Of a DNA stretch of 43,287 nucleotides, positions 1-43,287 are shown one piece after another (position 1 is the first letter of the stretch; every line of letters begins with the position of its first letter). The notes under the pieces are model-generated. The model saw only the letters and a program-made list of their open reading frames with translations, ran no database searches and was not told where the DNA came from. The stretch covers positions 1 through 43,287 of the forward strand of contig JACPVC010000100.1 of NCBI GenBank assembly GCA_016191955.1, in the 5' to 3' direction. The position numbers and the translations under genes were made by a program. Origin of the DNA: Chloroflexota bacterium (GTDB lineage Bacteria; Chloroflexota; Anaerolineae; Anaerolineales; Villigracilaceae).

Positions 1-64
1 AGGATAAAGATAGTGCAAGTGATTTCGTTCGTTTGATCCATCCAAAACAAATAAGGAGAAAGAG

Positions 65-1246
65 ATGCGTACGAAGAATTTTGCTTATCATATACTCGCC
101 CTGTTCGTGATCGCCGCCACGTTGTTATCTGCGTGCGGTGGTGGGGCTGCAACCGAAGCGCCCGCCATGACTGAAGCTGCCACTGAAGCAGCGGCAACCG
201 AAGCCGCTACTGAAGCTGCTGCTGACCCCATGGCAGATTTGATCGCTGCCGCCCAGGCTGAAGGTATGCTCAGCACCATTGCTTTGCCCCATGACTGGTG
301 CAATTATGGTGAAGCTATTGAAACCTTCAAGACGAAATATGGCATCGAAGTCAACGAACTTAACCCCGACGCCGGTTCTGGTGATGAGATCGAAGCCATT
401 AAAGCGAACAAGGACAATACCGGTCCTCAGGCTCCTGATGTGATCGACGTGGGTTTTGCTTTCGGAGAATCCTCCAAGGCTGAAGGTTTGATCCAGCCTT
501 ACAAGGTTTCCACCTGGGATAGCATCCCCGATGATGCCAAAGATGCCGAAGGTTACTGGTACGGCGATTACTACGGCGTGTTGTCCTTCCTCGTGAACAC
601 CGACGTTCAGCCGGATGTTCCTGCTGACTGGGCTGACCTTCTTGATCCGAAATACAATGGACAGGTTGCGCTCTCTGGCGATCCCCGTACTTCCAATCAG
701 GCGATTCAATCTGTGTTCGCTGCTGCGCTTGCCAATGGCGGCTCATTGGATGATGCCCAGCCCGGTCTTGACTTCTTTGCTGAGTTGAATGCTGCCGGCA
801 ACCTTGTTCCTTTGATTGCCAATAATGGTTTGGTTGCCACCGGTGAAACTGCCGTTCGCATTACCTGGGACTACAATGCTCTCGCCGCTGTGGATTCCTT
901 CGAAGGCAATCCCAAGGCTGAGGTCGTTATCCCTGCGACTGGCCGCTTCGCTGGCGTGTATGTTCAGGCGATCAGCGCATATGCTCCGCACCCCAATGCT
1001 GCCAAGTTGTGGATGGAATTCCTCTATTCCGACGAAGGCCAGACCATTTGGATGAAGGGCTACTGCCATCCGATCCGTGAAGCGGATATGCGCGAACGCG
1101 GCGTTATCCCCGCTGACTTGCTTGCCAAGTTGCCCGATGTCTCCGGCGCAGTCTTCCCCACACTCGACCAGCTCAACGCTGCCAAGGAACTGATCGTTGC
1201 GAATTGGGACAGCACCGTTGGTGCCGACGTTCAAGCTGCTCCGTAA
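65..1246 (+). CDS. ABC transporter substrate-binding lipoprotein (extracellular solute-binding, Fe3+/polyamine/phosphonate-type)
   Basis: Signal peptide with lipobox LLSAC, ATEA-rich linker, solute-binding-like body; followed by two permeases and an ATPase. Confidence 0.88.
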   Translation: MRTKNFAYHILALFVIAATLLSACGGGAATEAPAMTEAATEAAATEAATEAAADPMADLIAAAQAEGMLSTIALPHDWCNYGEAIETFKTKYGIEVNELNPDAGSGDEIEAIKANKDNTGPQAPDVIDVGFAFGESSKAEGLIQPYKVSTWDSIPDDAKDAEGYWYGDYYGVLSFLVNTDVQPDVPADWADLLDPKYNGQVALSGDPRTSNQAIQSVFAAALANGGSLDDAQPGLDFFAELNAAGNLVPLIANNGLVATGETAVRITWDYNALAAVDSFEGNPKAEVVIPATGRFAGVYVQAISAYAPHPNAAKLWMEFLYSDEGQTIWMKGYCHPIREADMRERGVIPADLLAKLPDVSGAVFPTLDQLNAAKELIVANWDSTVGADVQAAP

Positions 1247-1270
1247 GAGTATGATTTTGGTGTAATAATG

Positions 1271-1298
1271 CGAGACCCTGCCATTTGGCAGGGTCTCG
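1271..1298 (+). terminator. Intrinsic terminator/attenuator hairpin between substrate-binding and permease genes
   Basis: CGAGACCCTGCCA-TT-TGGCAGGGTCTCG perfect stem, 25 bp after the stop codon; no long T-run. Confidence 0.6.
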
Positions 1299-1364
1299 TC
1301 ATAGCAAGTGATCGCGTTCGTTGCGTAAATTTCTGAACTTTAAGTGCAAAATATAAGTATATAA

Positions 1365-1453
1365 CTCACCTTGCGTGATTTGTCGTAGGGGCGACCCGTC
1401 GAAATAGCAGGAGGCCCCGTTGCGCAAGGGGAGGGTCGCCCTGTATGCGAAGA
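1365..1453. repeat. Degenerate palindromic element: CTCACCTTGCGTG left end, GTAGGGGCGACCC core
   Basis: Left end resembles the CTCACCTTACGCA terminal repeat; internal GTAGGGGCGACCC / GGGTCGCCC inverted repeat; right end TGCGAAGAGGT degenerate. Confidence 0.5.
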
Positions 1454-1464
1454 GGTAATTGATT

Positions 1465-2355
1465 ATGGCTCAAACTGCTCTGAACCCTAAAAGTTCACTC
1501 CCTGCTTCTGGTTGGAAAAACTGGATCGGCGTTCTTCCATTTTTCCTGTTTGCTGTGCTTTTTCTTGTTTTACCCTCTCTGCGCCTCGTCATGGGTAGTT
1601 TCGCCGATAATGAAGGTCAATTTACGTTTGCAAATATTCTCCAGTTGTTTCAGGAACAATCCATTCTTGACGCCTATTGGTTGAGTATTCGCATCAGTGC
1701 AGCCACGGCGCTTGGTGGCGGAATTTTCGGCTTCCTGCTGGCGTATTCTGTTACGGTTGGCGGTTTGCCGAAGCCTTTACGTTCTGCATTGATCACATTT
1801 TCCGGCGTTGCTTCAAACTTTGCAGGCGTTCCGCTTGCTTTCGCATTCATTGCCACGCTTGGGCGCACGGGTTTTGTCACTGCGCTTATCAAGAACTTAT
1901 TTGGCGTAAATTTATATCAACAAACGGATTTTGACCTGTATAGTTTCTGGGGGTTGAGCCTGACATACATGTATTTTCAATTTCCGCTCATGGTGTTGAT
2001 CATGGCTCCCGCCCTGGACGGACTAAAACGGGAATGGCGTGAAGCGGCTGAAAATTTGGGCGCAAGCAACGCTCAATATTGGCTGAAGGTTGCTTTCCCG
2101 GTATTGCTTCCGTCCCTTCTTGGTTCGATGATCCTGTTGTTCGGTAATGCATTTGGTGCGTATGCGACTGCATATGCTCTCACAGGTGGAAGGCTGGGAA
2201 TTATCACTATTCAAATCGGCGCCCAAATCCGCGGCGATGTTCTGCATAATCCGGGGTTGGGATATGCCATGGCAATGGGCATGGTGGTTATTATGGCGAT
2301 TTCATTAATGGGGTATTCCTGGCTCCAGAAACGTTCCGAAAGGTGGCTGCGATGA
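1465..2355 (+). CDS. ABC transporter permease
   Basis: Multiple TM segments, EAA-like motif EWREAAENLGAS; ATG at 1465 (ORF track uses TTG 1459). Confidence 0.88.
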   Translation: MAQTALNPKSSLPASGWKNWIGVLPFFLFAVLFLVLPSLRLVMGSFADNEGQFTFANILQLFQEQSILDAYWLSIRISAATALGGGIFGFLLAYSVTVGGLPKPLRSALITFSGVASNFAGVPLAFAFIATLGRTGFVTALIKNLFGVNLYQQTDFDLYSFWGLSLTYMYFQFPLMVLIMAPALDGLKREWREAAENLGASNAQYWLKVAFPVLLPSLLGSMILLFGNAFGAYATAYALTGGRLGIITIQIGAQIRGDVLHNPGLGYAMAMGMVVIMAISLMGYSWLQKRSERWLR

Positions 2356-3185
2356 ATCTAATGTCTCGAATCCGTCGAATTCCTTTTTGGAGCTGGGTCT
2401 GGTTCCTTTTAGGCGCATTGTATTTTCTTCTGCCGTTATATGCGACTCTAAATTTTTCACTTCGCATGGAACGGGACGTTATCGGATTCAAGGCTTATAT
2501 AAGGGCGTTCGAAGACCCAGATTTTCTTAAAACGTTCCTTTACTCCAATATGCTGGCGCTTTTGACCATCATCGCCAGTATTATTCTGATCGTACCAACA
2601 GCCTATTGGATCCGGCTGCGTTTACCGGAAGCCCGCCGGATCGTTGAGTTCATCACTCTCCTTCCTTTTGTTGTCCCAGCGATCATTTTGGTATTTGGTT
2701 TGATCCGTATTTACAGTTCGCCGGTCAATATCCCATTTACGGAAATAAGGATACTTCAGCCGCTCACGACTTTTGAAGTAGGTACGGACATTTTAATTAT
2801 TGCAGGGTATGTGGTTCTGGGGCTGCCTTATATGTACCGCTCTGTGGATACAGGCATGCGCACTGTGGATGTCCGCACTCTCACCGAAGCGGCTCAAAGC
2901 TTGGGCGCGAGCTGGTTCACCATTATTGTCCGAATCATCCTTCCGAATATTCGTGCCGCGTTGTTGAGTGGGGCACTGCTGACCTTTGCTATCGTGGTTG
3001 GGGAAGTGACTCTCGCCTCCTTCCTGGGTGTGCCTGCTTTTGGTCCCTATCTTTTTCTGCTCGGGCAGCATCGTGCCTACGAACCCGCTGCGCTCTCATT
3101 CGCCAGTTTTCTATTGACCTGGCTTGCCATGGGCTTGTTACAGCTTGTGTCAGGTGAGCAGGGACAGGCCGCAGGCGCACACTAA
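2343..3185 (+). CDS. ABC transporter permease
   Basis: Multiple TM segments, EAA-like motif LTEAAQSLGASW; overlaps the upstream permease. Confidence 0.87.
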   Translation: MAAMNLMSRIRRIPFWSWVWFLLGALYFLLPLYATLNFSLRMERDVIGFKAYIRAFEDPDFLKTFLYSNMLALLTIIASIILIVPTAYWIRLRLPEARRIVEFITLLPFVVPAIILVFGLIRIYSSPVNIPFTEIRILQPLTTFEVGTDILIIAGYVVLGLPYMYRSVDTGMRTVDVRTLTEAAQSLGASWFTIIVRIILPNIRAALLSGALLTFAIVVGEVTLASFLGVPAFGPYLFLLGQHRAYEPAALSFASFLLTWLAMGLLQLVSGEQGQAAGAH

Positions 3186-3206
3186 ACCATATACGGAGAA
3201 TCCTCA

Positions 3207-4268
3207 ATGTCTTACTTAACCCTCTCGAAAATTACCAAGCAATTCGGCGATACCGTGGTGGTGGATGATTTCACTTTGGAGATCGCCAAGGGCGAATTCG
3301 TTTCGTTCCTGGGTCCCTCCGGCTGCGGGAAGACGACGACCTTGCGCATGGTGGCAGGCTTTGAAATCCCCACCTCCGGCAAGATCATCCTGGATGGCGC
3401 GGATATTACCGACAAAGCTCCCAACCAGCGCAATGTGGGTATGATCTTTCAATCCTACGCCTTGTTTCCGAACATGACTGTGGCACAAAATATCGGCTTC
3501 GGCTTGAACGTCCGCAAAGAAGCCAAAGAGACGATCAAACAGCGCGTGGATGAAATGATCGCCCTGATCAACCTCGAAAAACACGCCAACAAATATCCCT
3601 ATCAACTTTCTGGCGGTCAGCAGCAGCGTGTTTCGCTGGCGCGCGCGCTTGCCATCCATCCCCAGGTACTGCTACTGGACGAACCGCTTTCCGCGCTGGA
3701 TGCGAAGATTCGCGTCTCCCTGCGCTCGGAGATTCGCGCCATTCAAAAGAAACTGGGTATCACTGCCATTTTCGTCACTCACGACCAGGAGGAAGCGCTC
3801 TCCATCTCCGACCGCATCGTGGTGATGAACGCAGGTTTGATGGAACAGGTGGGTACACCGTTCGAAATTTACAATTTCCCACAGACGCAATTCGTGGCGA
3901 ACTTCGTCGGTTCGCTCAATACTGCTAAAGCTGAAGTGTCCGACCCTGCCACGGGTCTTCTGAATGTAGATGGGATTCAATTCATTACTGCAACAGATAT
4001 CAAATCCCGAAAGAAGGGTGATGCGATCCGTGTTTCGATCCGCCCGGAGCGTTTTAGCTTTGCCGATAACCAGAAAAAAGACAATGTACTCGATTGCACC
4101 GTAGAGAACATCACCTTCCTGGGGTCGGTCGTTCGCATTCAGGTCAAGATTGGCGAAGCCAAGTTCAACATGGACACTTTCAATAATCCATTCCTTGAAT
4201 TGCCAAAGATTGGTTCCAAGGAACAGGTGACCTGTTCAAAAGAAGCGGTACTGGTACTGGACGAATAA
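3207..4268 (+). CDS. ABC transporter ATP-binding protein (PotA/FbpC-like)
   Basis: Walker A GPSGCGKTT, signature LSGGQQQR, Walker B LLLDEPLSALD, C-terminal TOBE-like region. Confidence 0.95.
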   Translation: MSYLTLSKITKQFGDTVVVDDFTLEIAKGEFVSFLGPSGCGKTTTLRMVAGFEIPTSGKIILDGADITDKAPNQRNVGMIFQSYALFPNMTVAQNIGFGLNVRKEAKETIKQRVDEMIALINLEKHANKYPYQLSGGQQQRVSLARALAIHPQVLLLDEPLSALDAKIRVSLRSEIRAIQKKLGITAIFVTHDQEEALSISDRIVVMNAGLMEQVGTPFEIYNFPQTQFVANFVGSLNTAKAEVSDPATGLLNVDGIQFITATDIKSRKKGDAIRVSIRPERFSFADNQKKDNVLDCTVENITFLGSVVRIQVKIGEAKFNMDTFNNPFLELPKIGSKEQVTCSKEAVLVLDE

Positions 4269-4274
4269 GAACAT

Positions 4275-4303
4275 CGTAGGTCACGCTTCAAGCGTGACCT
4301 ACG
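4275..4303. repeat. Perfect short inverted repeat, 14-bp arms, 1-nt centre
   Basis: CGTAGGTCACGCTT-C-AAGCGTGACCTACG. Confidence 0.85.
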
Positions 4304-4325
4304 GCTTTATAAAAGGAGGTGTTGC

Positions 4326-5147
4326 GTGAATAAAGTCATCCTTGTCCTTTCTGATGCGTTGCGCTACGATGTGGCGGTTGCCAATATGGGGTATTTGGGT
4401 CATCTGGTGGAATATAAAAAAGCCAGTTTGTATAAGATCGTTGGCGAATTACCAAGCATGTCCCGTCCGATGTATGAGACCATTCATACGGGTATGCCGT
4501 CGAGCGAAACGGGCATCGTTGCCAATTCCATCGTAAGGCTTTCAGACAAGCCGAATATCTTTAAGTCAGTGCGGGAGGCGGGGAAGGTCACAGCAGCGGC
4601 GGCATATTATTGGTATTCCGAACTTTATAACCGTGCTCCCTATCATCCCATTGATGACAGGGAAGTGGATGACGAGAAACTTAACATCCAACATGGGCGG
4701 TTCTACACCACGGATGAATACCCGGACATTGAGCTATTTAATACGGCGGCGCATCTCGTCCGCAAATATTCCCCCGATTATCTTTTGCTGCACCCTATGG
4801 GCATGGACTATCATGGCGAGTCTTTCGGCTCGGATACCAAAGAATACCGCAATTACGCTATCTACCAGGATTCAAAACTCGCGCCGCTTCTGGTCGAATG
4901 GCGCGAGCGTGGATATACGATCTTTGTCACCGGCGATCACGGCATCAATGCCGATGGGGGGCATGGCGGCACAACGCCTGAGCAGAGAGAAGTTCCCTTT
5001 TACGTGATCCAGCCATCGGCACGCGGAAGAGGCGATACGGGCGAGGTCATCTCTCATTTGCAGATCGCACCCACAGTGTTGAGTCTCCTCAACATTTCTA
5101 TCCCATCAACAATGAAGGTTTCCCCGCTTGACCTTCATCCATCATAA
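4326..5147 (+). CDS. Alkaline phosphatase superfamily / nucleotide pyrophosphatase-like hydrolase
   Basis: LVLSDALRYD, LPSMSRPMYETIHTG, MGMDYHG, TGDHGI, GGHGG metal-site motifs; GTG start with AAAAGGAGGT RBS. Confidence 0.82.
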   Translation: MNKVILVLSDALRYDVAVANMGYLGHLVEYKKASLYKIVGELPSMSRPMYETIHTGMPSSETGIVANSIVRLSDKPNIFKSVREAGKVTAAAAYYWYSELYNRAPYHPIDDREVDDEKLNIQHGRFYTTDEYPDIELFNTAAHLVRKYSPDYLLLHPMGMDYHGESFGSDTKEYRNYAIYQDSKLAPLLVEWRERGYTIFVTGDHGINADGGHGGTTPEQREVPFYVIQPSARGRGDTGEVISHLQIAPTVLSLLNISIPSTMKVSPLDLHPS

Positions 5148-5155
5148 TTCATCCT

Positions 5156-5680
5156 TCATTCTTCAACCAACGCCTTGACCAGTTCGCGGTTGAAGTCGGG
5201 AATATCCGCCACCACCCGCCCCCAGACCTGATTGCCTTCGCGGAAGGCGGCTTCATCCGTCCAGACCCCGCCAACGTTGACCAGATCATCCTTGATGCCC
5301 GTCGAGCCGGTGACGCGTTGACCTTTTTTGATGATGCCTGCCGAGATCGCAGTGGAACCGCCGTGGCAAATAATGCCGACGATCTTTTTGGCATCATCCA
5401 TTTTCCTTACAAGATTTTTCACAGCATCATATCTGCGTAACTTGTCTGGAGCCCAGCCGCCAGGAATTACGATCGAAAAAAGTTCATCTGCATTAAGCGA
5501 TTCGACCTTTGTGTCCGGTGTGATCGTTAAACCGTTTTTTCCTTTTATAGGCTTTAATTCCAAAGCGGCTGTAAGTACCTTTGCGCCTTCTTCTTGCAAC
5601 CGCATCATGGGGACGAAGTATTCATAATCTTCAACGCCTTCAGCGACGAGGATTGCGATGGTTTTGTTTTTTAAACGCAT
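5156..5680 (-). CDS. DJ-1/PfpI family protein
   Basis: ILVAEGVEDYEYFVPMMRL and IVGIICHGGSTAISAG nucleophile-elbow motif. Confidence 0.88.
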   Translation of the reverse strand: MRLKNKTIAILVAEGVEDYEYFVPMMRLQEEGAKVLTAALELKPIKGKNGLTITPDTKVESLNADELFSIVIPGGWAPDKLRRYDAVKNLVRKMDDAKKIVGIICHGGSTAISAGIIKKGQRVTGSTGIKDDLVNVGGVWTDEAAFREGNQVWGRVVADIPDFNRELVKALVEE

Positions 5681-5900
5681 AATATTTCTCCTCTAAAGTG
5701 ATTTTTCAAGCAGTGACAAATGTTTTGCCAGCGTCAGTCTTGCGGAAACTTCGATCTCCGCAAACATTATTTCATGGTTGCCGCTTGCCAACATTTCCTC
5801 AAATGTAGCACGGGGACGTAAACCGAAGATTAAAGTGACCTATAATGAAATGTTTCAGAAGCCAGCGCGCGCCTTGTGCAAGCAAAACATGCCATGTAAT

Positions 5901-6012
5901 ATGCTCCCAGCGCCGTCCTCGGCGCGGGATTTCCCTCATAAAACGCCGCCGTCCACAGGATGCTTCGCAAAGGACGGCGGCTTGAGCAGAGATGCTGACA
6001 ACCTTTACTTGC
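5901..6012. repeat. Structured intergenic repeat sharing a core with 17177..17317 and 41808..41929
   Basis: 46 nt (5942..5987) identical to 17243..17288; GCGCC-GTCCTC-GGCGC hairpin. Confidence 0.75.
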
Positions 6013-6053
6013 ACACTTGTATCGAGACTTTAACAAGAAAAATTTTGATGCCT

Positions 6054-7535
6054 TTATACTTTCAAATCATCCATGATCCGTTGCGCAGACTGGCGGCCCG
6101 AAACCATGGCAGTCGGCATGCCGGTGCCGGGGCGGGTGCTGGCACCGGTGAAATATAAGTTGTGATAGTGCCGGTGTTGAAAATCGGGGCGGAAATATCC
6201 CAACTGCGTCAAGTTATGACACAGCCCATGTGTGGAACCTTTCATCAAGTTATATCGTTTGCGCCACGATGGCGGGGTGAAATTGATCTCAAATTTGATG
6301 TGTGATTCGAGATCGTTAATTCCCAAAGACGACAGGCGGCGGAAAACATGCCCGCGCGCCTTATCCCTTAATTCTACCCAATCTTGCTCGCCATTTTCGG
6401 ATATATGTCCAACAGGGACAATCGCGATTAAAGTATCCTGTCTGCTCGGAGCCATGGCTGGGTCGAGTCGCGCCGGGGCATGGATGTAAAGGCTTGGGTT
6501 GGCTGGCAGGCTCAGGTCACGAATGATGCTTGCGAAGTTTTCGCGATAGTCGCTTGCAAGAAAGAGAGTGTGAGGAGCAAGCGATTCATATGATTTATCC
6601 AATCCCCAAAAGAAACTAACGACTGAACATGAAAACCGCTTGTGAGCGAGTTTTTCCGCCTGCCCATCTTGTGGAAGCAGGTTTTGATAAACATAGGGAA
6701 GGTCGGCATTGGCAAGGACTGCGTCTGCCTCTCGTAACTGACCATTGACCATGACCCCGCGCGCGGAATTGCCATTGACGTCGATCTGCTCGACTGGAGT
6801 ATCAAAAATAAATTCCACGCCTGCATCGATGGCGAGTTTCGTGAGTGCTTCAACCACACTATACATGCCGCCTTTTGGATACCAAACTCCGTGCGCCAGT
6901 TCGGTATAAGGCATCATGGAGAAAGTAGCAGGCGCTTCAAAAGGACTCAACCCCATATAAACATCCTGAAACGTAAATGCGGCTTTGAGGCGTGGATCGT
7001 CGAAGTAGTTCGACATATTGGCGTAGTGTTTTGCCAACGGTTTAACTTGATAAACCAGGGGAAGGTTGCTGAGCTTGAAAAAATCAGCAGCCTTACGGAA
7101 ATCGGGTTGAACCAATTTTTCGATGCCGAGATGATAGTGACGATGTCCCTCGTCCATGTAACGCAGGAGACCTTGAAAACTTCCATACTCGAACGAGTCA
7201 AGCTGCTCCTGCAAGGATTTCATGTCAGATGTGAGCGCAAGCTGGCTGCCATCGTCGAAGATCAGATGATAGGTAGGGTCAACTCGTTGTAAATCCAACA
7301 TGTTGTTTAAGGAAGTTCCCAGTGCCGCAAATTCCGCTTCGTAGAGCAATGGCATGACCAGCAAGGTGGGGCCTGTGTCGAAATGATGCCCGTCGCGGCT
7401 GATGCGGTCACAACGCCCTCCGGGGCGTTGGTTCTTTTCGATCACGGTTACTTTAATTCCATGTTGGGCAAGGTGAGTTGCGGCAACAAGCCCGCCAATA
7501 CCGGCACCAATCACGATTACTTTTTTTGCGTTCAT
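6054..7535 (-). CDS. crtI: Phytoene desaturase / CrtI-type FAD-dependent oxidoreductase
   Basis: N-terminal GAGIGGLVAATHLAQHGIKVTVIEK, GGRCDRISRDGHHFDTGPTLL; C-terminal TGASTRPGTGMPTAMVSGRQSA. Confidence 0.87.
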   Translation of the reverse strand: MNAKKVIVIGAGIGGLVAATHLAQHGIKVTVIEKNQRPGGRCDRISRDGHHFDTGPTLLVMPLLYEAEFAALGTSLNNMLDLQRVDPTYHLIFDDGSQLALTSDMKSLQEQLDSFEYGSFQGLLRYMDEGHRHYHLGIEKLVQPDFRKAADFFKLSNLPLVYQVKPLAKHYANMSNYFDDPRLKAAFTFQDVYMGLSPFEAPATFSMMPYTELAHGVWYPKGGMYSVVEALTKLAIDAGVEFIFDTPVEQIDVNGNSARGVMVNGQLREADAVLANADLPYVYQNLLPQDGQAEKLAHKRFSCSVVSFFWGLDKSYESLAPHTLFLASDYRENFASIIRDLSLPANPSLYIHAPARLDPAMAPSRQDTLIAIVPVGHISENGEQDWVELRDKARGHVFRRLSSLGINDLESHIKFEINFTPPSWRKRYNLMKGSTHGLCHNLTQLGYFRPDFQHRHYHNLYFTGASTRPGTGMPTAMVSGRQSAQRIMDDLKV

Positions 7536-8476
7536 CTTTTTTCAATCCGAACCGGCTGTGCCGCCAGCTTGTGAGATTCGCTTTTCATCGATGGCAGCGT
7601 GAACATGCAAGTGAGGGCATGGACGAGCATCCACAAACCGGCTCGCAAGCTTTTTCGTTCCGGGTACTCGGAACGCAGGAAATATTGATCGCGTTCAAAG
7701 ACGTTCAACATCCATTCAAACCGCGCTGTGTAAGCATAACCAGCTAAACGGCAGCGCAGGTTTTTGACTTGTGCCGTACAGTCCCGTCCCAACTTGAAAT
7801 ATCCGCGTGCCAATTGCACGCGCCCGCAAACCCAATCACGGTATGCCTGGCTCGTCACATCCTGCGGTGATATTCCGCGTGCTTGAAGATATTCCTGTGG
7901 GATGTTGAAATATCCGTTCTTAACATCTTCCAGTGTATCTCTCAACATATGTGTGATGTGCGCAGCGGTCACTGCCATATAGCGCGCCTCATGAGTGGGT
8001 GAGGGATCGTCGTGACCAATGAAGTAGTACAACGCTTCGGTGACCGACTTTGCGAGCTTGTGCGAATATTCAAATAACTCTGACTGGGAGATAATTTGCC
8101 CCCGTCGTTTCGCGTCCATGACCATTACGTCCATCATATTGAACAGGTAGGTTTGTAATCCGCTGTGTTTTTCAGTGTTATTACGGATAAGGTCGATCAG
8201 CAATCGTTCTTCAGCGCATAGCTCGTTTGGAATTTCACCCCGATAACAGGATTCCAACAAAGACCTCTGGCGATTGACGAAAGCGATTCCATCCGCGCCT
8301 GAGCCTGCCTCCTCATCGATGACATCGTCCAACCAGCGAAAATAACCGTATGCCCGATAGGCGTCAGCGACACGATCTTGATCCACAAAAAAGCGGATTG
8401 TGTAATAGGTCTGCTTACTGGCTGACTTTGTAATATCTTCCGCCAAATGTCCGCTTGATTCAACTTTTCTGTTCAT
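7532..8476 (-). CDS. crtB: Phytoene/squalene synthase family protein
   Basis: Asp-rich motifs WLDDVIDEEAG and DTLEDVKNGYFNIPQEYL; 4-nt overlap with crtI. Confidence 0.78.
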   Translation of the reverse strand: MNRKVESSGHLAEDITKSASKQTYYTIRFFVDQDRVADAYRAYGYFRWLDDVIDEEAGSGADGIAFVNRQRSLLESCYRGEIPNELCAEERLLIDLIRNNTEKHSGLQTYLFNMMDVMVMDAKRRGQIISQSELFEYSHKLAKSVTEALYYFIGHDDPSPTHEARYMAVTAAHITHMLRDTLEDVKNGYFNIPQEYLQARGISPQDVTSQAYRDWVCGRVQLARGYFKLGRDCTAQVKNLRCRLAGYAYTARFEWMLNVFERDQYFLRSEYPERKSLRAGLWMLVHALTCMFTLPSMKSESHKLAAQPVRIEKR

Positions 8477-8637
8477 TCTTCCTCGAGGTTATCCGTTGCT
8501 GAGATTTTTATTTCGCACACTACTGGAATATACGGCTGCTATCCCTCGTAGTTTCGTGATTTGGTTTATATGGCAGGGATGATAAATTTCAAGTCCGGTC
8601 ATCCTCTTTCAGGTCTAATTTATCGAAATTAAATAAA

Positions 8638-8667
8638 ATGTCCGCTGTTCAAAAAAGCAGCGGACAT
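8638..8667. terminator. Hairpin (possible terminator)
   Basis: ATGTCCGCTG-TTCAAAAAAG-CAGCGGACAT perfect stem. Confidence 0.45.
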
Positions 8668-8753
8668 AATAATAAATAGTGTGGTTTGTTTTCTCATCAA
8701 TAACGATCATTAACCAGCGATGGTTTTATTTTTTAACCTCATAGGTTCCTCTT

Positions 8754-8920
8754 TTATTTACTCACCTTACGCAATTTTCACTTTCTTGCGCCCCTCGCCC
8801 TTCGACTGCGCTCCTCGACGTTCACTCGTCGCTCCGCTCAGGGCGGCTGCCGCGCTGAGCGGAGAGCGGGTATTCGTCCCGCTCGTAGTCGAAGCGCAGG
8901 TGCGTAAGGTGAGTTATTTA
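8754..8920. mobile_element. MITE-like element, family 1 copy A (element 8761..8913 with 7-bp flanking duplications)
   Basis: Perfect 13-bp terminal inverted repeats CTCACCTTACGCA/TGCGTAAGGTGAG; direct repeat TTATTTA at 8754..8760 and 8914..8920; nested inverted repeats inside. Confidence 0.8.
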
Positions 8921-9768
8921 AATAAAGCTTCGAATTGCGATCCACTTTCGATCAAGGCTTCCTGCTCCTGGGTGCTTTGGGGTGTGAAGTTTTCACAAGC
9001 CCTGATGACCATAGGCAGAATGGTTATGTCTCCGGCGGTGCAAACTCCGGTTACATCATAAGAAAGCACAAAATTTACGCCGCGCTGGATCTCGTCCATT
9101 TTGTCAAAGGGTTCATACCAGGTTGTGGACGTTTTGGGTTTCTCGCCCCAGGGTCCTTTTGTGATGGATTTGATGATCATCGTTCCCACATCTTTCGCCC
9201 TGCAGACCGAGATCAATTCTTCCGCCGCTCTTCGAAATTCGGGGTTTGCCATCTGAATAAAATTTATGGGGAATAAAACCGAATCGAAATCAAAACGGCG
9301 CAGGGCTTCGAGATATATCTTGGGCGCATCCACACCGTGACCGGTAATACCGATGTATTTCGTCAGCCCTTGTTCACGAGCTCCCTGCATGGCTTCCATA
9401 GCCCCACCTTTGGCGAAAATTGCATCCAGTTCGTCCATGGTCGTAATGGCATGACATTGATACAGATCGAACGAGTCAGTTTGCAGGCGCTTGAGTGATT
9501 CTTGCATTTCACGCAGAGCACCTTCTTTCGTGCGTTCCATAGTTTTGCAGCCAAGGAAGAAGCGTTTGCGCTCGGTATTCATCCATGGACCAATTCGTAG
9601 TTCCGCCTGCCCGTAGGATGGCGCGACATCAATGTGATTAATGCCCGCTTCGATGACCGTTTCCATTACGTGGTCAGCGTCTTTTTGCTCGATATCCCAG
9701 AATGCTGCCGCTCCGAAGATGGCGACGGTGCTTTGGTGCCCGGTGCGCCCGAATCGTCTTTTTTCCAT
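8914..9768 (-). CDS. Aldo/keto reductase family protein
   Basis: RRFGRTGHQSTVAIFGAAAFW, GINHIDVAPSYGQAELRIG, LYQCHAI, YIGITGHG. Confidence 0.88.
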   Translation of the reverse strand: MEKRRFGRTGHQSTVAIFGAAAFWDIEQKDADHVMETVIEAGINHIDVAPSYGQAELRIGPWMNTERKRFFLGCKTMERTKEGALREMQESLKRLQTDSFDLYQCHAITTMDELDAIFAKGGAMEAMQGAREQGLTKYIGITGHGVDAPKIYLEALRRFDFDSVLFPINFIQMANPEFRRAAEELISVCRAKDVGTMIIKSITKGPWGEKPKTSTTWYEPFDKMDEIQRGVNFVLSYDVTGVCTAGDITILPMVIRACENFTPQSTQEQEALIESGSQFEALFK

Positions 9769-9772
9769 GTGA

Positions 9773-10192
9773 TCAATCTCCTATGATCTTGACCAGAACG
9801 CGCTTCCTTCTTCTGCCATCGAACTCACCGTAAAAGATCTGCTCCCACGTCCCAAAATCGAGCTGACCGTTCGTGACTGCCACGACCACTTCACGCCCCA
9901 TCACCTGGCGTTTCATGTGCGCGTCGGCGTTATCTTCACCGGTGTCGTTATGACGATACCCGTTGACCGGCTCGTGAGGCGCGAGTCGTTCCAGCCATTT
10001 TTCATAGTCATGATGCAAGCCGCTTTCATCGTCGTTGATGAAGACGGAGGATGTGATGTGCATGGAATTCACCAGAAGAAGCCCTTCTACAATGCCGCTC
10101 TCGTGCAGGGCTTCCTCCACCTGGTGGGTGATGTTGACAAATCCGCGGCGGGACGGGATGTTGAACCAAAGTTCTTTTCGGTAGGATTTCAT
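9773..10192 (-). CDS. YjbQ family protein (secondary thiamine-phosphate synthase-like)
   Basis: [36 protein letters not shown] and [30 protein letters not shown] are characteristic. Confidence 0.88.
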
Positions 10193-10249
10193 GAGGCTTC
10201 TCTTGAGGTTGAATTCATTGCTACAAAGATTTTACATGACTCTTGGAAA

Positions 10250-10277
10250 TTGAGATAGGAACCCCTCGTGATAGAAT
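10250..10277 (+). promoter_or_regulatory. Putative sigma70-type promoter for 10297..10956
   Basis: TTGAGA - 16 nt - TAGAAT. Confidence 0.5.
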
Positions 10278-10296
10278 TTCCCGCTCGGAGGTAATA

Positions 10297-10956
10297 ATGG
10301 CAAAGAAAAAATACTCGATCGATTGGGAAGATGACCTCCCCGTTTCATTTGAGGTGAACGGGGTGCAATATGAAACACTTGAGGATGTGCCAGATGAAGG
10401 GGATCGGCGTAAACTGGAAGCGATGCTGGATTCTTCGTTTGATGCAGACTTTAATGATGCTGAGTTTGAGCAGTTACAAAAAGAGACCCAACAGATCAAC
10501 GGTGTGACTGCCGAAAAGATCATTGTGTGGGTCTTTACCGGTGTAGCGGCATTGATGCTGATGATCGCCGGGATTTCAACCGTAACCACCCTGCAAAAAC
10601 TTGGACGTGAAGAAAGCGTGCCCGGCATCGTTGTGGAAGTGGTGGAGAGGAAGTACGTGGATGCTGAGACGGATAACGTCAGCTATTATTACTACCCGGT
10701 GGTGGATTTCAAGCCGAAGGATGGAAAACGCCGCACGATCCAATTGAACGAAGGCAGCAACCCGCCGTCTCAAGAAGTGGGGGACGAGGTCACGATCCTC
10801 TATGAGCCGGAGCATCCATCGGATGCACGCATCAAATCCTTTGGCAGTTCTGCGCTGATGTGGATCTTGCCCAGCATCACCGGAATTGTGGGATTTGGAT
10901 TTTTAGGCGCAGTGCTGGTTGTACAGAAATATTTGTTTTCACCAACAAGCGCATAG
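10297..10956 (+). CDS. DUF3592-like membrane protein
   Basis: Two TM segments flanking a domain with VPGIVVEVVERKY...YYYYPVVDFKPKDG...VGDEVTILYEPEHPSDARI; RBS CGGAGGTAATA before ATG 10297. Confidence 0.75.
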   Translation: MAKKKYSIDWEDDLPVSFEVNGVQYETLEDVPDEGDRRKLEAMLDSSFDADFNDAEFEQLQKETQQINGVTAEKIIVWVFTGVAALMLMIAGISTVTTLQKLGREESVPGIVVEVVERKYVDAETDNVSYYYYPVVDFKPKDGKRRTIQLNEGSNPPSQEVGDEVTILYEPEHPSDARIKSFGSSALMWILPSITGIVGFGFLGAVLVVQKYLFSPTSA

Positions 10957-10992
10957 CACGAAATACTATCTCGCGCTACAGATCGGAAGAAT

Positions 10993-11026
10993 AAAAAGAG
11001 GTCCGCTAAACAGCGGACCTCTTTTT
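10993..11026. terminator. Bidirectional intrinsic terminator between convergent genes
   Basis: AAAAAGAGGTCCGCT-AAAC-AGCGGACCTCTTTTT. Confidence 0.92.
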
Positions 11027-11038
11027 GCTTTGAGTGTC

Positions 11039-14000
11039 TTACTTGTTGTGTGGAACTGTGACGTACACGGCGGTAGTCGTCGTGGCACCGCAGGAATTGG
11101 TGGCTTGATAGACGATGGTGTAGACCCTATCTGTACCGTTGCCAGCACGTTCGGCACGCAGTTGGAAGGTATCGTTATCCACAATGACGATGTCGTTGAT
11201 GGTACTGCCGTCGCCGGTGGAGTCATCTGCTTCGTTGGAGGTGACGGAGAGCAGGTCAATGGAGGTCGTGTCACTGGATGCAGTCAGGAAGGCATCCACG
11301 TCCACGTACTTGTGGTTGACCGGGAACAGTTCACTGGTTGAGAGGCTCACATCCAAAGAAGGCGGCAGGCACAAGCCGACGAGCACCGAGTCATGGTCTG
11401 AGACACGGAATTCGTCCGGCGCATACAAGCTGATGATCTGCCCGGGGCTCTTGAAGTTGGTGTTGTAATCGAGCACCGATGGTTCATCTGAGTTGATGTG
11501 GTAATCTGCAACGTCGGTCACCTGTGAGGTCATGGACGCTGTGGCGAGGGCATGATCGAGGTAGCCCCATTGACCATCGAAAACGTAGGAGTAGGCGTCT
11601 GGTCCGATGAAGGTCTTGATGAGGTGGGTGAAACCGCCGTTTTCCAACGCGATGATCGGGTCTTCCATGGCGTAGGAGTTGTAATCGCCCACGAGCAGAA
11701 TATCCAGGTCGCCGGTGCCGGTCGGGTCGGTGGCGTACCATGCCAACAATTCGTTGACGGCATTCAAGCGTACCTGATTGCAGTTGCCCTGACCATCGCC
11801 GGCATCGGGAGCGTTACAAGCGGAGCCTTTGCTCTTGAGATGGTTGACATTGACGATGAAGACCTCGCCGTTTGCATTCTGTTCGAAGGCTTGCAGGAGT
11901 GATGCGCGGTTGCGGTCGCCGCTATCTCCGCCGGTGAGGAAGGCTGCTGTGTTCAGGGCGGCAGTTGTGCCGACAGGAGTCACAGAAACAGGTTTGTAGA
12001 TCAAGCCAACCTTGATTGCATCGGTGCCGAGCGCGTTGATTTGCCCGGTGGCAGAGTCGACGTCAATGTAGGCAAAGGTTCCCGGCGCTGTGGCAAGATT
12101 GAGTTCGTCCACGAGGCGCGCGATAGCGCTATCCGCACCATAGCCATCGTTCTCGATCTCGTTGACTCCGATCACATCGGGATTCATTGCCAAAATTGCG
12201 GCAACGGTCTTGGGAATCTGGCGCTCGAATTCAGACGCGGTATCTGCTCCGCGACAATCAGTTGCGCCTCCGCCGAAGCCAAGTGTGCAGTTATCAACGG
12301 TATCGGGGATTCCATCAAAGGTGTTGAAGAAGTTGAGCAGGTTCATGCCAACAATTTTGAGCGTGCCGCCCACTTCGGGGGCGCTGGTGGGACGGGGATT
12401 GGTCGGCTCGAAGTTGACATAGCCATTCATGGCATTCACCGGACGGACGCGATAGGCGTTCGGGCTGGCTGTGGAACTGCCGCCAAAGGTGTAATTCAAA
12501 ACGCCGATGATGCCGGTGGCGGTATCGCCGCCGCGCAGGGTATTGCTGGCGCTGAGAGGAAGCCCGCCGCGGGCAAAGACGATCGGGTCGGGGTTCTGGG
12601 CGTTGGTGGCGTCATCCAGCAAGATTTGATTCAGGTTGTTCGCGGCTTGCAGGTCATTTGCATCATCGCCAGGGGCAACGACATTGGTTGGCTGTTGCAA
12701 ACGTCCGTTGGCAGAGAGCAGCACTTCATCGAAGCGACCAAGCTGGAAGTGCTCGGTCACGTACATGGTCTGCGGCAGGCGTACGAGCATGCCTTCGTAT
12801 TGTTCGAGGAAGTCCGCGGAGACAACCGGGAAAGTCACATCGGTTGGGGAGACTGTGCCAGTTCCGCATTTGACGATGGATGTCGCCGAGATTTGGGATT
12901 GCCCCTGGAATTCAGCGGCGGTTCCGGTCACGCGGACAAGGTCGCCGAGGTTGACGCTATTGTTGCTGCCGTTGAAGACGAAGATGCCGTCGGATGTGGC
13001 AGGGTCCCCGTCGCCGGTCGGGTCCTGAATGAAGAAGCCGCGTAGATTCGGTGATGCGCCTTCAAAGTCGCCGACCACTACGCCTTGGGTGGTCTGTGTA
13101 CCGGTCAGTGCCACAGTCGCGCCGCTGCCTTGAATGGCAGGGATCGTGGTGTACGGTTGGGTGCAGACATCAAAGGTGGTGAAACCGATCTCGAATTCAA
13201 CGGTCATCACATCGGGCGGATCGTTCGAGTCCTGATCTGTGACATTGGCAGGAATGACGGCGAAGGTACAAGATTCACCGCCGACAAAGTCGCTGGTTGG
13301 GTTGATGGTGAATGTAGTGGGTCCACCACTCACTGAACCGGCGTGTGCGCCACTGACTGAGCAGGTAATATCAAACCAGGAGCCAGCCACATCGACCGGT
13401 TCATTGAAGGTCACCGACATGTTGGCGTTGAGCGGAATATCCGCTGCGCCATCCGTGGGGTAGCTGCTGGTGACGCTAGGGGCGGTATCGGGCGCGGAGC
13501 AATTGGCAGTGTGAGAGCCGAGACCGCCAAAGGTATTCTGTGCGAAGCCTTCCCATTCTGTGGAAGGATCGAATGCATCCGCGCCATTCGTATCCCCTGC
13601 ACAGACTGTGTCTTTACGGCGTAGGGTGTTATCTGCGGTGCTGGTGAGGCTGGAGCCCCATTCAGAGCCGGGGTCGGTACCAATCACACCGATAACGTCA
13701 ATGACGGTTGTGCCTTTGCGCAAGACGACCGCATCATCGCCGTTATACCAACTTGCGCTGCTGGTCTGGTCTGCCTGGGCGAGGATGGCTAAATCGGCAG
13801 AAGCGTGTGCCAGAACAAAAACGTCTCCGTTTGCAACTGTGCCAGTAAGATTGACTGTTGTGCCGGCTGAACTGGAGCCGTTGAAGTACATTTGGACGTT
13901 GTATCCGCCGGTACCCAGGTTGATGGCGGCGCCAGTCCCATTGTAGATTTCGAGCGCTTTGTGATTGCTCGAGCCTTCGATGTACTCAGAAAAAAACAGC

Positions 14001-14101
14001 TCTGTCGGCGTTGCAGCGCTGACGAACTGTTGGGGCATGATGGCAAATGCGAGTGCCAAAATGAGGAAAAGGGTAAAAACTTTGTTCAGGGGTTGAGCCA
14101 T
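11039..14101 (-). CDS. Secreted lamin-tail-domain / ExeM-NucH-like extracellular endonuclease
   Basis: Signal peptide; LTD-like ELFFSEYIEGSSNHKALEIYNGTG; Ig/SbsA-like domain; endonuclease/exonuclease/phosphatase motifs (MNPDVIGVNEIENDG, FIVNVNHLKSKG, LLVGDYNSY, SDHDSVLVGL). Confidence 0.88.
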   Translation of the reverse strand: MAQPLNKVFTLFLILALAFAIMPQQFVSAATPTELFFSEYIEGSSNHKALEIYNGTGAAINLGTGGYNVQMYFNGSSSAGTTVNLTGTVANGDVFVLAHASADLAILAQADQTSSASWYNGDDAVVLRKGTTVIDVIGVIGTDPGSEWGSSLTSTADNTLRRKDTVCAGDTNGADAFDPSTEWEGFAQNTFGGLGSHTANCSAPDTAPSVTSSYPTDGAADIPLNANMSVTFNEPVDVAGSWFDITCSVSGAHAGSVSGGPTTFTINPTSDFVGGESCTFAVIPANVTDQDSNDPPDVMTVEFEIGFTTFDVCTQPYTTIPAIQGSGATVALTGTQTTQGVVVGDFEGASPNLRGFFIQDPTGDGDPATSDGIFVFNGSNNSVNLGDLVRVTGTAAEFQGQSQISATSIVKCGTGTVSPTDVTFPVVSADFLEQYEGMLVRLPQTMYVTEHFQLGRFDEVLLSANGRLQQPTNVVAPGDDANDLQAANNLNQILLDDATNAQNPDPIVFARGGLPLSASNTLRGGDTATGIIGVLNYTFGGSSTASPNAYRVRPVNAMNGYVNFEPTNPRPTSAPEVGGTLKIVGMNLLNFFNTFDGIPDTVDNCTLGFGGGATDCRGADTASEFERQIPKTVAAILAMNPDVIGVNEIENDGYGADSAIARLVDELNLATAPGTFAYIDVDSATGQINALGTDAIKVGLIYKPVSVTPVGTTAALNTAAFLTGGDSGDRNRASLLQAFEQNANGEVFIVNVNHLKSKGSACNAPDAGDGQGNCNQVRLNAVNELLAWYATDPTGTGDLDILLVGDYNSYAMEDPIIALENGGFTHLIKTFIGPDAYSYVFDGQWGYLDHALATASMTSQVTDVADYHINSDEPSVLDYNTNFKSPGQIISLYAPDEFRVSDHDSVLVGLCLPPSLDVSLSTSELFPVNHKYVDVDAFLTASSDTTSIDLLSVTSNEADDSTGDGSTINDIVIVDNDTFQLRAERAGNGTDRVYTIVYQATNSCGATTTTAVYVTVPHNK

Positions 14102-14293
14102 TGCGTGTCTCCTTGATGAAGTAGGTCTTGCTTTGGAACTTGACTGAACGACTTTTGTATTTTAGGTGACTCATTGCAAAAATGCAAGGCGCAAAAGAAA
14201 CTGAGGCAAGATTTTTAAGAATGACTTTTCCTTAAAATCTGTCCGATGCGTTCAAGGCGGCGAGAGCAATTTTAGAATGACCCTTCCTTATAT

Positions 14294-14542
14294 TCATTCC
14301 GTTTTTTCGACCACCACATTGGCTTCAGTCAACAAGGCAGCAATGGCTCCAAGCGCGGCTAGTTGCGGAGCAAGCAGCACGCCGACCACACCAATCGTGA
14401 CGGGAATTTCCATCAAGGTCTTGCCGTCCTTATCCTTGATGATGACCCTGCGAATGTTGCCTTCATGCAGGAGTTCTTTGATCTTGGAGACGATCTTCTC
14501 GCCATCCACGCGGAATTCTTCAGTATGTGTCTTTTCGTTCAT
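14294..14542 (-). CDS. DUF4342-like small protein
   Basis: HTEEFRVDGEKIVSKIKELLHEGNIRRVIIKDKDGKTLMEIPVTIGVVGVLLAPQLAALGAIAALLT; ATG at 14542 with upstream RBS avoids overlap with the upstream CDS. Confidence 0.75.
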   Translation of the reverse strand: MNEKTHTEEFRVDGEKIVSKIKELLHEGNIRRVIIKDKDGKTLMEIPVTIGVVGVLLAPQLAALGAIAALLTEANVVVEKTE

Positions 14543-14553
14543 GTCATATCCTT

Positions 14554-15144
14554 TCAGGAGTTGTTCCTGTAATACTCGAACCATTTTTCATCGAGCGGCT
14601 GCCATTCGTCGCTTTGGTCGGCGCGTTCCTCCCAGTTTTCCTTGCCGCTCCATTCTTCGATCTTGATGGCATACACCGATGTGGCTCGCAGTTCCTTGTC
14701 GGTGATCTCGCGGTACTCCTGCCTAACTTTCATTTCAGGGAAATACTTGCCGATCAGCCCATACAGCAATCTACGCACTTCATCGGGATCGGTTACAACT
14801 CTCGCAGCCCCAAAAGCGACCACGCTACGATACTGGAGCGAGAATTCCAACGCGACATTGGATGGCAGCATCTGCCCAAGCACGCTCGCCTCAAAACTGA
14901 CCTTTGAGCTGTATTCCACATTCGAGCGGATTCTCCCCGCAAGATTGGAGTGGAAGACGATCTGATGCCTTGCTTCGTCGTACCAGAAGGTGCTGGTGTT
15001 GATGAACGGCTGTCCATTCACCGAGGTGGCAACGTGACCGACCTTGGCGGTCTTCAAGAATTCGCGAATCCAGGCGTCGTCTTTTGTGAGGTGGGGTCTG
15101 CGCTGATAGGCAGTAGGGTTCTGACCGATATATTCTCTTGGCAT
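14554..15144 (-). CDS. Pyridoxamine 5'-phosphate oxidase family (FMN-binding split-barrel) protein
   Basis: VGHVATSVNGQPFINTSTFWYDEARHQIVFHS typical N-terminal strand pattern. Confidence 0.8.
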   Translation of the reverse strand: MPREYIGQNPTAYQRRPHLTKDDAWIREFLKTAKVGHVATSVNGQPFINTSTFWYDEARHQIVFHSNLAGRIRSNVEYSSKVSFEASVLGQMLPSNVALEFSLQYRSVVAFGAARVVTDPDEVRRLLYGLIGKYFPEMKVRQEYREITDKELRATSVYAIKIEEWSGKENWEERADQSDEWQPLDEKWFEYYRNNS

Positions 15145-15153
15145 GATTTATCC

Positions 15154-15732
15154 TTATTGATTATCGACGAGCAAATAGTGATACCACGTCCATTGGGCGA
15201 TGTAACCCAGGACGATGCTGACGATGACGGCGACCCACGTCACCCAGTTGGTGATGCCGACGAATGCCAGCAGGAAATAAATCCCCGCGCCTGTGGTGAG
15301 GGCGCTGAGCAGGGCAACTTCGACTGCCATCAGGTTGGCGATGCTGTAGGGTTTGTTGGTGGGCGGGATTTGTTTCGCCCGCCATTTGAAAGCCGGGGCT
15401 AACTCTGGGGTGCGCTTGATGTAATATTCTTTGATTTGGTCCATGGCTTCAACGGCTTCGTGCCATGAGGCGCGCAGACGGGCAAGCTGGGCGATGGTGA
15501 GTGCGCCCATGAAGGTCAGGATCGTGAACAGGAAGAAGAATGCCAGCGAGATCGTCGTCTGTTCCGGCTCGAAACGTGTGCCCAGGATGGCTGCCACGAA
15601 CGAGCCAACTGAGACGAAATAAAAGGATGCTACCCGCGAGCGGTCTTCGTTGGCTTGAAAGACACTCTGGGCGATGTATTCATATTCGCTGTTCAAAATA
15701 TTATCGGTGTTGAGGGTGGGTTTACGGGGCAT
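15154..15732 (-). CDS. Hypothetical membrane protein
   Basis: Four hydrophobic segments; good start/stop, in series with neighbours. Confidence 0.65.
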   Translation of the reverse strand: MPRKPTLNTDNILNSEYEYIAQSVFQANEDRSRVASFYFVSVGSFVAAILGTRFEPEQTTISLAFFFLFTILTFMGALTIAQLARLRASWHEAVEAMDQIKEYYIKRTPELAPAFKWRAKQIPPTNKPYSIANLMAVEVALLSALTTGAGIYFLLAFVGITNWVTWVAVIVSIVLGYIAQWTWYHYLLVDNQ

Positions 15733-15792
15733 CTTGCCTCCTTGGGGAAAGTGCTTCCATTATGACATGACTTTGCATTTGGCGCAAAAAAA

Positions 15793-15818
15793 GTAGCGCG
15801 AGGTATATCTCGCGCTAC
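15793..15818. repeat. Short inverted repeat, 10-bp perfect arms
   Basis: GTAGCGCGAG-GTATAT-CTCGCGCTAC. Confidence 0.8.
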
Positions 15819-15842
15819 GGAGTGATTTATCAGCAGGGTTTG

Positions 15843-17105
15843 CTACAGTTGTATCGCCCATTCACCCTGACGCATCACCGGCTCGCGTTTGCCGTCTTTG
15901 GTGATGCCGTCGATGTCCATTTTCGGAGAGCCGATCATGAAGTCGACGTGGTTGAGGCTGACGTTACCTCCAGCGGCGATAAACTCGTCGTCGTTCAACT
16001 CAGTTCCTCCGGCGAGGGTGAAGCGGTAAGCGCGTCCAATCGCAATATGACAGGAAGCGTTCTCGTCGAAGAGCGTGTTGTAGAAAAGATGTCCGCGTCT
16101 GCCGATGGGGGAGGAGGCGGGGACGAGCGCCACTTCGCCGAGGCGGTGTGAGCCTTCGTCGGTGTCCACCAGTTTTTGGAGGGCGGCTTCACCTTTTTGG
16201 GCAGTGACCTTTGTGATTCGTCCATTCTCAAAGTGGACTTGGAAATCTTCGATCAATGTGCCGCCATAGCTGAGCGGGAACGTGGCAGAGATCACGCCAT
16301 CTGCGCGGTTACGGTCTGGCAGGGTGAAGACTTCTTCGGTGGGCATGTTGGCGGTGAATGCCACGCCGTTCTGCGCCATCGATTGCGCGCTGATCCAGAG
16401 ATGCCCGCTGGGTAAGCCGAGGGTGAAGTCGGTGCCGGGGGCTTTGTAATGCAGGGCGGTGTATTGCTTGGCTTGCAGATATAACGCGCGTTCACGCAGG
16501 GAGGCGATGTGTTTATTCCATGCCGCGATGGGGTCGGGCTGGTCGATGCGGGTGGTCTCGAAGATGGCTTGCCAGAGTTTTTCCTGTGCTTTGTTTACTG
16601 GCAGGTCGGGGAATATCTTGTGCGCCCAGGCTTCACCGGCGGCGGCGACGACGCACCAGTTGATGGCGTTGGTGGTCACCTTCTCGCTGATGGGACTCCA
16701 GTTTTCAAGATGTGCTCGTTGCATTTGCCCGACGACATCTGAGTCCAGCCCGCCTAGTAGGTCAGGGTTGGAGCCGCCGATGGAGAGCAGGGCATCGCCA
16801 TTGCTGACCATATCCAAAACGCCCTGAATCTGCCATTTGGGATATTCTCCAAATGAGCCTTTGGAAGCATGTTGCGCGCGGATGCGCAGCATTTCCTCGT
16901 CGGCAAAGATGGCGTCGACGTATTTTGCGCCTGCGCTGTAGGCAGCCTTTGCGATTTCACGGACCAAGGGAGCAAATTGGTGCGGCACCCCGCGAGTCCC
17001 CGCTGCTGTGATAATCAAGCGCTGCTCAGCGCGGATATTAAGACCTACTTTGACGATGGCTTCGGCGTATTTCGCCAGCATTTCCTGATGTGTGATTCCG
17101 GTCAT
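15843..17105 (-). CDS. Aminopeptidase (M29/AmpS-like)
   Basis: GTDFTLGLPSGHLW, NMPTEEVFTLPDRNRADGVI, ENASCHIAIGRAY, NHVDFMIGSPKMDIDGI. Confidence 0.9.
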   Translation of the reverse strand: MTGITHQEMLAKYAEAIVKVGLNIRAEQRLIITAAGTRGVPHQFAPLVREIAKAAYSAGAKYVDAIFADEEMLRIRAQHASKGSFGEYPKWQIQGVLDMVSNGDALLSIGGSNPDLLGGLDSDVVGQMQRAHLENWSPISEKVTTNAINWCVVAAAGEAWAHKIFPDLPVNKAQEKLWQAIFETTRIDQPDPIAAWNKHIASLRERALYLQAKQYTALHYKAPGTDFTLGLPSGHLWISAQSMAQNGVAFTANMPTEEVFTLPDRNRADGVISATFPLSYGGTLIEDFQVHFENGRITKVTAQKGEAALQKLVDTDEGSHRLGEVALVPASSPIGRRGHLFYNTLFDENASCHIAIGRAYRFTLAGGTELNDDEFIAAGGNVSLNHVDFMIGSPKMDIDGITKDGKREPVMRQGEWAIQL

Positions 17106-17168
17106 AATGCCTCGATATATGAGAGTGCCCCAAGTATAGCACGGGGATGCACACTTTTGCCCTGGTTG

Positions 17169-17325
17169 TGTCCGTTGGGTGCGCTAAAAGTTTGTAGATG
17201 ACCTGCTCCCTTCGCCGTCCTTGGCGAAGGATTTACTCGCAGAACGCCGCCGTCCACAGGATGCTTCGCAAAGGACGGCGGCTTGAGCTAAACTACTAAC
17301 AGACTTTGAGTGCTCCCTGTCCGTT
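17169..17325. mobile_element. MITE-like element, family 2 copy A (element 17177..17317 with 8-bp flanking duplications)
   Basis: Ends GGGTGCGCTAAAAGT / ACTTTGAGTGCTCCC; direct repeat TGTCCGTT at 17169..17176 and 17318..17325. Confidence 0.8.
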
Positions 17326-17413
17326 GCAAAAACGATGCACAGGGGTTGTCTGTGCCCAAAAAGAGGGGGTGGGGATATACTTGGCTTTACCTTATTCCTT
17401 CGCAGGAGCACCC

Positions 17414-18544
17414 ATGCTGAACATCGAAAAAGTGGATACGGACAACAACAAGCAGGTCAGGCGGTTCGTGGAGTTGCCCTTTCGCATCTATGCTAGCTGC
17501 CCACAGTGGGTGCCTCCATTGAATGTGGATGCATACAATCAACTCAATCGCGCGAAGCATCCCTTTCATGAGCATTCGGATGTGGAATTCTTCCTTGCTG
17601 TCCTCGACGGGCGGGATGTGGGGCGGATCGCCGTCATCGAAAACAAGCCCTTCAATAAATATCGCAACGAAAAGACGTCGGATTTCTATCTATTTGAGTG
17701 CGAGGATGACATCGAGGCGGCAACGGCTTTGTTCAACACCGCATTCGAATGGGCAAAAGCACGCGGATTGAATAAGATAATCGGACCAAAGGGCATGGGT
17801 CCGCTGGATGGGTATGGAGCGCTTGTCTTCGGGCACGAGCACCGTCAGACGATGACCATGCTCAATTACAACCACGCCTACTATCAGTCATTGGTGGAGG
17901 CGCAGGGCTTCGTCAAGGAAGTGGATTTCGTCTCCTGTTATCTGCCTGCGGATAAGTTCCAAATCCCCGACCGGGTAAAGCGTATTACGGAGCGCGTCAT
18001 GCAGCGCGGGCATTTGGAGATCAAAACTTTCAAAAACAAAAAGGAATTGGTGAGCTGGTCAGACCGCATTGGCATGGCATATAACAATGCATTTGTGAAT
18101 AACTGGGAATATTATCCGCTGACCCAACGCGAGATCGATTTTGTGGTTGGGAATATCATGACGATTGCCGACCACCGTTTAATCAAGATCATCACACACG
18201 ACCAGGATGTAGTCGGCTTCCTGTTTGCTTTTCACGATGTCTCTGCCGCCATGCAGCGTGCGAAAGGAAAACTCTTCCCGTTCGGCTTGCTCGACATCTT
18301 GATGGACATTCGCCGCACGAACACAGTCTCGGTGAATGGCATGGGTATCCTGCCTGAGTTTCAAGGGCACGGCGGCAACGCTTTGTTGTATTACGCGATG
18401 GGCGAGACACTGTTGGACTTTGGTCAGTTCGCGCATGTGGAGATGACTCAGGTCGCCGAGACGACCGAGCAAATGCGCGCGGATTTGAAAAACCTCAACG
18501 GTGTGGAATATAAAAATCATCGTGTGTATCGGAGAGACCTGTAA
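17414..18544 (+). CDS. GNAT-like acetyltransferase family protein
   Basis: VEFFLAVLDGRDVGRIAVIENKPFNKY, IGPKGMGPLDGYGALVFG, GMGILPEFQGHGGNALLYYAMGE; ATG 17414 with GGAG RBS. Confidence 0.75.
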   Translation: MLNIEKVDTDNNKQVRRFVELPFRIYASCPQWVPPLNVDAYNQLNRAKHPFHEHSDVEFFLAVLDGRDVGRIAVIENKPFNKYRNEKTSDFYLFECEDDIEAATALFNTAFEWAKARGLNKIIGPKGMGPLDGYGALVFGHEHRQTMTMLNYNHAYYQSLVEAQGFVKEVDFVSCYLPADKFQIPDRVKRITERVMQRGHLEIKTFKNKKELVSWSDRIGMAYNNAFVNNWEYYPLTQREIDFVVGNIMTIADHRLIKIITHDQDVVGFLFAFHDVSAAMQRAKGKLFPFGLLDILMDIRRTNTVSVNGMGILPEFQGHGGNALLYYAMGETLLDFGQFAHVEMTQVAETTEQMRADLKNLNGVEYKNHRVYRRDL

Positions 18545-18584
18545 TGGGTTGATCCGTTTTCAGATTTGGTAATGGTAATTTGCC

Positions 18585-21500
18585 ATGCCTGCCGGACTTC
18601 AAATTTTCCTGCTGGGTTCCCCGAAAATTTTAGTCAACGGAATGCCGTTGCCGTCTTTTCTCACGCATAAGAGCGGAGAATTGTTTGGCTACCTTGCCGC
18701 TGATCCGAATCGCGCTCATCCGCGCATTCTGCTTGCCGGTTTGCTTTGGCCCGAAACGATGGATGAAAAAGCGCGTGCCAGCCTGAGCACAGAGTTATGG
18801 AGGCTGCGCCGTGTGTTGGGGGATGCGCAGGATCATCTTGTACTTACCCGCGATGAGGTGACCCTTTCAACGGAGCCGCTCCACGTGGACGTTCATCTTT
18901 TCACTGATCTGGCGCAGCGTGAAGACCATGTGTCGCTGCAACAATCGGTTGATCTATACACGGGGGAATTTTTGGAGGGCTGTTACTCGGATTGGTGTAT
19001 TCTGGAACGCGAGAAGTTAAAAGATGTCTTCTTGAAAACGCTGGAAAAATTGTTGCACTATCACGAAGCTCATGGGGAATGGAGGGAAGCGATCCCATTT
19101 GCAAAGCGACTCATCGGTTACGACCCGCTGCGTGAAGAGCTACATCGCAGTTTGATGAGCTTGTATGTAAATATCGGCGACCGTCCCTCTGCATTGGCCC
19201 AATATCGTTTGTGTGTGGAATACTTGAATAGGGAACTCGGCGTCGAACCGATGCCGGAGACTCAGCGGCTGTTCGAGAAGATCAAATCCACGTCGAAGCT
19301 GGAGGCGATCTGGCAGGTGCGCGTGGAGGCAGCGGCAAATAGGACACAGCGGAAGCTATCTGAACTTGAGCGTTCACGCCGGTATTTGCCAGAAGCGTTT
19401 GTCAACCGCCCGGCGCTGGACGATGTGATGGAGCAATTTGTCGCTTCACCCTCAGTGGGGTTTGTGCTGACGGCTCCCTCCGGGTATGGCAAGACCACCT
19501 GGCTGGCGAACTTTGCAGGCAAACACATGGCGCAGGGTGATTTCGTCCTATTTTACGAAGCAGGGTCGCTGACTCTGAATTTTGAACGGGAGCTTGTCCG
19601 CGAGGTGTGGGGGAGCGATGTTATCACTGCTTCCGAAGCGTTGATTGCGATTGGGCGCGAGGCATGTCAGCACGGCAAACAAGCATGGATTGTCGTGGAT
19701 GACCTGAACGCTTTTCGTGACCTGGGCGCCACCCCCGCAGACTTGATGAGACGCCTGAACCTTTTGATCTCTCATCCCGAATTGCAGGCTGCGATTCAAA
19801 CGAATATATGTTCTCTGAAAGTCATCATCACATGCAGGGATTACACATGGAAGCAAATGACAGAGAACGGTTCAGTCGCGTTGAATTGGGGTTCGTTTTA
19901 CCTGTATGAGCCATTCCAATTAGAGGTCTTTGACCACGAAGAAGCAAATGCGGCATTTCGCCGTTATTCTTCGCTTTATGAACTCAAGGGAGGTAATGAA
20001 GAATTCGATAACCGCTTCTTTTACAAACATCCCTTGCTTTTGCGGCTCCTATCGGAGACTTGGCGCGGCAAGCGCATATTGTCGATCCATTCGGAGGCTT
20101 CGCTGTTTCGGGAATACTTTTTTAAAATGACCCCGCAAAGCAGCGCGCGCAGTTTTGCGCTTGCACTGGCAACCTGGATGGCAGAACGGCAGCAAATTAC
20201 CGTGTCTGATAGGGACTTGCATTCTTTTGCACAAACCTATGGCGTCGAGTTAAATAGGGAAAATACGCCGCTCAAACAACTGTTGGATACAGGTATCCTT
20301 TCCCAAATCGAGGAAGGATTAGAACAGCTATTCCGCTTCACACATGACCGATTGTTCGAATACCTGCTTGCCGAACACCTTCGTCATGAAATGGAGAAAC
20401 GCAAGGATGATGAATCTGTTCTGATGGAATATGCCTGTCAGACCGCATCTTTCCCACCCGCTTATGGCGCGGCGGTTATGGCGTTATCCTTGCGCCGTAA
20501 TGCAGGGCTTTTTTTGTCTTTTGCCGTCAGTGAAATTTCCGAGATCAGGGAACTATGCGTAGATGGGCTGGTCTCCCTATACATGGAAGAACCAAAACTT
20601 GCCCTGTCTCTGTCCAAAAAGATTCTCGCGCTAAATTCCGTGGATGCCAAACGTATTGCCCTGCGCGCAGTCCCTGCCATGGGGGAGGAGGGATACGAGA
20701 TTTTTTACTCTGCCATCGGCTCTTTCAACGAAACTGTGCGAAGGGTTGCCCTGATTTCCTTCGACCAACTATGGCGGCAGGATTTTCAACACGCGGTTCA
20801 GGTGCTGCACCGCCTGATCGAAGATATAAGCCCACAGATGCTTCTTACCGCCCCGCGCAGGATTCAAACACTCTTTAAGATCATTGGCTGGTTCAGCACG
20901 TATGATATCCCTCGCGCCGTTTTCGATGAGATCGATCAGGCGGCGTATGAGATTGCTGTCGAAAAGTTGGGGCTGCCCACCAGCGAGTCACAGAGCCGTT
21001 TTTGGTCTCTCATCAAAAGTATTATGGCGCGCAACACCGTTTCCTGGCCCAGCAATGAGGATGCGATCCACGAAATTCTCCGCCCGGGCAGCCTTACTGA
21101 AAAGGAACGAGATGCATTTCGTCATGTAGTCCATGCCTTGCAGCGTGGAAGCGATGCATTGAGTGACATTCCCATCGAGGACATCAAGACCCTTTTGATG
21201 TCTCAGATCGACCCGGCTCGTTATCCTGCTCACCATCTGCTTGTTGTGTGGCTGCATCATTGCCCTGCCGAAGCATGCAATGCCATGCGTCAGGTTTTTG
21301 ACGATTTGAACGGTGAAGCACGGCTTTGGTTGTTGATGGCATTCATTCCTTCTACACTGCCGGCAACCACGCCTTTCCCGCACGATGCCCTACATCTGTT
21401 GGAGGAATTCACCGCCCGCTTTGCAGAAGAGAATGAGACTGAATTTCTCCACGGCGTGGCGCGCGGAACCTTACAGTTGCTGGGCGCTGTTTCGTTTTTC

Positions 21501-22040
21501 CCATTGGGAGTTCGGTATCTTCGGTCTGGCATTACCGACTTTCCGTTATTGTCCTCGCTGTTGATGCTCTCGAAAGATCAGCCCGATAAATTTGCGCTCA
21601 CAGTTCGCCTGCTCTCTCCGCTTGGTTGGTTTTATCCGCGTGAGGTGTTGGCTTTCCTTGATCCCTTTATCAATGTCAACCAACCTTTCCATACTTATAT
21701 GTTGGAGACCTTCGCAAATTTGCGCGTTTTTCATCCGGGCATCGTGGATGCGTGGCTTCAGGAACACGGTGTGGAGTATGCCAACCAGTATCATGTCAAA
21801 ACGGCGGCAGACCTTGAGCAGGTCACATACCGCGCGCATCTCATCACCACACAAGATGTCCGCGTCACCAGCATTCTCCTTAACTCGCCTTACGGTGACT
21901 GGCTCACTCGTTGCGTCCTGCCTGGTTATTTGGATTTGAAAACGCCCAAAGAAGCGGCGCAGCGCTTTGGTGATGGTTTGTTCGAGACCCTGCGCCAGTG
22001 CGACTGGCACCTAAAGCGCGTGCTTGGAATGCCAGACTAA
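18585..22040 (+). CDS. BTAD-domain (SARP-like) protein with P-loop NTPase and helical-repeat C-terminus
   Basis: N-terminal winged-helix/BTAD (LPSFLTHKSGELFGYLAADPNRAHPRILLAGLLWPE; YDPLREELHRSLMSLYVNIGDRPSALAQYRLCVEYLNRELGVEP), Walker A APSGYGKTT, Walker B AWIVVDDLN. Confidence 0.85.
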   Translation: MPAGLQIFLLGSPKILVNGMPLPSFLTHKSGELFGYLAADPNRAHPRILLAGLLWPETMDEKARASLSTELWRLRRVLGDAQDHLVLTRDEVTLSTEPLHVDVHLFTDLAQREDHVSLQQSVDLYTGEFLEGCYSDWCILEREKLKDVFLKTLEKLLHYHEAHGEWREAIPFAKRLIGYDPLREELHRSLMSLYVNIGDRPSALAQYRLCVEYLNRELGVEPMPETQRLFEKIKSTSKLEAIWQVRVEAAANRTQRKLSELERSRRYLPEAFVNRPALDDVMEQFVASPSVGFVLTAPSGYGKTTWLANFAGKHMAQGDFVLFYEAGSLTLNFERELVREVWGSDVITASEALIAIGREACQHGKQAWIVVDDLNAFRDLGATPADLMRRLNLLISHPELQAAIQTNICSLKVIITCRDYTWKQMTENGSVALNWGSFYLYEPFQLEVFDHEEANAAFRRYSSLYELKGGNEEFDNRFFYKHPLLLRLLSETWRGKRILSIHSEASLFREYFFKMTPQSSARSFALALATWMAERQQITVSDRDLHSFAQTYGVELNRENTPLKQLLDTGILSQIEEGLEQLFRFTHDRLFEYLLAEHLRHEMEKRKDDESVLMEYACQTASFPPAYGAAVMALSLRRNAGLFLSFAVSEISEIRELCVDGLVSLYMEEPKLALSLSKKILALNSVDAKRIALRAVPAMGEEGYEIFYSAIGSFNETVRRVALISFDQLWRQDFQHAVQVLHRLIEDISPQMLLTAPRRIQTLFKIIGWFSTYDIPRAVFDEIDQAAYEIAVEKLGLPTSESQSRFWSLIKSIMARNTVSWPSNEDAIHEILRPGSLTEKERDAFRHVVHALQRGSDALSDIPIEDIKTLLMSQIDPARYPAHHLLVVWLHHCPAEACNAMRQVFDDLNGEARLWLLMAFIPSTLPATTPFPHDALHLLEEFTARFAEENETEFLHGVARGTLQLLGAVSFFPLGVRYLRSGITDFPLLSSLLMLSKDQPDKFALTVRLLSPLGWFYPREVLAFLDPFINVNQPFHTYMLETFANLRVFHPGIVDAWLQEHGVEYANQYHVKTAADLEQVTYRAHLITTQDVRVTSILLNSPYGDWLTRCVLPGYLDLKTPKEAAQRFGDGLFETLRQCDWHLKRVLGMPD

Positions 22041-22072
22041 CTCGCGCCGCTTCCTCTTCGCTTCGCTTCCAG

Positions 22073-22105
22073 ACTTCCGCCTGTTCCCAGGGCGGAAGTT
22101 TTTCT
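22073..22105 (+). terminator. Intrinsic terminator downstream of the BTAD protein
   Basis: ACTTCCGCC-TGTTCCCA-GGGCGGAAGTTTTTC. Confidence 0.75.
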
Positions 22106-22163
22106 TTCCCCGATGCCTTGTGAGACTTTTGTGAGAGTAGGTGGGTATGCTGTGTGAAAACCA

Positions 22164-22397
22164 ATGCCCACCGAGAAGCAAACCCAACACACCCTTGTGA
22201 TCCGCTTGTGGCGAGAGGAGGGGAACGGCAAGCCCGTTTGGCGTGGCTCCGTGACCGATATTCAAACCGGAGAGACGAAATATTTTCAGTCTCTCCCAGA
22301 CCTGGCGGAGGTGATTGCTCGGGTGGTCGGAACCGCTTCAATGGAAGAAGGAGGCGCACCTCAGAAAGCAGAAGATGACCGATTATCCAACTCATAA
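22164..22397 (+). CDS. Small hypothetical protein
   Basis: 77-aa ORF, LVIRLWREEGNGKPVWRGSVTDIQTGETKYFQSLPDLAEVIARVVG; between terminator and next gene. Confidence 0.6.
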   Translation: MPTEKQTQHTLVIRLWREEGNGKPVWRGSVTDIQTGETKYFQSLPDLAEVIARVVGTASMEEGGAPQKAEDDRLSNS

Positions 22398-22425
22398 GTC
22401 TGACTGAAATTCCAAAGGAGAAATC

Positions 22426-23466
22426 ATGAAAACGAAAATTTTGTTACCCCTCTTGATCGTCGTGTTCGTGCTTGCGGCTTGCGGTCCCTCGCCGGAAGAA
22501 GCCGCCACCATGACCGCCTCTGCATGGACGCCCACGCCTGTTCCGCCCACTGCCACGTCCACGCCGACCCCCATCCCGTATGACCTGACCGTTTCGATCA
22601 CCGATGCCGATGGCGTTGCCGTATCGGGCGCAATCGTCACCATAAATGGAAGCGACACCCCGGTATTTGCCGGTGAAGACGGCAAAACGGAATGGACGAA
22701 TCTGCCCGAACCGGATGGCTCCATGACAATCACCGCACAAGGTTACTTCGCCTCCGAACAGACGTTTAGCCTGTCTCGCGGACCCAATGACTTGACCTTC
22801 ACCCTGGAGCGCGATCCGAACGGCTTGCTTCCCACCCAAGCCTGCGGCACCGGCGAATCCCTGCTTTACATCGAAGACTTTCAAGATAATGAAGCGCAAA
22901 GCTGGCCCGAAATTGACCTTCACGCGAACGGCTGGAACATTGCTGAATATACCGGCGAACCCGGCAACATCGTGGCAAGCAATAACAACATGACACATCA
23001 CGGCAACAACTTGCAAGACAAAACCTTTTCAGATGCCGTGTGGCGCGCACGCTTTGCCGTGGACGGACGCCGCCCGCTGTCATTCAACTGGCTTGTGAAT
23101 TACGGCGTTCAGATCGACGGTCAGCAGATAGACGATGCGCGTTATCAAATCGTCGTGGATACCGATGGTATCGGATTGCGCCGCCTCACTCTTCCAGTTT
23201 TGAATATCGGAGCAGCAAGCGGGTCGGGTGCATCTGCCGGAAGCTGGCATAACCTTGAAATAAGCACTTTCCAGGGCGAAACTCAAGTTTGGCTGGATGG
23301 AAAAAAGGCGGCAGGGTATGTCGACCCCAAACCGCTGCCTGGAGGCGGGGTCGGGTTGGAACTGATGAGCTTCGATTCATCGAAACCCGACACAGTCGTT
23401 TACTTCGACAACATCTCCGTCTGCGGGTTGAGTGCGCCGTTTGCTTCCGTGTATGTAGTTCCCTAA
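22426..23466 (+). CDS. Lipoprotein with carboxypeptidase-regulatory-like and laminin-G/concanavalin-like domains
   Basis: Lipobox VLAACG, TPTPVPPTATSTPTP linker, AVSGAIVTINGSDTPVFAGEDGKTEWTNLPEPDGSMTITAQGY, C-terminal VWLDGKKAAGYVDPKPLPGGGVGLELMSF. Confidence 0.7.
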   Translation: MKTKILLPLLIVVFVLAACGPSPEEAATMTASAWTPTPVPPTATSTPTPIPYDLTVSITDADGVAVSGAIVTINGSDTPVFAGEDGKTEWTNLPEPDGSMTITAQGYFASEQTFSLSRGPNDLTFTLERDPNGLLPTQACGTGESLLYIEDFQDNEAQSWPEIDLHANGWNIAEYTGEPGNIVASNNNMTHHGNNLQDKTFSDAVWRARFAVDGRRPLSFNWLVNYGVQIDGQQIDDARYQIVVDTDGIGLRRLTLPVLNIGAASGSGASAGSWHNLEISTFQGETQVWLDGKKAAGYVDPKPLPGGGVGLELMSFDSSKPDTVVYFDNISVCGLSAPFASVYVVP

Positions 23467-23475
23467 ACATCATTT

Positions 23476-23655
23476 CTCACTCGCCTTACGCGATTTATCC
23501 GTAGGGGCGACCCATCCAGGCTTTACAAGCTGCAAAACCTAAAAGGGAGGGTCGTCCACGGACAAGAAAACTTTTCGCATAAAGGGCGACCCTTCCTTTG
23601 CGCAACATGATTTTTTACTATTTTGACGGGTCGCCCCTACTGCATAAAAAATGAG
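23476..23655. repeat. Nested palindromic element with GTAGGGGCGACCC / GGGTCGCCCCTAC outer core arms
   Basis: 13-nt perfect inverted repeat 23501..23513 vs 23628..23640; inner GGAGGGTCGTCC / GGGCGACCCTTCC; degenerate CTCAC..CTTACGCG and TGCATAA..TGAG ends. Confidence 0.65.
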
Positions 23656-23673
23656 TTTGAAAAGGAGATTACC

Positions 23674-24885
23674 ATGTTACGAAAAATTCTTCCCACTATT
23701 TTCTTGACTGCCATCTTGCTTGTCAGCCTTGTGAACGTTGCCCATGCCGCGCCGCCCAATGGCGTGGACCATCTTCGCGGACGCTGGGATGGGGTTATCC
23801 ATGGCTTGTTCGACGGAGATCAACCCTTCGTGTTGATGCTCGATGAATTCCATCCCGACCCCAATGATGCATCGGCGACACTCTACAACGGCTGTATGGC
23901 GGTTGGCGCTGATGCGGCATTTGCCCCGGTCTCTGCCCGCTTCACTCCGTTGGGAAGCGGCAATTACGATATGACCCTTTTCGGGACGGCGATGGGTTCC
24001 GTCATCAAACTGGAGGGGAACGCTTCGACCAACGACGCCACCGTCACCGATGACCCCGCCAGCGGTATGTGGCAAACGGCGAATCAGGGCGGTGATTGGT
24101 CTGCCTATCATCATGACCGCCGCGAACCCAGTTGCCCGGCTGTGCAACTGGGCGATGAAATTTACTTCTATGCCAGCGTGAACGCGGTAGTTGGAGTCGA
24201 TGGGGAGAACCGAAATGAAGGGAACATCATCGAAGGCTTCAGCAATATCGTTTCCTCCGGTCTGCAAGCCACCCTGCCCGATGGTTCCAGTGTGACGATC
24301 CCATTTTTCACCGACCTCTTTTCGCCCAACGTGAATTTTGTGGATAACTTCCGCTACCTGGAGGGTTTCCCCGATTTACCCGTCGCTGGGGAGACATACA
24401 CGTACACCCTGCTGGATGTGTTCGGTCAACCGATCCCCGGCACAACCGTCACTGACGTCTGGTATGACTGCACAACGGATGCACCGCGTAACGTCACCGC
24501 TGTTGTGGATGTGGATGGCATTCATGTTACTTGGGACGCATCAGTGTCGGCTCCCGGTTTTGACCCGCTGAACTTCATCGGCTTTTATCAGATCGAGTTG
24601 TACCCCGATGGTGGCGGCGAATTTGGATATGGGTCGAATTGGATTCAGACTCCGGAACACCTGATTCCGTTTGCTCAATTTGGAGGCAGCGGAGCGGGAA
24701 GCCCCAACGGAAATGATTTTGGTTATTCACTTTCTGAACTGCCCGATGGCTTTTATTCCTTCGATGTGGTTGCTTTCTCCGAAGCCTTTGGCGCAGGTTC
24801 AGTTGGGCTTGAGTGCCAGATCCGCGCAAACGACGAGCGGACGCACTTCCAGAAATCCGGCGATGCGGTCATCTTGTTGCCTTAA
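23674..24885 (+). CDS. Secreted hypothetical protein
   Basis: Signal peptide MLRKILPTIFLTAILLVSLVNVAHA; RBS AAAAGGAGATT before ATG 23674. Confidence 0.7.
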   Translation: MLRKILPTIFLTAILLVSLVNVAHAAPPNGVDHLRGRWDGVIHGLFDGDQPFVLMLDEFHPDPNDASATLYNGCMAVGADAAFAPVSARFTPLGSGNYDMTLFGTAMGSVIKLEGNASTNDATVTDDPASGMWQTANQGGDWSAYHHDRREPSCPAVQLGDEIYFYASVNAVVGVDGENRNEGNIIEGFSNIVSSGLQATLPDGSSVTIPFFTDLFSPNVNFVDNFRYLEGFPDLPVAGETYTYTLLDVFGQPIPGTTVTDVWYDCTTDAPRNVTAVVDVDGIHVTWDASVSAPGFDPLNFIGFYQIELYPDGGGEFGYGSNWIQTPEHLIPFAQFGGSGAGSPNGNDFGYSLSELPDGFYSFDVVAFSEAFGAGSVGLECQIRANDERTHFQKSGDAVILLP

Positions 24886-24920
24886 GAATGGTTGAAGGGG
24901 GTGAGCGGGGGAGAATATGA

Positions 24921-24950
24921 AAGGAGCCCCGCGTATTCGCGGGGCTCCTT
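24921..24950. terminator. Intrinsic terminator hairpin between convergent genes
   Basis: AAGGAGCCCCGCG-TATT-CGCGGGGCTCCTT. Confidence 0.85.
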
Positions 24951-25029
24951 ATGATTTATTGGATATCTTGCGTAAGTGCTCCCGCCCTGAGCAAGACAAA
25001 TTTATGACTTTTGCAAAGAAGTCTATTGA

Positions 25030-27312
25030 TTATGCAGTTTCTGCCTTGCCCAACTCAGATTTGACAGGTTCACCCATGCGTTCAACTTCGCCATTTTCCG
25101 GCTTGGTCAGAGGCAAAATGATGTGAAACTGACTGCCGGGGAAGTTGACTTCGTCATAGCCAGGGCTTTCTACCCAGATGCGCCCGCCGTGCGCTTCGAC
25201 GATGCCTTTGGATAACGCCAACCCCAAGCCTGCGCCGCCGCCTTTGAAACGTGATTTGCTGGTGGAATGTTTACCCAGTTCGCCGGGCTGATAAAACTTG
25301 GAGAAAATAACCTCGCGTAAATTTGGGTCCACGCCCACGCCGGTATCACCGACGATGATCTCCACGCCGCCGTTTGGCAGGTTGATGATGGCAGGGATAT
25401 GTTTTCCGCTGATGGTGATCCAACCGTTGTTCGGTGTAAATTTGATGGCGTTGCGAATGAGATGATGGAATAATTTTTCAAGCAGGTGCGAGTCCGCTTT
25501 GACAAGCGGCATGGCAGGGACCTTGATGCTCAGGATCTGTTGACGCTCTTTAACCGTTTTGACATGCTCCAAACATACCTGTTGGATCAGTTGACCGATG
25601 TCCACTGGCTGGAGGTGCGGTTTGAGGGAACGCGCGTCGATCTGCGCGATGTCGAACATCGAGTCCATTACTTCGTGCAGGCGCATGGTCCCATCGTGGA
25701 TACCCTTCATCATGGACTTCTGTCCTTTTTCGAGTTTGGAGTCATCCATCAGCATTTCGGTATAGCCTTTGATGACGGTTAGGGGTGTGCGCAGTTCGTG
25801 CGAAGCGATACTGATGAAATCGGATTTCGCCTGATCGATACGTTGGAGTTCCTGATTATTCTTTTCCAGGTTGCGGCGGGCTTGGCGTAATTCCTGGTTG
25901 AGGCGCATGAGGTTGTCTACGAGGCGGGCATTTTCGAGCGCTACAGCGGTCTGGTTGGCGTGCGCGCCGAGGACGGAGAGGTCTTCACGCGTATAGCGGT
26001 TGCCGCTCAACTTTGAACCGAACGCGAGCAGACCGATCCATTGCTTCTTGGCAAAGATCGGAATATAGACTTCGGAGCGGAGTTCGTTGAACCAACTCCG
26101 TTCGGCGGGAGATGCGGCCCGGTAAGCGGGGAGCAGGTCCAGGTCATATTGAAGAAGCGGTTTTTGCTCGCGGATAAAATACGAAGCGATGACCCCGTCC
26201 TCTTCCAATTCCACCACCACCATTTGTCGTTCTTCCGGGCTGCGGGCGGAGCGGATCTTATAGGTCTTGCGTCCATCTGCCTGGCGTTCGGAATCTACCA
26301 GGAACAAAAACCCGCGTTCGATCTGCATCGCTTCGAGCATGATGCCGATGGCGATACTGGCGAGGCGATCCATGTCGAGGATGTTACTGATGCTTTCGCT
26401 GTATTGATGGATGGTCAGGCTGGCATCGTATTGATCGCCTTTCATCCACGTGTTGATGGCGCGTGAGACCAGGTCGGTCAGTGGGGAGAAGATTAGCGCC
26501 AGGAAGAGTGCAACTACAGCGCCGGCTATGAGTGGGTTGAAATTCGCGCTCCCGCCAAACAAGGCTTGGATGATCAGAAAACCGGCAATATAAAAACCGA
26601 CAATGCCGATCGTACTGGCAACGTAGATCAAAACACGACGCGTGATATTCTTCAAGTCGGGCACGTAATGAGTACCGACCACATATGCCATGCCGATGGC
26701 AACCAAAAAACGCACAGGCTGACCGATGATGAGAATGCCGGAAAATAAAATGATGTCGTTCAGCAGGGTGAAAAGGACAGGCGCCCACCAATATCCCAAC
26801 CGGCTGCGAAGCAGCGGCTGGCGGCTCTGACGCTGCGCATTAGACAGGTTGAGGATCATGATAATGGTCAGGATGATCCATCCCAGAATGACCCATGCAG
26901 GACCAAGCCGCGAGCGATATAAGATAAGTTCGCCGTTCGTCCAGAGCGCATCTGGTAGATTCAATGCGTTTGTTAATATCAATGCCAGTCCGAGCGCCCA
27001 GACCCCCAAATAACCAAGCCATGCCCACCACAATTCGCGTTTCAGGAAGACCTGAAGCGTGATCATCAAAACAACAGCGAGCGTAAACGAAATATATGTT
27101 TGAAGTTCTTGAAAGAGAAAGTTATCATCCCCGCGGTCCTGCCAGATGGCTTCTGCGATATTGATGACCATGGCGAGCAGGGCGTAGAGCACGACGAGCC
27201 ACGTAGCGGAACCTTGTCCTTCCTCCCGTCGTTGAATGGCAAAAAAAATGACCGGCAGGTAGAACACGCCAATGAACAAAAGAATGATGACTTGGGCAAG
27301 CGATGCGCTCAT
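25030..27312 (-). CDS. Membrane sensor histidine kinase with GAF-like domain
   Basis: N-terminal TM helices, GAF-like region, H-box SHELRTPLTVIKGYTEML, N/G boxes HHLIRNAIKFTPNNG, GDTGVGVD, GGAGLGLALSKGIVEAHGGRIW. Confidence 0.93.
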   Translation of the reverse strand: MSASLAQVIILLFIGVFYLPVIFFAIQRREEGQGSATWLVVLYALLAMVINIAEAIWQDRGDDNFLFQELQTYISFTLAVVLMITLQVFLKRELWWAWLGYLGVWALGLALILTNALNLPDALWTNGELILYRSRLGPAWVILGWIILTIIMILNLSNAQRQSRQPLLRSRLGYWWAPVLFTLLNDIILFSGILIIGQPVRFLVAIGMAYVVGTHYVPDLKNITRRVLIYVASTIGIVGFYIAGFLIIQALFGGSANFNPLIAGAVVALFLALIFSPLTDLVSRAINTWMKGDQYDASLTIHQYSESISNILDMDRLASIAIGIMLEAMQIERGFLFLVDSERQADGRKTYKIRSARSPEERQMVVVELEEDGVIASYFIREQKPLLQYDLDLLPAYRAASPAERSWFNELRSEVYIPIFAKKQWIGLLAFGSKLSGNRYTREDLSVLGAHANQTAVALENARLVDNLMRLNQELRQARRNLEKNNQELQRIDQAKSDFISIASHELRTPLTVIKGYTEMLMDDSKLEKGQKSMMKGIHDGTMRLHEVMDSMFDIAQIDARSLKPHLQPVDIGQLIQQVCLEHVKTVKERQQILSIKVPAMPLVKADSHLLEKLFHHLIRNAIKFTPNNGWITISGKHIPAIINLPNGGVEIIVGDTGVGVDPNLREVIFSKFYQPGELGKHSTSKSRFKGGGAGLGLALSKGIVEAHGGRIWVESPGYDEVNFPGSQFHIILPLTKPENGEVERMGEPVKSELGKAETA

Positions 27313-27342
27313 GATGGTGGCTGAAATTTTACTCTAATTCAT

Positions 27343-27358
27343 TGATAATCGGTTATCA
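27343..27358. promoter_or_regulatory. Palindrome in short divergent intergenic region
   Basis: TGATAA-TCGG-TTATCA within the 54-bp gap between divergent starts 27312 and 27367. Confidence 0.4.
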
Positions 27359-27366
27359 TTATTGTT

Positions 27367-30357
27367 ATGCTAACTTCACGCGCTTCCCGTCTTCGATACA
27401 ATTTTTCGCAAGATTTTTTCCGCCCCGACGGGCACGTCGTTTTTTCAGATATGGCATCCGCCCGGGCATTTGCAAACCAAATATCAGCGCTTCGCACGGA
27501 ACCTTCGACACGCCCTAGCGGGCAGTCAGAGCAGCGTCAGGTCTCTGCTTCCGACCTTTATGTGATCTCCCTGCTAGACGAGGCGTTTCATATTTTGCTT
27601 CGCAATTATTACAGTCGTTATACCGGTGTGATGGGGCGCGCCATGGGCTCGCTTCAATCCACGCTTGGCTCGAAGTATGACCTGACCCTTAACAAATTTA
27701 CCGAAGAGTTTCCGCCCAAATCCGTGTTTCGCGGCGAAGTGACGGCGGGTGTGTACCTTGCCACAAAACTACCAAACTTCGGAGACTTTGGGCATGGTGT
27801 GCGGGCTGCCGCTATCGAAGAGATGCTGCTCATCAACAACGCCAATAAGAACCCGGCTCTGAATCCTTACAAAGACCTGTTCGACGAAAATGTGATGAAT
27901 GGGTCAGAGTTCAGGGATTTCACGAACCATCTCCTGGAGTTCTTCTCCAACCTGCCTGGCTTGGGCAACGGTGTTGCCGGGCGGACGGAAACGCTTACCG
28001 AACTTCTGCGCGGACCTATCGAGACTTCACCAGATTCTTTGGAAGGTCAGTTGCGATACATCCTTGAAAAATGGGGGCATTTGCTTGGCAGTGAATTTGC
28101 CACCCGTATTCTGCGCGGCATGGATTATTTACGTGAAGACATCATCCGTAAGCAGGGACCCATCGACACCTTTACTGCCGAAGTACAGATTCCCACCTTT
28201 GCCGGGCACGACTATGCCGAAGTCGAACGCTACAGCCCAGACCAGGAATGGATGCCGCGTCTCGTTTTGATGGCGAAGAACACCTACGTCTGGCTCGACC
28301 AGCTCTCAAAGAAATATCAGCGCGAAATCAAGTTTCTCAACGAAATTCCAGATGAAGAACTGGATTTACTTGCTTCACGCGGGTTTACTGGCTTGTGGCT
28401 GATCGGCTTATGGGAACGCAGCCGCTCTTCGCAGCGCATCAAACAACGCATGGGGCAGGAGGATGCTGTCGCTTCGGCGTACTCGCTCCATTCCTACGAC
28501 ATCGCCAATGACCTTGGCGGTTGGGACGCGCTTCAAGACCTGCGCACACGAGCTTGGGCGCGCGGCATCCGTCTCTCTGCGGATATGGTTCCCAACCACA
28601 TGGGCATTGACTCGCAATGGGTGACGGAACATCCCGATTGGTTCCTGTCCTTGCCGTATCCTCCATATCCTTCGTATTCCTTTAAATCAGAAAACCTTTC
28701 AGACGACCTGCGTGTGGGAATTTATCTCGAAGACCATTATTACGATAAAACCGACGCTGCCGTAGTCTTCCAGCGCCGCGATTTACAGACGGGGAATCTG
28801 CGTTACATCTATCACGGCAACGACGGCACATCCTTCCCGTGGAACGACACGGCTCAACTCGATTACAGCAAGCCTGAAGTTCGCGAGGCGGTCATTCAAG
28901 TCATCTTGCATGTGGCGCGTAATTTCCCGGTCATCCGCTTTGATGCGGCGATGACGCTTGCCAAGAAACACATCCAGCGCTTGTGGTTCCCCGAACCCGG
29001 TGCAGGCGGAGCGATCCCATCGCGCTCGCAATTCGGCATGACCAAAGCCGAGTTCGACGACAAAATTCCCGTCGAGTTCTGGCGCGAGGTCGTGGATAGA
29101 GTCGCTGTCGAAGTGCCCGATACGCTCCTGCTCGCCGAAGCCTTCTGGCTCATGGAAGGCTATTTTGTCCGCACACTTGGAATGCATCGAGTCTACAACT
29201 CCGCTTTCATGCACATGTTGCGCGACGAAGACAACGCCAAATATCGCATGGCGATCAAGAATACGCTCGAGTTCGATCCGCAAATCCTTAAGCGTTACGT
29301 CAACTTCATGAGCAATCCCGACGAAAAGACTGCCGTCGAGCAATTTGGCAAAGGTGATAAATACTTCGGCATCTGCACCGTGCTTGCAACCCTGCCCGGT
29401 CTACCCATGTTCGGTCACGGACAAGTCGAAGGCTTCTCTGAAAAATACGGGATGGAATTCCGCCGCCCCAAATGGGATGAGACTCAAGACGATGATTTGA
29501 TTCAGGCTCATCAATGGAGAATCTTCCCGCTCCTTCACCGCCGCTCCCTGTTTGCCGACGTGGAGAATTTCCTACTCTTCGACCTTCAAAAACCATACAG
29601 CGGACTCGACGAAAACGTGTTCGCCTATTCCAATCGTCATAACGATGAACGTGGATTGGTGATCTATCACAACAAATTTTCCAACACCAAAGGCTGGATC
29701 AAAACCTCCGCTCCCGCATTGGATAAAGCATCAGGAAAAATGACCCGCCGCACTCTCGCGGAAGGACTCGGCTTGCCGCGTCAGGGATACGCCATCTTCA
29801 AAGATTACGCCTCGCAGTTGGAATACGTCCGCTCGTGTGAAGAACTCTGGAACAAGGGCATGTACGTGGAATTGGGCGCCTATCAATGTCACGCCTTCAT
29901 GGACTTCCGCTTCGTCTACGATAAAGAGTGGGGGACGATCTGCAATACCCTGAATGGTGCCGGCGTTCCGTCCCTTCAAGAAGAATGGCGGAAGCTGTTC
30001 GCATTCATTGAAGAACCTGTGAAGGAAGAAAAACCTGTCAAGGCGAAACGTGCCGCTCGCAAACCTGTTGAAAAGAAGACAGCAAAAGCCAAGCCAACAA
30101 AGAAGACTGTAGCAAAGAAAACAACTGCCAAGCCCAAAACGGTGAAGAAAATACCTGTAGCGAAAAAGGCAGAGAAGAAAACAAAGACGACCCTCAAGAA
30201 GGGCCCGGCTGTCAAGTCAAAAATGGCTGCCAAGAAAACGGTCAGCAAGCTCAAAGTGGCTGCAAAGAAAACTTCTACCAAAAAGGCAGTGGCGAAAAAG
30301 ACACCAACCAAGACAGTAGCCAGGAAAAAATCAGTCAGTAGTAAGAAGAATAAGTAA
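27367..30357 (+). CDS. GH13 alpha-amylase-family protein with histone-H1-like Lys/Ala-rich C-terminal tail
   Basis: GH13 motifs DMVPNHMGID, IRFDAAMTLAK, LLAEAFW; C-terminal ~112 aa of KKTxAKK/PVAKK repeats. Confidence 0.9.
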   Translation: MLTSRASRLRYNFSQDFFRPDGHVVFSDMASARAFANQISALRTEPSTRPSGQSEQRQVSASDLYVISLLDEAFHILLRNYYSRYTGVMGRAMGSLQSTLGSKYDLTLNKFTEEFPPKSVFRGEVTAGVYLATKLPNFGDFGHGVRAAAIEEMLLINNANKNPALNPYKDLFDENVMNGSEFRDFTNHLLEFFSNLPGLGNGVAGRTETLTELLRGPIETSPDSLEGQLRYILEKWGHLLGSEFATRILRGMDYLREDIIRKQGPIDTFTAEVQIPTFAGHDYAEVERYSPDQEWMPRLVLMAKNTYVWLDQLSKKYQREIKFLNEIPDEELDLLASRGFTGLWLIGLWERSRSSQRIKQRMGQEDAVASAYSLHSYDIANDLGGWDALQDLRTRAWARGIRLSADMVPNHMGIDSQWVTEHPDWFLSLPYPPYPSYSFKSENLSDDLRVGIYLEDHYYDKTDAAVVFQRRDLQTGNLRYIYHGNDGTSFPWNDTAQLDYSKPEVREAVIQVILHVARNFPVIRFDAAMTLAKKHIQRLWFPEPGAGGAIPSRSQFGMTKAEFDDKIPVEFWREVVDRVAVEVPDTLLLAEAFWLMEGYFVRTLGMHRVYNSAFMHMLRDEDNAKYRMAIKNTLEFDPQILKRYVNFMSNPDEKTAVEQFGKGDKYFGICTVLATLPGLPMFGHGQVEGFSEKYGMEFRRPKWDETQDDDLIQAHQWRIFPLLHRRSLFADVENFLLFDLQKPYSGLDENVFAYSNRHNDERGLVIYHNKFSNTKGWIKTSAPALDKASGKMTRRTLAEGLGLPRQGYAIFKDYASQLEYVRSCEELWNKGMYVELGAYQCHAFMDFRFVYDKEWGTICNTLNGAGVPSLQEEWRKLFAFIEEPVKEEKPVKAKRAARKPVEKKTAKAKPTKKTVAKKTTAKPKTVKKIPVAKKAEKKTKTTLKKGPAVKSKMAAKKTVSKLKVAAKKTSTKKAVAKKTPTKTVARKKSVSSKKNK

Positions 30358-30515
30358 CTGATGTTACGCGATTTCTTTTCTTGCATCCCTCGCCCTTCGA
30401 CTGCACTCCTCGACGTTCATTCGTCGCTCCGCTCAGGGTGGCTGCCGCGCTGAGCGGAGAGCGGGTGCTCTTCTCGCTCGTAGTCGAAGCGCAAATGCAT
30501 AACATCAGTAAGTAA
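30351..30515. mobile_element. MITE-like element, family 1 copy B (element 30358..30508 with 7-bp flanking duplications)
   Basis: Ends CTGATGTTACGC / GCATAACATCAG; direct repeat TAAGTAA at 30351..30357 and 30509..30515; core near-identical to 8761..8913. Confidence 0.82.
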
Positions 30516-30523
30516 GTCATTTA

Positions 30524-30559
30524 CTCGGTTAGGGAATTTATCCTTAACCGAGCATTTTT
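30524..30559 (+). terminator. Intrinsic terminator
   Basis: CTCGGTTAGGG-AATTTA-TCCTTAACCGAG-CATTTTTT. Confidence 0.85.
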
Positions 30560-30680
30560 TGGACACTATGAATCTAGAATTCTCTTTCATGCTGCGCGTA
30601 GGCAGGTTAGGAAAGGATGAACGTTTGGAAACGCCCACCCTACAAATTCCATACGAAATCGTTACATTACGAAAATCATA

Positions 30681-30709
30681 TTGACTCGCAATTTGAAAGG
30701 GAATATACT
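30681..30709 (+). promoter_or_regulatory. Strong sigma70-type promoter
   Basis: TTGACT - 17 nt - TATACT. Confidence 0.75.
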
Positions 30710-30715
30710 GACAAC

Positions 30716-30806
30716 CAACAAGAGGTAACGCTGCCATGCGATTATTTCACGGAAATACCCAAAATTGTAGATAGAGACACGCGTGTATGCACGCGTGTCT
30801 TTTTTA
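30716..30806 (+). ncRNA. Candidate small RNA or attenuated leader (about 90 nt)
   Basis: Starts about 7 nt after the -10 box at 30704..30709; ends at the hairpin AGACACGCGTG-TATG-CACGCGTGTCTTTTTT (30775..30806). Confidence 0.45.
30775..30806 (+). terminator. Intrinsic terminator
   Basis: AGACACGCGTG-TATG-CACGCGTGTCT + TTTTT. Confidence 0.9.
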
Positions 30807-30841
30807 TATCTAAATAAAATTCAAAAAAGGAGACTTTTGCC

Positions 30842-31084
30842 ATGGATTACGGAATGATCGGCAAGCTCGAAAAAGCAAAACGCTATGCGGAGGACCGCAA
30901 ACGCTTCCGTTTCAACCAGTTCGACCTTACCTTCCACGGCGACAACAACGAGCACCATGTGTCCTATGACAATGGTGTATTCAGTTGCGATTGCGAATTC
31001 TTCCTAACCCACAAGCGCTGCGGACATTCCATGGCGCTCGAGATCCTGCTCAAAGATATGATCGTCGAGACGGTCGAAGCCTAA
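30842..31084 (+). CDS. Stand-alone SWIM-zinc-finger-like mini-protein
   Basis: CxCx(n)CxH motif in FSCDCEFFLTHKRCGHSMALEILLKDM; RBS AAAAAAGGAGA. Confidence 0.75.
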   Translation: MDYGMIGKLEKAKRYAEDRKRFRFNQFDLTFHGDNNEHHVSYDNGVFSCDCEFFLTHKRCGHSMALEILLKDMIVETVEA

Positions 31085-31104
31085 ACTTACAATTGAATAG
31101 CTCG

Positions 31105-31138
31105 ACTGCCCTTCGTTTTTGCGAAGGGCAGTTTTTTA
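31105..31138 (+). terminator. Intrinsic terminator
   Basis: ACTGCCCTTCG-TTTTTG-CGAAGGGCAGTTTTTT. Confidence 0.92.
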
Positions 31139-31224
31139 TTGGGTAGTGACGATTAAGCCATGTGGGTAAGCGGTCGCTACAGACTCTCATTAAATCTTAA
31201 ACAATGTAGAGTAAAATTTTCCCT

Positions 31225-32319
31225 ATGAAGCGAATTACACATAGGACTATTAACCGCAGAGATTTTCTAAAACTAAGCGGACTCACCCTCGGCGGACTGG
31301 CATTCTCGCCCTTCCTGCCGGGTCTCACCGACTTTGACGACAGTTTCGTCGTGCGCATCGCCACCAAGGACATGCCCGTGCGCAAAGAGCCGACTGATAA
31401 AAGCCGCATCGAACTTTCTCATTACCGTGACGAACTGGTACACGTCTATGGTGAAATTACCGCCTCCGAGCCGGAGCATAACCCGGTCTGGTATCGCGTG
31501 TGGGGCGGTTACCTCCACCGCGGACGGTTGCAGCGCGTGCGCACCGTTTATCAGGAACCGATTAAATCAATCCCCGAAGGCACACGTCTGATTGCCGATA
31601 TCACCGTGCCCTTTACAACCCCATATCGTTACTCCAAAACCTTTGGCTGGCAGCCCATGTCGCCGCCGCTGTATTACGGTTCTGTCCACTTTATCGAAGC
31701 CGTGGAGCAGGGACCGGAAATGGCGGATTATGACGGTCCCTGGTATCGCATCTTCGACGAACTCGACTCCAATGTTACTTACTATGCGCCCGCGATTCAC
31801 ATGCGAGTTCTGCCAGACGATTATCTTGCGCCCATCTCACCCGACGTGCCCTACGAAGATAAACTCATTGAGGTCAACCTTTCGACTCAGATGTTGTATG
31901 CGTACGAGTACGGCAGTTTGGTCTTCCAAACCAATATTTCCTCCGGCGTCCCCGGCGACCCGACGGGTGGCACAGGCATCCCCACCACCACACCGGCGGG
32001 TAAATTCACCATCCTCGACAAAGTCCCTGCCAAGCATATGGGTTATAGTTACTTCGGCGAACAGACCACCGGCAACGTCCTCGCCGATGTCGATAACTAC
32101 GTCCTCCCCGGCGTGCCGTGGACGTCCTTCTTCACCAGGCAGGGGCACGCCTTCCACGGCACCTACTGGCACGAAAATTTCGGCTCGCCCATGAGTCACG
32201 GTTGCATCAACATGCGCACCAACGAAGCCAGTTGGATCTTCCGCTGGTCGAAACCCGAACCCATCGTGGGTAACGTCGCCACACGCGGGCTTGGTACAAC
32301 CGTTGAAGTTCATTACTAA
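31225..32319 (+). CDS. L,D-transpeptidase (YkuD) with Tat-like signal
   Basis: Tat motif NRRDFLKLSGLTLGGLAF; KLIEVNLSTQMLYAYEYG, HGTYWHENFGSPMSHGCINMRTNEASWIF catalytic motif. Confidence 0.93.
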   Translation: MKRITHRTINRRDFLKLSGLTLGGLAFSPFLPGLTDFDDSFVVRIATKDMPVRKEPTDKSRIELSHYRDELVHVYGEITASEPEHNPVWYRVWGGYLHRGRLQRVRTVYQEPIKSIPEGTRLIADITVPFTTPYRYSKTFGWQPMSPPLYYGSVHFIEAVEQGPEMADYDGPWYRIFDELDSNVTYYAPAIHMRVLPDDYLAPISPDVPYEDKLIEVNLSTQMLYAYEYGSLVFQTNISSGVPGDPTGGTGIPTTTPAGKFTILDKVPAKHMGYSYFGEQTTGNVLADVDNYVLPGVPWTSFFTRQGHAFHGTYWHENFGSPMSHGCINMRTNEASWIFRWSKPEPIVGNVATRGLGTTVEVHY

Positions 32320-32384
32320 ATCTCCAAACCTTTTGGGATTTCTTCTCCCAAACCGAATCCACTCTTTGAGGTTTCCCTTTTCTC

Positions 32385-33608
32385 ATGCCTACCCTACACT
32401 GGAACGGGAAGCATCTTTCCCCGCCGCAACCTGCTGTATTGACCCTGGACTCTGTCCTACACCCGAACGGACGCGGCTACCCCAAGGCTCGTTCCGATGG
32501 ACGCGTCATCCTTGGGGAGAACCTCGCTGTGATGGCGGCGTTGCTTCCCGAATACGAAGAGCGCATCAACCTCATCTACGCCGACCCGCCCTTCTTCACC
32601 AACCGCCAATTTCACGCCCGCGTAGGCAGGGGCGAAGACTCGCGCAAACCGTCCAAGTGGAAACTGGCAGAGGGCTATCACGACTCATGGGCAGACATGG
32701 ACTCGTATCTGCAATTCCTCTACGAACGCCTCAGCCTCATGCACCGCCTGCTCGCCCCAAATGGAACGCTTTATCTCCACCTCGATTGGCATGCCGACGC
32801 ACAAGCCCGCCTGATTCTCGACGAGGTCTTCGGCGCGGAGAACTTCATCAACGAAATCATCTGGGCATATCACGGACCGTCCCCGATTCGCACCGCCTTC
32901 AACCGCAAGCACGACACGATCTTGATGTATGCGAAAAGCAAGGATTATGTCTTCAATGTGGACGATATCCGCGAGCCGTATAACCCAAACACAGTGGCGA
33001 CCTTCAAGGCATCGCGCAAGGCAGGCTTTGGCAAAGTCCCTGATCTGGAGCGCGGCAAAGTTCCCGAAGACTGGTGGTATTTCCCGGTCGTTGCCCGCCT
33101 CCACAACGAACGGACGGGTTACCCCACCCAGAAGCCGGAAGCTTTAATACAACGCATCATTCTGGCTTCCTCCAACAAGAACGACCTCGTCGCAGACTTT
33201 TTCTGCGGCTCCGGCACAACTGCCTTCGTCGCTACCAAGCATGGGCGCAAATTCATCACTTGCGATGAGTCTGCTCGGGCGGTGCATACCGCACGGGCGC
33301 GTTTATCGGAGACAAAATCTGTTTTCTCGATGGAACGTGATTTGAAAGTAAAAACGGAGATCGCGATAAAATCGAAGAAGATCAAAGCCAAAGTAGTGGG
33401 GGACCGGGTTCAACTGCAAACGTCACTCGATGTTGATTTTTGGGAGGTGGACCCGGCTTGGGATGGGAAAATCTTCCGCAGCGCCGCCCAGGCTCAACGT
33501 CACGTAAGAAGCGGGGAAATCCCCATGGAGTTAAAAACAAAAATCGGAGGCAAGGTCTGCATCCGATTGGTGACGGTCGAAGGAAAGCAATTCCAATTAA
33601 ATATTTGA
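32385..33608 (+). CDS. Site-specific DNA methyltransferase (N4-C/N6-A, beta-class order)
   Basis: Motif IV LIYADPPFF precedes motif I VADFFCGSGTTAFVA; TGYPTQKPEALIQRII. Confidence 0.92.
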   Translation: MPTLHWNGKHLSPPQPAVLTLDSVLHPNGRGYPKARSDGRVILGENLAVMAALLPEYEERINLIYADPPFFTNRQFHARVGRGEDSRKPSKWKLAEGYHDSWADMDSYLQFLYERLSLMHRLLAPNGTLYLHLDWHADAQARLILDEVFGAENFINEIIWAYHGPSPIRTAFNRKHDTILMYAKSKDYVFNVDDIREPYNPNTVATFKASRKAGFGKVPDLERGKVPEDWWYFPVVARLHNERTGYPTQKPEALIQRIILASSNKNDLVADFFCGSGTTAFVATKHGRKFITCDESARAVHTARARLSETKSVFSMERDLKVKTEIAIKSKKIKAKVVGDRVQLQTSLDVDFWEVDPAWDGKIFRSAAQAQRHVRSGEIPMELKTKIGGKVCIRLVTVEGKQFQLNI

Positions 33609-33657
33609 TTCTTTCTCTGACAATTGCCCTTGCGCCGAGGATGGCAGATTGAGCGTG

Positions 33658-34314
33658 TTATATATCTAAACGATAGCCAACGCCGCGCACGGTCTTGAGA
33701 AATTTTGGGTTGTCCGGGTCGAGTTCGATGGCACGCCGCAGCCAGGAGATATGCACATCGAGTGTGCGCGTGTCGCCGGTGTAATTCGTTTCCCATGCTT
33801 TTTTAAAGAGCGGCTCGCGTTCAAACACTTCTCCGTGTTTATCCATCAATAACTGCAAAAGCGTAACCAGCCGCGGCGTGAGTTTGGTGCTTCTGCCCAT
33901 GCAGCGCACGCGTCGTTTTTCAAGATCGAGGCGAATGGGACCGACATGCAGAACGTTTTTGCCGTCGCCGGGCAGTAAGGGCTTGATGCGATTGGCGAGT
34001 TTTTGAACGGTGAAGGGCAAGACCAGCACGGCATCTGCCGCGTCCTTGCTGACTTCCTTGTCTTCATCCAAAATAAGAATGATGGGGAGTTTGGAATCTT
34101 TTTCGCGCAGCGACTGGCAAATGCGCAAGCCCGTGCTTCGCATGGATGCCGCGTTCACGACCACCAGACTCGGGCTTACTTCTTTAAGTAATGCCACCGC
34201 TTTACTGCCGTTTTGTGCGATATGTACATCAAATCCCTTCTTCTGCAGGTCTGCGGCAAAAGAAGGGACTTCAGCGTGTTTGGCTTCAATGACCAAAAGT
34301 GTTGTGGTCTTCAT
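33658..34314 (-). CDS. OmpR-type response regulator with atypical receiver domain
   Basis: C-terminal winged helix LTPRLVTLLQLLMDKHGEVFEREPLFKKAWETNYTGDTRTLDVHISWLRRAIE; receiver-like N-terminus. Confidence 0.88.
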   Translation of the reverse strand: MKTTTLLVIEAKHAEVPSFAADLQKKGFDVHIAQNGSKAVALLKEVSPSLVVVNAASMRSTGLRICQSLREKDSKLPIILILDEDKEVSKDAADAVLVLPFTVQKLANRIKPLLPGDGKNVLHVGPIRLDLEKRRVRCMGRSTKLTPRLVTLLQLLMDKHGEVFEREPLFKKAWETNYTGDTRTLDVHISWLRRAIELDPDNPKFLKTVRGVGYRLDI

Positions 34315-34487
34315 AAGAAAGTTTGGATAATGCCTTATTTACAAATTGCGGACGGAACTGCGCTTTAAGTTTGTTAAGATAATTTCATTATACACCATAT
34401 AACAACAAATGGTCTCGAACCAGAGTACTATTTGATGCTCGACTTCATTGCCATATTTTTTAACTGATGAAATCGACCGGCATTCCA

Positions 34488-35567
34488 TCATTGTGACGCC
34501 GCACCTGCTAGTTGACCGCAACCAGCGTTGATGTCGATGCCGCGCCGCATGCGGATCGTACATGGAATTCCAGCTTGCTCCAGCGTTTCTTTGAAGATTT
34601 GCGCACGCTGACGGCTTGTTGCCTCCCCATGATAGCCTTGTGTTGGATTTAACGGAATTGCATTCACGTGACAAAGTAATCCTTTGAGTCTTGCCGCAAG
34701 TTTTTGCGCCACTTCTGGTGTATCGTTGACTCCATTGATGAGCGCCCACTCGAACGTCACGCGGCGATGCGTCTTTTCGATGTAATATTTACAAGCTTTG
34801 ATGACATCGTCGATCTTATATCGTTTATTGACCGGCATAATGGCGAGACGTTCATCGTCGTCCGCGGCGTGGAGCGAGATGGCGATGTTCACCTGACGCT
34901 GTTCATCTGCAAAACGCCGAATTTGTGGGACAAGTCCCACCGTCGAAATGGTCAATCGCCGCGCGCCGAACTTGTATCCGTCTGCGTCGTTGAGCCTGTC
35001 AATGGATGCCATAACGTTTTCGTAATTGTGGAACGGTTCGCCCATACCCATAAAAACGACGTTGCTGACTGTTTCACCCTGCTCTTTCAGCATCTGCGCG
35101 TAATACATCACCTGCGCCACGATCTCGCCGCTCGATAGATTGCGCTTGAACCCGATTTGACCCGTGGCGCAGAATACACATCCCATCGCGCAGCCCGCCT
35201 GCGTGGAAATGCACAACGTCCGCCGTTGTTTCGCCCCTCTCCCGCTTGTTTGGTCGTGTTCATCTGCTGGGTCGCCGTAGCGCATCAAAACGGCTTCGAT
35301 CAAATTTCCATCCGGCAACTGAAACAAGGTCTTGCGCGTGGACTGGTCGGAAGAATCCAAATATGTTTTCACCGAAAATGGAGTGAAGATAAATTGCTCG
35401 GCGAGCTTGTTGCGCAGGGAATTGGGTAAATTGCTGAACTGTTCCGACGAAGAATAGAGATGTTGATACAGTCCCTGCCAAATTTGTTTGGCACGATAGG
35501 CTGGTTCATCCCAATCTTTTAGAAGGGCTTCAAGAGAAGAGAGGTCGAGGTCGTAGATAAGCATCAT
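34488..35567 (-). CDS. rlmN: 23S rRNA (adenine2503-C2)-methyltransferase / tRNA methyltransferase, radical SAM
   Basis: CISTQAGCAMGCVFCATGQIGFKRNLSSGEI, GMGEPFHNYENV, ISLHAADDDERLAIMPVNKRY. Confidence 0.96.
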   Translation of the reverse strand: MMLIYDLDLSSLEALLKDWDEPAYRAKQIWQGLYQHLYSSSEQFSNLPNSLRNKLAEQFIFTPFSVKTYLDSSDQSTRKTLFQLPDGNLIEAVLMRYGDPADEHDQTSGRGAKQRRTLCISTQAGCAMGCVFCATGQIGFKRNLSSGEIVAQVMYYAQMLKEQGETVSNVVFMGMGEPFHNYENVMASIDRLNDADGYKFGARRLTISTVGLVPQIRRFADEQRQVNIAISLHAADDDERLAIMPVNKRYKIDDVIKACKYYIEKTHRRVTFEWALINGVNDTPEVAQKLAARLKGLLCHVNAIPLNPTQGYHGEATSRQRAQIFKETLEQAGIPCTIRMRRGIDINAGCGQLAGAASQ

Positions 35568-35743
35568 AAAATTTCTTGTTGATTATTTTACACCACCGAA
35601 CCATCAACTTATGGTTTCCGAAGGAAAGGAACTTATCCATGCGCAACTTCGTCACAAATCTATGTAAACCCCTGTGTATCGTACGAAAAAAGTAGGAATT
35701 TCGTAGGGAAATACCTATGTTTTCTTAATTTTTCCCAAATATA

Positions 35744-35862
35744 ATCTTAACTCACCTTACGCAGTGTCGTTCTGAGCGGAGCGAAGAACCTCTACGATTG
35801 TCTCAGAGACCCTTCGCTGCCGCTCAGGGTGACACGGTTGGGTGCGTAAGGTGAGATCTTAA
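35744..35862. mobile_element. MITE-like element, family 1 copy C with a different core (element 35751..35855, 7-bp flanking duplications)
   Basis: Perfect 13-bp ends CTCACCTTACGCA/TGCGTAAGGTGAG; direct repeat ATCTTAA at 35744..35750 and 35856..35862; core GTGTCGTTCTGAGCGG...CCGCTCAGGGTGACAC. Confidence 0.82.
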
Positions 35863-35872
35863 GTCTTGAATG

Positions 35873-36004
35873 GTAACTACTCAGCCGTCATTGCGAGCCG
35901 CCGCTCTTATACTTTGGCGGCGAAGCAATCCCCGTGTCGTTGTGAAGAGATTGCTCCGGGCAAGAACAAATACGCCCTCGCAATAACAGTGACTGAGTAG
36001 TTGC
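35873..36004. repeat. Nested palindromic element (TCATTGCGAG family)
   Basis: Outer AACTACTCAG/CTGAGTAGTT and inner TCATTGCGAG/CTCGCAATAA inverted repeats. Confidence 0.7.
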
Positions 36005-36032
36005 TTTGCACGAAAACAAAGGAGAAATAATT

Positions 36033-37034
36033 ATGCTGAAGCCAATGAAACCGAAACAAACATTTCCGAATAACACCATCTTGTGGATTCTGGTGGGGGT
36101 GCTCGTCATCTCCGGTATCGCTGCCATCGTATCCGCGTTCAACGGAGGTGGCGGTGAAGATGAAGTGAACGCAGTCTACACCAACGCTGCTGCGACATTA
36201 ACCGCCCAACAGATGACCATGCAGGCATTTACGCCCTCCGTCACGCCGACGACATTCACACAAACGCCCACAACTACGTTCACTCCGCTTGCCAGCCCGA
36301 CCCTGTTCGCTACGCAGGCAAGCGCCACGAGTTCGTCGGGTGGTTCTGGCTCCGGCGCGGTGGGATGTAACAATTCCGTGTTCGTATCCGATGTGACTGT
36401 GCCTGATGATACGGTTATGACATCCGGTCAAACCTTCACCAAGACATGGAAATTGCAAAATACTGGGTCATGTGCGTGGACCGCAACCTACAAAGTGAGT
36501 TTCGTATCCGGCAATGCCATGGGTGGAGTTGTGACCGCGATCAATATCACCGTTCAACCTGGGCAATCCGGTGACGTTTCAGTAGCCATGAAGGCGCCCA
36601 CGACAGCCGGAGATGCGATTGGTTACTGGATTTTGACCAACGATAGCGGACAGAACTTTGGATCATCGTTTTACGTTAAGATTAAAGTTGGAGCCGCAGC
36701 CGCTACTACAGGTACGGCAACTGCTACTGCCACAACTGCTGTTTCTGTTCCTGCTGCGGTTTCTAATGTTGTTGCCAGCCTTACCTCTTGTGTAGCGGAT
36801 GGTGCTCAATACAAGTTCAATGGAAGCCTCACATGGGATGATAATTCGACTAATGAAACAGGCTTTAAAATATACTTAAACGGCGTGGAATTCACCAGTG
36901 TGTCAGCCGATGTCGAGTCTTATGATTTCCCAACAGACACCAATTCCAGCGTCTCGCCTCCGGTAATTGGTGTTGCATCATATAATGGCGCCGGACCATC
37001 TGCCACGGTACCCGCAACGGGGGCCTGTCCGTAG
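36033..37034 (+). CDS. Membrane-anchored protein with NBR1-type (four-Trp) Ig-like domain
   Basis: N-terminal TM helix, Thr-rich linker, VPDDTVMTSGQTFTKTWKLQNTGSCAWTATYKVSFVSGNAMGG; RBS AAAGGAGAAATAATT. Confidence 0.82.
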   Translation: MLKPMKPKQTFPNNTILWILVGVLVISGIAAIVSAFNGGGGEDEVNAVYTNAAATLTAQQMTMQAFTPSVTPTTFTQTPTTTFTPLASPTLFATQASATSSSGGSGSGAVGCNNSVFVSDVTVPDDTVMTSGQTFTKTWKLQNTGSCAWTATYKVSFVSGNAMGGVVTAINITVQPGQSGDVSVAMKAPTTAGDAIGYWILTNDSGQNFGSSFYVKIKVGAAAATTGTATATATTAVSVPAAVSNVVASLTSCVADGAQYKFNGSLTWDDNSTNETGFKIYLNGVEFTSVSADVESYDFPTDTNSSVSPPVIGVASYNGAGPSATVPATGACP

Positions 37035-37054
37035 TAATTCAAACATTGAAACAT

Positions 37055-37096
37055 GACTCACCCCGAAATTAATGTTTCGTGGGTGAGTTCGTTTTT
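37055..37096 (+). terminator. Intrinsic terminator
   Basis: ACTCACCC-CGAAA-TTAATG-TTTCG-TGGGTGAGT followed by TCGTTTTT. Confidence 0.8.
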
Positions 37097-37104
37097 AAGG
37101 ACAA

Positions 37105-37331
37105 ATGGGACGCGGATAAACGCTGAAAACGCGGATTTTTGTCTTAGTCAATAGCATGTTGCACAAAGCCTTTTATCACTGAAACTCAAAGACACCGAGT
37201 TTTTCTTCGGGTTTCCTCTGTAATTCCGGGGCTACGTGGCTCAAAAAGTGTTCAGTATGTGCCTGACCAACACAGAAAACGCGGATTTTTGAGGTCTTTT
37301 CCGCGTTCATCCGCGCTCGTCAGCGTCCCAT
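37105..37331. repeat. Imperfect long inverted repeat with an internal 17-nt direct repeat
   Basis: ATGGGACGC...GCGTCCCAT ends; GAAAACGCGGATTTTTG at 37125..37141 and 37275..37291. Confidence 0.6.
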
Positions 37332-37359
37332 ATTAAATTCGGGGTTAATGATGTTTTTG

Positions 37360-38139
37360 TCACTCAACCAGTTTCCACAAACTATCTGCAATAATGGTCG
37401 GATTCCAACCCTTCGCCTCTTCCAACGTAGACACCCCGCTCAAAACGAACGCAGTTGGGCATCCCACTGCCTGACCCGCCGCGATGTCCGTTTCGAGGCG
37501 GTCACCGACGATGAGCGTTTCTTCCTTTGAGGTCCCCAAGCGTTCAAGTGCTAGTTCCATTAAATAGGGAAAAGGTTTGCCCGCTACAAGCGGCTCCACG
37601 CCCGTGGCGGATGTCACCACCGCAAGCCAAGACCCTGACCCGGGGATTTCTCCGCGTGGAGTAGGGAAGGTGCGGTCTGTGTTGGTCGTATAGAAAGGAA
37701 CGCCTGCCCGCACAAGCAGCGTCGCTTCGGCAACCTTTTGGAAGTTGATCTCGCGGTCGATGCCCATCACCACCGCTTTCGCCTGTGGAGCATCTTCCAC
37801 GCCGACCACTTCAAACCCCTTTTCCTTTAATGCCACATGGATGCCGTTCTCGCCGATCACGAAAACCTTGGTTCCACGTGGATGCCTCTGTGCCAGCATG
37901 AAGGCGATCCCCAACGCCGAAGTGACGATTTGCCACGGCTCCACCTCCACGCCGAGTTCGACGAGTTTTTGCTGATAATCTTCGGGAGTCTTCGTGCCGT
38001 TATTGGTGGCATACACGAACTTCAACCCGCGTTCGCGGATTCGTTTGAACGTCGCGGGCAGGTCGCCGATGGGGGCGTCGCCTTTCCAGATCACGCCGTC
38101 CATGTCAAGGATAAGTGCTTTTATGTTTGAGGGGATCAT
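37360..38139 (-). CDS. HAD-IIA family hydrolase (NagD-like)
   Basis: LILDMDGVIWKGDAPIGDLP, FVYATNNGTKTPEDY, VAGKPFPYLMELALERLG, LIVGDRLETDIAAG. Confidence 0.93.
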   Translation of the reverse strand: MIPSNIKALILDMDGVIWKGDAPIGDLPATFKRIRERGLKFVYATNNGTKTPEDYQQKLVELGVEVEPWQIVTSALGIAFMLAQRHPRGTKVFVIGENGIHVALKEKGFEVVGVEDAPQAKAVVMGIDREINFQKVAEATLLVRAGVPFYTTNTDRTFPTPRGEIPGSGSWLAVVTSATGVEPLVAGKPFPYLMELALERLGTSKEETLIVGDRLETDIAAGQAVGCPTAFVLSGVSTLEEAKGWNPTIIADSLWKLVE

Positions 38140-38279
38140 ACAATTTCCGATTTTAGATTTACGAATTACGTATTACGAATTTCGCAGCGGGCATTATACC
38201 TATAAACAAAAGACCTCGAAGATTTCTCCTCAAGGTCCACTGTTCACTGATTACTGGTAACTGGTAACTGATCACTGAA

Positions 38280-38915
38280 TTACTTAAAAGCCTTCTCCGG
38301 CGTTTCGATGATCTGGTCTACCAAGCCGTAGTCCACAGCCTGTTGCGCATCGAGATAGTAATCGCGGTCCAGGTCGCGTTCGATCACTTCGAGCGGTTGA
38401 CCCGTATGCTTTGCCATCACACCGTTGAGCAGGCTCTTCAAGCGCAGGATCTGTTTCGCCTGAATTTCGATATCCGTCGCCTGTCCCTGTGCGCCGCCGA
38501 GGGGCTGGTGCATGTGGATGGTGGAATGGGGCAAGGCGTAGCGTCGACCCTTGGTTCCAGCAGTCAGCAACACGGTCCCGAAAGAGGCGGTCACACCGAT
38601 GGCAAACGTCGCAATCGGGTTCGAGATGACCTGCATCGTGTCATAGATCGCGAGTCCCGCATAGATCACCCCGCCGGGCGAGTTGATATACATGCGGATT
38701 TCTTTTTCCGGGTCTTCATGGTTCAGGAACAAGAGTTGGGCAACGATCACATTCGCGACCTGGTCGTCGATAGGCGTGCCCAAAAAGATGATGTTGTTGC
38801 GCAGGAGCAGCGAGTAAATGTCATAAGCGCGCTCGCCGCGGCCTGTATTTTCTACCACCATTGGAACAACATTTCGACTCGGCTCAATGCGAGCATTCTT
38901 AAAATCTGGGATCAT
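38280..38915 (-). CDS. clpP: ATP-dependent Clp protease proteolytic subunit
   Basis: [75 protein letters not shown]. Confidence 0.96.
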
Positions 38916-39088
38916 ATTCGGTCTCCTTTATTCAACCAATGTTACCGAGCGACTATTGGATTTTTATTAGAGTTTGATAGGCGATATAGAAGTGCGTCGC
39001 GCCAGGTTGGATGAGTTGATTCTACCCGATTGGCGCGACGCACGCTTCATTCTTAGACCTAACCTGCCAGTCTTCGAGAGGCTTTACC

Positions 39089-40498
39089 CTACTCTGCGGC
39101 TTTTTCTTCGCCAGCCTCAGCCGGAGCAGACTCTGCCGCTGCAGCTTCAGCCGCTTTCTTCGCCTCGGCTTCGCGTTCTTCAAAGGTCTTGTAACTGCCC
39201 ATGGCAATAGACTTCAACATATCGAGCGCCCTGCGCGTCATCACGCGGTTGGCGGCATCCATTGCAATCGCCTGACTCAACTCACGCTGACCCTTCTTGC
39301 CGCCGCGCAGTTTGCTCAAGTCCATGCCTTGCATCACAAGGCTGTTCAAGGCGTTGTTGTATTCCACATTCAAGGCATCATCATCGATCTGGATTTGTTC
39401 CTTGCGCACGATCTCATCGAGGATCAAACCGCGTTCGAGGCGCTTCTTCGCCACAGGATTTACATCCGTTTCAATGAACTGTTCGCGGGTGGTGTTGCGG
39501 ACTTTGAAATACGTATCGAGGTCCATACCCTGCTGAGACAAGCGCTGGGAGAGGTCCTGCAAAACATGTTCGCCTTCGTGTTCGAGCGTATGTTCATGAT
39601 ACTTGAGGGTCGCGCCTTCCTTGACCTTTTCGATCAAGTCCACAAAATATTTATCGTCATATTCGTTCTGGGAGCGAGTCTCAACATCCTTCTTCACCGC
39701 TTCCATCAGCGCATCGACCGTCTCACCTGCGCCGACCATCTTGGCAAACTCATCGTTGACTTCGGGCAGGGTCACGCCGCGCACGGTCTTGATGGTTGCG
39801 GTGATCTCCACAGCCTTTTCGCGCAGTTCTTCCACATCCCAATCCTTGGGGAAGGTATGCTTGATGGTCTTGCTTTCGCCAGCCTTTAAACCGATAAGTT
39901 CCTGGGCGAATCCGTTATAGGGCCACTCAGTGTCGCGCTCTTCCGTGCGGACGAACGTGGCGAAGCCGGTTCGGTTAAGTTCAGGAGTTTCCGAAGAAAC
40001 GTCGAGGAGCACATAATCTCCAGATTCAGTGGCGCGCTCCACAGTCTCGGTGGAGGCGTACATCTGGCGCAGGTCTTCGAGAGCCGCATCCACATCCTTC
40101 TGTTCGGGAGCCTTCCATTCATACGGCAGGCGCACAGAGGTGTAATCGCCAAGATCGATTTCCGGCGCGAGCGGAACGCTGAAGATGAACTTGGGCGGGT
40201 CCATGCTTTCGATGTTTTCCAGGCTGCCCGAAGCGCCCGGGTTGACATCCGCTTCCTTTAGGATATTGGAATATTCCGCATCGATGAACATGTCAATCGC
40301 CTGCTCGGTGATCGCTGCTTCGCCGTAGGTACGCGCTACGATATTGTAGGGTGCCTTCCCGGGGCGAAATCCGGAGATATTACCGCGCTCAGAGATTTTT
40401 GCCGCTGCGCGTTTTTTGTATCCGCTCATTTTCTCCTGGTCTACTTCCACGACCAGCTTAACGGAGTGATCTTCTTGAAATTGTTTTTCGATGTTCAA
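39089..40498 (-). CDS. tig: Trigger factor
   Basis: FRPGKAPYNIVARTYGEAAITEQAIDMFI, PPIase-like middle region, VNDEFAKMVGAGETVDALMEAVKKDVE. Confidence 0.93.
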   Translation of the reverse strand: MNIEKQFQEDHSVKLVVEVDQEKMSGYKKRAAAKISERGNISGFRPGKAPYNIVARTYGEAAITEQAIDMFIDAEYSNILKEADVNPGASGSLENIESMDPPKFIFSVPLAPEIDLGDYTSVRLPYEWKAPEQKDVDAALEDLRQMYASTETVERATESGDYVLLDVSSETPELNRTGFATFVRTEERDTEWPYNGFAQELIGLKAGESKTIKHTFPKDWDVEELREKAVEITATIKTVRGVTLPEVNDEFAKMVGAGETVDALMEAVKKDVETRSQNEYDDKYFVDLIEKVKEGATLKYHEHTLEHEGEHVLQDLSQRLSQQGMDLDTYFKVRNTTREQFIETDVNPVAKKRLERGLILDEIVRKEQIQIDDDALNVEYNNALNSLVMQGMDLSKLRGGKKGQRELSQAIAMDAANRVMTRRALDMLKSIAMGSYKTFEEREAEAKKAAEAAAAESAPAEAGEEKAAE

Positions 40499-40518
40499 AG
40501 TTACCTCTCTTATTTTTC

Positions 40519-40551
40519 AAACCTGACAGGTCTTTAAGACCTGTCAGGTTT
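40519..40551. repeat. Perfect short inverted repeat just upstream of tig
   Basis: AAACCTGACAGGTCTT-T-AAGACCTGTCAGGTTT, 16-bp arms. Confidence 0.85.
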
Positions 40552-40589
40552 TATTATGTTTAGGACTTTCGCTCGTTCTTCTTGCGTTC

Positions 40590-40726
40590 GTGTCACCCTG
40601 AGCGATAGCGACCCATGCACCGCGCTGCGGATGCAGTGCCGGTGAGAGTCTCTACGATAATCTCAGAGATTCTTCGCTCACTTGCACCGCGCTGCGGATG
40701 CAGTGCAGGTGTCGCTCAGAATGACA
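40590..40726. repeat. Nested palindromic element related to the 35751..35855 core, with twin 24-nt insertions
   Basis: Outer TGTCACCCTGAGCG / CGCTCAGAATGACA; TGCACCGCGCTGCGGATGCAGTGC at 40616..40639 and 40683..40706. Confidence 0.75.
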
Positions 40727-40747
40727 AGCGGAAGTCTTTATATTTTG

Positions 40748-40829
40748 TGGGGATGGAGGGGGTCGAACCCTCACGCCTTGCGGCATGGCGTCCTAAGCGC
40801 CACCTGTCTGCCAGTTCCAGCACATCCCC
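40748..40829 (-). tRNA. tRNA-Leu (UAG anticodon)
   Basis: Reverse complement GGGGATG...GGCGCTTAGGACGCC...GGGTTCGACCCC...CATCCCCA; 7-bp acceptor, long variable arm, TAG anticodon. Confidence 0.93.
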
Positions 40830-41112
40830 GGTTTTGTGTGCCCACAGGCGGCGCAATTATACCGTAGGGTTTGCCCAAATCGGTGGTTTTTGTGATGCTC
40901 TTGTCGAGAGGTCTCCTTGTGCTTTAAACAGGTGTTTTTGGTGCTCGAACTACTCTGGTTGAAGCATAAAATGATTGGCAGTAGCAGCAATATATGAACT
41001 TTAATTGGCGTTAGAGAACGCCAACTACGCGGTTACGGTATTTATTTGTTAATTTCCATCAGTCGCTATTACGCTTTTCGGCTGTCAAAATGAACCTAAT
41101 GTAGGAGATGGA

Positions 41113-41131
41113 TTTCACAATATTTGTGAAA
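41113..41131. promoter_or_regulatory. Palindromic putative operator upstream of bcp
   Basis: TTTCACAA-TAT-TTGTGAAA; TATAAT at 41181..41186 downstream. Confidence 0.45.
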
Positions 41132-41222
41132 CTTTTCCTTACATTGCATATCTATTATCTTTACTGTAAATGATTGCAGGTATAATAGCGCGCATACTTC
41201 CCTGGAGAGAGAGTACATTTTT

Positions 41223-41687
41223 ATGCCCGTTCCTTTCGGCATTTCTGCCCCTGCATTTGAATTGCTCGACGATACAAATACCCCACGTAAACTTTCCGAT
41301 TATCGCGGAAAGAACGTCATCCTCTATTTTTATCCAAAAGATAATACTTCGGGCTGCACAACAGAAGCCTGTAATTTTCGGGATGACTATTCTGCATACG
41401 AGAGGGCAGGGGTGGTGATCCTCGGCGTCAGCCCGGACTCGGTTTCATCCCATACCAAGTTTAAAACGAAGTATCAACTTCAGTTCCCTCTGCTTGCCGA
41501 TGAAGGTCATAAAGTCTGCGATCTTTATGGCGTGTGGGGACCAAAGAAGTTTATGGGCAAGTCTTATGAAGGTGTTCTTCGCACGACCTTCTTGATCGAC
41601 CCCGATGGAATTATCAAAAAAGTTTATGAAGGTGTGCGTCCTGCGGAACACAGCCAGGAATTGCTCTCCGAATTGGGCTTGGCTTAA
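41223..41687 (+). CDS. bcp: Thioredoxin-dependent peroxiredoxin (BCP/PrxQ)
   Basis: VILYFYPKDNTSGCTTEACNFRDDYSAYERAGVVILGVSPDSVSSHTKF. Confidence 0.95.
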   Translation: MPVPFGISAPAFELLDDTNTPRKLSDYRGKNVILYFYPKDNTSGCTTEACNFRDDYSAYERAGVVILGVSPDSVSSHTKFKTKYQLQFPLLADEGHKVCDLYGVWGPKKFMGKSYEGVLRTTFLIDPDGIIKKVYEGVRPAEHSQELLSELGLA

Positions 41688-41799
41688 CCTCCGCACACCA
41701 GAATAGAAGTTATCGTGTTATAGCATTCCAAATTGCCGACGGTATCCAGTACTCCGTCGGCATGATTTGTGAGTTTTACAGGTTAAAAATACTTGTGCA

Positions 41800-41937
41800 G
41801 TTGAACAGGGAGCACTCAAAGTCTGTTAGTAGTTTGGCTCAAGCCGCCGTCCTCGGCGGCGTTCTGCGAGTAAATCCTTCGCCGAGGACGGCGAAAGGAG
41901 CAGGTCATCTACAAACTTTTAGCGCACCCGTTGAACA
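41800..41937. mobile_element. MITE-like element, family 2 copy B, inverted relative to copy A (element 41808..41929 with 8-bp flanking duplications)
   Basis: Direct repeat GTTGAACA at 41800..41807 and 41930..41937; ends GGGAGCACTCAAAGT / ACTTTTAGCGCACCC; reverse-complement homology to 17177..17317. Confidence 0.84.
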
Positions 41938-42073
41938 AATAATAGTGACAAGGTAAAGGGACTTTGATATAATCCCTGCTTGTGAAAATTGAGACAATTC
42001 ATACGAAATTTGTCCGATTTTAGTTAATCATCGGGGCATCAGCCCCGTTCAATCTTTTGAGGAGAGATAGTCT

Positions 42074-43090
42074 ATGGGCCATTTTGTAATTGTGGGGATC
42101 TTGGTCATCGTCATGACCGTTCTCACGTATCTCGGTCTCGATGCTGCCGGGCTTGCAACGCAAATGAATCCTGTTGCTGCCAGCGCGCAAGCCGCTCCCA
42201 TTGATCAGTTGTGGCATTGGGAAGTGATCGTTGTTTCCTTCCTATTTTCCCTGATCGTTGTACCGATGATGTACAGCCTGGTGGTCTTCCGCCAGAAGAA
42301 AGGGGAGATGAAGGATGGCGAGCATATGGAAGGCAACGCCACCCTTGAGATTGCATGGACGGTTGTACCGCTCATCATCGTGGTGGTTTTTGCATATCTG
42401 GGCGCTTATTCACTCGGTGAAGTCCGCCGGGTGGACCCCAATGCCATGGTCATCAACGTCAGGGCACAGCAATTCACGTGGACGTTCGAATATCCCGAAT
42501 ACGGTTTCATCAGCACCGAACTGCACCTTCCTGTAGATCGACAGGTAGTGCTCAAGATGGAATCGGCGGATGTCATCCACTCATTCTGGGTTCCCGAATT
42601 CCGCGTCAAGCAGGACGTTGTGCCGGGTCGCATCACCGAATATCGCATCACACCGACGCTTGAGGGCAGCTACAAAGTCCGTTGCGCGGAACTTTGTGGT
42701 ACTACTCATGCTTACATGGAAAGTCCCGTGGTTGTGAACAGCCAGGCAGAGTACGATGCCTGGATCGTGGAACAGGTCAAGATCGCGGAAGAATCAAAAA
42801 CCCCCGAGGGGCAAGGTAAAGTTCTCGCCACCAAGTATGGTTGTATTGGTTGTCACTCTGCGGACGGTTCTCCGCTCACCGGTCCTACCTGGTTCAATTT
42901 ATACGGCTCGGATGTGAAACTTGCCGACGGCTCCACCGTGGCCGCCGACGATGCCTTCCTTGCCGAGTCCATTCTCGACCCGAACGCAAAGATCGTTGAA
43001 GGCTTCCCGTCCCCGTCTGTGATGCCTCCCTACGCATTGACCGATGAAGAAATTACAAACCTCATCGCGTACATCAAAACGCTGAAATAG
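42074..43090 (+). CDS. coxB: Cytochrome c oxidase subunit II with C-terminal cytochrome c domain (caa3-type)
   Basis: TM helices, CuA motif VRCAELCGTTHAYM, heme motif GCIGCHSADGSPLTGPTW. Confidence 0.94.
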   Translation: MGHFVIVGILVIVMTVLTYLGLDAAGLATQMNPVAASAQAAPIDQLWHWEVIVVSFLFSLIVVPMMYSLVVFRQKKGEMKDGEHMEGNATLEIAWTVVPLIIVVVFAYLGAYSLGEVRRVDPNAMVINVRAQQFTWTFEYPEYGFISTELHLPVDRQVVLKMESADVIHSFWVPEFRVKQDVVPGRITEYRITPTLEGSYKVRCAELCGTTHAYMESPVVVNSQAEYDAWIVEQVKIAEESKTPEGQGKVLATKYGCIGCHSADGSPLTGPTWFNLYGSDVKLADGSTVAADDAFLAESILDPNAKIVEGFPSPSVMPPYALTDEEITNLIAYIKTLK

Positions 43091-43105
43091 TTAAGAGGAA
43101 TTGAT

Positions 43106-43287
43106 ATGAAAAATATGCATCCATTTTGGCGTGGCATTCTATACATGCTTGTTTTAGGATTGCTAGGCTATGGAATTGGGCTTGGGCTGGATTTTCTTGC
43201 GAATGGCACCATCACTTTCTCAGGTCCTGTCTCATCTGTATTCGCCTTGTTCCTTGGTTTTACAGCCTTCTTCCTCGGTGTGTTTGG
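43106..43287 (+). CDS. Partial membrane protein, runs off window (likely part of the oxidase operon)
   Basis: ATG 43106 with AGAGGA RBS; MKNMHPFWRGILYMLVLGLLGYGIGLGLDFLANGTITFSGPVSSVFALFLGFTAFFLGVF. Confidence 0.6.
   Translation, partial: MKNMHPFWRGILYMLVLGLLGYGIGLGLDFLANGTITFSGPVSSVFALFLGFTAFFLGVF

Follow-up and report, generated by a model that had tools for sequence, protein, structure and literature searches.

The 105-bp non-coding element at 35751-35855 of the window (the whole stretch of 43,287 bp analysed here) is in all likelihood one of a set of chimeric MITEs, mobilised in trans by a transposase of the IS4/IS701 group, whose interiors would be captured copies of the host's own palindromic repeats. 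Its perfect 13-bp inverted ends and exact 7-bp duplication, pointed out earlier in a sequence-only reading of this DNA, are confirmed by direct reading, and the intergenic region that holds it separates two divergent genes, which encode an RlmN-like radical SAM enzyme and an Ig-like domain protein. It is composed as follows:

35744-35750, no strand: left target-site duplication (TSD) ATCTTAA, by direct reading; the TSD consensus of the sample is TTANTAA
35751-35763, plus strand: left terminal inverted repeat, a type I end, CTCACCTTACGCA, by direct reading of the window and genome-wide 13-mer counts
35764-35842, plus strand: core A hairpin GTGTCGTTCTGAGCGG...CCGCTCAGGGTGACAC with a 7-nt spacer; the paired part is about 35764-35835
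35843-35855, minus strand: right terminal inverted repeat, a type I end, TGCGTAAGGTGAG, the reverse complement of CTCACCTTACGCA
35856-35862, no strand: right TSD ATCTTAA, by direct reading

Core A folds as DNA with -22.4 kcal/mol (z -5.4 against shuffles), the whole element with a z of -8.3, and an Rfam search gave as its sole match a sub-threshold and implausible microRNA. An effect on expression at this place is conceivable. A second and different palindromic repeat, CATTGCGAGCCGCC...CTCGCAATAACAGTGAC, is found just downstream in the same intergenic region, at 35889-35998.

The perfect 13-mer occurs exactly four times in the window, as two facing pairs (35751-35855 and 8761-8913), and eight times if up to two mismatches are allowed, where dinucleotide shuffles lead to an expectation of 0.55 and never reach eight. 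The two pairs have identical ends and unrelated interiors; comparison bears out the earlier observation that the core of 35751-35855 is unlike that of 8761-8913 and homologous to the repeat near tRNA-Leu. The related features of the window are:

8761-8913, plus strand: sister element with type I ends and core B; TSD TTATTTA at 8754-8760 and 8914-8920
30358-30508, plus strand: sister element in which core B is flanked by type II ends CTGATGTTACGC; TSD TAAGTAA
23480-23655, plus strand: decayed sister element with core C, GTAGGGGCGACCC...GGGTCGCCCCTAC; one recognisable type I end, the other end degenerate
1365-1442, plus strand: truncated core C element with end CTCACCTTGCGT
about 40590-40727, minus strand: core A-type palindromic repeat beside tRNA-Leu, with neither type I nor type II ends; its flanks resemble AGGACTTTCGC/GCGGAAGTC

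An aldo-keto reductase reading frame (8914-9768, minus strand) takes its stop codon from the TSD of 8761-8913 (TTATTTA, 8914-8920), a TTANTAA target being apt to supply one. A further family of dispersed repeats, GCCGCCGTCC...GGACGGCGGC, has three copies in the window (5902-6017, 17177-17320 and 41805-41929), in both orientations.

The same picture extends to the genome to which the window belongs (G000, an Anaerolineales-type MAG of the Chloroflexota, 4.34 Mb in 370 contigs), where exact type I ends number 49, against none for a reversed control, and those with at most one mismatch 90, against two. The loci around nearly all of these ends contain 45 distinct pairs of facing ends with a TSD identity of at least 6/7 or a full 8-bp match, 34 of them with a perfect 7-bp TSD. 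Under strict pairing their interiors fall into five clusters, with at least five unrelated cores: A (that of 35751-35855), B (that of 8761-8913), C (GTAGGGGCGACCC...), a fourth of about 190-300 bp (216 bp in L031) and a fifth of 142 bp. In addition, ends with imperfect or shifted duplications enclose two more cores (L024:1650-1774 and L055:1789-1922). The ends vary as well. The type II end CTGATGTTACGC, which differs from type I in four of 12 bases, is attached to core B (in 30358-30508 and others), and on cores B and C there are hybrids that combine the two types, one at either end, with a perfect TSD; core B is thereby found with CTCACC ends, with CTGATG ends, or with one of each. The genome-wide search for paired ends proposed in the earlier reading, with interiors clustered and TSDs tabulated, thus gave 45 pairs and five core clusters, and the outcome named there as fatal to it, ends that never pair with more than one core, is contradicted by these five and by the 39 clusters over all listed loci. 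What had been claimed was interchangeable structured cargo. The swapping stands, and is even many-to-many, but it does not amount to free exchange, and a function as ‘cargo’ is only putative.

Why exchange should not be free is seen at the junctions of the core A chimeras, where two nucleotides on one side are common to several genomes, whilst the spacers in genome G031 are quite different. This suggests few capture events, each probably followed by multiplication and spread. Given that core A junctions are kept from one genome to the next, each combination of ends and core would have arisen rarely and then spread; end-core swapping is real but episodic.

The autonomous element expected of such a system is present in congeners, which carry full-length ISs with type I CTCACCTTACGCA ends (L231, 1114 bp, with the TSD TTATTTA; L232, 1102 bp, with an 8-bp TSD) and others with type II CTGATGTTACGCA ends (L248, 1055 bp, with the TSD TTAATAA and a broken reading frame; L247, 1110 bp, with no clear TSD), the ends of a further one being CTGACC/GTGACC (L246). 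In G000 itself, IS ends the same as type I run into a transposase reading frame at contig breaks; the transposase is seen there as fragments at contig ends only, a search for its family gave no full match, and a PF01609 search gave two matches. A first probe, placed in frame at the start of the IS, also matched an unrelated dehydrogenase-like gene (L218, L221) and was set aside. Several core A copies without type I or II ends (L128, L129, L135, L136 and window 40560-40740) have AGGACTTTCGC-like flanks, and these resemble the TAGGACTTACGCA ends of another IS of about 1.1 kb with a transposase of the same family (L224, L225 and L227).

The IS proteins, of 353-357 amino acids, are DDE transposases (Pfam PF13546, PF01609), with 339-345 bits against the NCBIfam model NF049921 ‘IS701 family’ (cut-off 250) and scores below cut-off against the NCBIfam IS4 models; a sequence search for relatives in the PDB found none. 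The YREK motif is complete, as Y-2-R-3-E-6-K, in four of them. Members of the IS701 family make 4-bp target duplications and mostly have an incomplete YREK, whilst the ISPepr1 subgroup of IS4, with elements of 1500-1600 bp, has 7-8 bp AT-rich duplications, 5′-CT ends and a complete YREK (PMC2266710). The parent IS is therefore like IS701 in its NCBIfam score but unlike it in its 7-8 bp TSD, complete YREK and shorter length (1055-1114 bp), and like ISPepr1 in its 7-8 bp AT-rich TSD, CT ends and complete YREK, but unlike it in length and in the clustering of the transposase. As it fits neither exactly, we do not file it as a member of IS701.

On this basis, the DDE transposase of the IS of about 1.1 kb would recognise its own 13-bp ends on the short element and move it in trans, duplicating a TTANTAA-like target of 7-8 bp. 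The interior would stem from one of the genome's own dispersed palindromic (hairpin) repeats, a copy of which was captured by rare recombination, by template switching, or by nested insertion beside a pre-existing pair of short ends, after which each chimera would have multiplied as a unit. Hairpins may be favoured in this, as they would hold the two ends together. A clean empty site for 35751-35855 was not found, the matches of the search being mostly trivial (the element's own locus and other repeats); the G000 orthologue of one element of genome G002 aligns across the insertion position, though only roughly.

Core A has 42 matches in G000, many without type I or II ends, and is present in every one of the six congeners tested that lack an exact type I end; core B is found without ends in other congeners (e.g., L470 and L472) as a free dispersed palindromic repeat, the match there covering the palindromic part only and leaving out the first 24 or so nucleotides adjoining the end. 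In addition, the interiors of about 200 elements gave no match to five IS bodies at E<1e-3, the ends being all they have in common. This, together with the end-free cores A and B, argues for captured repeats rather than shrunken ISs.

A tiny MITE consisting of the two ends could have come first, into which free and self-mobile palindromic repeats inserted later, a course of events that we regard as possible, though somewhat doubtful. It would fit the subterminal CGCGATTT, which stands asymmetrically at one side of cores B and C and of one core A copy (L038) and looks like a common short scaffold, and the smaller palindromes visibly inserted within cores A and B. Against it, no empty scaffold element was found, and one and the same repeat is set off from the ends by different spacers in different genomes. 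Insertion of this kind is a sub-case of capture and no competitor to mobility. As for the smaller palindromes themselves, TGCACCGCGCTGCGGATGCAGTGC is inserted in the core A copies at window 40590-40727, L019:1501-1637, L127, L141 and L142, and others lie inside the core B copies L061 and L054, so that repeats are nested within repeats.

It is improbable, on the other hand, that these are ordinary MITEs formed by internal deletion of several unsampled ISs with common ends, their cores being decayed IS interiors. Such is the textbook origin of MITEs (reviewed in PMC10969869), only five IS bodies were compared, and a few interiors are unstructured and restricted to a single genome (clusters C12 and C14). 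Even so, none of the roughly 200 interiors matches any of the five bodies, cores A and B occur free of ends (A even in congeners without the exact end), and transposase remnants would not be as strongly palindromic as these interiors are. For 35751-35855 a classical deletion origin was rejected, there being no interior match to the five IS bodies.

The TSDs were tested on 136 facing pairs of exact 12-mers, drawn from all loci listed and picked regardless of TSD. An exact duplication of 7 or 8 bp flanks 84 of them; in 2000 trials with the flanks reshuffled from pair to pair, such duplications numbered 1.6 on average and never exceeded 7. Over the 145 perfect cases in the sample the consensus TTANTAA is symmetric. 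That a palindromic repeat came by accident to lie between two unrelated short inverted sequences is hardly credible, and was rejected for 35751-35855: some end-core combinations are indeed known as single copies, but exact ends are far above chance in both window and genome, exact TSDs flank 84 of 136 pairs where 1.6 are expected, and near-identical chimeras recur elsewhere flanked by TSDs (e.g., that of 104 bp in L017, with a TSD of its own).

Elements with these ends extend well beyond the genus. The exact 13-mer is found in 27 of 61 genomes (our own and 60 relatives), at 0 to 187 copies per genome, and when GTDB representatives were scanned for facing pairs spanning about 102-162 bp, at least 116 stretches came up. 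Among the matches listed, the labels of the MAGs include Chloroflexota, Chlamydiota, Gammaproteobacteria (Thiomargarita and Beggiatoa), Ignavibacteria/Bacteroidetes, Armatimonadetes, Spirochaetes, Firmicutes and Omnitrophota, and such labels are fallible (one MAG is called Klebsiella). The interiors of the 201 elements pooled over the loci fall, among the matches listed, into 39 clusters, and the number of unrelated cores must be somewhat lower, since some clusters share sub-motifs (e.g., C11 and C13); this sample of about 200 elements, which comes largely from MAGs labelled as some nine phyla, has a bias in favour of perfect ends and of the range of about 102-162 bp. The fold of one representative per cluster has a median z of -5.5 against dinucleotide shuffles, with z < -3 in 29 of the 39 listed clusters. 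Transposase matches were found in five of 12 genomes of the cross-phylum set and are partial only, for which reason the mobilising enzyme outside the genus is mostly putative; in L444 and L445 an end of this kind lies about 70 bp from transposase fragments.

By its properties, 35751-35855 qualifies as a MITE in being short and non-coding, in having terminal inverted repeats and a TSD, and in sharing its ends with an autonomous element; what it lacks is an interior derived by deletion from a parent IS, as far as the five IS bodies compared can tell. Bacterial MITEs include Correia/NEMIS, RUP and QMITE2 of Coxiella, the latter with 7-9 bp direct repeats (PMC2229807, PMC10969869), and they too are short and non-coding, with terminal inverted repeats, TSDs, strong secondary structure and a parent IS in relatives. 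Those described have one core per family and are usually seen as decayed ISs, whereas here one pair of ends encloses many unrelated cores and no IS-derived interior. Thiomargarita has been reported to have abundant MITEs, with other end and repeat structures (10-bp direct repeats with 19-bp inverted repeats; TATAG). A text search of the literature for the end sequences gave six matches, all of them in unrelated papers and none in a paper on bacterial MITEs or ISs, and the MITE review PMC10969869 mentions neither IS701 nor Chloroflexi. REP/REPIN-type repeats resemble the cores in being intergenic, palindromic and of many copies (PMC2817692, PMC3116915, PMC3733652). Unlike them, the palindromes here are also packaged between the ends of a DDE transposase, with 7-bp duplications. 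In mobile insertion cassettes, IS or transposon ends mobilise unrelated DNA in trans. The same is true of TIMEs (PMC13367494), and in this our elements are alike; both of these, however, carry genes or flank a composite, whilst here a hairpin of about 60-170 bp, which is non-coding, makes up the load.

Bacterial MITEs are usually explained as decayed transposons, and here the ends enclose mostly hairpin repeats without any transposon remnant, which offers concrete material for the questions of how MITEs originate and why their interiors are palindromic. It would also go some way to explain why palindromic repeats are so abundant in such genomes, where classifying repeat families by ends alone or by core alone fails. 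It is tempting to go further, and we do so tentatively: a widespread IS lineage may repeatedly, and independently in many phyla, turn palindromic repeats of its hosts into transposable elements by way of its 13-bp ends, hairpin interiors having an advantage in that the two ends are thereby brought close to each other, to be acted on by the transposase or the repair machinery. If true, the fitting of 13-bp IS ends around repeats would be a general route from a static palindromic repeat to a MITE.

Follow-up and report, generated by a model that had tools for sequence, protein, structure and literature searches.

Elements of the ISKra4, TnGBS and ISLre2 types are inserted 15–17 bp upstream of −35 boxes (Guerillot et al. 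2014, PMC3942029). Those with near-perfect terminal repeats face promoters from both ends; those with unequal ends are inserted in one orientation (PMC3942029). IS, transposons and ICEs are covered in that paper, in which the term MITE is absent. REP dimers occur regularly within longer inverted repeats in Anabaena variabilis, Halothiobacillus neapolitanus and Thermomicrobium roseum, as described in section 7 of Di Nocera et al. 2013 (PMC3733652; genus names expanded here). MITEs, promoter targeting of the ISKra4 type and REPIN/RAYT systems are each known; the combination found here is new. Beyond section 7 of PMC3733652, no report of a MITE with a REPIN interior, or of a MITE of the ISKra4/ISLre2 group, was found in the literature searched, most subscription papers lying outside its coverage.

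The window (43,287 nucleotides, the whole of contig C54) belongs to a Chloroflexota bacterium of the family Villigracilaceae, of which an assembly of 4.34 Mb in 370 contigs was searched. A 122-bp non-autonomous element with ISKra4-type ends, designated a type A MITE on the basis of its copies, parent IS and duplications, occupies 41808..41929 (+). It starts with GGGAGCACTCAAAG, finishes with TTTTAGCGCACCC and is flanked by an exact 8-bp target-site duplication, GTTGAACA, on the left (41800..41807, +) and on the right (41930..41937, +). The A-end (GGGAGCACTCAAAGTCTGTTAG...; 41808..41836, +) corresponds over its outermost ~22 bp to the end of the parent IS that lies away from the transposase. 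The B-end (in reverse complement, GGGTGCGCTAAAAGTTTGTAGATGACCT; 41902..41929, +) matches the transposase-proximal end of the parent and faces the promoter. Between the ends, at 41837..41901 (+), lies a REPIN composed of GCTC, hairpin 1 (GCCGCCGTCCTCGGCGGC), a spacer, hairpin 2 (TTCGCCGAGGACGGCGAA) and GAGC. A second type A copy, 141 bp in length, is located at 17177..17317 (−) and is the reverse complement of the first. Its target-site duplication is TGTCCGTT (17169..17176 and 17318..17325, both +). The 19-bp difference in size between the two copies is sequence added at one internal hairpin tip; in copy 2, hairpin 1 is extended at its tip by the loop sequence TTTGCGAAGCATCCTGTGGAC (17252..17272, −). 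The original prediction, made from the letters of the window, of an element at 41808..41929 with an exact 8-bp flanking duplication agrees with these results to the base, and its account of 17177..17317 as an oppositely oriented homologue with a different exact duplication is confirmed. Promoter-directed insertion, the probable ISKra4 parent and the recognition of the interior as a separate REPIN go beyond it.

The repeat is far above chance in its own genome, with 43 matches at E ≤ 0.01, of which ~30 are recognisable element copies. Two main size forms are present, 122 bp and 141 bp, the longer with TTTGCGAAGCATCCTGTGGAC at the first internal hairpin tip; in a few copies the other hairpin is also extended at its tip. 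Element sizes are typically 87–165 bp. Both flanks are readable in 21 own copies: 13 have exact duplications of 8–9 bp, three match at 7 of 8 positions, and five have no clean duplication. The duplications of the 16 copies with exact or one-mismatch repeats all differ. Several further copies end at contig edges, which indicates that the assembly breaks at this repeat. Short (122–141 bp), non-coding, with inverted ends and ~30 dispersed copies, the element has the characters of a MITE, including a target-site duplication of fixed length (8–9 bp, exact or with one mismatch in 16/21) and autonomous relatives with the same ends in two sister genomes (L147 and L149, both decayed). Mobility, as originally predicted, is upheld by the ~30 copies, their differing duplications, a parent IS that shares these ends, and the absence of the element upstream of coxB in at least four relatives.

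A pattern search for type A ends in 57 genomes of the genus gave 20 positive genomes. A transposase lies between or beside such ends at two loci. The element of L147 (G003) covers ~742–1984 and has such an end on either side, its transposase being broken into two; of that in L149 (G024), a single end is left along with the N-terminal portion of the transposase. Both transposases give a match to the ISKra4 model of NCBIfam (E 1e-21 and 9e-18), and ISKra4 is the best match of the parent transposase halves, each half scoring under the NCBIfam cut-off. The MITE has in common with the parent IS ~28 bp of the transposase-proximal end and ~22 bp of the other; the rest is replaced. Because its termini are those of a probable ISKra4-family IS in two sister genomes, the element is assigned as a putative ISKra4-derived MITE. 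Its inverted ends and duplication are within the range of p-MULT4 elements (18–39 bp and 8–9 bp, respectively). A related intact IS, L162 (G008), encodes a transposase of 463 aa (228.5 bits versus the ISKra4 cut-off of 205), 36% identical to that of L149. It is flanked by a 9-bp duplication, CCATAAGCA, and its ends, GTGTGCACGCAAAGG, match those of the type C MITEs described below. An intact type A transposase was found nowhere, the copies of the two relatives being decayed or truncated. No remnant of it was found in the own genome, in which a type C IS end and a C-terminal fragment are present at contig edges.

Two other assignments were considered and rejected. The ISMich2 subgroup, characterized by a two-ORF transposase, was initially favoured because L147 has two ORFs; the split looks like a small deletion against L149, and L162 has a single ORF. 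The ISL3 family was considered as mobiliser because an ISL3 element sits between type A ends in L138 (G067). The ends of that element are different from those of type A, and within the MITE it is flanked by a separate 8-bp duplication, CAAACTTT; it is therefore a nested passenger. A type C MITE is adjacent to it, so that L138 holds three mobile elements at ~655..2225.

Promoters were scored at all distinct junctions fetched, a −10 box being TATAAT-like with one mismatch allowed and TA...T kept. Such a box lies 36–40 nt from the B-end (GCGCACCC) in 38/71 junctions, with a sharp peak at 38 nt, and at the same distance from the A-end in only 6/62. Random window positions have one in 0.7% of cases (binomial p ~1e-62, the junctions being not fully independent, since elements and genomes are related, and the insertion sites being different). 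In the own genome alone the counts are 19/28 for the B-end versus 1/30 for the A-end. By this simple motif, about half of all junctions and 9/28 of those in the own genome are without a −10 box at the expected spacing. The −35 boxes at junctions are weak. Copy 2 faces a −10-like TATACT (17133..17138, −), counted by hand as 38 nt from its B-end, upstream of the gene at 15843..17105 (−). A third MITE of the window, at 5874..6016 (−), is of type C, with GTGTGCAAGC-like ends, the same REPIN and the same hairpin-1 loop extension. It has no clear duplication; TATACT at 6055..6060 is exactly 38 nt off (counted by hand). In type C elements, which have almost identical ends, promoters are found on both sides, at 7/30 junctions of one end and 7/19 of the other. 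Both expectations from PMC3942029 are thus matched, insertion being oriented in the unequal-ended type A and bidirectional in the near-identical-ended type C. Insertion 13–17 nt upstream of a sigma70-type −35 box, oriented when the ends differ, is a character of p-MULT4 elements with which the element agrees.

The gene downstream of the first copy is coxB (42074..43090, +), named from its translation as cytochrome c oxidase subunit II with a C-terminal cytochrome c domain. The gene order is a peroxiredoxin-like gene (41223..41687), the element and coxB. The coxB promoter has its −35 box (GTGACA) at 41945..41950 (+), 15 nt from the element, and its −10 box (TATAAT) at 41968..41973 (+), 38 nt from it. 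The region is conserved in the genus, being matched in 55/57 genomes. Four relatives aligned in detail (G014, G042, G045 and G063) have the same two genes and lack the element; this comparison of the coxB upstream site, proposed with the original prediction, therefore supports insertion. The promoter GTGACA-17-TATAAT is conserved in these four and in many more relatives, and is therefore older than the insertion. The coxB promoter is a recurrent target: in L219 (G017) another element of this general kind, itself diverged, is present at nearly the same position, 17 nt from the −35 box. Judged by its position, the element should leave coxB intact. Possible effects are a shielding of the coxB promoter by the REPIN hairpins from transcripts of the upstream gene and a change in promoter strength by the element end. 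No terminator-like T run was found.

The interior is made up of two inverted hairpins, each with a GCTC tag, which is the structure of a REPIN. Its 66-bp core is common to MITE types A, C and B, the last with TTCTCTACCGTAC ends and 8-bp duplications, and also occurs free, without any such MITE ends. Type B elements, with these ends and duplications around the same REPIN, are present in L035 and L036. Seven Y1 transposase genes are present in the own genome. One of them, on contig C4, encodes 202 aa, scores 70.9 bits with the NCBIfam REP-associated tyrosine transposase model, just under its cut-off of 80, and has GCTC-tagged hairpins of the same sequence type on both sides. A matching REP hairpin is located beside 11/11 close RAYT homologues of the genus (59–100% identical, own included). 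The distant Y1 transposases examined are mostly without such hairpins; in the exceptions (L178, L131) the hairpins differ in sequence or lie farther away. The REPIN core is present in 11/11 RAYT-positive genomes versus 20/46 others (hypergeometric p ~5e-4, by hand). Given the GCTC hairpins at RAYT genes and this co-occurrence, the interior would, on sequence, be the substrate of a different transposase. The GTAG tag of the classical REP superfamily is replaced here by GCTC. A RAYT gene with flanking REPs tagged GCTC instead of GTAG is seen in L137 (1219..1827). The GCTC-tagged REPs may represent a new class of REP in Chloroflexota.

At the REPIN hairpin tips of L020, L025, L129, L138 and L148, no fewer than four kinds of loop extension occur in one and the same position, and sometimes the two hairpins of an element have matching extensions. 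A duplicated target is not expected from RAYT-type transposition. Direct repeats of 11–15 bp lie a few bases away from the free REPINs of L038 (1027–1092), L124 (317–380) and L210 (120–199; all positions strand-adjusted), and also from that of L213. Repeats of ≥11 bp were found at 3/21 free REPINs and at none of ~1000 permuted flank pairs.

The element is with high probability a MITE with a REPIN interior, moved by an ISKra4 transposase and inserted upstream of promoters with its B-end facing the promoter. An ISKra4-family transposase (Mutator-like, DDE) would move the MITE in trans, the latter retaining ~28 bp of one IS end and ~22–29 bp of the other. Enclosed by these ends would be an entire REPIN, presumably captured by the MITE; the double hairpin of the REPIN would serve an unrelated HUH (RAYT) transposase as substrate. 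Insertion would occur with a duplication of 8–9 bp, ~15 nt upstream of a sigma70-type −35 box, the transposase probably contacting the promoter or its polymerase. The B-end (GCGCACCC) would adjoin the promoter because the two ends are unequal. Being directed upstream of promoters, the MITE would land beside genes without breaking them, as at coxB. Types A and C agree in the distance between each end and the REPIN (29 bp on one side), and their IS are homologous; the simplest reading is therefore a single REPIN capture ancestral to both types, followed by divergence with two IS lineages. Type B would be a second REPIN capture. In the own genome, type A as well as type C elements are found with the hairpin-1 loop extension, which suggests exchange between elements.

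A very improbable reading is that RAYT alone moves the full 122 bp as a long REPIN or BIME, the outer arms being part of a larger palindrome targeted by REPs. The interior is a true REPIN and palindromes with REP dimers inside them have been described (PMC3733652), but the outer arms correspond to the ends of an IS with a transposase, carry duplications of 8–9 bp and also surround REPIN-free interiors (L153, L244), and free REPINs occur without these arms. Survivorship alone, by which genic insertions are lost and the remainder is intergenic and near promoters, is unlikely to a similar degree: both window copies are outside genes, yet it would not fix a distance of 38 nt or an orientation, and the −10 counts peak only at 36–40 nt and mainly at the B-end. 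It is extremely unlikely that the pair of window copies recombines to invert the intervening 24.6 kb, a possibility put forward in the original prediction. The copies are inverted and homologous; however, their longest exact common stretch is 33 bp, and ~30 other copies would be equally eligible, so the pair is unremarkable and the inversion is unsupported. In the assembled sequence no inverted arrangement was seen.

If the element is such an ISKra4-moved MITE, promoter-directed oriented insertion, previously described for Mutator-like IS, transposons and conjugative elements, extends to a tiny MITE with dozens of copies, and the promoter distance at junctions can therefore be read as a family signature. 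Two kinds of bacterial repeats usually handled separately, MITEs and REPINs, are linked. Older reports of REP dimers in palindromes may be open to re-reading, as some of these palindromes may be IS ends. Doubtful, though worth stating, is a lasting alliance of MITE and REPIN in one composite element, recognised by two unrelated enzymes (a DDE and an HUH transposase): the promoter targeting of the one would repeatedly bring the REPIN of the other to the upstream edge of promoters, and the hairpins may shield these from transcription coming from upstream. The presence of one REPIN core in three MITE types would in that case reflect repeated selection rather than chance.

Like ordinary bacterial MITEs (RUP, NEMIS, ERIC and similar), the element is short, non-coding and multicopy, with IS-like ends; unlike them, it has as its interior the mobile element of a second family, common to several MITE types. 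The palindromes of PMC3733652 likewise contain REP dimers, and one is GGG...CCC-ended; in section 7 of that paper they are read as targets, and no IS parent, duplication or promoter spacing is reported in that section. With REPIN/RAYT systems (Bertels and Rainey 2011, PMC3116915; Nunvar et al. 2010, PMC2817692) the interior has in common two inverted REP hairpins, a tag at the foot and matching REPs flanking the RAYT gene; it differs in the tag, GCTC instead of GTAG, and in the location of many copies inside DDE-type MITEs. Closest are the ISKra4/p-MULT4 IS, TnGBS and ISLre2 (PMC3942029), with a probably related transposase, duplications of 8–9 bp, a distance of ~15 nt from the −35 box and the same rules of orientation. 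In contrast to these, the element described here is non-autonomous, and a REPIN takes the place of the transposase gene.
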